Origin: Pseudohongiella sp. O18
GTDB lineage: Bacteria; Pseudomonadota; Gammaproteobacteria; Pseudomonadales; Pseudohongiellaceae
Direction of reading: 5' to 3'
DNA: 64,000 nucleotides
NCBI RefSeq assembly: GCF_021729085.1
Contig: NZ_JAJSAR010000001.1
Coordinates: 1,612,001-1,676,000, forward strand
The position numbers and the translations under genes were made by a program. Position 1 is the stretch's first letter, and each line of letters begins with the position of its first letter. This document shows positions 1 through 64,000 of this stretch, piece by piece. A model generated the notes under the pieces. It searched no databases and was not told where the DNA came from. It saw only the letters and a list, made by a program, of their open reading frames with translations.

Positions 1-566
1 GATACCGAGACGGGGCTTACGCAACGCGCAACTATCCATCCCCATTCCTGGTGCAGGCTCTGAATCTGATCGGCACGCTCCCTGTCAACGGCAGGGCGCT
101 GGATCTGGCCTGCGGGGCCGGCCGCAACGCCATGTATCTGGCATCCTGCGGCTATCAGGTGGATGCCGTGGATATCTCGGAAACAGCGCTGGCACTGGGT
201 GCAGACATGGCGAGACAGGCAGGACTGTCCAGCATCCGGTGGCATGCGCATGATCTAGATGGGCCTCTGCCGGGCACGTTGAATGGATTCCACCTGATAA
301 GTGTCCTGCGCTACCTGAATCTGTCGATCATTCCCTCTCTTGTTGAACGGTTGATACCTGGTGCATTCCTTATTGTGGAGGTCCACCTGCAGTCCGACGA
401 AGCAGTATCGGGGCCAGGTGGCACGCGATTCCGGGCTGCGCCAGGTGAGCTGCGGGAAAGCGCCAGCAATCTGGAAGTGATCGAGTATTTTGAAGGGCTG
501 GTAGATGAGCCTGATGGCAGTCGTGCCGCTGTTGCACGCCTGATCGGTCAAAGCAAAGCCGACTAA
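1..566 (+). CDS. SAM-dependent methyltransferase, 5' end cut by the window
   Basis: The reading frame is open from base 3 and ends at TAA 564-566. An internal GTG at 51 could be taken as a start, but the in-frame residues before it (YRDGAYATRNYPSPFLVQAL) match the segment that normally precedes motif I in small class I methyltransferases of the TehB/tellurite-resistance type, so the gene begins left of the window. Motif I (LDLACGAGRN) binds S-adenosylmethionine, and an acidic residue at the end of the next strand (VDAVDIS) would hold the ribose. The C-terminal part looks like the usual Rossmann-fold end. The methyl acceptor cannot be deduced. It stands on the same strand as the following TonB receptor, 111 bases apart, and need not share its transcript. 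Confidence 0.8.
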   Translation, partial: YRDGAYATRNYPSPFLVQALNLIGTLPVNGRALDLACGAGRNAMYLASCGYQVDAVDISETALALGADMARQAGLSSIRWHAHDLDGPLPGTLNGFHLISVLRYLNLSIIPSLVERLIPGAFLIVEVHLQSDEAVSGPGGTRFRAAPGELRESASNLEVIEYFEGLVDEPDGSRAAVARLIGQSKAD

Positions 567-677
567 GGTTCGGATTGCCACAAAACTGTTTTAAAACTGA
601 CATCGAACTGTCGCTCGATTGTTACAGTCAGACCCTAAAGTGCCAGTTCCTACGACACTATCCAGGGTTTGACAACA

Positions 678-3032
678 ATGAGAAATAACACATTAACACG
701 CGCAATCTGCGCCGCGATCGGATCCATGATTGCCACGCCGCTGGCCTTTGCACAGCAAGCCCCGGCGGTTGAAGAAATGGTCGTGACAACACAGCTGCGT
801 ACATTTGCCAGCAGCAGCGTCACTGAAGAAATGCAGAATCAGGTATCAGCTGCTTCCAGCGTGCTGGGTGCCATAGATTATATCCCCGGCGTGCTGGTAA
901 ATGAGGGCGACGCCTTTGGCGGTGATGACTGGTCCACAACAGTCAGTATCCGCGGATTCCAGGTGAGTCTTGATGAGCAGCAGCTGGGTATGACCATCGA
1001 CGGCATACCCAACGGTAACTCAAATTATGGTGGTGGCTCCAAAGCCAACCGATTCCTCGATACCGAAAACCTGTTCGCCGTCGACGTGGTTCAGGGCACT
1101 TCTGATATAGCCTCCTGGTCGCATGAAGCACTGGGTGGCAGCATGAATTTTCGCAGTGTGGATCCCACAGACCAGGCCGGGCTGACCGTTTCCACAACAT
1201 TCTGTGATAACAATGCACGCAAGGTTTTTGCACGCTACAACACCGGTGAAATTGCTGACAATACATACGCCTGGATCAGCGTATCTACCTCTGATATCGA
1301 TGCCTGGATAGATGCCTCAGGTGAGTCTAATCGCGATCATATCGCCGCAAAGCTGAAAGGTCACTACGAGTCCTTTGAGCTGACTGGCTATATCTCTTTT
1401 GACGATGCGCATGAGGACAACTACCAGCGTGTCACACCACAGGAGTTTGCCGAGGATCCGACCTGGGATCGATTGACCGGGGACTGGACTGGCATTCCAC
1501 ACATCGACCAACTGTACCGTCGCGGCTGGTCCACACTGCGTGAAAACCTGCTCGCCTACGCAAAAGTTGATTTCACTGTTTCAGAGATCGATTTCAGTAC
1601 TTCCGTTTATCATCATGACAACAGTGGTCGTGGAGACTGGCTGCCACCATATATTGTTGATGTGAGAAATGACGGTGCGGGCAATCCGCATTCGGAGCTG
1701 ACCACGGGTGCACCGGTGCTGGGTGGCAGCCCGCTGGGTACCATCACCTTTGTCGACGCGAACGGCCGGGCGCTTCAGCCCAGAGCCAACTGTCAGAGCT
1801 CACTGGTATTCCCTTACGGCGGTGCCGGGCCTGCGTATGATCCGGCCTGTTTCCCTGCTGGTGCCATTCCGGTTGGGTCCTATCGCCACACTGTGTATGA
1901 CAAACAGCGAACCGGTTTTATCGCTGACTTCGCGTGGGAGCAGGATCTGAGTGGTTTCAGCAACGAGCTGCGCGGCGGCTTCTGGTATGAAGACAATACG
2001 CGCAACGAGTCACGCGACTGGCTGAAGATTCTGGATTCGCGTACCGGCTACAATTTTAATCACATGCCTTACTGGACACAGTACGATCGAAGCTTCCCGC
2101 AGGAAACCATGACATGGTATCTCGAAGATACTGTCATCATGGGTGATCTGACGGCCCGCCTGGGCGTTAAGCAGTATCTGGTGGACATCGAACGCGAAGA
2201 TGAGCATCAGGGTGGTCTGAGAACGGCAACCGTGAACTCAGACTCGGATGTTCTGTTTAGTGGCGGACTGGTGTACGCCTTGCCCGTTGATGGCCTGGAG
2301 GTGTTTGGCGGTTACGCAGAAAGCTTCTCGTCCATCAAAGATGGTGTTCTGGAGGCCAATCAGACAGCGCTGGATTCGGTGGAGCCGGAAACGGCAGACA
2401 GTATGGACATCGGTCTGCGCTACAGCACCGGTATGCTGAATGCCAGTCTGACCTACTACGATATCGAGTTCGCTAACCGTATCACCTATATTCCGGAAGG
2501 ATCGACCGATGGCATCGACTATCTGGGAGAGAGTGATGGCGCCTACGTGAACGTGGGTGGTATCGATTCATCAGGTATTGAAGCGGCTGTCCAGGCAATG
2601 GTTACCGACAGTCTGAGTCTTTACTTCTCCTATACGATGAACGATTCAACCTATATCGGTACACCTGACCCTGCGGCAAACACATTGCTGGGTGTGTTTC
2701 CTGGCAATACCGTGTTTGGATCGGCAGAAGACATGTTTGTGCTGTCTGCAGACTGGCGCCGCGACAGATACTTTGCAGGTGTGACATACAAAGATGTTGG
2801 GGAGCGCTGGTTGAATGCCGCAAATACCACGCGAATCGATGGTTATGGAGTGACTGATATGTATTTTGGTGTGGATCTGACAGAGGACCTGCTGGGTCTT
2901 AAATCCGCCAATCTGCGTGTCAATGTCAGCAACCTCACCGACGAGTCCTATATTGGTGGCGTGGCTGGCGGCTGGGGCGGCTGGATTGCTCCGCCACGAA
3001 CAGCTACAGCGACTCTTACCGTCGATTTCTGA
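678..3032 (+). CDS. TonB-dependent outer-membrane receptor
   Basis: A 784-residue outer-membrane receptor. A signal peptide is visible (MRNNTLTRAI... ending LAFA, cleavage near residue 25). A plug domain follows at about residues 45-165 (IDYIPGVLVNEG, SIRGFQ, DGIPNG, VDVVQGTSD, GGSMNF), then a beta-barrel ending in an aromatic C-terminus (TATLTVDF), as expected for BAM-dependent assembly. An in-frame TTG at 669 would give three more residues, but the ATG at 678 has CAGGG about 10 bases upstream and is preferred. Such receptors import iron chelates, cobalamin or other large ligands using TonB energy. The ligand is not evident. A second receptor and PiuC lie just downstream, which makes a role in iron acquisition plausible, but that is inference. 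No Fur-like site was seen directly upstream. Confidence 0.92.
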   Translation: MRNNTLTRAICAAIGSMIATPLAFAQQAPAVEEMVVTTQLRTFASSSVTEEMQNQVSAASSVLGAIDYIPGVLVNEGDAFGGDDWSTTVSIRGFQVSLDEQQLGMTIDGIPNGNSNYGGGSKANRFLDTENLFAVDVVQGTSDIASWSHEALGGSMNFRSVDPTDQAGLTVSTTFCDNNARKVFARYNTGEIADNTYAWISVSTSDIDAWIDASGESNRDHIAAKLKGHYESFELTGYISFDDAHEDNYQRVTPQEFAEDPTWDRLTGDWTGIPHIDQLYRRGWSTLRENLLAYAKVDFTVSEIDFSTSVYHHDNSGRGDWLPPYIVDVRNDGAGNPHSELTTGAPVLGGSPLGTITFVDANGRALQPRANCQSSLVFPYGGAGPAYDPACFPAGAIPVGSYRHTVYDKQRTGFIADFAWEQDLSGFSNELRGGFWYEDNTRNESRDWLKILDSRTGYNFNHMPYWTQYDRSFPQETMTWYLEDTVIMGDLTARLGVKQYLVDIEREDEHQGGLRTATVNSDSDVLFSGGLVYALPVDGLEVFGGYAESFSSIKDGVLEANQTALDSVEPETADSMDIGLRYSTGMLNASLTYYDIEFANRITYIPEGSTDGIDYLGESDGAYVNVGGIDSSGIEAAVQAMVTDSLSLYFSYTMNDSTYIGTPDPAANTLLGVFPGNTVFGSAEDMFVLSADWRRDRYFAGVTYKDVGERWLNAANTTRIDGYGVTDMYFGVDLTEDLLGLKSANLRVNVSNLTDESYIGGVAGGWGGWIAPPRTATATLTVDF

Positions 3033-3043
3033 TTGTCGCAGAT

Positions 3044-3074
3044 AAAAAAAGCCTGACCCCTTTCAGGGTCAGGC
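3044..3074 (-). terminator. Rho-independent terminator between two convergent TonB receptors
   Basis: A 9-bp perfect stem (GCCTGACCC at 3051-3059 with GGGTCAGGC at 3066-3074, 6-base loop) is flanked on its left by seven A residues. Read on the minus strand this is a stem followed by a U tract, a canonical intrinsic terminator for the receptor gene whose stop is at 3158. On the plus strand the stem lacks a following U tract, so it would stop the upstream receptor less efficiently. Confidence 0.8.
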
Positions 3075-3157
3075 ATAACTCTGCCAAAAAGGTGTGGCAG
3101 CACTTACTACCTCCTTGCTGGACATCGGGCCGACAGTCGCCGGCCCGACACCTGCAG

Positions 3158-5758
3158 TTAGAAGCTCGCGTTCAATCGAGCATAGTAATAACCACCCTGC
3201 CAGCTCACTGCCGTGCCTGATGAGTACAGGCGACCACAGCAGTAGTCACCAATGCTGTCCTTCTCAGGGTAGTAATCAAACAGGTTACGCCCACCCAGCG
3301 TCAGGCGAAGGGTTTCGTTGATCTGGTACTGCCCTTCCAGGTCGAAAATCACTGCCGGGTCAAACTCCTGCACCTGCCCACCATTGAAGTTCTCATACGA
3401 GCCGTAGAGGTTGGCACGAGCTACCAGGGTCAATGGTCCCACCGTATGGCGGGCTGACATCATGCCGCGCCAGGACGGGTCGAAGTTTTCGAAGTCGAAC
3501 TGGTTCTCCTCGTTCAGAAATGTACTGGGATCTGAAGCAAACTCGGAGGTATTAAAGTTTAGGGATGCACTAAACGTGGTATTAGCACCCGAGTCCCAGC
3601 TTACTGGCAGCGTCGCTACCAGATCCAGTCCCTGTGTCTTGGTATCAAAGGCGTTAGTAAAGTAGAAAACACCTCCAATGGTTTCAGCGCCGACTACACT
3701 GGCATTTGCCAGCGCTAGATAGTTGTCGTAAGCCGCACCTGCCGTCGGATTGGTGGATACGGGGCGTGTAGAGACTGAGTACACACGGTCGTCGACGTCG
3801 ATGCGATAGAAGTCGGCAGTGAAGCTCAGTGCATCGAATTCTGCCGTCAGGCCGATGGCAAAGTTCGTCGATGTCTCGGGTCTAAGGGGGGTCGCACCGA
3901 GAGCCTGGGCAACAACTCCGCCTGCAGGGAAGAGGCCAGTTGCGACAGGGAAACCGTCCGGCAATCGGGTTGATACGTTGGTTGTGCCCTGTTGTCCAGG
4001 CGTCGGTGCCCGGAAGCCGGTGCCTACAGATGCCCGCACGCCAATGGCTTCAGTCAGGCTATAGCGTCCAGCCAGCTTGCCAACGACTTCACTACCGAAA
4101 TCTGAGTAGTCTTCGTAGCGAACGGCTGCCTGCATAAACAGTGCATCCGTCAGGTCTGCACTGATGTCCGTGTAGAAGGCATAGGAATCACGCTCGTAGT
4201 TATCAGAGAATTCGGGAGAGTAACCCGGGAAACCATTCGAGCCCACGCCAACTACCCGATATACCGGGTCGCTGCTGCTGGCGCAATTGAGAGATGAGCC
4301 ATTGGCAATAACGGCCAGGCCTGCGCTGGTTGCTGTGCCGTTATCGTTACAGAATCCCCAGGGATCCGGGACGGCGTATGGACCAGCCTCATAGGAGACT
4401 GGCTCACCCTCGACGATTTTGTAGGTTTCATCCAGATAACTTGCTCCAAACGCCAGCAGTGCCGGAGCATCCAGTCCGACGTCCACATCCAGGCTGAAAT
4501 CCGCCTGAAACTGCGTCTCCTGATTGACCAGGTCGCCAGGCTTGAACGACGTTGGAGAGTCTGGGCCCAGAGAAGGGTTGATAGTGTTGTTGAGGGTATA
4601 CTCAACTTTGCTTTCCGCAGTACGACCACTGAGGTCATACATCAGACCGTTGCTCAGCTCACCCCGCAAACCGCCAACGATTGAAAAATCAAACACGTCG
4701 CCGAAGAATCGTGGTGTGAAGCCGCCCGGAAATTTTTCCAGAGGCGTGTATATGGACCCATCCTGGCGCCGGAGCTCTTCGATCGTGCCATTGCCTGGAT
4801 ATCTGTAGAAGAAGGGGCCGTCCGTTTCACTGCTGGAATAGTTACCAAACCCGTACAGTGTCGCTGTCGTGCTGAGAGGCATTTCAGCATTAACAAAAAA
4901 GCGTTGAGCATCGCTATTGGGTTGCCCCCAGGGCTGCACAACCTCGCCCATATCTGCCACTGCGGCCATGTAGCCGGGATCTTCGGTGTATCGGGTATAG
5001 GATGCGGTTGGGTCATAGACGGGGTTCGACGGATCCAGACAGAACCAGGTCTCACAATATTGTTCGGCACGTATGGTTGCATCTGACTGAGATACTTCAG
5101 CAGAAAGGTTGATGAAGCCGCTATTCGCCAGCGGTAAACCAATGTTGCCCTGTACTGTAAACTGCGAACCGTCGCCCTCGTAATACTCGCCCGTGTCTAC
5201 GCTAAAGCTGGCGCCTTCGGCGCTGTCCTTGAGGATGAAGTTAATAACGCCGGCAATCGCATCAGAGCCGTACTGTGCAGCCGCACCGTCCCGAAGCACC
5301 TCTACATTCTTCAGCGCAATAGTGGGTATGGTGGCGATATCGGGGCCCTGCGTGCCCGAGCCACCGATGGAAACGAGTGCAGCGCGGTGTCTGCGCTTGG
5401 AGTTGACCAGAACCAGTGTCTTGTCAGTTGGCATGCCGCGCAGCGAGGCGGGTCGTATAAAGGTGCCGCCATCACTAATTGGGTTTCGCGATACGTTATA
5501 TGACGGAACCAGTGTTTTTAATACGTCGTTAGTGTCAGTAAACGAAACAGATTCGATGGTGTCGGCATCAAAGACGTCAATTGGAACGGGTGAGTCAGAA
5601 ACAGTTCTGGGTCGGCCTCGAGAGCCGGTAACGACAACTTCTTCCAGTGTGGGCTCAGCCTCGGCAGGCTGTGCAGAGAGTTCTGCAGGGATAACTGCAA
5701 GGCCAGCGATAATGACAGCAATGGTTCGTGAAAGTGGGTTCTTTGACAGATTTGCCAT
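3158..5758 (-). CDS. TonB-dependent receptor, iron-complex type
   Basis: An 866-residue outer-membrane receptor with signal peptide (ending near ELSA), a TonB-box-like segment EEVVVTGSR, and a long plug containing the block IALKNVEVLRDGAAAQYGSDAIAGVINFIL, quoted here in parts: IALKNVEVLRDG and AAAQYGSDAIAGVINFIL. This block marks a large subfamily of gammaproteobacterial and sphingomonad TonB receptors annotated as iron-complex receptors. The barrel ends in an aromatic residue (ARLNASF). A GTG at 5764 is in frame, but it overlaps the AGGAG ribosome-binding site that sits 5 bases ahead of ATG 5758, so 5758 is the start. It converges on the previous receptor and lies downstream of piuC on the same strand, 275 bases away, so it could be served by its own promoter. 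Ligand unknown. Confidence 0.92.
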   Translation of the reverse strand: MANLSKNPLSRTIAVIIAGLAVIPAELSAQPAEAEPTLEEVVVTGSRGRPRTVSDSPVPIDVFDADTIESVSFTDTNDVLKTLVPSYNVSRNPISDGGTFIRPASLRGMPTDKTLVLVNSKRRHRAALVSIGGSGTQGPDIATIPTIALKNVEVLRDGAAAQYGSDAIAGVINFILKDSAEGASFSVDTGEYYEGDGSQFTVQGNIGLPLANSGFINLSAEVSQSDATIRAEQYCETWFCLDPSNPVYDPTASYTRYTEDPGYMAAVADMGEVVQPWGQPNSDAQRFFVNAEMPLSTTATLYGFGNYSSSETDGPFFYRYPGNGTIEELRRQDGSIYTPLEKFPGGFTPRFFGDVFDFSIVGGLRGELSNGLMYDLSGRTAESKVEYTLNNTINPSLGPDSPTSFKPGDLVNQETQFQADFSLDVDVGLDAPALLAFGASYLDETYKIVEGEPVSYEAGPYAVPDPWGFCNDNGTATSAGLAVIANGSSLNCASSSDPVYRVVGVGSNGFPGYSPEFSDNYERDSYAFYTDISADLTDALFMQAAVRYEDYSDFGSEVVGKLAGRYSLTEAIGVRASVGTGFRAPTPGQQGTTNVSTRLPDGFPVATGLFPAGGVVAQALGATPLRPETSTNFAIGLTAEFDALSFTADFYRIDVDDRVYSVSTRPVSTNPTAGAAYDNYLALANASVVGAETIGGVFYFTNAFDTKTQGLDLVATLPVSWDSGANTTFSASLNFNTSEFASDPSTFLNEENQFDFENFDPSWRGMMSARHTVGPLTLVARANLYGSYENFNGGQVQEFDPAVIFDLEGQYQINETLRLTLGGRNLFDYYPEKDSIGDYCCGRLYSSGTAVSWQGGYYYARLNASF

Positions 5759-6032
5759 GGTCACTCCTGATAGTTTTATTGGTATACAGGAGTGTTAACT
5801 GCAATCGATGTGCCACATCAAAAAAGATATGATATAGAATAACAATTAAAAAAAGGTCACCAGTTTGGTTCGTAATAAAAGGATGTGTGTTCCATAACGG
5901 TGCCGTGAAATAATTGTGTTGAAGGGGTGGGTGCTGTTATTGCACTGCTTTTAAGCGCGATTTTAGTGATGCCTCATAATGCGACACTATTGTCATGTTC
6001 GCTCGTGGTGCAAGGGCCCAAAAACGGGGCGC

Positions 6033-6695
6033 TCAATCTTCAGACCACATACGCAGAAGGTTGCTGCGTGATTTTAGCAGTAAGGCGAGCGTCGCCTGTT
6101 GATCTGCCTGTTGGCGCAACTGGGTGATGCTGCGTTCCAGATCAAAAAGTATCTCTCGCTGTGCAGGATCACGCACCAGACTGCGAATCCAGCCAACGAT
6201 GACCAATCGCTGGCCGCGAGTCACGGGTGACACGCGGTGTAGAGTCGTTGACGGATACAGCAGCAGACTGCCTGCGTCCAGTTTAAAACTGCGCTCAGCA
6301 GATGCTTCATCGATCACCAGCTCTCCGCCCTCATAGCTGTCAGCTGCAGAGAGAAACAGTGTGAATGACAGATCGGTTCGTTGGCCGTCGATCATTGCAT
6401 CGTCAACATGAAGGCCGTATTCCATGCCGGGTTCGTAGCGACTTAACAACAGCCGGACAATTGCCTTGGGACGAGCTGCCGCCTGAACCAGTTCATTAGC
6501 CAGCAATGCGTCACCTGTCTGCCGCAGCAGCCGGCTGACCAGCGGTGAGGGCTTTGCCTGCAGATTGCGCTTCAGCGTGCGTGCATGCCATCCGGCTGTG
6601 CTGGCGCCGTCTACGAATTGAGTCTCGTCCGCAGAAAGTTCGTAGAGCGATTGCAACAGGTGATCAGGCAAAGTCTGGCCGATGGGTAATATCAT
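6033..6695 (-). CDS. piuC: Fe(II)/2-oxoglutarate dioxygenase of the PiuC/PKHD hydroxylase family
   Basis: A 220-residue protein matching the PKHD-type hydroxylase family (YbiX/PiuC), full length. The iron facial triad is visible as H96-x-D98 (YGLHVDD) and H153 (TLHRVSPV), with R163 placed to bind 2-oxoglutarate. In Pseudomonas the homologue is encoded beside the siderophore receptor PiuA and is iron-regulated; here it also lies between a TonB receptor and a probable metal-related lipoprotein. The true substrate of the family is still unsettled. ATG 6695 has no strong Shine-Dalgarno. A Fur-box-like palindrome sits 12 bases upstream of the start (6707-6721). The enzyme needs iron itself, so its iron control is biologically odd but typical for the family. 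Confidence 0.88.
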   Translation of the reverse strand: MILPIGQTLPDHLLQSLYELSADETQFVDGASTAGWHARTLKRNLQAKPSPLVSRLLRQTGDALLANELVQAAARPKAIVRLLLSRYEPGMEYGLHVDDAMIDGQRTDLSFTLFLSAADSYEGGELVIDEASAERSFKLDAGSLLLYPSTTLHRVSPVTRGQRLVIVGWIRSLVRDPAQREILFDLERSITQLRQQADQQATLALLLKSRSNLLRMWSED

Positions 6696-6706
6696 GTTAA
6701 TACAAT

Positions 6707-6721
6707 TGAGAATGATTATTG
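6707..6721. promoter_or_regulatory. Candidate Fur box between piuC and the GGE-repeat lipoprotein
   Basis: TGAGAATGATTATTG matches the 7-1-7 Fur motif TGATAATnATTATCA at 11 of 14 positions. It lies in the divergent promoter region of piuC (minus) and the lipoprotein gene (plus), so a single site could control both. Established knowledge: piuC homologues are Fur-regulated. The assignment rests on motif and context only. Confidence 0.6.
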
Positions 6722-6739
6722 ATTGTAGTAAGCTTCTTG

Positions 6740-6768
6740 CAGTTTACACGCTACAGTCGCTTAAACTG
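6740..6768. promoter_or_regulatory. Inverted repeat CAGTTTA/TAAACTG upstream of the lipoprotein gene
   Basis: Perfect 7-bp arms at 6740-6746 and 6762-6768 are separated by 15 bases, about 40 bases before the lipoprotein start. It could be a second operator or a 5' UTR hairpin. No regulator is suggested by the sequence. Confidence 0.3.
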
Positions 6769-6808
6769 AAGTGTTTTTTGAAAAGACGTGTTGAAAAGAG
6801 GAGTGGGT

Positions 6809-7639
6809 ATGGAGTCCAAGCATAAGCTCTGGCTGGGTCTTGGCGCAGTCTGTATGGCCGGAACCATGGTTTCTTGTGCGGGTTCGTCCGGCATGGACGG
6901 CATGGATCACAGTGCGATGGCCATGAGTGTGTCCGAGGGCGGTGAAGGTGGAGAAGGCGGCGAAGGCGGAGAAGGTGGTGAGGGTGGCGAAGGCGCCAGC
7001 AGCGTCGCTTCGGTCAGCAACGATGCCGTCTACCTGGGACAGCTCGGTTTTATCCGCGGGCACCTGATGGTTGGCGTTGACCTTTACCGTGCAGGCGATC
7101 GCGCTGCTGCCGAAACACATATGAAGCATCCCGAAGCAGAAATTTATGCGGCGTTGGTGCCCGCTCTGAACGCGCGCGGTGCACCCGGCTTCGCCAGCGA
7201 GCTGGAGGCTCTGGCAGTTGCCGTGGAACGTCGCCAGCCGCTGTCTGATGTGGAAGCTGCTTATGCCAACCTGCTGCAGGGAATCGCTGCAGCTGAAGAT
7301 GTGGTCGAAGACCCTGACGCTGGATTGCTGGGTGAGGTTATTGTTGATCTCGTGAGCACTGCCGCTGCTGAGTACGACATCGCGGCAGGTGACGACCTGA
7401 GCCTGGAGAATGCCCATGAGTACCAGGATTCTTTCGGTTTCATGCGAGTGGCGTATGACGTGCTGGACCGAATAGAGGCGATGGGCGCCGATGCAGGAGT
7501 CACTGGCCGCATGCGTGAGCAAATGGACAGCATCATGCCCACCTGGTCTGGTGTGCAACCGCCGCAGCAGTTGCCGACTCAGCCAGCTGTGCTTTATGGC
7601 GCGGCCAGCCGCATCGAGCTGGCGGCTTCTGGTCTGTAA
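6809..7639 (+). CDS. Probable lipoprotein with Met/His-rich segment and tandem GGE repeats
   Basis: 276 residues with no family I can name. The start is ATG 6809, with AGGAG 5 bases upstream; an in-frame GTG at 6788 is weaker. The N-terminus is a lipoprotein-like signal ending VSC (Cys23). It is followed by a Met/His-rich stretch (GMDGMDHSAMAM), then six perfect Gly-Gly-Glu units (DNA 6938-6991). The remaining roughly 210 residues look like a soluble alpha-helical domain (QLGFIRGHLMVGVDLYRAGDRAAAETHMKHPEAEIY and following), quoted only in part here: GFIRGHLMVGVDLYR. The Met/His and acidic repeats suggest metal binding outside the inner membrane. That fits its divergent pairing with piuC over a Fur-like site. 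Function is inference. Confidence 0.8.
   Translation: MESKHKLWLGLGAVCMAGTMVSCAGSSGMDGMDHSAMAMSVSEGGEGGEGGEGGEGGEGGEGASSVASVSNDAVYLGQLGFIRGHLMVGVDLYRAGDRAAAETHMKHPEAEIYAALVPALNARGAPGFASELEALAVAVERRQPLSDVEAAYANLLQGIAAAEDVVEDPDAGLLGEVIVDLVSTAAAEYDIAAGDDLSLENAHEYQDSFGFMRVAYDVLDRIEAMGADAGVTGRMREQMDSIMPTWSGVQPPQQLPTQPAVLYGAASRIELAASGL
6938..6991 (+). repeat. Six 9-bp tandem repeats encoding Gly-Gly-Glu
   Basis: Six consecutive units of the form GGN-GGN-GAR lie inside the lipoprotein gene. Third-codon positions vary between units, so the repeat is kept at the protein level rather than being a fresh DNA expansion. Confidence 0.9.
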
Positions 7640-7660
7640 TTCAGCCTGACTGGGAATCCT

Positions 7661-7684
7661 CTGGCCGCTCGACCGAGCGGCCAG
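7661..7684. terminator. GC-rich hairpin between convergent genes
   Basis: An 11-bp perfect inverted repeat (CTGGCCGCTCG, 2-base spacer, CGAGCGGCCAG) lies exactly between the lipoprotein stop (7639) and the thiolase stop (7687). Position and strength suggest a bidirectional terminator. It lacks a U tract on either strand. Confidence 0.6.
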
Positions 7685-7686
7685 AC

Positions 7687-8883
7687 TCAGTCGGTCAACT
7701 CCAGTGCTACGGCAACCGCTTCGCCGCCACCGATACAAAGGCTGGCGATGCCCCGCTGTTTGCCAAGTCTCTGTAGCGCGTAAATCAAAGTAACGATAAT
7801 TCGCGCTCCCGAGGCTCCTACCGGGTGGCCCAGTGCACAGGCACCACCATGAATATTGACCTTGTCGTGGTTAAGCCCCAGTTCCTGCATGGCCAGCATG
7901 GGTACCATCGCAAACGCCTCATTAATTTCGAACAGATCCACATCGTCGACAGACCAGCCTGTCTGGTGCAGCACTTTTTCGATGGCGCCAATCGGGGCAA
8001 TTGTGAATTCGCCGGGATGACGCGCATGACTGGCCTGCGCACGCAGACGGGCAATAGGTTTGAGTCCCGACGCTTTCGCCACCGCCTCGCGGGCCAGCAC
8101 CAGTGCGGCCGCACCGTCGGAGATTGAGGAAGAGTTGGCCGCGGTAATAGTTCCTTCCGCAGAGAACGCCGGGCGCAGCTGAGGGATCTTGTCGATATTG
8201 GCTTTTCCTGGCTGTTCATCGTGACGGACAGTGACTTCCTGTTTACCGGCCTTCACCGTCACTGGAACTGTTTCGGCGTCAAACCAGCCCTTGTCTATCG
8301 CGGCCTTGGCACGCGTCAGCGAGGAGATCGCGTAGTCATCCATCTGTTGGCGCGTGAGACCAAATTTGTCCGCCGTTTCCTGGGCAAAGCTGCCCATCAG
8401 TCTGCCCGTGTAGGCATCCTCCAGTCCGTCCAGAAACATATGGTCTTTCAGTTCGCCGTGACCAAGTCGCAGGCCGCCCCGCGCCTTGGGTATCAGGTAA
8501 GGCGCCTGCGTCATATTTTCTATACCGCCCGCAAGCACGACGTCAGCATGGCCAGCGAGGATCTGATCCATGCCCATCATGACGGTTTTCATGCCAGAAC
8601 CACACATTTTGTTGACGGTCGTGCAGGGCGTTGTAACAGCCAGGCCTGCTCCCAGCGCAACCTGTCTCGCTGGTGCCTGGGCAAGCCCGGCGGGGAGCAC
8701 ACAACCCATCAACACGTCGTCGATCGCCTCAGGGTGCTGGGCCGGATCCAGTCCGGCGCGTTCCAGTGCCGCGCGTGCGGCGGCTGTCCCGAGGGCTGGC
8801 GCAGCCGTATTGCTGAAGACGCCCTGAAAGCCGCCAATGGCAGTGCGGGCGCCACCGAGTATCACCACAGATTGGTCAGTCAT
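7687..8883 (-). CDS. Acetyl-CoA C-acyltransferase (thiolase)
   Basis: A full-length 398-residue thiolase. The nucleophile C94 lies in NKMCGSG, and the second half of the active site is H353 (GGACALGHPVG) and C383 (CIGGGEAVA). All three catalytic residues of the family are present. The reading frame stays open upstream to 9123, but those codons overlap the regulator gene; the family N-terminus MTDQSVVILGGARTAIGGF starts at ATG 8883. The enzyme either makes acetoacetyl-CoA from two acetyl-CoA or cleaves 3-ketoacyl-CoA. The neighbouring LiuR-like regulator and icmF favour a catabolic role in branched-chain or short-chain acyl-CoA breakdown. It follows the regulator gene on the same strand after a 37-base gap, so the two are likely co-transcribed. 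The gene symbol is left open (atoB/phaA-like). Confidence 0.93.
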   Translation of the reverse strand: MTDQSVVILGGARTAIGGFQGVFSNTAAPALGTAAARAALERAGLDPAQHPEAIDDVLMGCVLPAGLAQAPARQVALGAGLAVTTPCTTVNKMCGSGMKTVMMGMDQILAGHADVVLAGGIENMTQAPYLIPKARGGLRLGHGELKDHMFLDGLEDAYTGRLMGSFAQETADKFGLTRQQMDDYAISSLTRAKAAIDKGWFDAETVPVTVKAGKQEVTVRHDEQPGKANIDKIPQLRPAFSAEGTITAANSSSISDGAAALVLAREAVAKASGLKPIARLRAQASHARHPGEFTIAPIGAIEKVLHQTGWSVDDVDLFEINEAFAMVPMLAMQELGLNHDKVNIHGGACALGHPVGASGARIIVTLIYALQRLGKQRGIASLCIGGGEAVAVALELTD

Positions 8884-8920
8884 GTGCGATTGTCCTGTGT
8901 CCTGAAATTGCTGAATGTGA

Positions 8921-9379
8921 TTAGTGATTGCTGCGCATCTGGCGAAGCCGCTGACGGCATTGCCGCTCAAATTCCTTGAGCTCGTGCAGGCTGAGCTGGA
9001 TGTCTTCAAGTTGCTGTTTGAGTATCTGCTTGCGCTCTTCAATTTTTTCGAGCACGCGGCTGAGCTGGGCCAGTTCGCCGGTCGAGGACGAATCATAAAG
9101 CTCGAACAGCTCGCCAATTTCATCCAGCGAGAAACCCAGACGCTTGCCGCGCAGAATCAGTTTCAGACGCGTATGGTCACGTTGGCTGTATAGCCTGTTG
9201 CGACCTTCGCGCTCGGGGCTGAGTAATCCTTCGCTTTCATAAAAACGGATGGCACGTGTAGTGATGTCAAACTCTTTGGCCAGCTGCGAAATGCTGTAGG
9301 TTTTATTGCCACTTTCGCGTGGATCGAGCGCGTTGGTGCGCAGAAACGTATCGCTGAGTACCTGGGAAATGTCGGGCAT
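8921..9379 (-). CDS. liuR: MerR-family regulator, LiuR-like
   Basis: A 152-residue MerR-type regulator. The winged-helix DNA-binding domain is at about residues 29-95 (YSISQLAKEFDITTRAIRFY, EREGRNRLYS, LILRGKRLGFSLDEI), followed by a C-terminal dimerising coiled coil with many Glu/Gln/Lys. There is no metal-binding cysteine set. The sequence matches the LiuR group, which controls leucine and branched-chain acyl-CoA catabolism in proteobacteria. Its neighbours agree: a thiolase follows on the same strand and icmF is divergent. The intergenic region holds a perfect 16-bp palindrome placed inside a sigma70 promoter, a fitting operator. Start ATG 9379 has no strong ribosome-binding site. The symbol is by similarity and not proven. 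Confidence 0.85.
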   Translation of the reverse strand: MPDISQVLSDTFLRTNALDPRESGNKTYSISQLAKEFDITTRAIRFYESEGLLSPEREGRNRLYSQRDHTRLKLILRGKRLGFSLDEIGELFELYDSSSTGELAQLSRVLEKIEERKQILKQQLEDIQLSLHELKEFERQCRQRLRQMRSNH

Positions 9380-9422
9380 GGAAGTAATTCTTTTTTGTTG
9401 GATTCAATGACAAGTGTCTTGA

Positions 9423-9450
9423 TTGACGTTGACGTTAACGTCAATATAAT
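9423..9450 (+). promoter_or_regulatory. icmF promoter with LiuR-type palindromic operator in the spacer
   Basis: TTGACG (9423-9428) and a perfect TATAAT (9445-9450) are separated by 16 bases. Those 16 bases are exactly the perfect palindrome TTGACGTTAACGTCAA (9429-9444). MerR-family proteins characteristically bind between -35 and -10. The divergent regulator gene next to it makes this the probable operator for icmF and possibly for the regulator itself. Activation versus repression cannot be told from the sequence; the 16-bp spacer is shorter than in classical MerR-activated promoters. Confidence 0.8.
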
Positions 9451-9489
9451 AAACCACCACCAGCCACACATCAATTAGAGCACTGCCAA

Positions 9490-12400
9490 ATGCCTCAGCC
9501 TTCGCGTTCCAGCTTTCCCCGCTTCGTCACTGCGGCCAGTCTGTTTGATGGTCATGATGCTGCCATCAATATCATGCGCCGTATGCTGCAGGCGGCAGGT
9601 GCAGAGGTCATTCACCTGGCGCATAACCGCTCTGTGCAGGAGGTCGTGGAGGCGGCATTGCAGGAAGATGTGCAGGGCATTGCAATCAGCTCATATCAGG
9701 GCGGACATGTTGAGTACTTCAGCTACATGATCGACATGCTGCGCGAACGCGGAGCCGGACACATTAAGGTTTTCGGAGGTGGCGGTGGCGTCATCATTCC
9801 ATCCGAGATCAAGCAGTTGCACGATTACGGCGTGACACGGATTTACTCGCCTGAGGACGGTCAGAAGATGGGTTTGCAGGGCATGATCGATGACATGCTG
9901 CAACGCCTGGCCAACGATCAACAGGCTGCGCCAGTTGTGGATCTGGATGCCATGCTGACAGGCGACCGGCTGCAGCTGGCGCGCTTTATCAGTCACCTGG
10001 AGAACGGCAATGTCAGTACTGAACAGCGCGAGTATTTGCGCGAACGTACCAATCCGGTCAATCGCGCGCCAGTGCTGGGGATAACCGGCACGGGCGGTGC
10101 AGGAAAATCCTCACTGACCGACGAAGTCATTCTGCGAATTCGACAGGACAGTGGTGATGATCTGCGGGTGGCCGTGCTTGCCATCGACCCCACCCGGCGT
10201 CGCACGGGTGGCGCCTTGCTGGGTGACCGGGTCCGTATGAACGCCATCTACCATCCTTCAGTGTATATGCGCTCGATCGCCACGCGCGGCGCAGAGACAG
10301 AAGTGCCAGCCTGCATGCGCGACATCATCAACGCTGTGCGCGTTTCCGGGTTTGATCTGGTGATTGTCGAAACACCTGGCATTGGTCAGGGTGACGCTGG
10401 CATCGTGCCATTTGTCGATGCCTCGCTGTATGTGATGACGCCTGAGTTTGGCGCGGCCAGTCAGCTGGAAAAAATCGACATGCTGGACTACGCCGATGTA
10501 GTCGCGATCAACAAGTTCGACCGCAAGGGCGCAGACGACGCGCTACGCGATGTCAGCAAACAGGTGCAACGCAACCGCATGGCCTTTGATCGTGACACTG
10601 ATCAGATGCCGGTGTACGGTACCATCGCCTCCCATTTTAACGATGACGGTGTTACTGCGCTTTATCAGGCCTTGCTGGCTGTGCTGCGCAAGAAAGGTTT
10701 GAAGGAGTTTGACAGCCAGCTGCCGGCCGTCAAGCGGCGTACCTCTACTCTTCAGAGTGCCGTTGTGCCCGCCCAGCGACAGCGCTATCTGGCGGAAATT
10801 GCTGACACTATTCGCAGTTACCGTCGCCATGTTGAGCAGCAGTCTATGCTGGCACGGGAGATTCAACAGCTTGAAGCATCTGCGGCGATGCTGGGCCAGG
10901 CTGACATTGACGCTGCTGTGGCGCCATTAAAGGCGCTGGCTGATCAGCGTGCTCAACAGCTGGACGGCGAGAGTCATGACCTTCTGGCTAAGTGGCCACA
11001 ACTAATGCAGGACTATGCCGCCGATGAGCTGGTTGTGCACGTCCGAGATAAGGAAGTACGCACTTCGCTGGTAACGACCAGTCTGTCTGGTACACGTATC
11101 CCTAAAATTGTACTGCCGCGTTTCACTGATCATGGTGATCTGCTGCGCTGGCTGATGCTGGAGAACGTACCGGGTCGCTTTCCTTACACGGCAGGTGTAT
11201 TCGCATTTAAGCGAGAGGGCGAAGATCCCACACGGATGTTCGCTGGCGAGGGCGATGCATTTCGCACCAATCGTCGGTTCAAGGCGCTGTCGGAATACTC
11301 CGACGCCAAGCGCCTGTCCACAGCATTTGACTCGGTCACGCTGTACGGCTTTGATCCGGACGAGCGTCCGGACATCTATGGCAAGGTGGGTAACTCGGGT
11401 GTCTCGATTGCGACGCTTGATGATATGAAAGCGCTGTATGACGGATTCGATCTTTGCCACCCCAACACCTCGGTATCGATGACCATCAATGGGCCGGCGC
11501 CGACCATCCTGGCCATGTTTCTGAATGCAGCCATTGACCAGCAACTGACGGCCTTTGAACGCGAGCAGGGCCGTGCGCCGTCGACAGAAGAGTCTTCACA
11601 GATTCGCACACGTGCGCTGCAGTCCGTGCGTGGCACAGTGCAGGCTGACATCCTGAAAGAAGATCAGGGTCAGAATACTTGTATTTTTTCCACCGAGTTC
11701 AGCCTCAAAGTGATGGGCGACATCCAGGAATACTTCATCGAAAACAGGGTGCGTAATTTCTATTCGGTGTCCATCTCCGGCTATCACATTGCCGAAGCCG
11801 GCGCCAACCCCATCTCGCAACTGGCATTTACGCTGTCCAATGGCTTTACCTTCGTGGAGGCCTGGCTGGCTCGGGGCATGAAGATCGACGACTTTGCGCC
11901 GAATCTGTCCTTCTTTTTCTCTAATGGCATGGACCCGGAATATACCGTGCTGGGTCGTGTGGCGCGCCGCATCTGGGCCGTAGCAATGCGCGAAAAATAC
12001 GGCGCCAATGATCGTAGTCAGAAACTTAAATATCACATCCAGACCTCGGGCCGCTCATTGCACGCACAGGAGATGTCATTCAACGATATCCGCACCACCC
12101 TGCAGGCACTGATCGCCATCTATGACAACTGCAACAGCCTGCACACCAACGCCTACGATGAGGCCGTCACGACGCCCACCGGCGAGTCTGTGCGTCGCGC
12201 CATGGCGATTCAATTGATCATTAACAAAGAGTGGGGACTGGCGAAGAACGAGAATCCCAATCAGGGCGCGTTCATTATTGATGAGCTGACTGATTTGGTG
12301 GAAGAGGCCGTGCTGCAGGAGTTCGAGCGCATCGCTGAACGTGGCGGTGTGCTGGGTGCCATGGAGACCGGGTACCAGCGCGGCAAGATTCAGGACGAGT

Positions 12401-12735
12401 CGATGCTCTACGAACATCGCAAGCACGATGGCTCGCTGCCCATCGTGGGCGTGAACACCTTCCTCAACCCGGATGGTGAGGACGACAACAGTGAGTTCAA
12501 TATGGAGCTGGCACGCTCCACTGAAGAGGAAAAAATAAGCCAGATCAAACGGCTGCGTGCATTCCATCTTCGACACGCGAAAGACTCCGATACCGCGCTA
12601 GCTCGTCTCAAAGATGCTGCCCGTAATAACGAGAATGTGTTTGCTGAACTGATGAATGCTGTGCAGGTCTGTTCGCTTGGACAGATCACTCAGGCGTTCT
12701 TTGAGGTTGGCGGGCAGTATCGTCGGAATATGTAG
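9490..12735 (+). CDS. icmF: Fused isobutyryl-CoA mutase IcmF
   Basis: 1081 residues, the usual length of IcmF. Domain order: B12-binding domain at about 10-145, with the cobalamin histidine in [10 protein letters not shown] (H22); MeaI/MeaB-type GTPase chaperone at about 190-410, with P-loop GTGGAGKSS near residue 200 and NKFD near 341; then a linker and the (beta/alpha)8 acyl-CoA mutase domain from about 540 (FPYTAGVF, substrate site; [24 protein letters not shown]). FPYTAGVF rather than the FPYTRG of methylmalonyl-CoA mutase marks it as an IcmF-type enzyme, interconverting isobutyryl-CoA and butyryl-CoA with adenosylcobalamin and a built-in GTPase. Some IcmF also act on isovaleryl/pivalyl-CoA. 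It supports valine or branched acyl-CoA catabolism together with the adjacent regulator and thiolase. Confidence 0.95.
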
Positions 12736-12748
12736 ACTATCGGGACTA

Positions 12749-13090
12749 TCAGTCTTCCACAAACAGTCGCAGCCGATCTATTGCCCGATCCCACTGCAGT
12801 GAGGCCATCTCCAGATAGGATCTGGCTTCATTCAGTCCGGTCGCATCAAACACGTAACGCGTCTCGCGACCTTCGCGCTGACTGATGACCAGTCTGGCGC
12901 GCTCGAGTACTCGCAGGTGTTTCGTGACTGCCTGTCGTGTCAGGCCGCTGCCCTGAGTCAATTCTACAATTGCATGGGGCTGACCATCCTGCAATCGGCT
13001 AAGCAGGCTCAGCCTGGTCGAGTCTCCGAGGGCAGCAAACAGTGGCACGGCATCTTTTGGCAAAAGCGGTGCCGTCGGGTCAACTGACAT
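12749..13090 (-). CDS. ArsR-family transcriptional repressor
   Basis: A 113-residue winged-helix protein of the ArsR/SmtB superfamily. The helix-turn-helix is at about residues 45-68 (TQGSGLTRQAVTKHLRVLER) and the wing at about 70-85 (GRETRYVFD). The metal-binding Cys motif of ArsR proper is absent, as is usual in the SRPBCC-linked subgroup. It overlaps the upstream AHSA1 gene by 11 bases on the same strand, so the two form one transcript. The perfect palindrome at 13555-13578, ahead of that transcript, is the likely autoregulatory operator. The inducing signal is unknown. Confidence 0.9.
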   Translation of the reverse strand: MSVDPTAPLLPKDAVPLFAALGDSTRLSLLSRLQDGQPHAIVELTQGSGLTRQAVTKHLRVLERARLVISQREGRETRYVFDATGLNEARSYLEMASLQWDRAIDRLRLFVED

Positions 13091-13529
13091 AAGCTTTGAT
13101 GTGCTCCGCCTGTATGTCCCAGCCCTGCGTGTTGTTGCGAATGATTAAGTCCCGGCTGTCATCCGGTAATGCCGCGAACCCGGATTCTGTAATCGTCAGA
13201 CGTGTCCCGCCATCTATCGGTTCCAGTCGAAACTCGACGCGTGTGGTGGGTCGCTGCGCCAGGGGCAGGTGTGCATCAACATTATCGTGGTGCCAGTGAA
13301 AGGAGAACAGTGACTCTGGTTCCATGGTTTCTATGGTCGCCAACCATTCGTATCCCTCGTAACCTGGGTAGGTGGTCAGGCCCGTGGAGCGACTGCCAGG
13401 TGCAAAGGGTTCATTAAGATCAACGCGAAACCATTCGCCGAACTGTCGATAGTCTGTCAGTGCCTGCCAGACACGGGACTGGCTTGCCTTCAGGTCAACA
13501 ACTTTGACCAGAGTGTCCTGTTTGTTCAT
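13080..13529 (-). CDS. SRPBCC/AHSA1-domain protein
   Basis: 149 residues covering one START-like SRPBCC (AHSA1) fold from end to end. The typical opening is visible (KVVDLKASQSRVWQALTDYRQFGEWF), as are the ending helix (GWDIQAEHIKAYVS) and the strand RVEFRLEPIDGGTRLTITESG, each quoted only partly elsewhere. These proteins bind hydrophobic ligands, but this one offers no hint of which. ATG 13529 has GGGAG about 6 bases upstream. It is the first gene of a two-gene unit with the ArsR regulator, a common pairing in bacteria. TauE is divergent on the other side of the operator. Confidence 0.88.
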   Translation of the reverse strand: MNKQDTLVKVVDLKASQSRVWQALTDYRQFGEWFRVDLNEPFAPGSRSTGLTTYPGYEGYEWLATIETMEPESLFSFHWHHDNVDAHLPLAQRPTTRVEFRLEPIDGGTRLTITESGFAALPDDSRDLIIRNNTQGWDIQAEHIKAYVS

Positions 13530-13554
13530 GGGGTGCTCCCGGTGTCAATAGTTT

Positions 13555-13578
13555 ATATGCAACCATAAGGTTGCATAT
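13555..13578. promoter_or_regulatory. Perfect 10-4-10 palindrome, probable ArsR operator
   Basis: Arms ATATGCAACC (13555-13564) and GGTTGCATAT (13569-13578) are separated by ATAA. The site is 26 bases upstream of the AHSA1-arsR unit and about 100 bases before the divergent TauE gene. Size and symmetry suit a dimeric ArsR/SmtB winged-helix repressor. Confidence 0.75.
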
Positions 13579-13680
13579 TGTGCATTTTATTGCAAGCGGT
13601 CTCTATGCGCAAATGTCGGGTGTTACAGATGACAGCCTGCGGTTACAATCGCGAAACAATAAATTTGAGTGGGTGCAGTA

Positions 13681-14481
13681 ATGCTGAGCTGGTTGTTGGC
13701 CTATCTGGGGCTGGGCGCAGTGACCGGGCTGCTTGCGGGACTTTTCGGGATTGGTGGTGGTGCAGTCATGGTGCCGGTGCTGACCGTACTGTTCGCGCAA
13801 CAGGGTTTCGTGTCTGATTATGTTGTGCACCTTGCGCTCGGCACCTCCATGGCCACTATTATCCCGACATCGATTGCCAGTCTGCGCGCCCATCATAGCC
13901 GTGGGGCCGTGCTCTGGCCTGCTGTTCGCGGACTGGCCCCAGGCATTATTGTCGGTACCTTTGCAGCAACATTTTTGGCAGCCTATCTCTCTCCGCGCCC
14001 TCTGGCGATTTTCTTCTTCTGCTTCATGTGCTTCGTGGCGGTGCAGATGACTCTGAATCGCAAGCCGCCACCTTCCCGTCAACTGCCTGGCGCGGCATCG
14101 TTGGCCGGTGTTGGCAGTATCATTGGGGGCATCTCTGCGCTGGTGGCGATAGGTGGTGGCACCATGACGGTACCGTTTCTGACCTGGTGTAATACCCGTA
14201 TACAGACGGCGATTGGCACCTCGGCAGCGGTCGGTTTGCCGATTGCGCTGGCCGGTACCCTGGGTTATCTGATCAATGGCTGGTCTATCGCAGATCTGCC
14301 GGCATTAAGCTGGGGATTTATCTACTGGCCAGCGGTGCTGGTCATGGCGCTGGCCAGTCAGCTCAGTGCGCCTGTCGGCGTCAGACTGGCACACAGCCTG
14401 CCGGTTGCGACGCTCAAGAAGCTATTCGCAGCTCTGGTGATTGTGCTGGCCTTGCAGATGTTGAGAACAGTGTTGGGGTAA
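13681..14481 (+). CDS. TauE/SafE-family anion exporter
   Basis: A 266-residue polytopic membrane protein with about eight hydrophobic segments arranged as two homologous halves. Each half carries the glycine-rich family signature: GLFGIGGGAVMVPVL near residue 20 and LVAIGGGTMTVPFL near residue 155. Members move sulfite, sulfonates or other small anions across the inner membrane; the substrate here is unknown. An in-frame GTG at 13669 is open, but ATG 13681 has GAGTGGG 7 bases upstream and is preferred. It is followed after 16 bases by the EVE gene on the same strand. Confidence 0.88.
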   Translation: MLSWLLAYLGLGAVTGLLAGLFGIGGGAVMVPVLTVLFAQQGFVSDYVVHLALGTSMATIIPTSIASLRAHHSRGAVLWPAVRGLAPGIIVGTFAATFLAAYLSPRPLAIFFFCFMCFVAVQMTLNRKPPPSRQLPGAASLAGVGSIIGGISALVAIGGGTMTVPFLTWCNTRIQTAIGTSAAVGLPIALAGTLGYLINGWSIADLPALSWGFIYWPAVLVMALASQLSAPVGVRLAHSLPVATLKKLFAALVIVLALQMLRTVLG

Positions 14482-14497
14482 TTGACGAGGTAATTGG

Positions 14498-14959
14498 ATG
14501 ACAAGTTACTGGTTGGTGAAAACCGAGCCTGATGAGTGCAGTATTGATGACTTTGCCTCACAAGCCGACAAACCGATCGTCTGGGAGGGCGTGCGCAATT
14601 ATCAGGCGCGAAATTTTCTGCGGCAGATGTCCGTAGGTGATGAGGTGTTCATATATCACTCCAGCTGCAAGCATATCGGTGTCGCAGGCATAGCACGTAT
14701 TGTTAAAGCGGCTTACCCTGATCCGGCGCAGTTTGATCCGCGATCAAGCTACCACGACCCAAAAAGCAGTGCTGACAAGCCGCGCTGGGACGCGGTGGAT
14801 CTTGTGTTTGTTCGCAGGTTTGAGCGCTTAATTCCACTGGATGAGATAAAGGCCAATCCGGAGCTGCTTGAGTTGCCGCTGGTCAAAAAAGGCAACCGGC
14901 TTTCTGTGATGCCGGTTAGCCAGTCTGAGTGGCGGACCATGCTGAGGTCGGCCAGCTGA
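14498..14959 (+). CDS. EVE-domain protein (thymocyte nuclear protein 1-like)
   Basis: 153 residues forming a single EVE domain, a PUA-like fold. The typical start MTSYWLVKTEPDECSIDDF is present, together with WEGVRNYQARNFLRQMSVGD and the HSSCKHIGVAGIARI core. EVE/PUA-like domains have an aromatic cage that recognises modified bases, and the protein is widespread as a housekeeping gene of uncertain role. The start ATG 14498 has GAGG 7 bases upstream. It converges on dadA, and a 12-bp inverted repeat overlapping its stop codon may terminate both genes. Confidence 0.9.
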   Translation: MTSYWLVKTEPDECSIDDFASQADKPIVWEGVRNYQARNFLRQMSVGDEVFIYHSSCKHIGVAGIARIVKAAYPDPAQFDPRSSYHDPKSSADKPRWDAVDLVFVRRFERLIPLDEIKANPELLELPLVKKGNRLSVMPVSQSEWRTMLRSAS

Positions 14960-14992
14960 GGGTGGTCAGTCCGTGATCAGCCTCAGCTGGCC
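14950..14992. terminator. 12-bp inverted repeat between EVE gene and dadA
   Basis: GGCCAGCTGAGG (14950-14961) pairs perfectly with CCTCAGCTGGCC (14981-14992), leaving a 19-base loop; the left arm includes the EVE stop codon. It lies between converging genes and has no U tract, so terminator function is plausible, not certain. Confidence 0.5.
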
Positions 14993-15015
14993 TTGCCTGA
15001 TGTTTGCCAGCAGGC

Positions 15016-16338
15016 TCAGCCTTGCGCGGTGGCCGGCCTGCCACTACGGCTCCGATCGACCGGGCGCTGGTAACGGCTTATATCCAGGCCATCGCTGCGG
15101 ATTGCAGGTCGATGACCGCTGATGATGTCACTCAACACTTGCGCCGAGCCGCATGACATGGTCCAGCCCAGCGTGCCGTGACCGGTATTGAGGTACAGGT
15201 TGTGCAGCTGGGTCGCGCCGACAACTGGTGTGCCGTCCGGCGTCATGGGTCGCAGTCCAGTCCAGTATTCAGCCTTGCTTACATCGCCGCCTTCCGGGAA
15301 CAGATCCCCGATCACCATTTGCAGTGTCTGCAGCGGGCGCTTGCGCAAACTCAGGTCGTGCCCTGCGAGCTCTGCCATGCCACCAACGCGAATACGCTGG
15401 TCGAATCGAGTGATGGCAACTTTGTAGGTTTCGTCCATCAAGGTTGATACCGGAGCGCGAGCATCGTCTGTCACCGGAATGGTCAGAGAGTAGCCCTTGA
15501 CCGGATACACAGGCAGCCTGATGCCAAGTGGAGCCAGCAACCCTGGAGAGTAGCTGCCCAGCGCGAGGATATAATTGTCAGCAACCAGCTCTTGCGGCTC
15601 GGCACCGTTATTCCGCTTACAGATCGTCACCGATTTGATGCGGGTGTCATCGCTGTTCAGCTTTGTGATGTCTGTGCCATAGCGGAATTCCACACCAAGC
15701 GCACGGCAGCGTTTCTCCAGTTCAACCGTAAACATGTGACAGTCGCCGGTTTCATCCAGTGGCAGGCGCAAACCACCGGCCAGTTTGTCGCGGCTCTGTG
15801 CCAGGCCTGGCTCTGCACTCACGCAGGCTTCAGCATCCAGCAATTCGTAGGGGACACCCAGTTCCTTGAGCACGGCGATATCTCGTGTCGCTGCGTCCAT
15901 CTGGGCATTGGTGCGGAACAGCTGCAGTGTGCCACGGCGGCGCTGCTCGTAGTCGATGCCGGTTTCATTCCGCAGCGCAATCAGGCAGTGGCGGCTGTGG
16001 TCAGCCAACCGCATCATTCGTTCCTTGTTGACCTGATAGCGCGCAGAAGTGCAGTTGCTCAGCATTTGCCACATCCAGCGATACTGTTCCATGTCCGCGG
16101 TGGGACGGATTGCCAGTGGTGCGTGGCGTGACATGAGCCATTTAATCGCTTTCAGGGGCACGCCGGGCGCTGCCCATGGCGCTGAGTAGCCGGGAGAGAC
16201 CATACCGGCATTGGCAAAACTGGTTTCCTTCGCCGGTCCATACTGGCGATCAATCACAGTCACCTGATGTCCGGCTTTGGCCAGATACCAGGCGCTGGTC
16301 ATACCGATAACGCCGCTTCCCATCACAATGCAGTGCAT
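15016..16338 (-). CDS. dadA: D-amino acid dehydrogenase
   Basis: 440 residues, full length compared with about 432 for E. coli DadA, with strong similarity along the length. The FAD-binding GSGVIG lies near residue 7. Family blocks are visible: [46 protein letters not shown] and [12 protein letters not shown]. The enzyme oxidises D-amino acids (typically D-alanine from alanine racemisation) to 2-oxo acids, passing electrons to the quinone pool at the inner membrane. ATG 16338 reproduces the family N-terminus and has AGGA 8 bases upstream. An in-frame ATG at 16362 adds eight residues and also has a ribosome-binding site, so it cannot be excluded. The divergent Lrp-type gene is the likely regulator. 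Confidence 0.93.
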
Positions 16339-16453
16339 AGTATTTCCTGTCGACTGTTTCATGCTGACTCACCTCAATTAACTTCGGTGTCAGTTTCTGG
16401 AACATATTGTAAGTGTTCAGCACTGCGTGTATTTTTTGTATTAACTGGTTAAG

Positions 16454-16470
16454 GCAGTAATTATTACTGC
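16454..16470. promoter_or_regulatory. Lrp-type operator palindrome between dadA and the Lrp-family gene
   Basis: GCAGTAATTATTACTGC is a perfect 8-1-8 palindrome. Its inner 15 bases fit the E. coli Lrp consensus YAGHAWATTWTDCTR at 13 of 15 positions. It lies 27 bases before the regulator start and about 115-130 bases upstream of dadA, so it can serve autoregulation and dadA control. Confidence 0.72.
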
Positions 16471-16497
16471 AAAGTTTTAAAAATTCAGAGGTAATTA

Positions 16498-16998
16498 ATG
16501 AAAACGCGCAGAGCTTCGAGTCGTGAACTGGACAAAATAGATCGCCAGATCTTACGCATATTGCAAAAAGAGGCGCGGATTTCCTTCGTCGAGCTCGGCG
16601 AGCGGGTGGGTCTGTCGACCTCACCCTGTATGGAGCGTGTGAAACGTCTGGAGCGGGAAAAATTTATCCTGTCCTACGGCGCGCGGCTCAATCCACACAA
16701 GCTGCACGCCAGTCTGCTGGTGTTTGTGGAAATCAGCCTGACTTCCAAATCCGCCAGTATTTTTGATGATTTTCGCAAGGCTGCGACCAAGCTGCCGCAT
16801 GTGATGGAATGCCATCTGGTATCGGGTGATTTCGACTACCTGGTCAAGGCCCGCATATCCGAGATGGCCTCCTACCGCCAGTTGTTGGGCGATATCCTGC
16901 TGAAACTGCCCGGTGTGCGGGAATCGAAGAGTTACATCGTCATGGAGGAAATCAAGGAGACGCTGGATATCCCCGTGCCAGAAGAGGTGATTGTATAG
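16498..16998 (+). CDS. Lrp/AsnC-family regulator, probably of dadA
   Basis: 166 residues: N-terminal AsnC-type helix-turn-helix at about 12-62 (LDKIDRQILRILQKEARISF, LGERVGLSTSPCMERVKRLE) and a C-terminal RAM ligand-binding domain at about 75-155 (VFVEISL, VMECHLVSGDFDYLVKARI). ATG 16498 has AGAGG 6 bases upstream. Divergence from dadA and the intervening Lrp-type palindrome support a local regulator that senses an amino acid, as DadR/Lrp do in other gammaproteobacteria. Its last 67 bases overlap, on the opposite strand, the end of the next gene. Confidence 0.9.
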   Translation: MKTRRASSRELDKIDRQILRILQKEARISFVELGERVGLSTSPCMERVKRLEREKFILSYGARLNPHKLHASLLVFVEISLTSKSASIFDDFRKAATKLPHVMECHLVSGDFDYLVKARISEMASYRQLLGDILLKLPGVRESKSYIVMEEIKETLDIPVPEEVIV

Positions 16999-17624
16999 GA
17001 CTCGGTCACCTGCATGGAGCCACCCGGAAAATTCACTACCTGCTCACGGCCCAGCAGGGTTTGCGGGTCGCTGAACAGCAGGGTTGCTTCCCCACTGGGC
17101 TGACCTGCAACGATGATGCTGAAACTCAGGCTGTCGCCTCCGCCAGTCAGACTGTCTGCCTGAACCCAGTTCTGAACTCCGCCATCAGCGTGATCCGGCG
17201 GCTGCACGGAGGTGAGCCTTGCCAGATTGTGCAGGATCCCCATGCGCGTCAGACCGATGACCAGCGCTTCGCGAAGTGCAGCAGGCTGGGCGACGGCAAA
17301 CTGATTGTCACCATTGCCACCGACCAGGCCGGTATCCGTGCTGCCAAGATGCAGCGATACTGGTTCGCCACCAAAGCTGCCGTCAGCACGCAGTGAGGTC
17401 TGATTGTCGCCCATGATGGTTAAGGTGCCACGCAATTCGGCCGCAAAGGCACCCGTGGCGATGACTTCAAATGAGACTGTTAACGTGGGACTGTTGAGAA
17501 GCTCGGCTTCCAGCGTCGCCAGTTGCTGCTCAGGTGTGGGCCTGCTTGAGCAGGCAGAGCCAATTACAATCAACAGTAATCCGCAGCAGAATCGATGGAG
17601 TCCTGTCAGAGATGTTTTGCTCAT
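16932..17624 (-). CDS. Lipoprotein of unknown function, possible LolA-like fold
   Basis: 230 residues from ATG 17624 (upstream in-frame TTG at 17675 rejected). The lipoprotein signal is clear: MSKTSLTGLHRFCCGLLL then IVIGSAC. The mature part is rich in beta-strand-like stretches (LTVSFEVIATGAFAAELRGT, LTIMGDNQTSLRADGSFGG), reminiscent of the half-barrel of LolA/LolB-type or DUF2092 proteins, but there is no decisive motif. The final 67 bases run antisense to the Lrp gene's 3' end, an unusually long convergent overlap. It is divergent from the aldolase gene. Function unknown; probably periplasm-facing. Confidence 0.75.
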   Translation of the reverse strand: MSKTSLTGLHRFCCGLLLIVIGSACSSRPTPEQQLATLEAELLNSPTLTVSFEVIATGAFAAELRGTLTIMGDNQTSLRADGSFGGEPVSLHLGSTDTGLVGGNGDNQFAVAQPAALREALVIGLTRMGILHNLARLTSVQPPDHADGGVQNWVQADSLTGGGDSLSFSIIVAGQPSGEATLLFSDPQTLLGREQVVNFPGGSMQVTESYTITSSGTGISSVSLISSMTM

Positions 17625-17746
17625 CAGTGCTGTTCCCGCATGAGTTGATCCAGGTCCAGGCTGCGCGAGGTTCAAAAAGGCTGGAAACCAGCGCCTGCTC
17701 GGTTCACAATTCCTGACATGATTATAGGCAATTCTGGAGCAAAGTC

Positions 17747-18514
17747 ATGAGCGCGAATCCACAAACACTGTTTGATAAACGTCCGTCCCATATCCCGGCT
17801 GAGGAATGGCAGGTGCGCGTGGATCTGGCAGCAGCCTACCGTCTGGTCGCCCACTTTGGTTGGGATGATCTGATATTTACGCATCTTTCGGCGCGTGTGC
17901 CAGGCAATCACCATCACTTTCTGATTAACCCCTACGGCATGATGTTCCATGAGATCACCGCCTCATCCCTGGTTAAAGTTGATCACGAGGGTGCCGTGGT
18001 GGCGGATAATGGCTATGGCGTCAATCCCGCCGGTTTCACGATTCACAGCGCCGTGCATATGGCCCGACCTGACGCGGGCAGCGTCATGCACCTCCACAAC
18101 CACGCGGGTACTGCCGTCTCGGCTCAGAAGGAAGGCCTGCTGCCCATCACACAGACGGCCATGCTGGTGCATCCGCGCGTGACTTACCATGACTATGAGG
18201 GTGTGGCTCTGAATCTAGACGAGCGTGAACGCATTGTCCGTGACCTCGGCGACAAGGACATTATGATACTGCGCAATCATGGCACCCTGACACTAGGCAA
18301 AGGTGTGCCCGAGGCCTTCACCTTGATGTACTTTCTTGAAAACGCCTGTGAGAAACAGATTCGCGCGCAGGCCGGCGGCGAGCTGCACTTCCCATCTGCC
18401 GAAGCGATAGAGACGACCCGCAAGCAGTCCGAAACCCTTCCCAAAGTGGCCAAACTGCTCTGGCCAGGCCTGCTGCGTACGTTGGACGCCAAGGATCCCG
18501 GTTACCGACAGTGA
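17747..18514 (+). CDS. Class II aldolase/adducin-family protein
   Basis: 255 residues, a single class II aldolase/adducin domain. The metal-binding histidines are visible as H115, H117 and H119 (MHLHNHAG), with the later ILRNHGTLTLG contributing the usual additional His. Members cleave or epimerise sugar phosphates, but many stand-alone members in proteobacteria lack an assigned substrate. ATG 17747 has GGAG 7 bases upstream. It is followed after 7 bases by putA, so the two share a transcript; why an aldolase-like enzyme travels with proline oxidation is not obvious from the sequence. Confidence 0.88.
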   Translation: MSANPQTLFDKRPSHIPAEEWQVRVDLAAAYRLVAHFGWDDLIFTHLSARVPGNHHHFLINPYGMMFHEITASSLVKVDHEGAVVADNGYGVNPAGFTIHSAVHMARPDAGSVMHLHNHAGTAVSAQKEGLLPITQTAMLVHPRVTYHDYEGVALNLDERERIVRDLGDKDIMILRNHGTLTLGKGVPEAFTLMYFLENACEKQIRAQAGGELHFPSAEAIETTRKQSETLPKVAKLLWPGLLRTLDAKDPGYRQ

Positions 18515-18521
18515 GGCCGAC

Positions 18522-21500
18522 ATGCACTACTCCAGGCTGGATATTACTGAGACCGAAGGCTACCAGGCATTGCTGGACGCGTATCGTGTTGACGAGGCCA
18601 GCCATGTAAAACGACTTTGCAGTCAGCTGCAGTGGTCGCAGGCGACGCTGGATGAAGTGCAGCAACGGGCTCGCGATCTGGTTGCCACGGTTCGTGCCAA
18701 TCGGCGTAATGGTTCGGGCGTTGATGCATTGATGCAGGAATACCAGCTGTCCAGTGATGAAGGTGTGGTGCTGATGTGTCTGGCCGAGGCCTTGCTGCGC
18801 ATTCCCGACAGCGATACGGCTGATCGGCTGATTGAGGACAAACTGGCCAGCGGCAACTGGGGCAGTCACCTGGGTAAAAGTGACTCTTTGTTTGTAAATG
18901 CCTCGACCTGGGGGCTGATGCTGTCCGGACGAATCATGGCCCCGTTGGATACCGAGCAGGGTCAGCATGTATTCAGGCAGTTTGCGCAGCGCTGCGGCGA
19001 ACCCATGGTCCGGCAGGCAGTTCGCCAGGCTATGCGCATTATGGCAAGACATTTTGTCATGGGTCGCACGATTGATGAGGCTCTCAAGCGCCGCGATACC
19101 GACTACCGTTACTCCTTCGATATGCTGGGTGAGGCCGCCAGGACGCAGCCAGACAGCCAACGCTATTTCAAAGCCTATGCAGCGTCCATTCACGCTATCG
19201 GAAAAACTGTGGCTGAGCACACATCTCCTATCAAGGCGCCAGGTATCTCGATAAAGCTGTCGGCTCTGCATCCGCGATTCGAATTGTCACAGGCCGATCG
19301 TGTGATGACTGAGCTGATCCCAAAGGCACGAGAGCTGGCACTGCTTGCCAGGCGCTACGATATCGGACTGACGGTCGATGCCGAAGAAGCTGATCGACTT
19401 GATCTGACGCTCGCTGTTTTTGCTGCACTGGCTCATGATCCGGCACTGAGCGGATGGGATGGCCTGGGCCTGGCCGTCCAGGCGTATCAGAAGCGCTGTT
19501 TTGATCTGCTGGACTTGCTTGCTGAACTGGCGCGGAGTTCACAACGCAGACTGATGGTGCGGCTGGTCAAGGGGGCTTACTGGGATAGTGAAATCAAACG
19601 CGCACAGGAGCGGGGGCTGGCAAGCTATCCGGTATTCACACGCAAGGTGTGCACAGACGTTTCCTACCTGGCCTGCGCACAGAAACTGCTGAACTACCAT
19701 GAGCTCCTCTACCCGCAGTTCGCCACGCACAATGCCTACACGGTGGCAGCAATTCTTACGCTGGCGGGTGACTATCGTGATTTTGAATTTCAGCGCCTGC
19801 ATGGCATGGGTGGCCCGTTATATGACCAGTTGCTGGCGAATTCTCGCGATCTGGTATGTCGCGTTTACGCGCCGGTTGGCAGTCATGAGGACCTGTTGCC
19901 GTATCTGGTCAGACGGTTGCTGGAGAATGGGGCCAATACCTCGTTCGTCAATCGTATTCTGGATGACCAGGCGCCTATTGAATCACTGATCCAGCATCCG
20001 CATTTGCAGATTGCGGGCCTGGAAAAAATATCGCACCCGAGAATTCCTTTACCTGTTGAGCTTTATCCTGATCGCGTCAATTCCGCAGGCATCGACCTTC
20101 ACGACACCGAAACATTGGCTGCACTGCAGGGGGACTGGAAGCGAGAGCTGCAAAGGATCAATTCCGCCCAGCACTCGCCCAGCAGCGACGCTGATATCGA
20201 GAGGGCACTGGCGACCGCCCATGCCAGTTTCGAAGACTGGGATGCCACGGAGGTAGAACAACGAGCACTGTGTCTGGAAAATCTTGCTCAGTTGCTGGAA
20301 GTAGAAACGCCAAGATTGATGGCGCTGTGCACAACTGAAGGCGGAAAAACAATCACGGATGGCGTCGCTGAGGTCCGCGAGGCAGTTGATTTTTGCCGAT
20401 ACTATGCGCTGCAGGCGCGCCGAGAGTTTGCCGTGCGTACGCTGCCAGGGCCAACCGGCGAGCTTAATCAGTGGCGGCTGCGTGGCAAAGGTGTTTTTGT
20501 CTGTATCAGTCCGTGGAATTTTCCATTGGCGATTTTCCTGGGGCAGGTCACAGCCGCACTCGTGGCTGGTAACAGCGTCGTTGCCAAGCCAGCCGAACAG
20601 ACGCCAGCAGTGGCCATCGCAGCGGCTGAGCTGATTCATCAGGCCGGGATTCCCAAAGAGGTTTTCCAGTTGGTGCTGGGTGGGGAGAAGACGGGTCGGA
20701 GACTGGTCAGGGACAGCCGGGTGGCCGGTGTTGCCTTTACCGGTTCCACAGCGGCGGCGCGCTCCATCAATCAGTCACTTGCCGCACGTGATGCACCTAT
20801 CGCGACATTGATAGCGGAAACGGGTGGTCTTAACGCCATGATCGTGGACTCGTCGGCGCTGCTGGAGCAGGTGGTTACTGACGTGCTTCAATCGGGCTTT
20901 CAAAGTGCCGGTCAGCGTTGCTCTGCATTGCGCATTTTGCTGGTTCAGGAAGACATCGCAGATGAGCTGATCCGCTTGCTGGCAGGGGCCATGGACGAGC
21001 TGTGTATCGGCGATCCCGCCAGGCTGGCAACTGATGTAGGCCCTGTAATTGATGCGGAAGCTTATGAGCGCCTTGCACAGCATGCTGACTTCCTGGATAG
21101 CAATGCCCGCTGCCGTAAACGCTGTGCCTTGCCAGAGGAGCTTCCGTCAACGCTCTATTTCCCGCCGCAACTGTATGAAATTACCAGTATTGACCAGATA
21201 CAGGAGGAGGTTTTTGGGCCAATCGTTCATCTGTTGCGGTATCACTCTGCCGACCTGGACAAGCGCATAGATGAGATAAATGCGACCGGTTATGGTCTGA
21301 CCTTCGGTATTCACAGCCGCATAGACAGCCGTGCACGACAGATTGCATCGCGCATCAGGGCCGGCAATGTGTACGTCAATCGCAATATGATCGGTGCCAT
21401 TGTTGGAGTCCAGCCCTTCGGCGGCACGGGTCTGTCGGGCACGGGCCCCAAGGCCGGTGGGCCGCATTACCTCAGTCGATTCGCCACGGAACAGTCAATC

Positions 21501-21566
21501 AGTACCAACACCACCGCAGCTGGCGGCAATGCCTCACTAATGGCCATGTCGGACGACGATTCGTGA
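18522..21566 (+). CDS. putA: Bifunctional proline dehydrogenase / P5C dehydrogenase
   Basis: 1014 residues, the length of a minimalist PutA. It lacks the N-terminal ribbon-helix-helix DNA-binding domain and the C-terminal ALDH-superfamily extension of longer forms. The proline dehydrogenase barrel spans about 180-470 (SIKLSALHPRFE, RLVKGAYWD, YATHNAYT-like FATHNAYTVA). The aldehyde dehydrogenase half covers about 520-990 with FPLAIFLGQ, E766 (ETGG) and catalytic C800 (GQRCSALR). It oxidises proline with FAD to pyrroline-5-carboxylate, then with NAD to glutamate, channelling the intermediate. Without the ribbon-helix-helix domain it cannot repress itself, so control must come from elsewhere. 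It is in a transcript with the aldolase and, 12 bases on, the DedA-like gene. Confidence 0.95.
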   Translation: MHYSRLDITETEGYQALLDAYRVDEASHVKRLCSQLQWSQATLDEVQQRARDLVATVRANRRNGSGVDALMQEYQLSSDEGVVLMCLAEALLRIPDSDTADRLIEDKLASGNWGSHLGKSDSLFVNASTWGLMLSGRIMAPLDTEQGQHVFRQFAQRCGEPMVRQAVRQAMRIMARHFVMGRTIDEALKRRDTDYRYSFDMLGEAARTQPDSQRYFKAYAASIHAIGKTVAEHTSPIKAPGISIKLSALHPRFELSQADRVMTELIPKARELALLARRYDIGLTVDAEEADRLDLTLAVFAALAHDPALSGWDGLGLAVQAYQKRCFDLLDLLAELARSSQRRLMVRLVKGAYWDSEIKRAQERGLASYPVFTRKVCTDVSYLACAQKLLNYHELLYPQFATHNAYTVAAILTLAGDYRDFEFQRLHGMGGPLYDQLLANSRDLVCRVYAPVGSHEDLLPYLVRRLLENGANTSFVNRILDDQAPIESLIQHPHLQIAGLEKISHPRIPLPVELYPDRVNSAGIDLHDTETLAALQGDWKRELQRINSAQHSPSSDADIERALATAHASFEDWDATEVEQRALCLENLAQLLEVETPRLMALCTTEGGKTITDGVAEVREAVDFCRYYALQARREFAVRTLPGPTGELNQWRLRGKGVFVCISPWNFPLAIFLGQVTAALVAGNSVVAKPAEQTPAVAIAAAELIHQAGIPKEVFQLVLGGEKTGRRLVRDSRVAGVAFTGSTAAARSINQSLAARDAPIATLIAETGGLNAMIVDSSALLEQVVTDVLQSGFQSAGQRCSALRILLVQEDIADELIRLLAGAMDELCIGDPARLATDVGPVIDAEAYERLAQHADFLDSNARCRKRCALPEELPSTLYFPPQLYEITSIDQIQEEVFGPIVHLLRYHSADLDKRIDEINATGYGLTFGIHSRIDSRARQIASRIRAGNVYVNRNMIGAIVGVQPFGGTGLSGTGPKAGGPHYLSRFATEQSISTNTTAAGGNASLMAMSDDDS

Positions 21567-21578
21567 GTCCAGACTGAC

Positions 21579-22016
21579 GTGTTCGCCTATCTGAGCCTGT
21601 TTGTGGTGGCGTTTGTTGCGGCTACTCTGTTGCCTGCCTCATCCGAAGCACTGTTGCTCACATTGCGTCAGCAGGGGTACCTGCTGTGGGCTTTGTGGCT
21701 GGCTGCAACGGCCGGTAACACCCTGGGTTCCTGTGTCAACTGGTGGCTGGGGCGGGAGATTCTCAGGTTTCAGCATCGTCGCTGGTTTCCGGCCGACGAG
21801 AAAACGCTGGAGCGCGCCAGCGGCCAGTTCGCGCGATTTGGCAGCTGGAGTCTGTTGTTCGCCTGGCTTCCCATAGTCGGTGATCCACTTACCTTTGTCG
21901 CCGGTATATTACGGATACGCTTCGATCTGTTTCTGTTGCTGGTAGCAACTGGCAAGGCTGCACGTTACGCCTTAGTGTTGATGATCGGACATTCTTTACT
22001 CGGTATTTCCGCCTGA
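21579..22016 (+). CDS. YqaA-type DedA/VTT-domain membrane protein
   Basis: 145 residues, GTG start 12 bases after putA, no strong ribosome-binding site, so translation may depend on putA. The order of motifs follows E. coli YqaA: ATLLPASSEALLLTL, TAGNTLGSCVNWWLGR, FGSWSLLFAWLPIVGDPLTF and GKAARYALV. DedA/VTT proteins are inner-membrane proteins linked to lipid-carrier recycling and membrane potential. This short group is less studied. Four to five membrane segments are visible. Confidence 0.85.
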   Translation: MFAYLSLFVVAFVAATLLPASSEALLLTLRQQGYLLWALWLAATAGNTLGSCVNWWLGREILRFQHRRWFPADEKTLERASGQFARFGSWSLLFAWLPIVGDPLTFVAGILRIRFDLFLLLVATGKAARYALVLMIGHSLLGISA

Positions 22017-22113
22017 TTTTCGTTAACTGTTTAAAAGTCCTGACAAAATGTAACAAACAGGCCGGTCAGCTATTAGGTAGGATGGGAATCTCTTCGGCGA
22101 AGTGGGAGAACCA

Positions 22114-24273
22114 ATGCTCAATGTAAAAACCGTTCCAATACTCATGCTTGCCAGCACCAGCCTGTTGTGGGGCATGAGCTCTGCACAAGCGCAGGAAAAT
22201 ACCGCTGAACTTTCCACTGAATCCCCCGCACTAGAGGCTGCGACCGATGGCACTGTCATCTATCCGGCTTCTTTTTTCACACCCTACAATCCGGTATCTG
22301 TGAGTGACATGCTGGATCGGATACCTGGTGTGTCGGTTGGTGGCGGTGGCGGTGGCGGCGGTGGTCGGGGCCTTGGTACTGGGGGCGACGTGCTGATTAA
22401 CGGTCAGCGTATGGCAGGTAAGGAGAATTCACCCCGCGACCAGCTTGACCGGATTGCTGCCCAGGAGGTGGAACGTATCGAAATCATCAGGGGTACGTCT
22501 GCCGAGCTGGATGTTCGCGGATCCGGTCAGGTCGTCAACGTGGTTCTGGCAGATGCCAACAGCCGATCCAGCACGACCGTTGAGCTTGTTGGGCGCTGGA
22601 ATCATGATCAGACAGCAGAGGCAGGTGCTTCAGTATCGCACAGCAGGCAAATCGGCAATTTGCAGGGGCTGATCAACATTGAAGCGCGCCCCAATTACGA
22701 AAACCGCGAGAGCACAGAGCTTCAATATGACCCGGCCGGACAGCCTATTGGATCCCTTTTTGAAAGCAATGTCCGCGATCAGGACATACTCGAGATTGCA
22801 GGTAATATAGGGTATCAATGGGCCAACCAGCGAGCGCAACTGAATGTGCTCTATGGCGATTCAGGGTATCCGCGCCGGGTCAGCCGCGATTTCAGAGATT
22901 ATCTGGAATATGAGCAGACTGACAATGATCACAGCAACTGGGAAGTTGGCGGTGACTACGATATCAGCTTCGCCAACGGGCACCGCGCGCAATTGCTGTT
23001 CGTCGCCACAGACCAGACGCGGGATGAGCAGCGCGAGCGGTATCGTGCCGATCCTGACACTGCACAGGTGGCTGACGTCAACAACAAGACACTGTTTATC
23101 GACTCTGATCAGCGCACACGTGAGCGCATTGTGCAAGGCAACTACAGCTTTCCGTTAACGTCTGATCAGAATCTGCGTGTCGGACTTGAAAGAGCCGTTA
23201 CCCGTCTGGATTCAAGTCTGCTGGTCGGTTCGCGACATTCGGGCAGTGGATCTCTGCCGCCATCCGAGCGCTACGGAGGCCTGAACCCCCAGCCATCTCT
23301 GTCAAATGCGGGCACGACCGTCGAGGAAGTCCGTTACGAGGGTTTTGCGTTTCACAACTGGGTTCTGAGCCCAAGAAGTACCCTGGAAACCAGTCTGGTG
23401 TACGAGTCATCCGAGATTTCCCAGTCCGGTGTTGTCGACAACAGTCGCCGGTTCAACTATTTGCGGCCCTCCATTGACTATCGTTTCAATTTCACCGAGT
23501 CATTGCAGTTACGTGCAACGGCGGCCAAAGAGGTCTCACAGCTCAGCTTTTCTTCATTTGCAGCCACCGTCAACGACGATGACCGTGAACAGAACACGGA
23601 TGCCGGGAACCCCGAACTGACGCCGCAGGAGGAGCTGCGATACGAACTGGGGCTGGAATACCGGCTGCCAAATGACAGCGGGGTGGTCAATTCGCGCATC
23701 TTCTATCGTGATATTGAAAACTACATTGGCAACATCAACGCAACAGTCGACCCCAATGAGCCACTGTCAGCTGAGGGTAACGTAGGGCCCGCGACGCGGT
23801 GGGGAATTTTCAACGATGCCAGCCTTCGCCTGGGCTTCCTGGGCGTACCCGACGCAATCGTGTCGGCAGAGCTCAACATCTTCGATTCCCAGATCACCAA
23901 CCCCTTCCTTGGCTCCAAAGAACGTATCAACCGGCGGGGCGAAGCGGAACTGGGCTTTAGGCACGATGTGACAGCCTGGGCATTAAGTTATGGCTTTGAC
24001 TACCGTTACCCTTTCCATGGGGGTGAGTACGATATTGACGTCACCACGATTACGCGCAATGATAATCAACCCTCTCTGGATATGTTTGTGTCCAGAGTGT
24101 TTTTTGATGACGTCACTGTTCGACTGGAATCGGACAATACCCTGGGGCAGTCCAGATGTCGCTCCCGCTACCGATACGAGCCGTCAACAATTGATGGTGA
24201 GTTGAGCAGAATCGAAGACTCATGCAGCAGCAGGTATCGCCGCTTGATCTTGAGTGTCAGTTCTACATTCTAG
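22114..24273 (+). CDS. TonB-dependent receptor-like protein with polyglycine plug loop
   Basis: 719 residues: signal peptide ending SSAQA, plug domain (VSDMLDRIPGVSV, GGDVLINGQRM, QEVERIEIIRGTSAELDVRG, VNVVL), then a barrel rich in Asp/Arg loops and ending SVSSTF. ATG 22114 has GGGAG 5 bases upstream; GTG 22102 is weaker. The plug has nine consecutive glycines (about 22339-22365) where most receptors have a short variable loop. Two cysteines near the C-terminus (QSRCRSR and EDSCSSR) may form an extracellular disulfide. The barrel is short for an iron receptor and the plug resembles OMP families for carbohydrates or peptides. Ligand unknown. A REC-EAL regulator begins 15 bases downstream. Confidence 0.85.
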   Translation: MLNVKTVPILMLASTSLLWGMSSAQAQENTAELSTESPALEAATDGTVIYPASFFTPYNPVSVSDMLDRIPGVSVGGGGGGGGGRGLGTGGDVLINGQRMAGKENSPRDQLDRIAAQEVERIEIIRGTSAELDVRGSGQVVNVVLADANSRSSTTVELVGRWNHDQTAEAGASVSHSRQIGNLQGLINIEARPNYENRESTELQYDPAGQPIGSLFESNVRDQDILEIAGNIGYQWANQRAQLNVLYGDSGYPRRVSRDFRDYLEYEQTDNDHSNWEVGGDYDISFANGHRAQLLFVATDQTRDEQRERYRADPDTAQVADVNNKTLFIDSDQRTRERIVQGNYSFPLTSDQNLRVGLERAVTRLDSSLLVGSRHSGSGSLPPSERYGGLNPQPSLSNAGTTVEEVRYEGFAFHNWVLSPRSTLETSLVYESSEISQSGVVDNSRRFNYLRPSIDYRFNFTESLQLRATAAKEVSQLSFSSFAATVNDDDREQNTDAGNPELTPQEELRYELGLEYRLPNDSGVVNSRIFYRDIENYIGNINATVDPNEPLSAEGNVGPATRWGIFNDASLRLGFLGVPDAIVSAELNIFDSQITNPFLGSKERINRRGEAELGFRHDVTAWALSYGFDYRYPFHGGEYDIDVTTITRNDNQPSLDMFVSRVFFDDVTVRLESDNTLGQSRCRSRYRYEPSTIDGELSRIEDSCSSRYRRLILSVSSTF

Positions 24274-24287
24274 GAGCCAGATTTGAG

Positions 24288-25514
24288 ATGATGTCCGCAG
24301 CTAACGGATTGCGGCTGTTTGTTCTGGACGATGATGAAAGCGTCAACTTCACTATATGTGCAATAGCCAGAACGGCCGGTTTTGAAACCTTATCTGCGAC
24401 TGATGCCCGATCATTTTTCGCGAGGCTGGACGATTTTCAGCCAACGCATCTTGTAATTGACTTGCAGATACCTGAAGTCGACGGTATTGAAACACTCAAG
24501 CAGCTTGCCGGGCTGTCCTGCGAATGTAACCTCATTATCAGCAGCGGTCTCGAAGGTCGTGTTCTGGATGCGGCCGCGCGAATAGCCCGGGAAAAAGGCT
24601 TGCGACTGTCCGGCATATTGCCAAAGCCGTTTTCTGCCAATGAACTCAAAAAAATGCTGCTGCAGTCGCGCGCGGAAACAAGTCCGGGGGCGTTACAGTC
24701 TGAACAGCAACAGCGCTCAACGGCATACACCGAATTAAGTCGCGCCATCAATCAGAATGAAATTACCCCGCATTTTCAGCCCAAAATTGCCTGCGGCAGT
24801 GGCGAACTGGTTGGTTTTGAATGTCTGGCCCGTTGGCAGCATCCCAGTCAGGGAATGATTTATCCGGACGCCTTCATACCGCTTGCCGAACGGTCTGGTT
24901 TGATTGGCCCATTGAGCCGAGTTGTATTCAGCCAGGCCATGTGCTGGCTGAGTGAAAATTTTGCCAGCCCGGATGTCAAACTTGCTCTGAATATGTCTGC
25001 CCGACTGCTGGCAGAAGCTGACACACCGTTATGGTTGGTCAGCCAATGTCACCATTACAGCATTGATCCGCGCCAGATTATCCTCGAAGTGACGGAGACC
25101 AGCAGTCTTGAGAATCCGGAGCTGGTCCTGGAATATCTGACACAGTTGCGGATAAAGGGCTTCAGCCTGTCGATTGACGACTTTGGAGTGGGTTACTCCT
25201 CTCTGACGCAATTGGCGCGACTGCCGTTTTCTGAAATGAAGGTGGATAAGTCTTTTGTAATGACTGCACCGCAGTCGCAGGAGTCACGCAAGATTGTTGA
25301 GGCTATAGTTGGTCTCGCTCACACACTGGGTCTGACCGTGACTGCGGAAGGCGTAGAAGATGCCTGGACACTGGGCATGCTGGGCGACATCGGTTGCGAT
25401 GCAGCCCAGGGCTTTTACATTACCCGCCCAATGTCAGGAAGCGCGGCTCTGCAGTGGGCGCGTACACGCCCACAGCGAGGTAAGCAGTCCGGTCATTCTG
25501 CAGGGAGCGCGTAG
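24288..25514 (+). CDS. Response regulator with EAL phosphodiesterase domain
   Basis: 408 residues: receiver domain at about 8-125 (acidic pocket in LFVLDDDESV, phospho-acceptor Asp in LVIDLQIPEVDG, Lys in LPKPF) and EAL domain at about 150-395. The EAL signature reads ECL (GFECLARW). The other c-di-GMP phosphodiesterase residues are present: LALNMSARLL, ILEVTETS, SIDDFGVGYSSL, MKVDKSFV, TAEGVED and AAQGFY, so activity is expected. The frame is open to 24222, but that part lies inside the receptor gene; ATG 24288 (or 24291) is the likely start, with GGAG 11 bases upstream. No histidine kinase is encoded nearby. It overlaps the convergent quinoprotein gene by 22 bases. Confidence 0.9.
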   Translation: MMSAANGLRLFVLDDDESVNFTICAIARTAGFETLSATDARSFFARLDDFQPTHLVIDLQIPEVDGIETLKQLAGLSCECNLIISSGLEGRVLDAAARIAREKGLRLSGILPKPFSANELKKMLLQSRAETSPGALQSEQQQRSTAYTELSRAINQNEITPHFQPKIACGSGELVGFECLARWQHPSQGMIYPDAFIPLAERSGLIGPLSRVVFSQAMCWLSENFASPDVKLALNMSARLLAEADTPLWLVSQCHHYSIDPRQIILEVTETSSLENPELVLEYLTQLRIKGFSLSIDDFGVGYSSLTQLARLPFSEMKVDKSFVMTAPQSQESRKIVEAIVGLAHTLGLTVTAEGVEDAWTLGMLGDIGCDAAQGFYITRPMSGSAALQWARTRPQRGKQSGHSAGSA

Positions 25515-27250
25515 ACCACAAGCGCAGCCCCCTGACTCTGCAATTGTCCCATTGGGCCCTCAGGTCCACCAGTCATTGCCATCACGGCGCCCATGAATGT
25601 GCCCGCGTGAATGGTAGGCTGGCCAATAACCACTGCAATATGCTGGCGTCCATCAGCCATGTAAGTGACCGGGAATGAAGCAGGTATGTCGCCAGTATTG
25701 ACCTCCCACAGCAAGGAACCGTCCTGCTGACTCAGAGCCTTGAAGCGGTGATCAAGTGTGCCGCTAAATATAACGCCGCCGGCAGTTGCCACTATAGCAG
25801 TGGTGGGTGGTGCCAGCTCCCTGAAGTCCCACAGCAGTTCACGTGTTTTCACATTCATGGCCTGCAGGCGGCCAAACTGACCCTCCTGGCCAGGAACTGG
25901 CGTCGGGTTCAGCGCGGCACCCGTCGACAGAATACTCTGGCCGCCAACCGGGCCGCCGTTCATACACATTTGTGTGATTGGCAAAAACAGAATGTCGGTG
26001 TCCGGGTTGATCGAGCTGACCTGCCAGTTGCGTCCGCCGGCAGCGAACGGGCATACCAGTTGTGTTGTTTCTGCATTGGGTCTGGCATTGATAGCCATGG
26101 TTTTGGCACCCGTTTCCGGGTCGATTGCCGTGATCAGATTCTGGAGACCCAGATCTACGGAATACAGATATTCTCCGGTCGCTGCGTCCAGCGCATCGTA
26201 CAGAGCCATTTTGCCGGCGGTAATCACGGCCTTGCGCATCTGACCATTGACTGGCACGTTAACAACCTGACGTTCATAAACCCAGTCGAGATCCCACTGA
26301 TCATTAGCGTTGTGCTGGTAATGCCAGGCCAACTCCCCAGAGCTTACATTGATGGCCAGCGTCGAGTTCGTATAAAGCGCATCTGCTGTCACTTCGCCGT
26401 CGTTTTTTGGATGCAGAAGCGGCGCTGTGTCATATGTTGGTGCGGTACCGAAGTAGACCAGATCCAGTTCCGGATCATAGGTTGGCGGCATCCACACCGA
26501 GCCGCCGCTGCGGGCGCTCAGCTCCAGTCCGTTCCAGGTGTTGTCGCCGTGTTCACCGGGTCGCGGTATGGTATAGAAACGCCATGACTCTTCGCCGGTT
26601 TCCAGGTCAAGAGCAACGATGAACCCACCCTCCGGAACCATGGTGGCATTGACGCCCTGGATAATTTTGCCATTGGCTATGATCGGCGTCGCTCTTAGCG
26701 TATGGCCACGTCGGCCTACCAGAGAGTCAGCGATGCTGTGTTGCCAGATTATCTCGCCGCTGCGCATATCCAGCGCGACCAGCTGCATGTCGTTGGTCGG
26801 CATGATGACCTTGTTGCCGTGAAGTGCTACGCCGAACTTGGAGCTGGGGACTGCGCCCTCACGAGTAGGGTGCTGATATTGCCAGAGTGTATCGCCGGTA
26901 GCTGCATCGAGCGCGTACAGACGATCATCGCCGTTGGCCAGGAACATCACTCCATCGTGAACGATGGGCGTCGGCGTATTTGAACTGGCTGGCAGTGGCA
27001 CCCTATAGGCTTCCTGCAACTGGCCAACATTGCTGGTGTTGATCTGATCGAGTGGGCTGAATCCGTATGCATCCCAGGTGCGGCGCCACATCAGCCAGTC
27101 TCCGGCTGGCGGATCTGCGAGCATGGCGTCACTCACCGGGCTGAGCTGATCAAGTAGTGGCTTCGACTCTGCGGCCGTAACGGCAGGCAGGTACCAGCAT
27201 AATGTGGTAAGAGTCACGCAGGCGAGTGGTTTGACAAATCTGTGGATCAT
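25493..27250 (-). CDS. PQQ-dependent dehydrogenase (quinoprotein)
   Basis: 585 residues: signal peptide ending VTAA, then an eight-bladed PQQ propeller. Repeated tryptophan-docking motifs are visible (LYALDAATGDTLWQYQH, VALDMRSGEIIWQHS, IVALDLETGEESWRFY, FKALSQQDGSLLWEVNTGD). NDQWDLDWV carries the catalytic Asp of the methanol/ethanol dehydrogenase group. There is no C-terminal cytochrome c domain, so electrons must leave through a separate cytochrome. Substrate is probably an alcohol or aldehyde in the periplasm. ATG 27250 has AAGGTG 6 bases upstream; an in-frame GTG at 27259 is weaker. No PQQ biosynthesis genes are in the window. Confidence 0.9.
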   Translation of the reverse strand: MIHRFVKPLACVTLTTLCWYLPAVTAAESKPLLDQLSPVSDAMLADPPAGDWLMWRRTWDAYGFSPLDQINTSNVGQLQEAYRVPLPASSNTPTPIVHDGVMFLANGDDRLYALDAATGDTLWQYQHPTREGAVPSSKFGVALHGNKVIMPTNDMQLVALDMRSGEIIWQHSIADSLVGRRGHTLRATPIIANGKIIQGVNATMVPEGGFIVALDLETGEESWRFYTIPRPGEHGDNTWNGLELSARSGGSVWMPPTYDPELDLVYFGTAPTYDTAPLLHPKNDGEVTADALYTNSTLAINVSSGELAWHYQHNANDQWDLDWVYERQVVNVPVNGQMRKAVITAGKMALYDALDAATGEYLYSVDLGLQNLITAIDPETGAKTMAINARPNAETTQLVCPFAAGGRNWQVSSINPDTDILFLPITQMCMNGGPVGGQSILSTGAALNPTPVPGQEGQFGRLQAMNVKTRELLWDFRELAPPTTAIVATAGGVIFSGTLDHRFKALSQQDGSLLWEVNTGDIPASFPVTYMADGRQHIAVVIGQPTIHAGTFMGAVMAMTGGPEGPMGQLQSQGAALVVYALPAE

Positions 27251-27369
27251 TCCGGGCACCTTATTATCAAGAGCATTATTGTTATTTTGGAACCGTTGAC
27301 TGCCTGACTGGTCCAGACTCCGGTTATAACGAATAATTGCGTCCTAGAATAGTGCCATTGAGGTAAATA

Positions 27370-28101
27370 TTAGTACCCGGTCTGATTCTCCAGAGGTTTG
27401 GTGCGGAACCAGCCAGTCACCGCGAAACGAGGTGTTTTGGCGAAGGGCGCGACAAATGTGACTGAGTGCACATGGGCAACATCGAACAGGACCAGCGAGT
27501 TAAACTGCGGCGCCCAGGCGTCACGAGGCGTGCCGTCATCCTGAAAAAACTGCAGCATGCCACCCCAGTCGGGGTGCCACTGAGGTGAAAAATTCATGAC
27601 ATAGGCGACCCGTCTGCCTTCGCTGGGGTGAAAGTCATTGTGTCGCGTCAGGAAATTGCCTGGCAGATAACGTGTTGCCTGAGCTGAGGCTGCCAGTATG
27701 TCAGCATGACCACTGATCTGTCTGATCTGTTCCAGAAAAGGCTCGGCATTGATGAGTTGTGCAAATTGCGTGAGCGCAGCAGGGGTGTCCACTGCGCTCC
27801 GGCCAGTAATATCGTGGCGGCCGTACAGAAAACCTGAACCCCGGCTGGCATTTTCGTGGATTTTCTGCTGCAGACTTTGTATCTGGTCATTGGAAAGCTG
27901 ACGCATCTCGGCATCGCTCAATACACCGTTGTCGCCATCAATATTGAAGGCGCTGCTGAACGGTGTTTCCCGAGCCAGTGTCTGCAACAGCTGGCTTGCA
28001 TCATCCGCTTTCAGGAAATTCGCGACACGGACACGTCTGTCCAAAACGTATTGCTGATGGACGAGCTCGGGGCTGAACTCAGTATTGATGTCGATGCTCA
28101 C
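27370..28101 (-). CDS. 2OG-Fe(II) oxygenase, prolyl-hydroxylase-like, in the speBA operon
   Basis: 243 residues with the full facial triad: H154-x-D156 (LTRHNDFHPSEGRRVAYVMN, quoted to 20), H212 (AHVHSVTFV) and R225 for 2-oxoglutarate. The pattern resembles TPA1/prolyl 4-hydroxylase-like enzymes that act on proteins. It is translated from a GTG that directly follows the TAA of speA with no spacer, so it is tightly coupled to arginine decarboxylase. This suggests a job linked to polyamine or arginine metabolism, or to a protein modified in parallel, but no substrate can be read from sequence. Confidence 0.85.
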   Translation of the reverse strand: MSIDINTEFSPELVHQQYVLDRRVRVANFLKADDASQLLQTLARETPFSSAFNIDGDNGVLSDAEMRQLSNDQIQSLQQKIHENASRGSGFLYGRHDITGRSAVDTPAALTQFAQLINAEPFLEQIRQISGHADILAASAQATRYLPGNFLTRHNDFHPSEGRRVAYVMNFSPQWHPDWGGMLQFFQDDGTPRDAWAPQFNSLVLFDVAHVHSVTFVAPFAKTPRFAVTGWFRTKPLENQTGY

Positions 28102-30051
28102 TTAACGAACGACCTCTGTTGTACAGTAGGTGCTTTCGTCAAGGCGCCGCGTGTAATTATTAAGGATGCGTGAGCCTTCGGCTGCTTTGATGATGCCAGC
28201 GTTGATCTGTTTGCGGATAAGCTCGGTCATGCGACGGTCAAGGTCATTTGGGAAATACTGCACCTGGCTGAGCATGTCCTTGATACTGATACCCTTCAGT
28301 GTTTCCTCTATCCAGAAATTGCCTGATTCGTCATCGCGGGCGTAAACATGCACTTCATCGACCCGACCCAGCAGGTTGTGGGCATCTCCCAGAATTTCCT
28401 GGTAGGCGCCGACCAGGAAGATGCCAAGGTGGTATGCTTCGCCATGCCTGTGCGTGTGCAAAGGCAGCCAGCTGGTGTTGGTGTTGCCACAGACGTACTG
28501 GTCGATTTTACCGTCCGAGTCGCAGGTCAGGTCGACAACCTGGGCGCGCCGCTCCGGCCGCTCGTTGAGTCGGTGCAGCGGCATCACCGGAAACACCTGC
28601 TGTATCGCCCAGTGGTCGATAATGGAATGAAAGACTGAAAAGTCACACAGGTACAGGTCGGTCAGCTGTTCTTCCAGTTCAAGTTGCTCAGTCGGCGGTG
28701 TGGCAAGCTCAGCTTCTGCCAGCTTGTGCAACACCTCGCGGCAGGTGCTCCAGTAAAGGCTGTCAGTGTGTGCCAGCTGGTCCAGTGTCAGGTAGCCAAG
28801 GCGCATCAACTGATCGGCCTCCTCGCGAATCTCGCGAGCATCGTGATAGCACTCCAGCAGAATGCCGGTGACATCTGTCTCGCTGGCCTCCTGAAACGCA
28901 GTCTCCATGCGGGTGACAACGGCCGGGGAATCTGCAGGCGGCTCATCGTTCATTGGCGGACTGTCCGGGCGGTGGACGCCCAGCACCGGAATGATCAGCA
29001 TTGAATGATGTGCTGTCAGCGCCCGGCCGCTCTCTGAAAGCAGGGTCGGAACCGGGACCCCACGCTCGTCACAGATCTCTTTGACGGCGTAGACAATGAC
29101 ATTGGCATATTCCCTGAGCCCATAGTTGATCGAAGACTCTGGATTATCATAGTCGCCACCGTAGTTGACGCCCAGGCCACCACCAACATCCAGGAACTGG
29201 ACTTTGACGCCGCGCAGTACCAGATCAGCATAGATCTGGGTAATTTCCTTGACGGCGCTGCGCAGTACCTGGATATCTGATATCTGGCTGCCGAGGTGAA
29301 AATGCAGAAGTTCCAGACACTGGCCCTGGTTGCGCTTTTCAAGCGTTTTGACCAGGCGCAGCAGCTCAGGCACCGTCAGGCCGAATTTCGATCGTGCGCC
29401 ACCGGACTCATACCAGCGTCCCGCACCCCGGGTGTTCAGTTTGACCCGCACACCCAGCCTTGGCGACATCTGTCGCTGGTCGGCCAGAATCATCAACTGT
29501 TCAAATTCAGAATACTTCTCAATGATGGGAACCACCTGCTGCCCGAGCTGTTGAGCGTTAAGCATCAGGGTCAGCATCACATGGTCCTTCACGCCGTTGC
29601 ACAGCAGCAGCGTATCCGAGCCGATCAGCGGCAGCGCGGCCATCAATTCGGCCTTGGAGCCGCATTCGATACCATTATTGAACTCGCGCCCGGCCTCCAT
29701 GACCTCGGCGACAACCTCCTGCAGCTGGTTTACCTTGATCGGAAAGATGCTGCGATAGCTGCCGTCGTACCCGGCTGCCTCGATTGCTTCGCGAAATTTG
29801 CGGTTCAGGCGCCTGACGCGGGAGCTGATGATGTCCTGAAAACGCACCAGCAGAGGCAACGTCGAGCCGCTCTCCAGTGCCTCGGCCACCACATCATTGA
29901 TATCAATGCGCAGCTCAGGGTTATCCTCGATTGGGCGCACACTGACATTGCCCTGATCATTGATACTGAAAAAGCCGTCGCCCCAGACATCGACTGAGTA
30001 CAGCTCGCGGGCATCGTCCAGAGTCCACGGCGATGAAGAGGTTTCTGTCAT
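28102..30051 (-). CDS. speA: Biosynthetic arginine decarboxylase
   Basis: 649 residues, the normal length of SpeA. The PLP-binding lysine is K106 in SIFPIKVNQ. Further family blocks are visible: GIECGSKAELMAAL, LHFHLGSQISD, VQFLDVGGGLGVNYGG and LLSESGRALTAHH. It converts arginine to agmatine. It is preceded by speB after 17 bases and followed immediately by the oxygenase gene, giving an operon speB-speA-oxygenase that makes putrescine through agmatine. Confidence 0.97.
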   Translation of the reverse strand: MTETSSSPWTLDDARELYSVDVWGDGFFSINDQGNVSVRPIEDNPELRIDINDVVAEALESGSTLPLLVRFQDIISSRVRRLNRKFREAIEAAGYDGSYRSIFPIKVNQLQEVVAEVMEAGREFNNGIECGSKAELMAALPLIGSDTLLLCNGVKDHVMLTLMLNAQQLGQQVVPIIEKYSEFEQLMILADQRQMSPRLGVRVKLNTRGAGRWYESGGARSKFGLTVPELLRLVKTLEKRNQGQCLELLHFHLGSQISDIQVLRSAVKEITQIYADLVLRGVKVQFLDVGGGLGVNYGGDYDNPESSINYGLREYANVIVYAVKEICDERGVPVPTLLSESGRALTAHHSMLIIPVLGVHRPDSPPMNDEPPADSPAVVTRMETAFQEASETDVTGILLECYHDAREIREEADQLMRLGYLTLDQLAHTDSLYWSTCREVLHKLAEAELATPPTEQLELEEQLTDLYLCDFSVFHSIIDHWAIQQVFPVMPLHRLNERPERRAQVVDLTCDSDGKIDQYVCGNTNTSWLPLHTHRHGEAYHLGIFLVGAYQEILGDAHNLLGRVDEVHVYARDDESGNFWIEETLKGISIKDMLSQVQYFPNDLDRRMTELIRKQINAGIIKAAEGSRILNNYTRRLDESTYCTTEVVR

Positions 30052-30068
30052 GAATTGAGTCCTTGTCG

Positions 30069-31061
30069 TTATTTGTTATCTGCGGCTTTGCAGTCAGCGT
30101 AAAGTGCCAGCAGTTCGATGGCGATCTGCGCACCTGCCAGCGCAGTCATCTCCGCATGATCGTAGGCTGGGGCAACTTCAACAACATCCATCCCCACAAG
30201 GTTGATGCCCTGCAGCTGACGAATGATGCTAAGTGCCTGCAGCGACGACAGTCCACCGGGGACGGGGGTGCCGGTGCCGGGAGCAAAAGCCGGGTCAAGG
30301 CAGTCGATATCGAAGGTAATGTACGCTGGGTGATTGCCCACGCGCTCCTTGATGCGCTGCGCGATTGCAGCGGCTGTCATGTCCTGAACCTGAGGCGCGT
30401 AAACGATGTCGTAGCCCAGCGTGTCGTCGTTGGTAGTCCGGATGCCAATCTGAATGGAATGTTCCGGAAGCACGATGCCTTCTTTGGCAGCCTTGTAAAA
30501 CATAGTGCCATGATTGACACCCTCGCCAGATGAGGGCCAGGTATCGGTGTGTGCGTCGAAGTGGATCAGCGCGATCGGACCGTGTTTTTTGTGGTGCGCA
30601 ACAAGACTTGGATAGGAGATGAAATGATCACCACCGAGCAGCAGCGTGGCCGTCCCCTGATCCAGGATCTCACTGATGCACGACTGCATATGCTTGATGC
30701 TGGCCAGACCGCCGCCCTGACGATTTTCGCAATCACCATAATCGACAACGCGCAGTGCTGCCAGGGGATCGGTTTTCCATGGCCAGGGGCGTTCCCATGC
30801 CAGCGACAGAGAGGCGTTGCGGATGGCTCGCGGGCCAAGCCTGGCGCCGGAACGATTCGTGGTTGCCACATCAAAGGGCACGCCCATGACGGCCACATCA
30901 ATGCCGGTCAGATCCCGGCCAAATGGCGTACGGAAGAAACTGACGGCGCCACCAAAGCTGTGCGAATTGACGGCTCCGGTGCCCGGCTGACCCGTGATTG
31001 CGTTGTCCCAACTATTACCCATACTGATGTTTGTCCTCAGGAATCGCTTGATGTCTGTCAT
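30069..31061 (-). CDS. speB: Agmatinase
   Basis: 330 residues of the ureohydrolase family with all manganese ligands: GGDH (H146), FDAHTD (D169, H171, D173) and FDIDCLDPAFAPGTGTPVPG. It hydrolyses agmatine to putrescine and urea. The operon partner speA makes agmatine, which supports agmatinase over arginase or guanidinobutyrase. ATG 31061 is used; the in-frame TTG 31064 is ignored, and an internal ATG at 31022 (MGNSWDN) is possible, because no strong ribosome-binding site precedes either. Confidence 0.93.
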   Translation of the reverse strand: MTDIKRFLRTNISMGNSWDNAITGQPGTGAVNSHSFGGAVSFFRTPFGRDLTGIDVAVMGVPFDVATTNRSGARLGPRAIRNASLSLAWERPWPWKTDPLAALRVVDYGDCENRQGGGLASIKHMQSCISEILDQGTATLLLGGDHFISYPSLVAHHKKHGPIALIHFDAHTDTWPSSGEGVNHGTMFYKAAKEGIVLPEHSIQIGIRTTNDDTLGYDIVYAPQVQDMTAAAIAQRIKERVGNHPAYITFDIDCLDPAFAPGTGTPVPGGLSSLQALSIIRQLQGINLVGMDVVEVAPAYDHAEMTALAGAQIAIELLALYADCKAADNK

Positions 31062-31064
31062 CAA

Positions 31065-31366
31065 ACGTCTTTCGAATGCGTGTTAAAGGTAAACTACCTA
31101 CCTGCCAAATCCAAGTGGGCGATAGGCGCAGTGAGTGATCTGCTCACCTGAAAGATGGGTATTTTGCGCGTTTTAGTTCAAAAAGAGATATGTAATCGAT
31201 CTAGGCGGAAAATAGGACAAAAAACGGACTTAATGTCCTTGAGTGTCAAGAGTTGTAACACTTTTTCCACGAATTCTCCCTTTATCGCGACAGACGGCAT
31301 GGGATACTCCTGTTAATTCTTTAAGATTGATCCATAACCGATCATCGTCGCGTATTCAGGACTATC
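31065..31366. other. Intergenic region between divergent speB and RND adaptor genes
   Basis: About 300 bases without a gene. It must contain both promoters, but I see no convincing -35/-10 pair. Two short inverted repeats are present: AGGTAaacTACCT at 31087-31099 near speB, and GTGAG/CTCAC arms at 31131-31135 and 31143-31147. The middle is A-rich (31170-31235). No TetR-like regulator gene is next to the pump. Confidence 0.4.
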
Positions 31367-32707
31367 ATGACGCATCTAAGCACGATCCACAGACTGACCC
31401 GAACATGCCTGCTGGTATCCGGTTTGAGTCTGCTTGTAGCCTGTGGCTCAGAGCAGGAACAGGCGGCAGATAACCGGCCAGGACGTCCAGGCGGATTCGG
31501 TCCGGGTGGCGCGCAGGTCATCCCGGCGGTTGAAGTTGTTGTAGCGCGTCGCGGTGCACTGCCGCTGGAAGAGCGGTTGACGGGCAGGGTCAGTGCCCGC
31601 AGTCAGACCGAGATCTATCCCGAAGTTGCGGGCCCGATCACCGAAATCTACATCGACAATGGCGACTTCGTGAACGAAGGCGACCCACTGGTGCAGCTGC
31701 GTGACGACGAGTATGTCGAACGTTATCAGCAGGCGCAGGCAGGCCTGGATATCGCGCGGGCGCAAACCCGTCAGGCAGAAGCCAATCTGCAGGTGCTGGA
31801 AAGCCAGATGCGTCGCGTGCAGGAATTAACCACACGGCAGCTGGAGACTGCTTCAGCGTTGGAGAGCATCCAGGTTGAAGTAGAAGTGGCCAGGGCCAAC
31901 GTCGACCTGAGAGAAGCCCAGGAAAGCCAGGCACAATCCATTCTTGAAGAGCGCCGGCTGCAGCTTCTGAATACCACGGTCAGAGCGCCGATCAGCGGCA
32001 CTGTAGGCCAGCGTAATGCCGAGCGAGGCCAGATCGTGAATACCGGTTCACGCCTGTTTCTGATCGGTGATATGGATGAGGTCCGAATTGAGGTTCTGAT
32101 CACTGAGCGGCAGCTTAATTTCATTCGTGAAGGGATGACAGTCAATCTTTATTCCGAAAACTGGCCTGATGTCGTCCTTGAATCAGAAATCTCCAGAATC
32201 TCTCCTTTCCTTGATACCAGCACGCTGCGCACTCAGGCCTATATCGACATGGCCAACCCGGATGGTCTGATGAGACCGGGCATGTTCCTTAACGTGGATG
32301 TACTCTACGGCGAATCTGCCGAAGCTGTGCTGATCCCGAACAGTGCGCTGTATCGAAATCCGCGAACCGGCGAGGAGGGCGTCTATGTCATGTCGCCGCC
32401 TGGTGAAGAGTTTCGGCCTGTGGTTGAAGTCGACGGCGCCCCTGCGGTTTCTCCTCCGGCTGCGGTGCGATTCGTGCCTGTCACCGTGATCGCCAGTGGT
32501 CGCATGGCGTCCGGCGTACGTGGCGTGCAGGAAGGTGACTGGGTTGTAACGGTTGGTCAGAACATGCTGACGGGTAATGTGCCCGAGGCGCGCGCCCGGG
32601 TCATGGAATGGAACCATATGATGTCGTTACAGCGCATGCAGAGCCGGGATATTTTCGACATCATCGATGCGGCTCGGGACGATCGTAACAACGCTGCCGA
32701 AAGCTGA
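31367..32707 (+). CDS. RND efflux periplasmic adaptor (MexA/AcrA type)
   Basis: 446 residues. Lipoprotein signal ending LLVAC, a Gly/Pro/Arg-rich linker, then the standard adaptor order: lipoyl half-motif (TEIYPEVAGPITEIYIDNGD), alpha-helical hairpin at about 115-195 rich in Gln/Glu/Arg, second lipoyl half (VRAPISGTVGQRNAERGQIV), beta-barrel (FIREGMTVNL) and membrane-proximal domain. It links the inner-membrane pump encoded next to an outer-membrane channel. No TolC gene is adjacent, so the channel must come from elsewhere. It shares a transcript with the pump, 16 bases downstream. Confidence 0.93.
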   Translation: MTHLSTIHRLTRTCLLVSGLSLLVACGSEQEQAADNRPGRPGGFGPGGAQVIPAVEVVVARRGALPLEERLTGRVSARSQTEIYPEVAGPITEIYIDNGDFVNEGDPLVQLRDDEYVERYQQAQAGLDIARAQTRQAEANLQVLESQMRRVQELTTRQLETASALESIQVEVEVARANVDLREAQESQAQSILEERRLQLLNTTVRAPISGTVGQRNAERGQIVNTGSRLFLIGDMDEVRIEVLITERQLNFIREGMTVNLYSENWPDVVLESEISRISPFLDTSTLRTQAYIDMANPDGLMRPGMFLNVDVLYGESAEAVLIPNSALYRNPRTGEEGVYVMSPPGEEFRPVVEVDGAPAVSPPAAVRFVPVTVIASGRMASGVRGVQEGDWVVTVGQNMLTGNVPEARARVMEWNHMMSLQRMQSRDIFDIIDAARDDRNNAAES

Positions 32708-32723
32708 GCAAGGGTAAACATCC

Positions 32724-35700
32724 ATGGCACTTACGGCTAATTCCATTAAACGTCCCATCGCCACCACGATGGTATTCCTGATCATTATCACCCTGGGTAC
32801 CCTGGGGTTTCGATACCTTCCCGTTGACCTGTTACCACCCATCGAACTGCCAGAATTATCAGTTCAGGTTGGTTATCCGAATGTCGGGCCCGAAGACATC
32901 GAGTTGCTGGTCACCGAACCACTGGAAAATGCGCTGGCGGTTGTGCCAGACATCGAACAGATGACCTCAACGTCCCGTGAGGGCCAGGGCTCTGTGACTC
33001 TGCGCTTCGCGCAGGGGACCGACATCAATGTGATCACCAATGACGTCCGCGAAGCACTGGACCGGGCGCGGCGCAGTCTGCCTGAAGACGCCGATCCACC
33101 CCGCATCAATCGCTTCAACCCTGACGATTCGCCCATCATGATTCTGGGTGTGCAATCAGACATGGATCTGATGGACCTGACCACCATCATGGAGCGTGAT
33201 CTCAGTCGCCGCTTTGAGCAGATTGGTGGCGTGGGTGCCGTAGATGTCTGGGGTGGTATCGATCGTGAGATCCGGGTGGAAGTACGGCGTGACAGGCTGC
33301 TTGCCAGTGGTCTGACCATGAACGACATTTCCTCTGCGATTGCCGCCGAAGGCAACAATGCCCCGGGCGGTAACGTGCAGCGCGGTTTGTCCGATCTGTA
33401 CGTCCGATCCATTGGCGAGTTCACCGACGTCGAGCAGATCCGTGATGTGGTAATCCGTAATGTGGAAGGCGTCCCGGTGCGTGTCGAGGACGTAGCCGAT
33501 GTTCAGTACGCACGTGCCGACATTGGCCGCTACATCGAGATCGACGACATTCCGATGATCCGTATGGGCATACGCAAACAAAGCGGTGCCAACACGGTAG
33601 CTATTGCTGAGGATATTCGCCGGGAGGTAGAACGCGTCAATCTGGAACGCAATGATCTGAGCATGATTGTGGTGACCGATCAGAGTGAATTTATCCAGGA
33701 GTCAATCGACAGTGTTCGCAACTCCGCAGTCTGGGGTGGCATTCTGGCGGTTATTGTACTGATGGCGTTTTTCCGCAACGGTTCAATTACCGGCATCATT
33801 TCTGTCTCCATTCCTATCGCCATCATCGCCACATTCGCGCTGCTGTACTTTGGCGGATTGACACTGAATCAGATGAGTTTCGGGGGACTGGCGCTGGGTG
33901 TCGGTCTCATCGTCGATAACGCGATTGTCGTGATAGAGAATATTGTTCGACACCGACAGGGCGGCGCCCGGCTCAAACGCGCGGCACAGCGCGGTACGCG
34001 CCAGGTTACCGGTGCAGTGATTGCCTCTACTGTCACGACATCTGTGATCTTCCTGCCCGTGGTATTCATGCAGACACTGACCGGCACCATGTTCCAGGAA
34101 ATGGCGCTGGTGGTTGTCTTTGCTCTGGTCTGTTCGTTGCTGGTCGCGCTGACGCTGGTCCCGATGCTGGCCAGCCGCTTTTTAACCATCAAACCCGACA
34201 GTGAACGAACCCAGCTCAGCAGCAATGAGCGCGTCCTGCAGTCATTGGAGAACCGTTACGAAAGTGTCATTTCCTGGGCGCTGCGTCACAAACTGATTGT
34301 TGTGGGTCTGGCAGCGGTACTTGTGGTCGGTTCAGTTTTCAGCCTGCGCTTCATATCCTATGAACTGACCCCGCAGACGGAGGCAGATACCATCAGTATC
34401 GGTATGCGCATGGACGAGGGCACCAACATCGCGATATTGCACTCCTATATGATGGAAATGGACACCATCATCCGCAATATCGTGCCCTGGGAAAATGTCG
34501 TTAACTACACGCGAGACGTGCGCAACAGTAATGCCGAGCTGGAATTGACGCTCGTTGACCTGGGTCAGCGAACGATGGACTCAGGAGAACTGGCCGACTA
34601 TATCCGTGCGCGAATCGAATCGGCCATCCCGGGCATGCGCGTGTGGGTGCGCGCCCAGTCTGGCATGTGGATCATGCGTAGAATTTTTGGTTCGGGTGGC
34701 GATGACGCCATACAGATACAATTGCGCGGGTATGATCTGGATCAGGCAGAGCAGATAGCACAGGGGATTCAACGTCGTGTTGAAGTACTGCCGGGTATTG
34801 CTGACGTCAATCTCAGCCGGCTTGAAGGTCGGCCCGAGCAAAGTGTGATTTTTGACAGGGAGCGAATGGCGTCTCTCGGTATTGGCGCTGCTGATATCAG
34901 TCGTGCCATCCAGGCCAGCATAGGTGGCTCTCGTGCCGGCGTATTCCGCGATCGGGGCGATGAGATAGATATCAATGTCCGCTTGCGGCCTGAAGACCGT
35001 CTGAACGTGCAGGACATCGATAATATCTCGGTCCGGGCGGCGGATGGCACAGTCGTGCCAGTGTCATCGCTGGTGACTACCAGCTATGGTCGGGGCCCAA
35101 CGGATGTCAGGCGCATCGATGGCCAGCGCGTTACCTACATTAATGCCAACCTGGAAAATGGTGTTGCACTGGGAGACGCCGTCGCGCTGATTCGTGCTGA
35201 CCTGGCCCAGATGGCGCTTCCCGAGGGTTTCTCGATTGTATACGGTGGCGAATACGAGGAGCAGATGAAGGCTCAGGCAGACTTCATCATGGCCATCGCC
35301 ATGGCGCTGATCCTCATCTACATGGTAATGGCGGCCCAGTTCGAGAGGTTTATCGACCCTCTGATTGTGATGGCCTCTGTGCCGCTTGCGATCGTCGGCG
35401 TGGTACCCACCCTGATTCTCACCGGCACGACCCTGAACATGCAAAGTTTCATGGGCATGGTTATGCTCATTGGTATTGTTGTGAACAATGCCATTCTGCT
35501 GGTGGACTACATTAATATCATGCGCCGTGAAGAGAAGATGGATCTGGTGCCCGCTGTCGTCAAGGCTGGCCATCTGCGTCTGCGTCCCATCCTGATGACA
35601 ACCGCGACAACGGTGCTGGGGCTGATGCCGCTGGCGCTTGGTGTCGGGGCGGGAGCAGAAATGCAGGCCTCACTGGCGCGGGTTGTGGTCGGCGGCCTGC

Positions 35701-35834
35701 TGGCTTCGACCTTGATTACGCTGGTCTTGATTCCGGTTGTTTACGTGGCAGTGCACTCGGCCAAAGAGCGTTTGGCCAGGCGTCTGCCACGTGGTGACGC
35801 ATCTTCCAGCCAGGGCTACAGCAGCGCTGGCTGA
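32724..35834 (+). CDS. RND multidrug efflux pump, HAE1 family
   Basis: 1036 residues, full length for an AcrB/MexB-like permease. Features include the first transmembrane helix ([20 protein letters not shown]), large periplasmic loops, the proton-relay segment of TM4 with two aspartates in [21 protein letters not shown], and the C-terminal repeat [20 protein letters not shown] followed by RLRPILMTT. The proton-driven trimer exports drugs, detergents or fatty acids. Its 3' end overlaps the convergent carbonic anhydrase gene by 19 bases. Confidence 0.95.
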
Positions 35835-36466
35835 ATATCCTCGGAAGCCTCAATGATGGTGCTGATAGTGTCCTGGTCATGCACTTTTTTCAGTGCACCG
35901 GAGTAAATGTCATAGTGCCAGCCAGTCAGACGCAGCTTGCCGTCCTTGACGCGGCTGGCGATCCACGGAAATGTCATCAGGTTGCACAGTGAATACCCCA
36001 CCGCCGCCTGCTCACATCTTGCGTAAGTTGCGGGGTCTTCCAGTTTCTGACGATCAGCCAGTTTCGAGACCGGTCCGATGATCGACATCCAGCGCCCGAT
36101 GAATGATGATTGATCCAGCTTGTCGCCCTGCTGGACCAGCGTGCGAATACCGCCGCAACGGGAGTGGCCCAGGACAATGATTTCCGGTACTTCCAGCACA
36201 GTGATGGCGAACTGCAGTGCCGCACTGGTTCCGTGGTAGGAGCCCTGTTCTTCATAGGGCGGAACCAGATTGGCGACGTTGCGGATCACAAACAGATCAC
36301 CTGGTTCGGTGTCAAAAATACGTGACGGCTCCAGTCGGGCATCACAGCAGGTGATCAGAACGTAAGAGGGCGTCTGCGTTTGCGCTGCCTCCCTGATTTT
36401 GTCTTTATTTTCAGCGTAGTAACCGGCCTTGAAGCGCTTGTACCCGTCCAGTAGTTTGTCTGTCAT
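35816..36466 (-). CDS. can: Beta-carbonic anhydrase
   Basis: 216 residues, beta-class. Zinc ligands C41 (CCDARLEPSR, with D42 and R44 forming the dyad), H101 and C104 (VLGHSRCGGI) are all present. It hydrates CO2 to bicarbonate in the cytoplasm, supplying carboxylases and pH balance. It is a single gene, convergent with the RND pump and divergent from copC. The symbol is by function; can/cynT-type naming cannot be separated here. Confidence 0.93.
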   Translation of the reverse strand: MTDKLLDGYKRFKAGYYAENKDKIREAAQTQTPSYVLITCCDARLEPSRIFDTEPGDLFVIRNVANLVPPYEEQGSYHGTSAALQFAITVLEVPEIIVLGHSRCGGIRTLVQQGDKLDQSSFIGRWMSIIGPVSKLADRQKLEDPATYARCEQAAVGYSLCNLMTFPWIASRVKDGKLRLTGWHYDIYSGALKKVHDQDTISTIIEASEDIQPALL

Positions 36467-36656
36467 AATCGTGCTCGCTTGTTATATTCCCTGTGTGCAG
36501 ATCGCAGTATTGTATCCGACTGGGACGTTTGATTCAGTACTCGACTGCGACAAAATGCCACAGCGCCAGCGCTGTAATCCACAGGACGTTCAGGTAGAAT
36601 TCAGAAACCGGCCCGTAAGATCAGAGGCCAGACCTAATGATTGATGAGGATGTATC

Positions 36657-37070
36657 ATGAAACTGATGATGATTCGTAGCATGGCTGTCGCGTTGTTACT
36701 GTCTGGCCTGATCGGACAGGCATTCGCGCACGGGACTCTGATTGCCTCGATGCCGGGGAATGGCAGTGAGGTGAGCAGCCCGGAAGCACTGACGCTGACA
36801 TTCAATGAGCCTGTCCGACTGTTGCGATTGACTCTGGTTCATGGTGCCGCTCACGAGATGGATATAGGCTTTGAAGCGGTCACGACTGCCTCAGCTGAAT
36901 TCAGCTTCGAACTACCTGCTTTGATGTCAGGCGCACACACGGTCAATTGGACAATTATCGGACCGGATGGCCATACCGTCAGCGACAGCTTTGGATTTAC
37001 TGTGAACCCAAATGCCAGCGGAGCACAAATGCAACAACATTCGCATGGCGCAGAGCACCACCACCACTGA
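36657..37070 (+). CDS. copC: CopC-like periplasmic copper-binding protein
   Basis: 137 residues. The signal peptide is cleaved after AFA, leaving an N-terminal histidine (HGTLIASMPGNGSEV), the hallmark Cu(II) ligand of CopC/YobA proteins, followed by a beta-sandwich (LTLTFNEPVRLLRLTLV, HTVNWTIIGPDGHTVSDSF). A His/Gln-rich tail ends HSHGAEHHHH, giving extra metal-binding capacity. Start ATG 36657 has GAGGATG just upstream. copD follows after 11 bases, so the pair form a copper-handling unit. No CueR/CopR-like operator was recognised in the 190-base upstream gap. Confidence 0.92.
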   Translation: MKLMMIRSMAVALLLSGLIGQAFAHGTLIASMPGNGSEVSSPEALTLTFNEPVRLLRLTLVHGAAHEMDIGFEAVTTASAEFSFELPALMSGAHTVNWTIIGPDGHTVSDSFGFTVNPNASGAQMQQHSHGAEHHHH

Positions 37071-37081
37071 TTTGACCTAGT

Positions 37082-37987
37082 ATGACAGCGTGGCTGCTGG
37101 CCAGCCTGGTGACCAAGTCTCTGGTTTATATGGCCATGCTGGCCGCCGGTGGTGGCCTGTTCATTTCCCTCCTTTATCCGCTTAAGGCGATCACCGTCCG
37201 CTACCTGCTGCCTGCTACTGTTATGGGTCTGCTGGCGGTGTGTCTGTTTTTTCTTGTTCAGATCGGGCAGGTCAATCAGCAAAGCTTTTCCGGCATGTTC
37301 GACATGCAACTGGGCGTCATCCTGGCGGAGACTACGCTAGGTGAAGGGCTGCGCTGGCGCCTGACAGGGTTTGCGCTGGTTCTGATAGCGGCGGCCACCA
37401 TCTGGCTTGCTGACACCCATTCACGATTTCATGGCTGGATAGCAGCGGCTTTCATCACTGGTCTCCTTGGCTGCACCGCTCTGGCGGTGTCAGTCGCCGT
37501 GCTTGGCCATGTCAACATACTGGACATGGCAACGCGTGTTGCAGCGGTGCTGCACCTGCTGGCAGTGTCTGTCTGGATCGGCTCATTGCTGCCGCTTTTG
37601 TGGGTGTGTCAGCAGGCATTTCAAGGTGATCGTTATCCTGGCAGGTTGATATTGTTGCTGCGCCAGTTTGGTCAGTTTGGCTGGCTGTTTCTGGGCCTGA
37701 TGGTCGTCAGTGGAGTCTGGATGGCCTGGCAACTGCTGGGGAGTTTCAGCGCCTTGTTGACTACAACTCATGGACGTTTCCTGTTGCTTAAGCTGACGCT
37801 GGTGGCACTCCTGATGGCGCTGGGAGCCACTAATAAGTTCTTCTGGGTTGCTCGTCTGGTTGAGCCACAGAGCAGGCATGGAGCCGTCAAGGGACTGCGT
37901 TTGACTATTATGATGGAGATTGTGCTGGCTGTTGCTGTTGTTGTGGTAACGGCACTGATGACAACGGTGGAGGGTCCGGTCCGCTAA
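37082..37987 (+). CDS. copD: CopD-family membrane protein
   Basis: 301 residues, about eight transmembrane helices, matching the CopD domain (copper export or import protein of the inner membrane). The C-terminal half carries the typical histidine-containing helix LGHVNILDMATRVAAVLHLL and WLFLGLMVVSGVWMAW. CopD partners periplasmic CopC in copper uptake for cuproenzymes or in resistance. The gene order copC-copD supports this. Neither CopA nor CopB is present. Confidence 0.88.
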   Translation: MTAWLLASLVTKSLVYMAMLAAGGGLFISLLYPLKAITVRYLLPATVMGLLAVCLFFLVQIGQVNQQSFSGMFDMQLGVILAETTLGEGLRWRLTGFALVLIAAATIWLADTHSRFHGWIAAAFITGLLGCTALAVSVAVLGHVNILDMATRVAAVLHLLAVSVWIGSLLPLLWVCQQAFQGDRYPGRLILLLRQFGQFGWLFLGLMVVSGVWMAWQLLGSFSALLTTTHGRFLLLKLTLVALLMALGATNKFFWVARLVEPQSRHGAVKGLRLTIMMEIVLAVAVVVVTALMTTVEGPVR

Positions 37988-38006
37988 TCTGTTGTTTTTA
38001 GCGCTA

Positions 38007-38041
38007 TTGTAAAAAAATTGTCACAAAACAAATTGTAATAT
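38007..38041 (+). promoter_or_regulatory. Candidate Pho-box promoter of the Na/Pi cotransporter
   Basis: TTGTAAA (38007-38013), four A, then TTGTCAC (38018-38024) form two heptamers with 11-bp periodicity. They match the PhoB consensus CTGTCATAAAGCTGTCAC at 13 of 18 positions. TAATAT (38036-38041) follows 11 bases later as a -10 element, the layout of PhoB-activated promoters where the box replaces -35. The gene downstream takes up phosphate, which fits. Confidence 0.62.
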
Positions 38042-38070
38042 CCGGCGGCTTTTACTAGACTGCGCCCCAA

Positions 38071-39735
38071 ATGAACTACTTCGATATTACATATACCGCG
38101 CTGGGTGGACTGGCAATCTTCTTCCTCGGGTTGAAGTACCTGTCGGAGTCACTGCAATCGAGCGGGCAGGAAGCCATCAAGCGCATCCTGGCGTCGCTAA
38201 CCCGTAATCGGGTGATGGCGGTGCTTGCCGGCCTGGGTATCACTGTCTTCGTTCAGTCCAGCTCGATCTCGACGGTGATGACTGTCAGTCTGGTTAACGC
38301 CGGCTTGATGGAGCTTAAGCAGGCCATTGGTGTCATCCTCGGCGCCAACATTGGTACGACCGTCACGGGCTGGATCATCTCAATCAAAGTAGGCAAGTAC
38401 GGCCTGTTTCTGATAGCGCTGGGCATGTATCCCATGTTTGCGGCACAGCGGCAGTGGCTGGCGACGCTGGGCAAGACGTCTGTTGCACTCGGCCTGGTGT
38501 TTACTGGCCTGGAGTTCATGAGTGGCGCATTCGTGCCGCTGCGCACAGACGAAGCTTTCATCTCCTATCTCTACCTGTTCGATGCGGATTCACTGTTCAG
38601 TCTGCTGGCCTGCGTGGTCCTGGCGTGCCTGCTGACAGTTATCGTACAGAGCAGCTCAGCCATGCTGGGTATTACCATTACTCTGGCCACGACGGGAGTT
38701 ATCGATTTCAATACGGCGGTCGCTCTGATTATTGGCGAAAATATTGGTACCACCATTACGGCCCAACTGGCCGCCATTGGTGCCAACACGTCAGCGATCC
38801 GGGCGGCGCGCGCCCACGCCATCTTTAATATCCTGGGCGCGATAGTACTGGTGGCCGTGTTCCCCTGGTACGTGCAGTTTGTTGATCTGATTGTTGGTGG
38901 CGCGGCTGATGAGCTGGATGCAGAAGGCATGCGTCCCTACATCGGTTTCCACATTGCTGTAGCTCATACCATGTTCAATGTGATCAACGTGCTGATCTGG
39001 GTACCTTTCATCGGTTTCCTGACCAAAACTGTTATCTGGCTGGTACCGCAGAAAACCGAGAAGGAAAAGCACAAACTCAAGTATCTGGGCAACCGCACTA
39101 CCATGGCGCCCGAGGTTGCATTGCAGCAGGCCGACCTGGAAATGGACAACATGGTCGAGATTACGCGCGAGATGTTCACCACAACGCGTGAGTACGTGCT
39201 CGGCAATGGTCACGACAAGAAGATGTTTGAACGCATCAATCATCTGGAAGACATCACCGACAACATCGAAGAAGAGATGATCAAGTTCATCACTATTGTG
39301 ATGACCGGTAATCTCAGCCAGGAGCAGTCGGCACGCTCCTATGGTCTGATGCGGATGGCGGATGAAATCGAAAGTATTGCTGATGCTCTGCAGGCCTTCA
39401 GTATCTATCGGAGCCGATTGTTCAAGCGCAATGAAGATATCGGCGAAGAGGCCTGGCAGGACATCATGGTTTTCTTCAACGATGTTGAGGCTTACTTCAA
39501 GGCAATTCTCAAGGCCCGCCACGAGGACGCTGATGTTGACTCAGTCCGAGCGCTGATCAAGGACTCACGTCCGATCAAGAAACTGGGCAAGCAGATGCGT
39601 GACCGACACCTGGATCGACTGCGCGCAGGTCAGTATCCGGCTGTTACGGCGCAGACGTTCAGTGACATGTTCATGTCTCTGCAGCACATCAAGAATCACT
39701 CGGTAAATTACATCGAAGCCTACGCCGGCCTCTGA
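38071..39735 (+). CDS. Na/Pi cotransporter with C-terminal PhoU-like domain
   Basis: 554 residues. Two Na/Pi-cotransport repeats each carry the QSSS signature (VFVQSSSISTVMTV near residue 70, VIVQSSSAMLGITI near 192) plus the GANIGTTVT and GENIGTTIT motifs. The C-terminal 200 residues form a PhoU-like helical bundle (LEMDNMVEITREMF, LEDITDNIEEEMIKF). The architecture is that of bacterial NptA/YjbB proteins, which move inorganic phosphate with sodium; the PhoU part may tune export or import. A Pho-box-like element precedes it. Start ATG 38071 follows without a clear Shine-Dalgarno. Confidence 0.92.
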   Translation: MNYFDITYTALGGLAIFFLGLKYLSESLQSSGQEAIKRILASLTRNRVMAVLAGLGITVFVQSSSISTVMTVSLVNAGLMELKQAIGVILGANIGTTVTGWIISIKVGKYGLFLIALGMYPMFAAQRQWLATLGKTSVALGLVFTGLEFMSGAFVPLRTDEAFISYLYLFDADSLFSLLACVVLACLLTVIVQSSSAMLGITITLATTGVIDFNTAVALIIGENIGTTITAQLAAIGANTSAIRAARAHAIFNILGAIVLVAVFPWYVQFVDLIVGGAADELDAEGMRPYIGFHIAVAHTMFNVINVLIWVPFIGFLTKTVIWLVPQKTEKEKHKLKYLGNRTTMAPEVALQQADLEMDNMVEITREMFTTTREYVLGNGHDKKMFERINHLEDITDNIEEEMIKFITIVMTGNLSQEQSARSYGLMRMADEIESIADALQAFSIYRSRLFKRNEDIGEEAWQDIMVFFNDVEAYFKAILKARHEDADVDSVRALIKDSRPIKKLGKQMRDRHLDRLRAGQYPAVTAQTFSDMFMSLQHIKNHSVNYIEAYAGL

Positions 39736-39769
39736 CACGTCGACTCCGGAGCATCTGGTGCCTTATCGC

Positions 39770-39880
39770 TTCCGGCGCCGGAACCAGGGTGGCAGTCCTC
39801 GTCAGGTTTTCCTCGCTCCTTGCCACCCTGTCCCCGCCGCCTCGATTGAACCAAGGTGCCGCATCTTGCGGCAACTTTGG
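39770..39880. repeat. Cluster of three hairpins downstream of the Na/Pi gene
   Basis: TTCCGGCGCCGGAA (39770-39783) is a perfect palindrome. CAGGGTGGCA (39785-39794) pairs with TGCCACCCTG (39821-39830). TGCCGCA (39857-39863) pairs with TGCGGCA (39867-39873), extended by CCAA/TTGG at 39851-39854 and 39877-39880. They may terminate the Na/Pi transcript or form the 3' extension of structured copy B. The GGGTGGCA arm repeats a sequence in stem 1 of copy A. Confidence 0.6.
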
Positions 39881-39899
39881 CCTCAGTTTGTTTAAAGGC

Positions 39900-40097
39900 A
39901 GCGGTCCGGAAGAAGGGTGTCACATCTCGCCCGGATCGCATCCTTTCACCTGGCGCCCGGCGGTGCGGGCCTCGACCTCGCACGCTACGCGGGCTCGGGA
40001 CTCGAACAGTCCTACCCGCTGATCGGTCGCCAGGCAAAAGGATAAAGCGCGCCCTGATTGGGCGAGCTGCTGACACCCTCCTTCCTCCCCTTGTGCC
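39900..40097 (-). ncRNA. Unidentified structured RNA candidate, copy B
   Basis: Read on the minus strand, 198 nt. Stem 1 (plus coordinates): GGAAG 39908-39912 with CTTCC 40081-40085; U.G pair 39913/40080; 9 bp 39914-39922 with 40071-40079; CTCGCCC 39926-39932 with GGGCGAG 40060-40066. Stem 2: 39940-39946 with 40037-40043, tandem U.G/G.U (39947-39948 with 40035-40036), 39949-39955 with 40028-40034. Stem 3: GGACT/AGTCC 39998-40002 with 40008-40012. It shares unpaired blocks with copy A: GGCACAAGGG at the 5' end, CCCAATCAGG, ATCAGCGGG, GGATGCGATCCGGGC, and GGACCGCT at the 3' end. No known class recognised; promoter not identified. Confidence 0.5.
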
Positions 40098-40282
40098 ATC
40101 GTCAATCGCAACAAAGCTGCAACAGGCGCCGACTCTGTCTGGACACGGCGCAGAAGCCCGAACGAAGAGGTCTGTGGCCGAATTGCCATCCCAACTACAG
40201 AGTACATTGTGTATCCCTTTTGGCTCGCGCTTACCAATCGTGAATTCTGATTGAGCCTTTGATGATAGACAGTGTCGAAACT

Positions 40283-40526
40283 GGCACAAGGGCAGGGTAG
40301 TGGGTGGCAGAATCATGCCCAATCAGGCAGGTTTTTGCTCCTGCAAAACCTGCATTCCCGCCATCCATGGCGGTTGGCGCGTCTATCATTGTGCCGGACA
40401 CCCGATCAGCGGGCGGGACTGTCTGAGTCCTGAGCGACGCAGTCGCGAAGTCGAGTTCCCCCCCGCCGGGTGTCCGGTGCAAGGATGCGATCCGGGCATG
40501 ATCTGCCACCCGCTACCCGGACCGCT
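40283..40526 (+). ncRNA. Unidentified structured RNA candidate, copy A
   Basis: Plus strand, 244 nt. Stem 1: GGGTAG 40295-40300 with 40513-40518; U.G 40301/40512; GGGTGGCAGA 40302-40311 with 40502-40511; bulged A 40312; TCATGCCC 40313-40320 with 40494-40501. Stem 2: 40385-40391 with 40480-40486 (one A.G mismatch), tandem U.G/G.U, CCGGACACCCG 40394-40404 with 40467-40477. Stem 3: GGACT/AGTCC 40416-40420 with 40426-40430. Compared with copy B it carries about 46 extra bases forming two hairpins (40327-40353 and 40358-40373) between CCCAATCAGG and stem 2. It lies just past the 3' end of the MFS gene, antisense to it. A weak outer pairing GCACAA/TTGTGC (40284-40289 with 40533-40538) is possible. 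Confidence 0.5.
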
Positions 40527-40560
40527 CTCAAATTGTGCGCAAATTACGGACTGCAAGCGA

Positions 40561-41754
40561 TCAGCGAGAGGTGTGCCGTTGAGCGATGTAGAAGCTGACC
40601 AGCGACAGGGTTGCCGCGGTGAGCATCAGCAGCAGCATCGGATAGACCGTGCCGTTGAACATCAGCGCAACCAGCTGCGCCGCCACCGCGGAGAAACCCA
40701 TCTGCAGAAAACCCGTCAGCCCCGACGCACTGCCAGCCATATCCGGGAACTCATTGATCGCCGCCGCCTGCGCATTGGGTAGCGATATCCCATTCCCGAA
40801 CGTGGTCAGCGCAATCGGCATGAACAGTGCGAGCGGGTGCAGCAGACCGCTTAGATGCAGGATCAGTGCGACTGAAATGCCTGTGATACTGAGCCACGAT
40901 CCGCTAGTGATCATGCGTTTGACACCAAATCTGGTTGAGAGCCAGCGGGCCACGTAGTTTCCGGCCATAAAGGCAGAAGGGATCAGCACGAAGTAGTAGC
41001 CGTATTCGTTGGGTGGCCGGTTCAGCACCGATACCATGACTTCTGGTGCGGCGGCGATGAAACTGAAGAACATCACAGAGACGAAGGCGACATTCATGGC
41101 GTAGGCGCTGAAGATGCGCGAGCGCAGCAAAGTCACGAAACCCTTCAGCATGCTGCCGACACCCGTAAATGGTGTCTGTTTTTTGAGTGTTTCCGGCAAG
41201 GCCCGCTGCATGGCAAACAGCATCGTTAGGCTGATGGCAGCAACCAGGTAAAAAATGCTGTGCCAGTCAAACCGGATCATCAGTTCACCACCCACCAGGG
41301 GGGACAGCATCGGCATGACCACCATCACCATGACGAGGGTCGCAATGACACTTGCCGCGCGATCGGCGGGGTAGGTGTCGCGCACAATGGCGCGAGCCAG
41401 AACCAGCCCCACGGCGCCGCCGGCTGCCTGCACAATGCGCCCAAAAATCAGCCAGCCAATGCTGTCAGCAGCCATACAGAGAATGGAGCCGATGACGGTG
41501 ATTGATATGCCAGCCAGCATCACTGGCCGGCGCCCGTAGCGATCCGACAATGGTCCATAGATCAGTGTTGCTATGGCGATGGATAGCATCGACAGGCTAA
41601 GGGTGAGCTGCGCGGTGCCCGTTGATACTTCAAATGTCTCGCGCACGATCGGAATGGCAGGCAGCATGATCTGCATGGCAACAGGGCCAAGGGCTGATGC
41701 TGCCGCCAAAAGCACGATCATGCCGCGTGAGAATTCTCGCGGGGAGTCAGACAT
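40561..41754 (-). CDS. MFS transporter, Bcr/CflA drug-resistance type
   Basis: 397 residues, 12 transmembrane helices. Drug:H+ antiporter motifs are visible: motif A (YGPLSDRYGRRPVMLAG) between helices 2 and 3, motif B-like region (GRIVQAAGGAVGLVLARAIVRD) and the C-like segment PMLSPLVGG. This places it in the Bcr/CflA group (bicyclomycin, sulfonamide or other efflux). It begins 20 bases after the TPR gene and may be the last gene of that operon; the ribosome-binding site is weak. Structured element A starts within 35 bases of its stop. Confidence 0.9.
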   Translation of the reverse strand: MSDSPREFSRGMIVLLAAASALGPVAMQIMLPAIPIVRETFEVSTGTAQLTLSLSMLSIAIATLIYGPLSDRYGRRPVMLAGISITVIGSILCMAADSIGWLIFGRIVQAAGGAVGLVLARAIVRDTYPADRAASVIATLVMVMVVMPMLSPLVGGELMIRFDWHSIFYLVAAISLTMLFAMQRALPETLKKQTPFTGVGSMLKGFVTLLRSRIFSAYAMNVAFVSVMFFSFIAAAPEVMVSVLNRPPNEYGYYFVLIPSAFMAGNYVARWLSTRFGVKRMITSGSWLSITGISVALILHLSGLLHPLALFMPIALTTFGNGISLPNAQAAAINEFPDMAGSASGLTGFLQMGFSAVAAQLVALMFNGTVYPMLLLMLTAATLSLVSFYIAQRHTSR

Positions 41755-41774
41755 GTAAGATTATTTCCGTAAGG

Positions 41775-43886
41775 TCAGGGCCCCAGCACTGCTTCGCGTT
41801 GTTGTTGCAGGTTGGAGTTATCCCGGGAACTGATGATGACGCTGGTCCCAAGCAGGGCCAGACGCTGAGAGCGGCTGATATTATAACCCAGCGCGAAGGT
41901 CTGGTGTTGGAACTGGCGCATCAGCACTGCGATCTCATCCAGCTCCTCATCGTCTTCCTGAAGGGCTGGTCTGTCTTCAGGCCAGTCTCCGGCCTGCACA
42001 CAGGATAATGAATCACCCTGACGGTCGCGCAGACAGAGCGTGGGCTCAGCGTCACCGTCCTGCTGAATGGACACAGCTAAGCCCTGATTGTGCAGCATGA
42101 AACGGGGTGAGCGCTGCAGATAGTCACTGAGGTCTGAGCTGAAAAGCGTGTTTCCTGTTGTCAGTGTGACGGGGAGGGCAATATCCAGGCGCCGGAACAG
42201 ACTGGGATCATGACGCAACGCGTAGGTAAAGTGACCGATGGCCTCTTCATGGCGGTCGTCGCGCCATAGCGCATTGGCCAGGCGGGCACTGACGCGGGCG
42301 CGCAACATGACTTCCTGCCCTGGCAGTAAGCGCAGCGCCTGCTCGGCGGATGTCAGCAGACTCTGACGTCGACCCTGACGGGCATGAATTTCACTCTGGT
42401 AGGCGAAGTAGTAACCTTCATTCAATGTAAAGGCACCCTCAGCGGCTGCGGCATCCAGCAGCTCTGCCATGACGCCGGCACCGATAAGGTCAATTAACTC
42501 ATGTTCCATCCACTCCGGGATATGCACATCCAGTGGGGCGTAAGGCCGCAGTCGACTGACAAGCGTCTGCTCATCGGCGAACAGTGAGGCGGCGAGCCGC
42601 CCTGTGCGCCAGGCCTGGAAACGGGCTGCCTGAGCTTCAATCCACAGACGTCCGTTACTGAACCAGGGTCGGGTTGCCATGCGCTCCCTTATCTGTTGAT
42701 AGCGCATCTGGTGAGCCATGCTGTTAACCAGAGCAGAATAGGAATCTTTCTGGGCCTCATCCGCTGTGTAAGACCCGGTGCGATCCGGCTGGTTCAATGC
42801 CGCCTGTGTCAACCGGGCAGCATCGTCGGCATAGCCTGACAGCAGCAGAAATGCGGCACTGACCATAAAATGATCAGCGCGATTCATCACACCAACCAGC
42901 GGCGTCTGGTTTTCGCGCCAGACCAGCATGCGATCCAGCGCCTGACGCGCCTCGTCAAACCGGGACTGGTTCATGTACAGGTAAAGCTTGTAGACCCAGG
43001 GGTTGCCAACGCTGTCCGGGTCCATACGACGTGAGGCACGATCAAGAAAGTCCTCGGCCTCAGCAAACTGCAGCAGATTTAGAGAGACTTCCGCAGAGTT
43101 GAGCAGATGCACAGTATCCAGGTCTTCAAAGCCCTGCGCTGCGGCAATCCCGGTGTCTTCGTTCATGGCGTTCTGACAGGCGGCCAGCGATTCATTGGGT
43201 CGCAGGTCTGCCAGTTCCACAGCGCACAGGGTATTCCAGGCGCGACTTCGCTCGCCGGGGCTGTTGCTGGTGCTGAGAACTTTCTCGGCACTTTCACGAG
43301 CCTCGTCGTAGCGTTTCATCTTGATCAGTGGCCAGCCACGAAACGACTCGGTGTCCTGCCCGTAAATCTGGCTGATCTTGTCCAGATAAACCAGCGACTC
43401 CTCCTGATTGCCGATCAGCTGATGAGCATAGGAGAGCTGGCTGAGCGTCAGGTAGTGCCAGACCAGGTTGCCAGACTCCAGCGCACGTCCCAGTGATGTG
43501 TAATTTGTCAGCGATTCGGCAATATTAAGGTGATAAAGCGCTCTGGGCAGGTTGCCTTCAACCCGGAACAGAACTTCGGCAAGTGCGTACTGTGCGCCTG
43601 GAGAGTCGGGCGCCTCGGCTACCCATTGCTGTGCCAGTTCCCGGGCGCGAACATTCTGGTCGAGTGCCAGCGCATCACATACGGCCAGAGCCTGAGGCTC
43701 GGTGATATCGGTCATGCCAAAACACAGACGCGAGGCGCTGCGGATTGGGACGTTGCTCAGATCCTGACCCTGTTCACTGTCCTGTGCCGAAACAAAGGAT
43801 GGCATGACAAATACTGCGCTTGCCGCAACAGCGCAAAAAAGCTGTCTGCCTGCTTTGCCAAAGCCTGTTGGGGTCAAGTGTCTCAT
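41775..43886 (-). CDS. Secreted TPR-repeat protein
   Basis: 703 residues: signal peptide (ending FVSA) and a chain of tetratricopeptide-like helical pairs over most of the length (for example SPGAQYALAEVLFRVEGNLP, ALYHLNIAESL, ARAWNTLCAVELADLRPNES-like segments, RLANALWRDDRHEEAIGHFT). A cysteine pair (CLRDRQGDSLSC) lies near the C-terminus. It overlaps the MoxR gene by 4 bases (ATGA), so it belongs to the MoxR/DUF58/TgpA operon. Such operons commonly contain TPR or von Willebrand proteins that act in envelope assembly. Exact role unknown. Confidence 0.85.
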   Translation of the reverse strand: MRHLTPTGFGKAGRQLFCAVAASAVFVMPSFVSAQDSEQGQDLSNVPIRSASRLCFGMTDITEPQALAVCDALALDQNVRARELAQQWVAEAPDSPGAQYALAEVLFRVEGNLPRALYHLNIAESLTNYTSLGRALESGNLVWHYLTLSQLSYAHQLIGNQEESLVYLDKISQIYGQDTESFRGWPLIKMKRYDEARESAEKVLSTSNSPGERSRAWNTLCAVELADLRPNESLAACQNAMNEDTGIAAAQGFEDLDTVHLLNSAEVSLNLLQFAEAEDFLDRASRRMDPDSVGNPWVYKLYLYMNQSRFDEARQALDRMLVWRENQTPLVGVMNRADHFMVSAAFLLLSGYADDAARLTQAALNQPDRTGSYTADEAQKDSYSALVNSMAHQMRYQQIRERMATRPWFSNGRLWIEAQAARFQAWRTGRLAASLFADEQTLVSRLRPYAPLDVHIPEWMEHELIDLIGAGVMAELLDAAAAEGAFTLNEGYYFAYQSEIHARQGRRQSLLTSAEQALRLLPGQEVMLRARVSARLANALWRDDRHEEAIGHFTYALRHDPSLFRRLDIALPVTLTTGNTLFSSDLSDYLQRSPRFMLHNQGLAVSIQQDGDAEPTLCLRDRQGDSLSCVQAGDWPEDRPALQEDDEELDEIAVLMRQFQHQTFALGYNISRSQRLALLGTSVIISSRDNSNLQQQREAVLGP

Positions 43887-44932
43887 GCAGTGGTCACGCT
43901 TGCCTTCTTTAATGTGCTGCGGGCCAGTTGTTCCATCGGCTCGCGCATACAGTCTCGGAGCACTTTGTTGAAATCGGCAATGCCGGGCGCCAGTTCGACA
44001 CGATGGGCCAGTACATGCGGCAGCAGTGTTTCAAGATCCTCGGCACTGACGTAAGCGCGCCCGCGCAGTGTGGCCAGTACCTGTAGAGCGGGCAGGATCA
44101 GCACCAGGCTGCGCGTAGAGTTGCCCTGCAGCACGCGTTCGTCGTCCCGAAGTCTGCGCGATATATCGACCAGGGCAGTTTTTATGGCCTGGGCAATATG
44201 TACCTGTTCATCGATGGTGCGCCGCGCGGCAAGAATATCACTGCGGCTGACTTTGACAGCTTCCTGGCTTTGATCGCGCCTTTGCTGCCAGGTGTCCAGA
44301 ACCTGCAGTTCGGCATCGCGATCGATATGTGCCATGGTGATCTTGAACAGAAAACGGTCAAGCTGTGGCGTCGGCAGAGGGTAAGTGCCCACCAGATCCA
44401 GCGGGTTCTGGGTGGCGATGACAAAGAACAGCGAATCGAGTTTATAGGTGACGTTGTCAACGGTTACCTGCTTTTCACCCATGGCCTCAAGCATCGCCGA
44501 CTGTACTTTGGGCGAGGTGCGATTGATTTCATCAGCCAGGACAACATGCGCAAACAGCGGGCCATAACGAAAGTGGAAGGTGTTGGCGTCAGCATCAAAC
44601 ACGGAGCTGCCTGTGACATCAGAAGGCAGCAGGTCTGGAGTAAACTGGATTCGTCTGAAGGGCACTATTGGTGGTTGTTCCGCAAGTGCTGAAGGCCCTT
44701 TGCCATCATCAATGATGGCTTCACCAAGTGCCTTGGCCAGCGTTGTTTTGCCAGATCCGGGGAAATCTTCCAGCAGCACGTGACCATCTGCCATAAGGGC
44801 AATCAGCGTCAGGTCTATGACCTCGTCACGTCCAATCACCTGAGCTTTGACAGCCTGCTTCAATTGCTGAAGAACAGTCTGTGCGGCTGACAGCGGCGCA
44901 GAAGTTTCCAGTTCAGATCCCTGTGTGTCCAT
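43883..44932 (-). CDS. MoxR-family AAA+ ATPase
   Basis: 349 residues from ATG 44932, with GAGG 6 bases upstream; ATG 44938 abuts that site and TTG 44953 is unlikely. Walker A (FPGSGKTTLAKALGE), Walker B (HVVLADEINRTSPKVQSAML) and sensor regions (IATQNPLDLVGTYPLPTPQLDRF, quoted in part) identify MoxR. These ATPases act as chaperones that mature or insert metal centres or assemble complexes, usually with DUF58 and von Willebrand proteins, as here. It overlaps the TPR gene by 4 bases. A short hairpin (44980-44996) separates it from tgpA. Confidence 0.93.
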   Translation of the reverse strand: MDTQGSELETSAPLSAAQTVLQQLKQAVKAQVIGRDEVIDLTLIALMADGHVLLEDFPGSGKTTLAKALGEAIIDDGKGPSALAEQPPIVPFRRIQFTPDLLPSDVTGSSVFDADANTFHFRYGPLFAHVVLADEINRTSPKVQSAMLEAMGEKQVTVDNVTYKLDSLFFVIATQNPLDLVGTYPLPTPQLDRFLFKITMAHIDRDAELQVLDTWQQRRDQSQEAVKVSRSDILAARRTIDEQVHIAQAIKTALVDISRRLRDDERVLQGNSTRSLVLILPALQVLATLRGRAYVSAEDLETLLPHVLAHRVELAPGIADFNKVLRDCMREPMEQLARSTLKKASVTTA

Positions 44933-44979
44933 GCCCATCCTCGCTATATGCAAATTGCCATTATCTGTATTTGTAGTTT

Positions 44980-44996
44980 GCCCGACGGGGTCAGGC
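44980..44996 (-). repeat. Short hairpin between tgpA and moxR
   Basis: On the minus strand GCCTGAC, CCC loop, GTCGGGC (7 pairs, one G.U) begins two bases after the tgpA stop. There is no U tract. It could attenuate or protect the transcript between the two genes; low weight. Confidence 0.35.
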
Positions 44997-44997
44997 T

Positions 44998-47208
44998 TTA
45001 GTGTGTGTAGTACCAGGGTGCCGGGTGCACAGTTCCCAGCAGTCGACGCCAGCGGGGTACTGACTGCGATATTTCAGCAGCGAGTTGTTTACGCAGCCCG
45101 TTCCATTCAGCATTTGCCATGGCATGTCCCGAAACAGATTTCCCTGCCAACGCCAGCGAACCCTGCGGTGACCAGGCGTAGCCTGGTGCCTGCTGAAGAT
45201 GCCATTGTGTCAGCTGATGCAGCGTCGGGAACTGGGCAGCATAGCGCCGCGCAAATGCTTCCCGGCTTTCACCACGACGCCGTCTGACGCCGACACTCGC
45301 CAGTGTGTCCAAAGCAGCGCGGTACTGGACTCGATATTGGTCGGAGACCGGGGACCAGGCAGGACATTGGGCACGCCATAGACGCACCAGCCATGCCAGG
45401 ATGATCAGTGTTGCGGCGACAATTAGAAGTGCTGTCAGCAGTTGTCTGAATGATGGCAGTTCGCTGGTCTGGGACTGTTGCTCCAGGAATCCCTGGAAGC
45501 TGGCGTCATCACGCAGCATGTCAGCCAGCATCTGCTGCAGCGAATCCTGCGGCTCTGAGGACATATCTACCAATGTTCGCGACGGGGTTGGGTCGACGAT
45601 TACCCAGCCCAGGCCATCCAGGTAAATCTCCGGCCAGGCGTGACCGTGAATAGCCTGGATAAGCAATGCAGAGCCGCCGGCACGGTTGTCTGCCGGGACT
45701 GAGTAGCCTATGCCCACCCGAGCAGGAATACCCAGGCTGCGATACATGTAGGTGGCTGCGTAGGCAAAGTGGACGCAGTAACCTGTTACATCGCCAAACA
45801 GGAAGGATGCCGCCGGGTCGGTCGCGTAGGCGTGCTGGTTTTCCAGGCTGTAGATACCGTTGTCATCCAGCCAGGCCTTGACGGCGAGCGCCTTGGCATA
45901 GGGGTCATCCTCAAAACCCTCGCGCATATTGCTGACCAGATGCTCAGCAAACTCACCGTAGCGAGGGTCGTCCGGCATTGCCAGATACTGTTCCCACTGG
46001 GCGACTGTCCAGTCGGGCGACCCGGCACGTCTGCCAATAAGGTCCGGAAACTCAAACTGTGGCACCAGTGATTCAACGGTATAGGTCTGGGTAAAGCGCA
46101 GACTGTTGGGGTTGGGCGCTGGTTCAAAGCGCACGGGTGCCTCCAGCCCAAACGGGCTGCGGTGTGGTGTCAGCAGGCCGATAGTTGTTGTGACACTGCG
46201 GCGCATGTCCTGCGCGGGAATGTGTTCGGACACTGATACTTCACTGGCGGGAAACTGTTCAACCAGGTCCACGTCCAGGTCGTCCCGCTCTGCTGTCCAC
46301 AGCAGCGTGCCATTGAACTCGGAGTAGGCAGACTCACGGAAATAGTAGGCGCCGTTTTCCGGCTCATAATCATCGCGGAACAGCACGATGGCGACGGGCG
46401 CTTCCCGGTCATTGGCGTCGTTGTCGCCATCCCGGAACGGGTTTTCTGACTGTGAGCCACCGCCTGCGCCCTGACCCGTCAACCCGAGGTCATCCGTCAT
46501 CTGTGGAGTGGGCATACCAAATGTCTGTACATACAGCAGCAGGGATAGGCAGACCAGGGCGAGTACCGAGAAATGGTAGGGCAGCCTGCGCTGGTTGCCT
46601 TCCAGCATCAACAGGACTGTCAGCGTCAGCACCGCCGCGACACCAACGCCCATCAGAATGTTGGATGGATCCATGCCTCGAATCAGTGCAAAGTCACCGA
46701 TGAAGTAAGGGCGGTCGATCATGCCTCGCTGATGCGCAGCAAGTGTGATGACAAATGCACAGGTCACAAACAGCAACTCTGGCACACTGCCCCAGCTATG
46801 GCGTCGTGCGTATAGCCGCAGCAGCAGCCCGACACTTGCGGCAAGCACCAGCCAGAAAAGTAGCTGGCCCAGCTGAAAGGCGGGCATGGCACCCAGCCAC
46901 TGCGCAAGAAATGACTGTCGGGTCAGCAGGTTGGCAAGGCTGGTAACCAGCGCCGTGAGAACCACGAGTCCGGCCAGTAGCGCCAGTGACCTGAGTTTGA
47001 GTACGGCTGTGCCTGATCGGCTGTCGATCCACAGGCAGGCCAGCAGGCAACCCAAAAAGGCCGCTGCAGAGCCGGCCACTGTCGTCAGAGGTGTGCTTAA
47101 TACCCAGCAGGCGCCTGCCAGCACAATAGCACGCAGCAACCGGTGGGCGTTGGATACGCGCCTGGCTGAATTATTGCCTGTCGGGGATGCAGCGGAGTGA
47201 GACATCAT
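44998..47208 (-). CDS. TgpA-like transglutaminase membrane protein
   Basis: 736 residues: about six N-terminal transmembrane helices (DUF3488), a periplasmic transglutaminase-like domain, and a C-terminal transmembrane helix followed by a cytoplasmic tail. The catalytic triad is visible as Cys in VTGYCVHFAYAATYMYRSLG, His in IHGHAWPEIYL and Asp in GWVIVDPTPSR. This is the TgpA arrangement of Pseudomonas, a periplasmic transglutaminase needed for envelope integrity; the protein substrate is unknown. Start is ATG 47208 (or 47205), with GAGG just upstream. It follows the DUF58 gene after 12 bases. Confidence 0.92.
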   Translation of the reverse strand: MMSHSAASPTGNNSARRVSNAHRLLRAIVLAGACWVLSTPLTTVAGSAAAFLGCLLACLWIDSRSGTAVLKLRSLALLAGLVVLTALVTSLANLLTRQSFLAQWLGAMPAFQLGQLLFWLVLAASVGLLLRLYARRHSWGSVPELLFVTCAFVITLAAHQRGMIDRPYFIGDFALIRGMDPSNILMGVGVAAVLTLTVLLMLEGNQRRLPYHFSVLALVCLSLLLYVQTFGMPTPQMTDDLGLTGQGAGGGSQSENPFRDGDNDANDREAPVAIVLFRDDYEPENGAYYFRESAYSEFNGTLLWTAERDDLDVDLVEQFPASEVSVSEHIPAQDMRRSVTTTIGLLTPHRSPFGLEAPVRFEPAPNPNSLRFTQTYTVESLVPQFEFPDLIGRRAGSPDWTVAQWEQYLAMPDDPRYGEFAEHLVSNMREGFEDDPYAKALAVKAWLDDNGIYSLENQHAYATDPAASFLFGDVTGYCVHFAYAATYMYRSLGIPARVGIGYSVPADNRAGGSALLIQAIHGHAWPEIYLDGLGWVIVDPTPSRTLVDMSSEPQDSLQQMLADMLRDDASFQGFLEQQSQTSELPSFRQLLTALLIVAATLIILAWLVRLWRAQCPAWSPVSDQYRVQYRAALDTLASVGVRRRRGESREAFARRYAAQFPTLHQLTQWHLQQAPGYAWSPQGSLALAGKSVSGHAMANAEWNGLRKQLAAEISQSVPRWRRLLGTVHPAPWYYTH

Positions 47209-47220
47209 AAGTCCTCGACA

Positions 47221-48552
47221 TTAAACCCTTTTCAGACCCTGGTCAAAAGTCTGACCAGATTGACGATCCACTATCAGCACCCGGGCACCAGCGCCCGTCA
47301 ACTTCGCCGCCAGAGACTGCAGTTCAGTGAGGCCACTGCCATATTGCTGATAATCGGGCTCATACAGCAGGCGCTGCCACCAGGGCGCTGAGGTCTGTTG
47401 ACTGAGGTCGTCTGTCGCCAGTACAACTGTGAAAGGGCCGGTGAATTTTCGCATCGTTGTGGATAAGGCCTGCACCCAGGCTCCGGTCAATGCGGGCGCG
47501 AAGACGATACAGGCCGCCTGATTGCCCGCCTGGCTGTGTAGAAAGTGGTCGAGTGATCCATTGTTTCCTGACTTGTCGCTGCGCCCTGCGGCCTGCCATG
47601 AGCCGCATATGAGCGGCAGCGCTGCCTTGGCGGTCCTGGCCACTTCGGGGCTTCCGTCAGCTCCGAAAATCCAGGTATCACCCAGTGCGCCATTGGTCAC
47701 AGCAAAACGCGCCACGCCAGCAGCGGCTTCATCGCTTTCACCAGACAACAGGTAGGCCAGCGTTCGGTCGGCCTGAAACATGCTTTTTTCCGGAAGGCGA
47801 ACATTCAGGTGCCTGTTGCGTGCGTAGACGCGCCACATGATGTCGCGGACAGAGTCACCAGGCGCGTAACGTCGAATGTCCATACGGTCACCCTCAGGCT
47901 TGCCACGCATGTCCGGTATGCCGTCTTCAGAATCCATCGAGCGCAGCAATGGCAAATGGCGCAGATTGCCGGTGCGGGGCAGCACCATCAACGACATCGG
48001 CTGCGTCATTCGCCACGAAAAGCGGCACAGACCAAGGACATCTCGTATCGTAAACAGGCGTGTGACCTGCGTGCCCAGACAGCGATGCCCTGGCACGATG
48101 ATCTCTTCCAGTTGTCCTGTATCGGGTTCGAGCTCGACGCGTGTTGTCATGCGACTGGGAGCAACGACCTGCCATTCAAGCGACATCATGGGCAACCAGC
48201 TGTGACCGGATAGCTGCAAAGCGGTTTCGTTGGCATAACCGGCCTCCGCCTGCAGCGACGGCAATGGCGTATTCATGGTGGCTGCCAGTCGCCTGCGCAG
48301 CAACAGGCCAGTAACGGTCACCATTATCGCGCTGACAAGCACAATGCTGAGGGCGCATACGGTCAGTGCAAACACCACCAGGTCCATGCGCTGGTATCCA
48401 AAGCCGCGCAACGCGGCCAGTGATGCGATCAGAATCAGAACACCTGTGGTAGTTATCGGTATGTGCGGCTGCAAGCGTCGGGTTCGCTGCTGCAACTGGC
48501 GCCAGTTGCTGAAAACACCAGGATAGCGCGATGCGAGATCGATGCGGCTCAT
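47221..48552 (-). CDS. DUF58-domain membrane protein
   Basis: 443 residues. The start is ATG 48552, which overlaps the stop of the TM2 gene (ATGA); the open frame to 48606 belongs to that gene. Two transmembrane helices lie at about 35-90. The DUF58 core carries the signature RRYAPGDSVRDIMWRVYARN near residue 230, and the C-terminal portion has a von Willebrand-like fold. DUF58 proteins work with MoxR ATPases and TgpA; the three adjoining genes match that partnership. Confidence 0.9.
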   Translation of the reverse strand: MSRIDLASRYPGVFSNWRQLQQRTRRLQPHIPITTTGVLILIASLAALRGFGYQRMDLVVFALTVCALSIVLVSAIMVTVTGLLLRRRLAATMNTPLPSLQAEAGYANETALQLSGHSWLPMMSLEWQVVAPSRMTTRVELEPDTGQLEEIIVPGHRCLGTQVTRLFTIRDVLGLCRFSWRMTQPMSLMVLPRTGNLRHLPLLRSMDSEDGIPDMRGKPEGDRMDIRRYAPGDSVRDIMWRVYARNRHLNVRLPEKSMFQADRTLAYLLSGESDEAAAGVARFAVTNGALGDTWIFGADGSPEVARTAKAALPLICGSWQAAGRSDKSGNNGSLDHFLHSQAGNQAACIVFAPALTGAWVQALSTTMRKFTGPFTVVLATDDLSQQTSAPWWQRLLYEPDYQQYGSGLTELQSLAAKLTGAGARVLIVDRQSGQTFDQGLKRV

Positions 48553-48965
48553 GGCGCAGGCTCCTGTTGAGGAGCCTGGTGTGCACGCTGCACCTGCTCG
48601 AGACATTGCGCCATGATGCGATTGTTGCAGCTGTGCACGAGATGTCTGGCATTAAGTAACTGCGGTATTTCAATGACGACCACTACCATCAGCACCATCA
48701 GGCCAAAGGCTGATGTCTGCGAGGCATAGACCAGATATAGTCCCCCCAGCGTCAGGCTCAGTGTGATAAGCCCCCTCAGCCAGCGGCGCAGGTAGAAATG
48801 ATGGATGCCAGTGGGAAATACCCAGTTCAGTGCCCGGTAGGTAGACGGACGCTTGAGGTGTCGCTGTTCCAACAACTGGTATTGGTGTTTTAGAGGCGGT
48901 GGCAGGGCGCGCGCGGTCTCACGCAGCTCATGCTCTTCCAGGTTCAATGCTTTTTCCGAAAACAT
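48549..48965 (-). CDS. Small TM2-like membrane protein
   Basis: 138 residues. The middle (RALNWVFPTGIHHFYLRRWL then RGLITLSLTLGGLYLVYAS) resembles a TM2 domain: a first helix ending in a G-x-H-x-F-Y-L turn, then a second membrane helix. The N-terminus is acidic and cytoplasmic-looking, and the C-terminus is Gln/Pro-rich. It is the first gene of the run TM2-DUF58-TgpA-MoxR-TPR, overlapping DUF58 by 4 bases. Function unknown. Confidence 0.78.
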   Translation of the reverse strand: MFSEKALNLEEHELRETARALPPPLKHQYQLLEQRHLKRPSTYRALNWVFPTGIHHFYLRRWLRGLITLSLTLGGLYLVYASQTSAFGLMVLMVVVVIEIPQLLNARHLVHSCNNRIMAQCLEQVQRAHQAPQQEPAP

Positions 48966-49009
48966 GCATCGCCTCTTGCCTTGGCATGGCCACTACGTCT
49001 GCAGCAAGA

Positions 49010-51031
49010 TCACTGCTGCGCGACAGAACTGAGTTTATCCTGATTTCGCTGCCAGATTACCACGGCTGCCAGAAGTGCCGCTCCAACAATATGATGATAA
49101 ACGGTAAGTGGAGCCCACAACAGCAGCACAGCCGCCACAGCCAGCATCAGAGCCGTTACCGCATTCAGAGGTCGGTCCAGGCGCCACTGAAGTAAACCGG
49201 CGGCAGCATACAGCCCTAAACACGACCAGAAGAAGGTATAAAAACGTTCAGGCCAGGTGCCGGAAATCAACGGCGAGTAAGCAAACAGCAGCGGCACCAG
49301 GTAAAGTCCCTTGGCGACCTTCCAGGAGGTAATGCCGGTGGCCATGGGTTTGGTACCGGCAATACCCGCTGCGGCAAACGCTGCCAGACAGACAGGCGGT
49401 GTGACGTTACTGTCCTGGGACAGCCAGAAGATGATCAGGTGGGCGCTGAGCAGCATACCGGTCAGCAGCTCTGGGCTAAGCAGTTCCGCGCGCAGCAACT
49501 GACGCATCTCCAGTGGCATTTCACGCAGAGCGACCATGGCGTCACCACCAAACAGGTTGAGTGTCGCAACCACATTGGAGGGCAGGTCGGGGGCACTGAG
49601 TGCTTCCATCATCGCATCACGGGCAATCAGGTCAAACAGGATGGGGGCTGACAGCGTTGCCAGAACGATATACGACGCGGTCACCGGCAGGCCCATGCCC
49701 AGTACCAGTGAGGCTATGGCGACCAGCACCAGGCTGATCAGCAGGCTGCCATCTGCCCATTCCACGATCATCAAAGAAAATGCATTGCCGACACCGGTGG
49801 TGGTAACCACATTGATGATCAGCCCAACGGCCACCAGCAGCAGGGCGGTGGAGACCATGGTACGGACACCATCGACGGTCGCATCGAAAATGCCCTGCCA
49901 TTTCATTGGGGTTGGTGACAGCCAGGATGCCGCGATCACGGCCAGGATGGCCACGGCAGCTGCCCTGATCGGTGTATATCCTGCAATCAGCAGCCCCACC
50001 AGGACGCCAAGCGGAATGATGAAGTGCCAGCCGGTTCGCAGGACCGTCCATACGCTGTCGTGGTCACCGATCTTGTCGGCAAACAGACCCAGGCGCTTGG
50101 CCTCAATACGCACAAAAAACATGACAGTCAGGTAGTACAGCATGGCTGGCAGCACTGACATGGCGATGATGTGCAGGTAGGGAATCTGTGTGTAACTGGC
50201 CATCACAAATGCGCCTGCGCCCATGATGGGGGGCATCAGGGCGCCACCTGTGGAAGAGGCTGCCACCACGCCTGCCGAGAACTGTGGATCGAAACCCGAT
50301 CGCTTCATCATCGGAATGGTAATGACCCCTGTGGACACAGTGTTGGCGACCGCGGATCCGGAAACTGAACCCATCAGACCCGAGCCGATGACGGCGACAA
50401 AACCGGCGCCACCGGTAAACCGGCCGGCCAGACAGCGCGCGAAGCTGACAATGAAGTCTCCGGCGCCGGATTTGAGCAGGAAAGAGCCAAACAGGATAAA
50501 CATGAAGACATAGGTCGCAGAGATGTTGGCCGTTGTGCCAAACATGCCTTCTTCGCTGAAATAACTGCGGTACAGAACGGTTTCCAGGCTGAGTCCTGGA
50601 AAGGCGAATACGCCAGTGATATAGCGGCCCATGAACAGGATGTAGCTCAAAGAGATCATGATCAGCACCGGCATGAACCAGCCGGTGGTGCGCCGCGTGA
50701 ACTCGATGGCAAGCAGCACGGCAGTGGCGGTCACCACGTAGTCGCTCAGTATGAACTCGGCTTCGCGGGCATACAGCGCATCTTCAAAGAAAATCATGTA
50801 GCAGGTGACCAGCACTGCCAGAGCAGCCAACACGACATTGACGGCTCTCAGCCAGAGTGGAGGGGCAGCGTGATCGACCGTTGCTTCATTGCCAGACAGG
50901 GCGCAAAGAGCGACGAATCCACCAAAGTGAATGGCCGAGAACCACAGTTCCGGGATGGTGGCAAAAACGTTAACGTAGACATGGAACAGGGCAAACAGGA
51001 AAGCCGCCCATTGCAGCAAGGGTGATTTCAT
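49010..51031 (-). CDS. TRAP transporter fused permease (TAXI type)
   Basis: 673 residues with the DctQ-like and DctM-like membrane parts fused, about 16 hydrophobic helices. Family blocks: GSGLMGSVSGSAVANTVSTG, MMKRSGFDPQFSAGVVAASS, GGALMPPIMGAGAF, ASLVLGMGLPVTASYIVLA and DSNVTPPVCLAAFAAAGIA, the last close to the DctM signature. TAXI-type TRAP systems import organic acids or glutamate-like compounds driven by ion gradients. Its start codon overlaps the stop of the binding-protein gene (ATGA), so the two are co-translated. Confidence 0.94.
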   Translation of the reverse strand: MKSPLLQWAAFLFALFHVYVNVFATIPELWFSAIHFGGFVALCALSGNEATVDHAAPPLWLRAVNVVLAALAVLVTCYMIFFEDALYAREAEFILSDYVVTATAVLLAIEFTRRTTGWFMPVLIMISLSYILFMGRYITGVFAFPGLSLETVLYRSYFSEEGMFGTTANISATYVFMFILFGSFLLKSGAGDFIVSFARCLAGRFTGGAGFVAVIGSGLMGSVSGSAVANTVSTGVITIPMMKRSGFDPQFSAGVVAASSTGGALMPPIMGAGAFVMASYTQIPYLHIIAMSVLPAMLYYLTVMFFVRIEAKRLGLFADKIGDHDSVWTVLRTGWHFIIPLGVLVGLLIAGYTPIRAAAVAILAVIAASWLSPTPMKWQGIFDATVDGVRTMVSTALLLVAVGLIINVVTTTGVGNAFSLMIVEWADGSLLISLVLVAIASLVLGMGLPVTASYIVLATLSAPILFDLIARDAMMEALSAPDLPSNVVATLNLFGGDAMVALREMPLEMRQLLRAELLSPELLTGMLLSAHLIIFWLSQDSNVTPPVCLAAFAAAGIAGTKPMATGITSWKVAKGLYLVPLLFAYSPLISGTWPERFYTFFWSCLGLYAAAGLLQWRLDRPLNAVTALMLAVAAVLLLWAPLTVYHHIVGAALLAAVVIWQRNQDKLSSVAQQ

Positions 51032-52077
51032 AGGTCATCGATGCCCGCGGGGCGATCTTCTCCTGGCATGATCAGGCGCTCTGGAATTTCCAGCCCCCGC
51101 TCACGATAGTAGCGAATGGCACCGGGATGCAGCGGAGCACCGAGTCCGCGAACGGCGCGCTGCAACTGCATATCCTTGGTGGCGGCGTGTATCTCCTGCA
51201 GGGCGCTGAGGTTCTCCCAGATGGTCTTGGTGATCTGGTAAACCACCTCTTCAGGCACATCGGAGCGCGCGGCAAGCACATTGGGGCTGGCGATGGAACG
51301 AACCGGCTCGCTCTGATTAGGATAGGTATCTGCGGGAAACTCGTACCAGTCCCACAGGTCATAACGCCGATTGATATCGATAAGGTCCTGCTCAGTGAAA
51401 TTGAGAAGTGTCAGCTCATCGCCCATCTGCGCGAACGCCTGGGTGATAGCGCTGACAGGCGCACCCGCCGGGACATTCATACCGACCACATTGCCATCCT
51501 GGATGGCATTGGCTGCACCACCGTAACCCATCCAGGCCAGTGACATTTTCTCTTCGTAATTGATGCCCAGCGACTCAAGAATGTAACGACCTGTCTGCTC
51601 GGCACCGGAATTGCGCGCACCCAGCACAAAGCGTTGACCTGACAGGTTGTCCAGGTCGCGGATAGTGCCGGTTTCGACCAGATCGTTGGTGATGACAAAA
51701 TGTTCGACGTTTAGCCAGACGGCAGCCACTGATCGCAGGCCTGTCTGTGGACGGCTGATGGGGCCTTCGCCATTCCAGCCCCAGGCTGCGAAAGGACCCT
51801 GCAACAGGGCAAACTGGGCCTGGTTGTCACGCAGGAGTTTGATATTTTCCAGAGACCCTGCTGAGCTGATCGCGGACAGTGCGATACCTTCCGGTCCCAG
51901 CTGGGATTTGGTGATGGTGGCGATAGCAACTCCAATGGGGTAGTAGGCCCCGCCGGTGGTTGCCGTCGTCAGGATGTATGGACGATTGCCCGCCAGTTCG
52001 TCAGAACACGAAGCCAGCGTGAGCAGCCCTGTCAGTATGATTATCAGCCGCATCTTCATGGGCGCTGATATAAGCAT
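51028..52077 (-). CDS. TAXI-family TRAP solute-binding lipoprotein
   Basis: 349 residues. Lipoprotein signal LLTLASC follows MKMRLIIILTG; ATG 52077 (AGGA 3 bases upstream) or ATG 52059 could be the start. TAXI hallmarks: TTATTGGAYYPIGVAIATI, LEDLR-like LRDLDNLSGQRFVLGARNSG and PAGAPVSAI. It binds the substrate in the periplasm and hands it to the fused permease encoded next. The ligand is not predictable. The lipidated form is unusual compared with the more typical soluble TAXI proteins. Confidence 0.92.
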   Translation of the reverse strand: MLISAPMKMRLIIILTGLLTLASCSDELAGNRPYILTTATTGGAYYPIGVAIATITKSQLGPEGIALSAISSAGSLENIKLLRDNQAQFALLQGPFAAWGWNGEGPISRPQTGLRSVAAVWLNVEHFVITNDLVETGTIRDLDNLSGQRFVLGARNSGAEQTGRYILESLGINYEEKMSLAWMGYGGAANAIQDGNVVGMNVPAGAPVSAITQAFAQMGDELTLLNFTEQDLIDINRRYDLWDWYEFPADTYPNQSEPVRSIASPNVLAARSDVPEEVVYQITKTIWENLSALQEIHAATKDMQLQRAVRGLGAPLHPGAIRYYRERGLEIPERLIMPGEDRPAGIDDL

Positions 52078-52121
52078 ATTTCCTGAAAAAGCTCAATCAG
52101 CGCCGCAATACAAGGAGCAGA

Positions 52122-52649
52122 TCAGCGTCTGGGTCGCAGCAGATTCCGCATGTCACGGGTATAGGGGACGGCGTAATCGTAGGAGGCGACGATGACATTG
52201 TCAGTGGTACGAATCAGCTTGGCGGTGACGAATACGTTTTCATCGGCCGGTGCATAAGTGCCAACCAGCACAATTGGTGCGTTGTGCTGATCGCTGATGT
52301 CGTTGACTGTCCGTGATAACAGAAACTCACCTTCATTGCTGTCGATGTAGATATTGTCACGCATCAGGATTTCAACGAAGGAAAAGCCCTCAATAACAAA
52401 CTGGGAAACCAGTTGCTGCGAGGCCATCCTGCCGAACGTCGATGAGGTGCTCAACTCATTCACATCGGCAAAGCTGGCGGCAATCATGCGACCATTGGCA
52501 GGAAGCTGATCACCCGCCATCATGATCAGATAGCGCGCTGCATCATGGTGAGACGAAATAACACGGTTGTTTGAAGTCTTGATGCCACCGCAGGCAGTGA
52601 GTGCCAGCAGCGCGCCAACCAGAATCAGGCTTGAAAAGCGACGAGTCAT
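52122..52649 (-). CDS. FlgO-like outer-membrane lipoprotein
   Basis: 175 residues, lipoprotein signal ending LALTAC. The body follows the FlgO domain: MIAASFADVNELSTSSTFGR, MASQQLVSQFVIEGFSFVEI, GEFLLSRTV, APIVLVGTYAPADENVFVTA and LIRTTDNVIVAS (each within the domain). FlgO was described as a Vibrio flagellar outer-membrane lipoprotein, but the domain is common outside flagellar loci. No flagellar gene is in this window. It follows the next lipoprotein gene by 3 bases and precedes the TRAP genes by 44 bases. Confidence 0.82.
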   Translation of the reverse strand: MTRRFSSLILVGALLALTACGGIKTSNNRVISSHHDAARYLIMMAGDQLPANGRMIAASFADVNELSTSSTFGRMASQQLVSQFVIEGFSFVEILMRDNIYIDSNEGEFLLSRTVNDISDQHNAPIVLVGTYAPADENVFVTAKLIRTTDNVIVASYDYAVPYTRDMRNLLRPRR

Positions 52650-52652
52650 TGC

Positions 52653-53327
52653 TTATTCACCTCCCTGATTGCTGACGACCTGGAACTGACGACCCTGACC
52701 CTGGTAGTTGTGCTGGTCCTGCGCGCTGAAGTAGTAGATGCGTGAATCAGCGGCCACAATCCGACTGCCGTCATGCAGGCGTGAGTTGACGATGACCTCG
52801 GTGATGGCGTCGTCAGTGTCGCGCCACAGGGCATTGAGGATGTCCAGCCCCAGACCAACGGGAATCAGTGCAAGCTCCTGTTCAGTCCAATTGCGGATGT
52901 TGGCTGCGAACACTCCAATAGCGAACGTGGCGGATGCTGTGCCGGGTCGGGGTCGCAGTGAGCGTCGATCTTCATGCGTCACGACCTGAATATCATAGTC
53001 CACATGGTGTGAAGCTGCTTCGCTGGTCAGTGCAACCTGGACATCATTGGAGACCAGCTGGGAAATCAGCAGATTGCGATAGGCTTGCTCGAAAGGACTG
53101 CTGGCCGGGCCGGTGTCACGAATGGCGACCAGATGGTTGCTGTCCAGCGCCTGACCAATCATTGTGGCCTCATTGGCCGCCAGCATGTCCCAGTGTGCCG
53201 CTGAACGCATGTAGTTCTGGTCAGTGGCAGGGAAAAGTGTTGCACGTGGCTGCGGCGTGTAGCCACTTTGGCAGGCAGTCAGCGCTACCAGCAGTGTAGC
53301 CAGTGCTATCAGTCGAGATGATCCCAT
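52653..53327 (-). CDS. Lipoprotein, probably FlgO-related
   Basis: 224 residues, lipoprotein signal ending VALTAC. Start ATG 53327 with AAGGA 7 bases upstream. The part from about 60 onward (AYRNLLISQLVSNDVQVALT, VDYDIQVVTHEDRR, DDAITEVIVNSRLHDGSRIV) suggests the same small alpha/beta fold as its FlgO-like neighbour, with a membrane-like insertion (ATFAIGVFAANIRNW), but similarity is weak. The pair probably arose together and forms one operon, perhaps reading on into the TRAP genes. Confidence 0.75.
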   Translation of the reverse strand: MGSSRLIALATLLVALTACQSGYTPQPRATLFPATDQNYMRSAAHWDMLAANEATMIGQALDSNHLVAIRDTGPASSPFEQAYRNLLISQLVSNDVQVALTSEAASHHVDYDIQVVTHEDRRSLRPRPGTASATFAIGVFAANIRNWTEQELALIPVGLGLDILNALWRDTDDAITEVIVNSRLHDGSRIVAADSRIYYFSAQDQHNYQGQGRQFQVVSNQGGE

Positions 53328-53576
53328 GACAGTATCCTTGATGTTAGAAATGGCGTCTATGCAGTCAACTACTGCAGATTATAGCGATATCGCCGTCATC
53401 CGCGAGCATTCTGTGACTATTTGTACCCTGTATGTACCCTTGTCCATTATCGGCCAAAGCGAGAAATCCCTGAGGGTCGGCATATATGGATATGCTGCGG
53501 CGCCTACATTCTGCGATTCTGCTATGATGCTTGCTTGAATGTCAGGCCTGTAAGTTGAACCATTGAGGGTCCAGTT
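53328..53576. other. Intergenic region before the first SLC13 permease
   Basis: Noncoding 249 bases between divergent genes. Features seen: an 11-bp-spaced direct repeat TGTACCCT (53422-53429 and 53433-53440), a 6-4-6 palindrome GCATAT/ATATGC (53480-53485 and 53490-53495), and TATGAT (near 53522) as a possible -10. None is assigned to a regulator. Confidence 0.4.
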
Positions 53577-55925
53577 TTGACGTTAGACATTGCTCTCGTC
53601 CTGGGAATACTGCTGGTTGCGGTGCTGTTGTTCGCGACGGAAAAGCTGCGCATGGATGTCGTGGCTCTGGCAGTTTTATGCGCGCTAGCAGTACTTGGGC
53701 TGGTGTCACCCGAACAGGCAATAGCCGGTTTCAGCCATCCAGCCGTAGTAACCATCTGGGCGATGTTCATCCTGAGTGATGGTCTGACGCGCACCGGTAT
53801 CGCCGAAGCTCTTGGTCAACGTGTTATTCGCGTTGCGGGAGACAGCGAAATGAAGCTGGTCGCCACCTTCATGTTGCTGGCCGGATTGCTGTCCGGCTTC
53901 ATGAATAACATAGGTGTGACCGCGCTATTGCTCCCGGTTGTGGTAAGTGTTGCCAGACAGGTTGGAGCTACCCCCTCACGTCTGTTGATGCCGATGGCTT
54001 TCGGCTGTCTGCTGGGCGGTGCATTGACACTGATAGGCACGCCCCCGAATCTTCTGGTAAGTACCGCGCTGGAAGATGCCGGTTTTGAAGGTTTCCACTT
54101 TTTCGATTTCACCCCCATTGCCGTCCCCATGCTGCTGATCGCAACTGCCTTCGTCGCCCTCGTTGGGCGTCACTGGTTGCCATCAAGAGACCCGGTTGCA
54201 GAGACTGGAAGCAGCCGAGACCTGCGCGAGCTGTACAGCCTTCAGGAACGGATTTTTGCTGTTCAGGTTGCCGAGGACTCATTACTGGTGGGCAAACGTC
54301 TAGGTGAAACCGGGATGACAGCAGCGGCTGGTTTGATGGTGATTGCACTCAGCCGTGGTGGTCAGACCCAGGCCTTACCGTCGTCAGTCACGCGGCTACA
54401 GGCCGGCGATATCCTGCTTGCGCAGGGCCGTCTGGACCGCTTCAAGCTGCTGCGCCAATGGAGTGAGTTGTCTATCGAACGAGAAGCCCCGGTGCTGCAT
54501 GACCGGCTTCTCGAAGATGCTGCGCTGTATGAGACGACAATTTCTGAGGAACATGGGCTGGTGGGCAGGTCGATCAGGCCCGCTGAGTTTCACGAGCAGA
54601 CTGGCGGCTGGTTACTTGCTGTGCTGCGTGGCGAAACAGTCCGGCGCACGCATCTGGGTGATTATCAGTTAAAAGCCGGCGACAAAGTGCTGTTTCAGGC
54701 ACCGGAAAAAGCCCGCAAGTCGATTGAGTCGCGTTATGAGTTTGCTGAGTTGAAGTCTGTCGACAAGGAACAGGTGCAGCATCACTACCAGTTGGATGAG
54801 CGCCTTTTGGTGTTGCGCGTACCTCGTGACGGTGCCCTGACGGGTAAGAGCATTGAGGAGATGCGTCTGGGCAAGGCCTTCGACCTGCGCTTGATGGCAT
54901 TGTTTCGCGCCGGTGACTTCATCCGTCCTATCCCCGCTGAAGCTGAACTGATGGGCGGTGATTTGCTGCTGGTGCAGGGTCGTATTGAAGATTTTGATTT
55001 GCTGCGAGGCTTGCAGCAGCTAAAGGTTCTGGATGACGCCACACCCTATCTGAAAGTTTTTGAGCAGGGCAAGCTCGCCATGGTGGAGGCCATCATTCAC
55101 CCTCACAAGTGGCTCAACAACAAAAAAGTTGCCGACCTGAAGCTGCGAGAGGCCTGGCAGGTCGAAGTCGCAGCGCTATGGCGGGGCGGGCGACCGTATC
55201 GTTCCGGCCTCAAGGATATGGAACTGCAACGCGGTGATGCCCTGTTGCTGGTCGCACCACTAAAGCAACTGGCGGCCTTGAATAAAAACAAGGACCTGAT
55301 CATCCTGGACCCGGTATCCGCGCCAGAGGTCGACAAGTCCCGCGCACCCATAGCGCTAGGCAGTATGCTCGCTGTAGTCGCGATCGCATTGAGCGGGTGG
55401 CTGCCGATCTATATTGCTGCTTTGTTGGGTGCTACTGCAATGGTTCTGGGGCGCTGCCTGAGCATGGAACAGGCCTACAAGGCTATCCACTGGCGTTCCA
55501 TTGTTGTGCTGGTGGGCATGATGCCGTTGGGAGCCGCCATGCAGGGCAGCGGTGCCGCCAACTTCCTGTCCGATCAGCTATTGATGTGGACGGGCAGTCA
55601 TAATCCTTGGTGGACTATAGCGGGACTGTATTTCCTTTCGGTGATTGGGACATTGATCATCCCGGTGGTGGTCCTGGTCGTGCTGATGGCACCGATAGCG
55701 CTGTCCGTCAGTGTTGGACTGGATATCCAGCCGCATGCTGCGATGATGGCCGTCGCACTGGCAGCATCGGCAAGCGTGGCCAGCCCGGTGTCCCATCCAA
55801 CCAATGTGCTGGTGATGGGCCCGGGCGGCTATCGATTCGTTGATTTCCTGAAGCTCGGCCTGCCACTGACTCTGCTTGTATTCCTGGTAGGCGCGGTGCT
55901 TATGCCGATCGTCTGGCCGTTGTAG
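53577..55925 (+). CDS. SLC13/DASS-family permease with four RCK_C domains
   Basis: 782 residues. Start codon TTG 53577, supported by GAGGG 7 bases upstream. N-terminal membrane half (about 1-200) with the family motif FMNNIGVTALLLPVV and GTPPNLLV. Then four consecutive RCK_C/TrkA_C-like domains at about 215-290, 310-385, 395-480 and 490-565 (each with a GLVG/GKS-type start and a LQAGDILLAQ-type ending). The C-terminal membrane half carries VSHPTNVLVMGPGG. Family members carry sulfate, dicarboxylates or other anions with sodium. Two RCK_C domains are common; four is unusual. Confidence 0.9.
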   Translation: MTLDIALVLGILLVAVLLFATEKLRMDVVALAVLCALAVLGLVSPEQAIAGFSHPAVVTIWAMFILSDGLTRTGIAEALGQRVIRVAGDSEMKLVATFMLLAGLLSGFMNNIGVTALLLPVVVSVARQVGATPSRLLMPMAFGCLLGGALTLIGTPPNLLVSTALEDAGFEGFHFFDFTPIAVPMLLIATAFVALVGRHWLPSRDPVAETGSSRDLRELYSLQERIFAVQVAEDSLLVGKRLGETGMTAAAGLMVIALSRGGQTQALPSSVTRLQAGDILLAQGRLDRFKLLRQWSELSIEREAPVLHDRLLEDAALYETTISEEHGLVGRSIRPAEFHEQTGGWLLAVLRGETVRRTHLGDYQLKAGDKVLFQAPEKARKSIESRYEFAELKSVDKEQVQHHYQLDERLLVLRVPRDGALTGKSIEEMRLGKAFDLRLMALFRAGDFIRPIPAEAELMGGDLLLVQGRIEDFDLLRGLQQLKVLDDATPYLKVFEQGKLAMVEAIIHPHKWLNNKKVADLKLREAWQVEVAALWRGGRPYRSGLKDMELQRGDALLLVAPLKQLAALNKNKDLIILDPVSAPEVDKSRAPIALGSMLAVVAIALSGWLPIYIAALLGATAMVLGRCLSMEQAYKAIHWRSIVVLVGMMPLGAAMQGSGAANFLSDQLLMWTGSHNPWWTIAGLYFLSVIGTLIIPVVVLVVLMAPIALSVSVGLDIQPHAAMMAVALAASASVASPVSHPTNVLVMGPGGYRFVDFLKLGLPLTLLVFLVGAVLMPIVWPL

Positions 55926-55928
55926 GCT

Positions 55929-56345
55929 TCACTTCATCTGTGAGAAATCCGTCGCGGTCATGTATTCACGCTGTACGCTGTCGAGGATGGCACCATCGCG
56001 ATTGGAGGCCTCATTGACTGCTGCCCACTCCGGGTCTGAGGCGAAGGCACGCCAGGAGGCAGATGCAGCTTCCATACTGTCGTGTTTGAGCAGATAAATA
56101 AGCGTGTTGCCCGACTTGGCTTCGTCAACGGGAATCCAGTAGCCGATATTGGTCATGCCGTGCTTTTCAAACAGGCCCATGGTGTGGTCGCGAAACCGGG
56201 CCAGCAGTTTGTCCAGATTGCCAGGCGTCGACGTGTAGGTTCGCAATTCGAACACCGGCCCTTCCTGGGCGGCAGCGCCGACAGCTGACAGCAGGCTGCC
56301 AACGAGCAGAGTTGCGGCGACAAGCGTTTTTATTGATATTTTCAC
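55929..56345 (-). CDS. Secreted NIPSNAP-family protein
   Basis: 138 residues from GTG 56345, with AGGA 7 bases upstream; GTG 56351 is in frame but touches that site. Signal peptide ending AAAQ, followed by a single NIPSNAP ferredoxin-like domain (VFELRTYTSTPGNLDKLLAR, HGMTNIGYWIPVD, LIYLLKHDSMEAASASWRAF, DPEWAAV). Role unknown; the domain forms dimeric alpha/beta barrels. It lies between the two SLC13 permeases and converges with the first (3-base gap). Confidence 0.87.
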   Translation of the reverse strand: MKISIKTLVAATLLVGSLLSAVGAAAQEGPVFELRTYTSTPGNLDKLLARFRDHTMGLFEKHGMTNIGYWIPVDEAKSGNTLIYLLKHDSMEAASASWRAFASDPEWAAVNEASNRDGAILDSVQREYMTATDFSQMK

Positions 56346-56508
56346 AATCACTTCCTCGCAGTTGAATGGTCCGCGAGAGCGTATCAGATCGAATGCGCTT
56401 TCTCTATGGCAATCCGATACCCTGCATGAGTATTGAGGCCATGTGTTGCCGCGACCCTAAGCTTCGTGTCACATTAGCTGTAACTAAAATTCCGGAGCCG
56501 CCTGCGAC

Positions 56509-58422
56509 ATGACACAGGATCAAATCGCCATCCTTGCCATACTGGTCCTGAGCATGGCCATGTTCATCTGGGGCCGCTGGCGCCATGACATGGTTGCCGG
56601 TGCTGCTTTGCTGGCCTGTATTTTGGTGGGCCTGGTTTCTGCAGAGGATGCCTTTGTTGGATTTGGCCATCCGGCAGTAATAACCGTTGCCTGTGTGCTG
56701 GTTCTCAGCCATGGGCTACAGGTGACGGGTGTGGTGGACGCCCTGACGCAACGAGTTCTGCCGTCAAGTGCAGGTCCAACAATCAGCATTTTTGCATTGA
56801 CGGCACTGGCTGCGGCACTGTCAGGATTTATGAACAATGTGGGCGCGCTGGCGCTGTTGATGCCTGTGGCGATTCAGGTCGCATCCCGGCAGCAGATCCC
56901 CACCGGTCGTGTTTTGATGCCACTTGCATTTGGCTCCATTCTCGGCGGCACCATGACGCTGATAGGTACGCCGCCTAACCTGATCGTGTCCGGTTATCGA
57001 GCGGAGGCAGGCCTCGGGTCCTACAGCATGTTCGATTTTTCACCGGTTGGTGTTTCAATCACGCTCGTGGGCATTTTATTTGTGGGCCTGCTGGGGTGGC
57101 GTATTGTGCCTGCCCGCAAACGCGCTGACACTGCAAGTTTCGAGACTGGCACGTATCTGACAGAAGTGCGGATTGTTGCCGACAGCAAAGCGATAGGCAA
57201 AACCATCCGGGAGGTGGAAGTCGCCCTCGAAAAAGAAGACGCACAGATTGTCGGTATGGTGCGCGGAGATTTCCGGGTCATTGCGCCTTATTCGCGTCGG
57301 ATTCTTCGTGAACACGATATCCTGGTGATTGAGGCTGAGCCTGAGTCACTTGGTGCGGCACTGGCCAGCCTCGGCCTTAAACTTGAAGAAGAAGTGATCA
57401 GCAGCAAGGACAGCGAGGAGGAAGGCGCCGCCGAATCCGAAAAACCTGCCGGCAAAGGCGAGAACGTCAAAAAGGCTGACACTGGCAAGCCTGAAAAGCG
57501 CGATGCCAGGCGCAGTACGTCAGAATCTGATGAAAAGACTGAAGTAAAAGCCCCCAAGAAGTCTGATGAGCTGATCATTCAGGAGCTGGTAGTCATGCCT
57601 GGCTCACCGATTTCTGGTCGTTCAGCCTCGGATATCGAACTTCGCACGCGTTACGGAATCAATTTGCTGGCCGTATCGCGCCAGGGGCGTCGATCGATAA
57701 AACGGCTGCGATCCACCAGTATTCGTGCCGGCGACGTGCTGTTGATGCAGGGTGTGCCAGAGTCTGTATCTGGCTTCGCCGCCGACTTTAGCTGTGTGCC
57801 GCTGGCTGAAAGGGATATTCGCGTGCCAGTCAAAGGGCAGGGGTTGCTGGCTGGTGGTATTTTTGTTGCCGCCATTATTGTGACGGCCCTGGGCATATTA
57901 CCGGTGGCGATCGCATTCGCTGCTGCCGTGCTCGCATATATGGCATTGCGTATCGTGCCACCCCGGGCGGTCTACAGTTCAATCGACTGGCCAGTGATAG
58001 TGCTGCTGGGCGCCTTGTTGCCAGTGGCAACAGCGATGGCCTCAACGGGAACTGCCGACTTGCTGGCGCAGGTGTTGCTGGATTCTCTTGCGCAGGGACA
58101 TCCAGTTATTGCTCTGGCACTGGTGCTGATAGTGACAATGACACTGTCTGACTTTATGAACAATGCAGCGACGGCTGCCGTGATGTGTCCGTTGGCCATC
58201 AGTATTGCTGATCAGTTAGGCGTTAATCCGGACTCGTTTTTGATGGCAGTTGCTGTCGGTGCATCCTGCGCATTTTTGACGCCAATCGGACATCAGAACA
58301 ACACGTTGATTTTGGGCCCGGGTGGTTTCAAGTTTGGTGACTACTGGCGCCTTGGTCTGCCAGTGGAGATTGTCGTCGTGGCTGTCAGTCTGCCAGTGTT
58401 ATTGTGGGCGTGGCCGCTGTAA
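56509..58422 (+). CDS. SLC13-family permease with charged linker in its RCK_C region
   Basis: 637 residues, paralogous to the permease 3 kb upstream. Membrane halves: FMNNVGALALLMPVA and GTPPNLIVSG in the first, FMNNAATAAVMCPLA and GHQNNTLILGPGG in the second. Two RCK_C domains (about 225-295 and 365-430) are separated by about 60 residues made almost entirely of Lys, Glu, Asp, Ser, Ala and Pro (about residues 300-360, around KDSEEEGAAESEKPAGKGE and KKADTGKPEKRD). That disordered stretch is unlike the first permease. Substrate unknown; inorganic or organic anion expected. ATG 56509 lacks a strong Shine-Dalgarno. Confidence 0.88.
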   Translation: MTQDQIAILAILVLSMAMFIWGRWRHDMVAGAALLACILVGLVSAEDAFVGFGHPAVITVACVLVLSHGLQVTGVVDALTQRVLPSSAGPTISIFALTALAAALSGFMNNVGALALLMPVAIQVASRQQIPTGRVLMPLAFGSILGGTMTLIGTPPNLIVSGYRAEAGLGSYSMFDFSPVGVSITLVGILFVGLLGWRIVPARKRADTASFETGTYLTEVRIVADSKAIGKTIREVEVALEKEDAQIVGMVRGDFRVIAPYSRRILREHDILVIEAEPESLGAALASLGLKLEEEVISSKDSEEEGAAESEKPAGKGENVKKADTGKPEKRDARRSTSESDEKTEVKAPKKSDELIIQELVVMPGSPISGRSASDIELRTRYGINLLAVSRQGRRSIKRLRSTSIRAGDVLLMQGVPESVSGFAADFSCVPLAERDIRVPVKGQGLLAGGIFVAAIIVTALGILPVAIAFAAAVLAYMALRIVPPRAVYSSIDWPVIVLLGALLPVATAMASTGTADLLAQVLLDSLAQGHPVIALALVLIVTMTLSDFMNNAATAAVMCPLAISIADQLGVNPDSFLMAVAVGASCAFLTPIGHQNNTLILGPGGFKFGDYWRLGLPVEIVVVAVSLPVLLWAWPL

Positions 58423-58435
58423 ACCGGATTGTGGC

Positions 58436-60586
58436 CTAGAATCCACTCTCCCGGATAAGAATCGATGCGACGTTGCGCCATATCTGGGCGGCAAGACTTT
58501 GTCGATCAGCTTCTATATGTAAACTTCCTCGCAGCACCTGCTCTGGTGACAGGTTCTCAATGTTCACCGGGGCAGAGACCCGGTAAACAGGCTGCTCCGG
58601 GATATAGTTATCTTCACTGTCGACACGAACGGCAATCGGCCCACCATGCACTGAGGCGAGGGAGGGCTCGGTCAGTGCGCGGGTGCTGGCGGTATCGACA
58701 GTTGCAATGACAACATCAAACGGTGGCCGGACTGCATTGTCTGTGTAAAAGCGCGCCGATGTATTTGGATTGATCCGATCCAGGTCTCGCTCATTGACCC
58801 AGGCTTCAATGACAACGGACTCTGGTGAAACAACCAGTGCCAGCCATTCATCTTCAGGCAACCATGCGCCCTCGGTAATCGATTGCTGAATCTCTCGCAC
58901 AACGCCGTCTATAGGACTTTTTATTATGAGGCTGTGTTGTTCCTGATATCTGCCTTGCTGGCTTGTATTTTCCGCTTGCAATTCCTGCCATGCAACAGGC
59001 GCCCGCTCCAGTAACTCGTTGTTGAAGCCTTGATTGTCAGTAAGCCAACGAAGCATTTCCAGCCTGATATTTCCGACGCGAATTTCGTGATCAAGGGCCG
59101 GAGAGCTCAATTCAAACAGAACATCGCCTGCCTTCACTGAGTCGCCTGGTGAGACTTTGATACTGACCACCTGCGATGCAACAGGTGCGTAAAGGTTCGT
59201 ATGCTGTTCAGCTCGCAGCAGGGCCGGTGCCTTTACGTCCCTTTGCCACGGAAACAGCAGCAGGGCGAGTATGGCTGTCACAAGTAAACCGGTGCGGATC
59301 GTCTGTCTGTTGATGGTCATAAGCGCCTTGTTTTCATTCCAGGCTTTGAATTCATTAAGAATTGGCCGGCCGATGAACCAGGCCAGTTCAACGATCATTA
59401 ACGCAATACCCAGAATCTTGAAGAAAAAGAAATAAACCAGCAGGGCAATGCCCAAGAACAGGAAGAAGCGATAAATCCACGTACCGTAGGAGTAAACCAG
59501 CAACAGTCGGTAAGTCTTGGTGGGGAAGTTCTCGGGAATGGGCGCATTTAATCCGAACAGTGCTTCGCGTAAACGCCAGCGGGCGATCGCAAATGCTCTG
59601 TCCTGCAAGTTGGGAATCCCAAGCAGGTCGGAGAGCAGATAGTAGCCGTCAAAGCGCATAAACGGGTTCAGATTGATAAAAAGTGTTACCAGCCATGTGG
59701 CGGTAGCGAGCAGAAAGACAGAGCTGCGCAGTGCCCCGTCGGGGAGAAAACTCCAGAGCAGCGTTGCATAAATTGCGAGTACCAGTTCAACAACAATACC
59801 AGCACCACCGATAGCCATGCGTTGGTATCTAGACGTTAGTCTCCATGCATCACTGGCGTCAGTGTACAAAACTGGCCACATAACAAGAAACGCGACTCCA
59901 ATGCTGGGAACACGGCACCCAAAACGTTTGCATGCATAAGCGTGGCCAAGCTCATGAAGTATCTTCGCGGCAGTTAAGACCAGAAACATGGTTATCAAGC
60001 CCTGCAGGCTGAAGAAGTATGGGAATTGTGAGAGAAAACCATCCCAGTTACGCTGTGCCAACCAGATGCCGGCGAGGAGTGCTCCGATTGTGACAAAAAC
60101 AAAGGTCTTACTGGTCAACCATCTGAGATAGGGCAGTGTCTTTTCAAGAAATCGATCAGGTCTTACAAGAGGGATACGAATAAAAAGGTAGTTCTTGACC
60201 AGCCAGACTACGTCTTTTCGTTTCAGCTTGTCGGCCTGCTCGCGTAGCCGGCTGATCGCCATTGCGCCTCGGCTTTGAATCAGGTTGTGCGTGGCAAGAA
60301 ACTTCAGTAAACGATCTATATCGTTAGTGGTGATACTCAGGGTTGTTTGCTCTGCGATATCACGTTTAATTTCATCGACACTATTTAGCGTCCAGCGAGA
60401 GAGAATTTCATATTCTTTCCAGCCAATCCTGAAGAATCGGTGTGCGACAGGATCCTGCAATACCCAGGTTGGGATGCCGTCGATACCGGGTGCGCCAGGA
60501 AATAAGGCAAGCTCTTCTCTTAGTGGCGGCAGTGCAAACGTCTTACGCTGGCTGCTGGGTGACTGGGAGACCGCTATTCCACTCAT
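58436..60586 (-). CDS. Fusion of PqqD-like domain, M50 metalloprotease and HlyD adaptor
   Basis: 716 residues. Residues about 20-110 resemble a PqqD-like winged-helix (RiPP recognition) fold. They are followed by polytopic membrane segments carrying HELGH (211-215) and NPFMRFDGYYLLSD (from 307), the two metal-site motifs of M50 (site-2) proteases. Residues about 445-690 are an HlyD/lipoyl adaptor (APVASQVVSIKVSPGDSV, SPIDGVVREIQQ). Both zinc motifs look intact, so the protein may be an active intramembrane protease. It starts one base after the GAF-HlyD stop. It is likely part of an exporter with TolC and HlyD. This architecture occurs in secretion loci but its biochemical role is not settled. 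Confidence 0.85.
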   Translation of the reverse strand: MSGIAVSQSPSSQRKTFALPPLREELALFPGAPGIDGIPTWVLQDPVAHRFFRIGWKEYEILSRWTLNSVDEIKRDIAEQTTLSITTNDIDRLLKFLATHNLIQSRGAMAISRLREQADKLKRKDVVWLVKNYLFIRIPLVRPDRFLEKTLPYLRWLTSKTFVFVTIGALLAGIWLAQRNWDGFLSQFPYFFSLQGLITMFLVLTAAKILHELGHAYACKRFGCRVPSIGVAFLVMWPVLYTDASDAWRLTSRYQRMAIGGAGIVVELVLAIYATLLWSFLPDGALRSSVFLLATATWLVTLFINLNPFMRFDGYYLLSDLLGIPNLQDRAFAIARWRLREALFGLNAPIPENFPTKTYRLLLVYSYGTWIYRFFLFLGIALLVYFFFFKILGIALMIVELAWFIGRPILNEFKAWNENKALMTINRQTIRTGLLVTAILALLLFPWQRDVKAPALLRAEQHTNLYAPVASQVVSIKVSPGDSVKAGDVLFELSSPALDHEIRVGNIRLEMLRWLTDNQGFNNELLERAPVAWQELQAENTSQQGRYQEQHSLIIKSPIDGVVREIQQSITEGAWLPEDEWLALVVSPESVVIEAWVNERDLDRINPNTSARFYTDNAVRPPFDVVIATVDTASTRALTEPSLASVHGGPIAVRVDSEDNYIPEQPVYRVSAPVNIENLSPEQVLRGSLHIEADRQSLAAQIWRNVASILIRESGF

Positions 60587-60587
60587 G

Positions 60588-61934
60588 TCAGAATCCGGTC
60601 CACTGTCGGATGGCGGTTAATGGCCGACGCAACACATATAAGATCAGCAGTGTTCTGTCACCATAGACTTTGGCTGTTCCTTTAAGGCCAATACGTCGGC
60701 TTTCGTCGGAGTTCAGTGACGCGGTAAGCCTGTAGGCGAGAATGCCTTCAGGCGTCAGGTCGGCCTGATAACTGGCGAATGTCAATGTAGCCTCTATGGG
60801 CCGGTGGGGGTCGGTGTTCAAGAATAGTCTGATTCGCGCCCCCGGATCCAGGGCAATGGCGTCGGCGACGGGTAGACGAATTTCAAGCTCAATTTGCGCT
60901 GGGTCAGCGAGCAGCATGATGCGCTCACCAATGTTGACCGGTCGGCCTTCCCACTCAGAGCGATCATTGAATACTGCGACACCAGCCTGAGGTGCTTTTA
61001 TCTCACTTCGTTGCAGCATGGATTCGAGATACCGGATTTCAGCTACGTTCTGTTCTGCGCGTCCCTTGAGTATGGCAAGGTTAGCGTTGGCGCGGGAATC
61101 TGATAGTCCCATTTGTGCCGCTTGGCGATACTCAGCATCCGCGACCTCCAATGCCTTGCGCGCCACCTCCAGTTGACTCTCAAGACGGCGTGCGTCGAGA
61201 GTTGCCAGAGTCTCCCCGGGTCGTACCTGCTGATTGGGTAATACGCTGATCTGGTCAATCACGCCGTCGATACCGGCACGGATTATGACGGGATCCTTGG
61301 CAATGATTTCGGCGGGAGCCAATGTCGTCTGGCTGACAGGTATCAATGAAACAACAACAAGACATGCGGCTGCGATCAAGGACCTGCGTTTAACGGTGAT
61401 TCGCTTGCGAATTGATTGTGATGCATGTTGCTTGCCAAGTGATTGCCAGATGTGGCTGACAGAGTCTGACAGGTATGAGAAAAGCATTAAATCAGCATCG
61501 CCCCAACGTTCGTCGCGCGCCACGATCAAGGCCGCCTTGAGCTGTCCGTCAGATGAGGAGAATGGTATCCAGACTGCGGCGGACGGCAGCCATTGCTGCC
61601 AGTTAGCAGCCACGTCGTCGGACAGGGCCGATGACGATATACGTTGGGGAGACAGGGACTCTTCGCCCTGTTGATGAAGTTCCTGAGCCAGGCTGCGGAC
61701 CCAAGATGCGAATGGTGCAGAGGCATCTGGCACGGCCAAGCCTGAGACAGCGCTAACTCGGCCTTTCGGGCCTCCTGATGGCTGCCATAAAACGGCTTGC
61801 CTGAATGGGCCCAGACTGTGAGTTTCATTAACCAGCATAAACGCCAAATGTGCGTCGTCTTTACATTGACGCAAGCGTTTCTCCAGCTCAATGAATACAG
61901 CCAGTTTTTGCAGTCGGCTATCGTGTTCGTTCAT
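60588..61934 (-). CDS. HlyD-type adaptor with N-terminal GAF domain
   Basis: 448 residues. The first 165 or so form a GAF-like cytoplasmic domain (KLAVFIELEKRLRQCKDDAH, FRQAVLWQP, AAVWIPFSSSDGQLKAALIV), followed by one transmembrane helix near 185-205 and an HlyD periplasmic adaptor (IIRAGIDGVIDQISVLPNQQ, long coiled-coil region 260-320, IKAPQAGVAVFNDRSEWEGR). A GAF module placed in the cytoplasm suggests ligand or redox control of export. Start ATG 61934 overlaps the upstream HlyD stop (ATGA). Confidence 0.87.
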   Translation of the reverse strand: MNEHDSRLQKLAVFIELEKRLRQCKDDAHLAFMLVNETHSLGPFRQAVLWQPSGGPKGRVSAVSGLAVPDASAPFASWVRSLAQELHQQGEESLSPQRISSSALSDDVAANWQQWLPSAAVWIPFSSSDGQLKAALIVARDERWGDADLMLFSYLSDSVSHIWQSLGKQHASQSIRKRITVKRRSLIAAACLVVVSLIPVSQTTLAPAEIIAKDPVIIRAGIDGVIDQISVLPNQQVRPGETLATLDARRLESQLEVARKALEVADAEYRQAAQMGLSDSRANANLAILKGRAEQNVAEIRYLESMLQRSEIKAPQAGVAVFNDRSEWEGRPVNIGERIMLLADPAQIELEIRLPVADAIALDPGARIRLFLNTDPHRPIEATLTFASYQADLTPEGILAYRLTASLNSDESRRIGLKGTAKVYGDRTLLILYVLRRPLTAIRQWTGF

Positions 61935-62716
61935 AACGGTGACAATCTTGCTGTGCCGCTCATTCCGGCACGCAACTCCGGGAAAGAGCCGTCAATTCTG
62001 GCAAAGACCTTGATGGACATGCTGACAGCATCTATTGCCGCACCGAAGCGTTCAATACGAGCAGGATAGCTTTTTTGAGTCTCATCCACATACAGCTCAA
62101 ACTCGTGGCCTTGCGACAATTGACTAATCCATCGAGACGGTACAACCATTTCGACATCAAGCACTGAGTCGTCAAGGATTGTCATCAGTTCCTGACCTTC
62201 TGCGACAAACTGGTACTGTTTTACCGGCAAGCTTTCTACTTTGCCCGCAAAAGGAGCGTGTATAACGCATCTGTCAACAATAGCCTGCATGAGGGCTGCT
62301 TCGGCCTGGGCCGCGTCGAGACGAGAGTCTGCCACACCCACTTCTAATACACTGATTGATCCGAGTCGGTCGAGTTGTTGGTTAACCTGTGAGACCTGAC
62401 TGGCTTCCCGGGCTTGCGCTTCGGCCTTATCGAGTCGTGCCTGGTGAATTGAACAATCCAGCGAGATCAAGGTCTGCCCTGCGGTGAAACTCTGTCCCTC
62501 TTTGACAGTTATCTGTTCAACTCGCCCGGGTATTTCAGTTGACAGGATTGTGCGTTGACGGGGTGTTAGCTGCATCCTGATTTCATTGCGCGTGTTGGCA
62601 ACCGGTGGATAGTTCGGCAACTCGGCACCGACCTGTTGCGCGAAGGTCATACTGCTGCACGGGATCAACAACACCAAGGCGAAGGCAGCTGTCGGCAAAC
62701 TCCTGTTCAGCTTCAC
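61931..62716 (-). CDS. Short HlyD-type periplasmic adaptor
   Basis: 261 residues. Signal peptide ending TFAQ, then lipoyl half-motif (STEIPGRVEQITVKEGQSF), a short coiled coil (about 95-140), second lipoyl half (IHAPFAGKVESLPVKQYQFV) and a beta-barrel (FELYVDETQKSYPARIERFG). It starts at GTG 62716, overlapping the TolC stop (GTGA). It is shorter than standard adaptors and has no membrane anchor besides the signal, so it may join the other two HlyD proteins in a composite tunnel. Confidence 0.88.
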   Translation of the reverse strand: MKLNRSLPTAAFALVLLIPCSSMTFAQQVGAELPNYPPVANTRNEIRMQLTPRQRTILSTEIPGRVEQITVKEGQSFTAGQTLISLDCSIHQARLDKAEAQAREASQVSQVNQQLDRLGSISVLEVGVADSRLDAAQAEAALMQAIVDRCVIHAPFAGKVESLPVKQYQFVAEGQELMTILDDSVLDVEMVVPSRWISQLSQGHEFELYVDETQKSYPARIERFGAAIDAVSMSIKVFARIDGSFPELRAGMSGTARLSPL

Positions 62717-64000
62717 AACAATGCCTCAATATCGCCATCATTCCACTGTGCCAGTACTTCGCGGATGTCCGCCGCCAGGTCAGTTATTTCGTGACTTTCA
62801 ACAGTTTCAGGCAATAAATCCAGACCCATTGACACGTACAGGTTAGCGACCGCACTGTGAACTTCTGCATACGCCCTGAAGCTGTTTACCTCAGCATAGA
62901 TCGCCGCCATGCGAGCACGTATTCTCTGCAGTGGGCTTTGCGCGGAGTTATCCGCGGCCTGACTGACGGCCAGGAAGATACGGCTCTCGATGTCATCCAG
63001 GACCCGAGCCCGATCGAACGACTTACTTGCGCGCAAGTATTGCTGATAGCTTACATGGACCTGTGTTAATGCAGCCATACTGAGCGACAGTCTGCGCATT
63101 TCCGCCACGTCTTCAGCCGCCTCTGCTGCCCGCATCGCGCTGGGGCCACTGGCCAGATTTAGCAGGTTCCAGCTCAGCCGGGCGGCTGCGTCGGCCCAGT
63201 TCTGATTAACCAGGTAAGAATTGCTGTCGTAGTTCGCTGAAGTACTGAGCGTGAGGCTCGGGAACAGTCGCAGCAGCGCTTTACGTGTTTCAGCCGCGGA
63301 AATCCGTTGCTGGTAACGCTCCTCAATCAACTCAGGTCGACGCAGCAACGCCAGCTCTTCCATGTCTTCAATTGCCATGTCGAGTTGTGGTGCCTGCATT
63401 TCATCTGTAGCTGGGAGTGCCAGTGAGAACGGCTCTCCCGGCCTCAATCCCATTAATGAAGCAAGCTCGGCTTTAGCTATCGCCAGGTCCATCTCCATGC
63501 CTTCAAGCTCGCGAATAACCTCGACCAGGCCTTTCTGGTACTGCAAAGACTCCAGTGGCGGTGTCAGTCGCTGCGATTCCACTTCGCGCGCATCAACCAG
63601 TGCCTGACGAGCCTCGACCAGTAATGGTTCGACTTGCCGATACAAAGGTTCTGCAGTCGCGGCCCGCCAGTAGGCTGCCCTGACTTGCTGTACGACTTGA
63701 TTGACAACACGGCGTCGACGTTCCTGCGCTATCAGATACTGATCGGCATTCTGGTGTGCCTGGTAGTAGCTGACACCAAAGTCCAGGACATTCCAGCTCA
63801 TGTTCAGGTTCGCTGTTCCAAGATTACGATCCTGACTTAATGAAGGGTCGGTTGTCACATTCCCGGTGCCGGTGTCTCGGCTCAGATTCAGGTTTTCATT
63901 TGAACGGGTGACATAGCCAGAATTGAGTGCCAGAGTTGGCAGCATATCAAATCTAGACAAATGCAATTGATTGTTGCGTAGCACTTCTTCCATCAGCATC
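62713..64000 (-). CDS. TolC-family outer-membrane channel, 5' end beyond the window
   Basis: At least 428 residues in frame, running off the right edge. The edge ATG (63999) falls inside the first TolC repeat (RFDMLPTLALNSGYVTRSNE), so the true start lies outside. The second repeat is visible from ETRKALLRLFPSLTLSTSAN and NWADAAARLSWNLLNLASGP. Heptad-rich helical stretches and the Pro/Ser-Leu pattern are typical of channel-tunnels. It opens the operon TolC-HlyD-GAF/HlyD-M50 and would form the outer-membrane duct. Genes left of it on the minus strand are unseen. Confidence 0.9.
   Translation of the reverse strand, partial: MLMEEVLRNNQLHLSRFDMLPTLALNSGYVTRSNENLNLSRDTGTGNVTTDPSLSQDRNLGTANLNMSWNVLDFGVSYYQAHQNADQYLIAQERRRRVVNQVVQQVRAAYWRAATAEPLYRQVEPLLVEARQALVDAREVESQRLTPPLESLQYQKGLVEVIRELEGMEMDLAIAKAELASLMGLRPGEPFSLALPATDEMQAPQLDMAIEDMEELALLRRPELIEERYQQRISAAETRKALLRLFPSLTLSTSANYDSNSYLVNQNWADAAARLSWNLLNLASGPSAMRAAEAAEDVAEMRRLSLSMAALTQVHVSYQQYLRASKSFDRARVLDDIESRIFLAVSQAADNSAQSPLQRIRARMAAIYAEVNSFRAYAEVHSAVANLYVSMGLDLLPETVESHEITDLAADIREVLAQWNDGDIEALL

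Follow-up and report, generated by a model that had tools for sequence, protein, structure and literature searches.

Large paired palindromes of Pseudohongiella resemble oversized versions of palindromic repeats known from bacteria more than a new RNA gene

REP, BIME and REPIN repeats (PMC3733652, PMC2817692, PMC3116915) share much with the element described here: they are extragenic palindromes, arranged as inverted dimers that are frequently heterodimers, found between convergent genes or at gene 3' ends, with several families per genome and a lineage-specific spread. REP sequences are only 20-40 bp long, however, and number more than 100 copies, whereas our element measures ~195 nt, has long multi-segment stems with conserved internal loops, occurs in tens of copies and has no RAYT gene next to it. 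MITE-type repeats (ERIC, NEMIS/Correia, YPAL, RUP) offer a second comparison, being, like the element, non-coding, intergenic, strongly structured, 70-300 bp long and devoid of a transposase of their own; in contrast to them, the element gave no sign of a terminal inverted repeat combined with a target duplication, is palindromic over the whole unit and pairs strictly tail-to-tail. Finally, integron attC sites are imperfect palindromes adjoining exchanged genes whose structure is kept while the stem sequence varies. The element resembles them in all of these respects but is larger and forms opposed pairs rather than an array, and its host genome lacks an integrase.

The window analysed here is a 64,000-nt stretch of the Pseudohongiella sp. 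O18 genome (G000 below; G008 is its closest relative among the genomes compared) and holds two copies of the element, A and B (Table 1). The first-pass annotation had presented them as inverted copies of an unrecognised structured RNA, and regarding coordinates, relative orientation and the presence of structure it was correct. A repeat search recovered three pairs of inverted arms (39900-39981/40445-40526, 78%; 39993-40044/40384-40435, 79%; 40053-40098/40282-40327, 78%), A can be aligned to reverse-complemented B, and each copy out-folds its dinucleotide shuffles on either strand (A, z of -5.8 and -7.5; B, z of -7.3 and -10.4). The compensating helix pairs singled out at the time are also present in the sequence, although those attributed to copy A actually come from the copy at 40281-40526. 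That no known RNA class was recognisable holds as well: Rfam 15 yielded no family at its gathering score in the window, and a related element pair searched at a relaxed threshold returned chance-level matches only.

Table 1. Repeats and flanking genes at the A/B site, in window positions.
Feature	Position	Strand	Remark
Na+/Pi cotransporter gene with PhoU domain (PF02690)	38071..39735	+	flanking gene
R2, separate ~83-nt dispersed hairpin repeat	39767..39849	-	upstream of copy A
Copy A, large palindromic element	39900..40099	+	after the Na/Pi cotransporter gene
Spacer dividing tail-to-tail A and B	40100..40280	.	cannot be aligned to the G008 spacer of this site
Copy B, large palindromic element	40281..40526	-	after the MFS transporter gene
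R3, 50-nt double-hairpin insertion within copy B	40327..40376	.	not in the 97%-identical G008 copy
MFS transporter gene (PF07690)	40561..41754	-	flanking gene

The element is a dispersed intergenic repeat, present throughout the genus and very rare elsewhere. The same genome holds, on three contigs, about 20 more copies, some full and some partial, which the first reading had not seen. A covariance model built from 34 copies finds matches in all 15 genus genomes (7-35 in each), compared with 1-2 in each of three further genera belonging to the same family and one match in a different family. The distribution obtained with BLASTN agrees with this picture; BLASTN gave no match to plasmids or phages, and a scan of viral contigs for one exact 29-base pattern gave none either.

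The earlier observation that stems change in a compensating manner while loops stay fixed is borne out well past chance in an alignment of 97 copies. Stem pairing is kept in 92.6% of 5025 cells, compared with 69.9 +/- 0.4% in shuffles, and the covariation score (0.566, against 0.146 in shuffles) was matched by none of 500 shuffles; shifting the partner by 1-3 columns lowers it to 0.08-0.10. Copies contain 52-68 stem pairs, and at 56 of the 68 pairs common to the folds of both strands at least two Watson-Crick types occur. When nearest-neighbour copies are compared, double Watson-Crick changes outnumber single ones (77 versus 60), with singles prevailing in the closest copies, a pattern that fits selection on pairing and arm-to-arm copying equally well.

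Should such covariation be taken as the mark of a functional RNA gene, as the first-pass annotation proposed? Note that a G-U pair on one strand is an A-C mismatch on the other, and that a functional RNA acting from a single strand would be expected to tolerate G-U above A-C. The main stems of the element do not behave in this manner. Applying one rule to the element and to a small control of 6S RNA from relatives (pairs at least 85% canonical), we find G-U in 55 (1.1%) and A-C in 73 (1.4%) of 5186 element cells at 54 pairs, as opposed to 76 (15.5%) and 12 (2.4%) of 490 cells at 17 pairs in 6S RNA. (An initial tally showed an A-C excess, mostly due to a few badly paired columns.) Since both counts are equal and very low, pairing is not tuned to a single RNA strand, and a one-strand RNA accounts less well for the near-absence of wobble than does a DNA-level palindrome or a need for pairing in both transcripts, keeping in mind that symmetric G-U and A-C counts are also expected if transcripts of both strands are under selection. 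The exception is the apical 5-bp helix, where G-U on the + strand hints at some RNA constraint. Taken together, the dispersed repeat organisation, wobble that at ~1% does not exceed A-C mismatches, and the pair orientation and convergent preference described next argue against reading fixed loops and changing stems as the signature of an RNA gene.

Where two copies lie within 1 kb of each other, they are tail-to-tail in 31 of 31 cases, the gaps measuring 13-999 nt, and partners are mostly not each other's nearest relatives. Junctions between genes that hold elements are convergent far more often (39/68) than other junctions (21/206; odds ratio 11.8, p 2e-14), where genes are simple ORF picks and the loci were picked for holding elements. 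At convergent junctions each member of a pair lies in sense behind a stop codon, in many cases at a distance of 14-80 nt. Both the tail-to-tail rule and the convergent preference match traits reported for REP dimers, for which heterodimers and a location between convergent genes have been described (PMC3733652), and the element, like REPs, forms inverted intergenic dimers near gene 3' ends. It carries no family-wide REP tag, be it CGTC or GTAG, the latter checked by eye only; of 96 copies, 15 have a CGTC just past the 3' end of the element, at offset 25/26, and most of these belong to G000 and G008.

The sites themselves are old, and it is the resident copies that are exchanged. All eight G008 blocks that were fetched lie at sites also occupied in G000. 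At two of these, each copy has its ortholog on the same side (0.95 and 0.96 identity). At the window site, by contrast, same-side identities between G000 and G008 are only 0.78 and 0.79. Compared crosswise, the match is closer: B shares 0.97 identity with the G008 copy that follows the Na/Pi gene, and A shares 0.91 with the G008 copy that follows the MFS gene. One simple explanation would be a clean inversion of A and B in place, but the 5' arm of a B-like copy survives as a remnant beside the MFS gene, and this duplicated B-type arm, along with the unrelated spacer, rules such an event out. At other sites the evidence for side-swapping is ambiguous. The only site missing a G000 copy (L035 versus L062) retains a 3' remnant and is therefore a deletion scar; no empty site that was clean and showed a target duplication turned up for the large element. 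That sites are common to several species suggests selection rather than simple mobility. At one further locus (L028:7300-7380), a full copy is preceded by two stacked 5' arms, both of them truncated and both ending in GCCCGGATCG; these stacked arms are a fossil record of repeated replacement.

How, then, is the family best explained? We favour, with a probability of roughly 60%, a family of imperfect DNA palindromes that is specific to the genus and whose members are giant (~195 nt), REP/BIME-like, non-autonomous and recombination-prone, so that the element would be an oversized cousin of known palindromic repeats. Read as DNA, its structure would take shape either as a cruciform or, where replication forks expose single strands, as a hairpin; copies may spread and be exchanged via ectopic recombination, template switching or a putative hairpin-processing enzyme; and their lasting stay at gene ends would reflect tolerance there, possibly in addition to a boundary role between opposing transcripts. 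An RNA role within the read-through transcripts of both genes is possible. Imagine that the element is a 3'-UTR or bidirectional-terminator RNA, each copy folding in the transcript of its upstream gene, opposite read-through folding the other strand, and both being selected: copies would be expected where they are commonly found, in sense and at short distance behind stop codons, with convergent junctions enriched, both strands folding strongly and G-U and A-C equalised. However, no intrinsic terminator beyond chance is present across 39700-40600, 29 of the 68 element junctions fell outside the convergent class, and wobble is ~15-fold below that in 6S RNA, and we consider this scenario unlikely. 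An independently transcribed non-coding RNA gene family, the view of the first-pass annotation, strikes us as very improbable: the repeat organisation, the strictly tail-to-tail neighbours, the lack of a promoter-like site across 39700-40600 and the missing wobble excess all weigh against it, even though covariation is very strong and the loops are conserved.

Genes enclosed by pairs raise another scenario, in which the elements are recombination sites of a cassette system, similar to attC, and genes are swapped between paired palindromes. Several cases speak in its favour. A pair in G009 encloses an SfLAP protein along with MazE and a PemK/MazF toxin, and a second SfLAP protein, 62% identical to the first, sits inside a pair in G014, at a different site; a 3.4-kb insert in G011 splits a pair whose counterparts in G003 are 25-30 nt apart; and in G009 a beta-lactamase-fold serine hydrolase gene lies between two pairs (L095:2705-5219) where relatives have one pair, the gene having been gained along with the extra pair. 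Yet the sites are opposed rather than pointing in the same direction, most spacers are geneless, an integron integrase (TIGR02249) scores above the curated cut-off in just four of the 15 genus genomes (G013, G003, G009, G002) and in G000 not at all, and motY, located between far-apart copies, is probably native. On balance we find a cassette system of this type doubtful. We rate similarly low the bolder proposal of an undescribed system for exchanging genes, whose ends would be the paired palindromes, recognised by their structure; in it, a cellular enzyme would act on folded single-stranded element DNA, invert or replace the contents of pairs and fill intergenic slots with genes, toxin-antitoxin modules for example.

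Other observations on gene content can be set beside these. Two species carry these homologous SfLAP genes within pairs (L079:3121-5685 and L082:2449-3660), the two sites being unrelated and one of the genes lying beside MazEF. DUF3626 is enclosed by a pair in both G014 and G005, apparently at the same site, and a pair in G001 encloses a flavodoxin-like protein. Genes related to the beta-lactamase-fold hydrolase adjoin elements at several other sites. The motY gene was dropped as a candidate cargo; it sits next to argG and pyrC, which we take to be its native position.

No transposase that would mobilise the large element was identified. The single Y1_Tnp gene in G000 has no element copies beside it and Y1_Tnp also occurs in genera without the element, and we rejected a Y1/RAYT gene as the driver. 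The integron integrase was likewise rejected as driver because none is present in G000, where the element is abundant; partial or interrupted TIGR02249 matches occur in several other genus genomes.

If the element is a DNA palindrome, as we favour, the family provides a clear worked case of strong covariation produced by a dispersed palindromic DNA repeat, although such covariation usually counts as proof that an RNA is functional, and the comparison of wobble with A-C mismatches offers a simple means of separating the two. It would also extend palindromic repeats to multi-loop elements of ~200 nt, whose stems change fast while fold, orientation and sites persist, and might serve as a test bed for how bacteria keep and exchange large palindromes.

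Two smaller hairpin repeats accompany the element at this locus. R2, overlooked in the first reading, has 11 matches genome-wide, most of them near large palindromes. R3 has matches in 11 of the 15 genus genomes, some of them free-standing, and its hairpin also occurs alone elsewhere in G000, at a place where G008 is without it. Present in B and alone in G000 while the G008 counterparts lack it, the small repeat has moved, and R3 can be described as a small REP-like repeat that did so recently.
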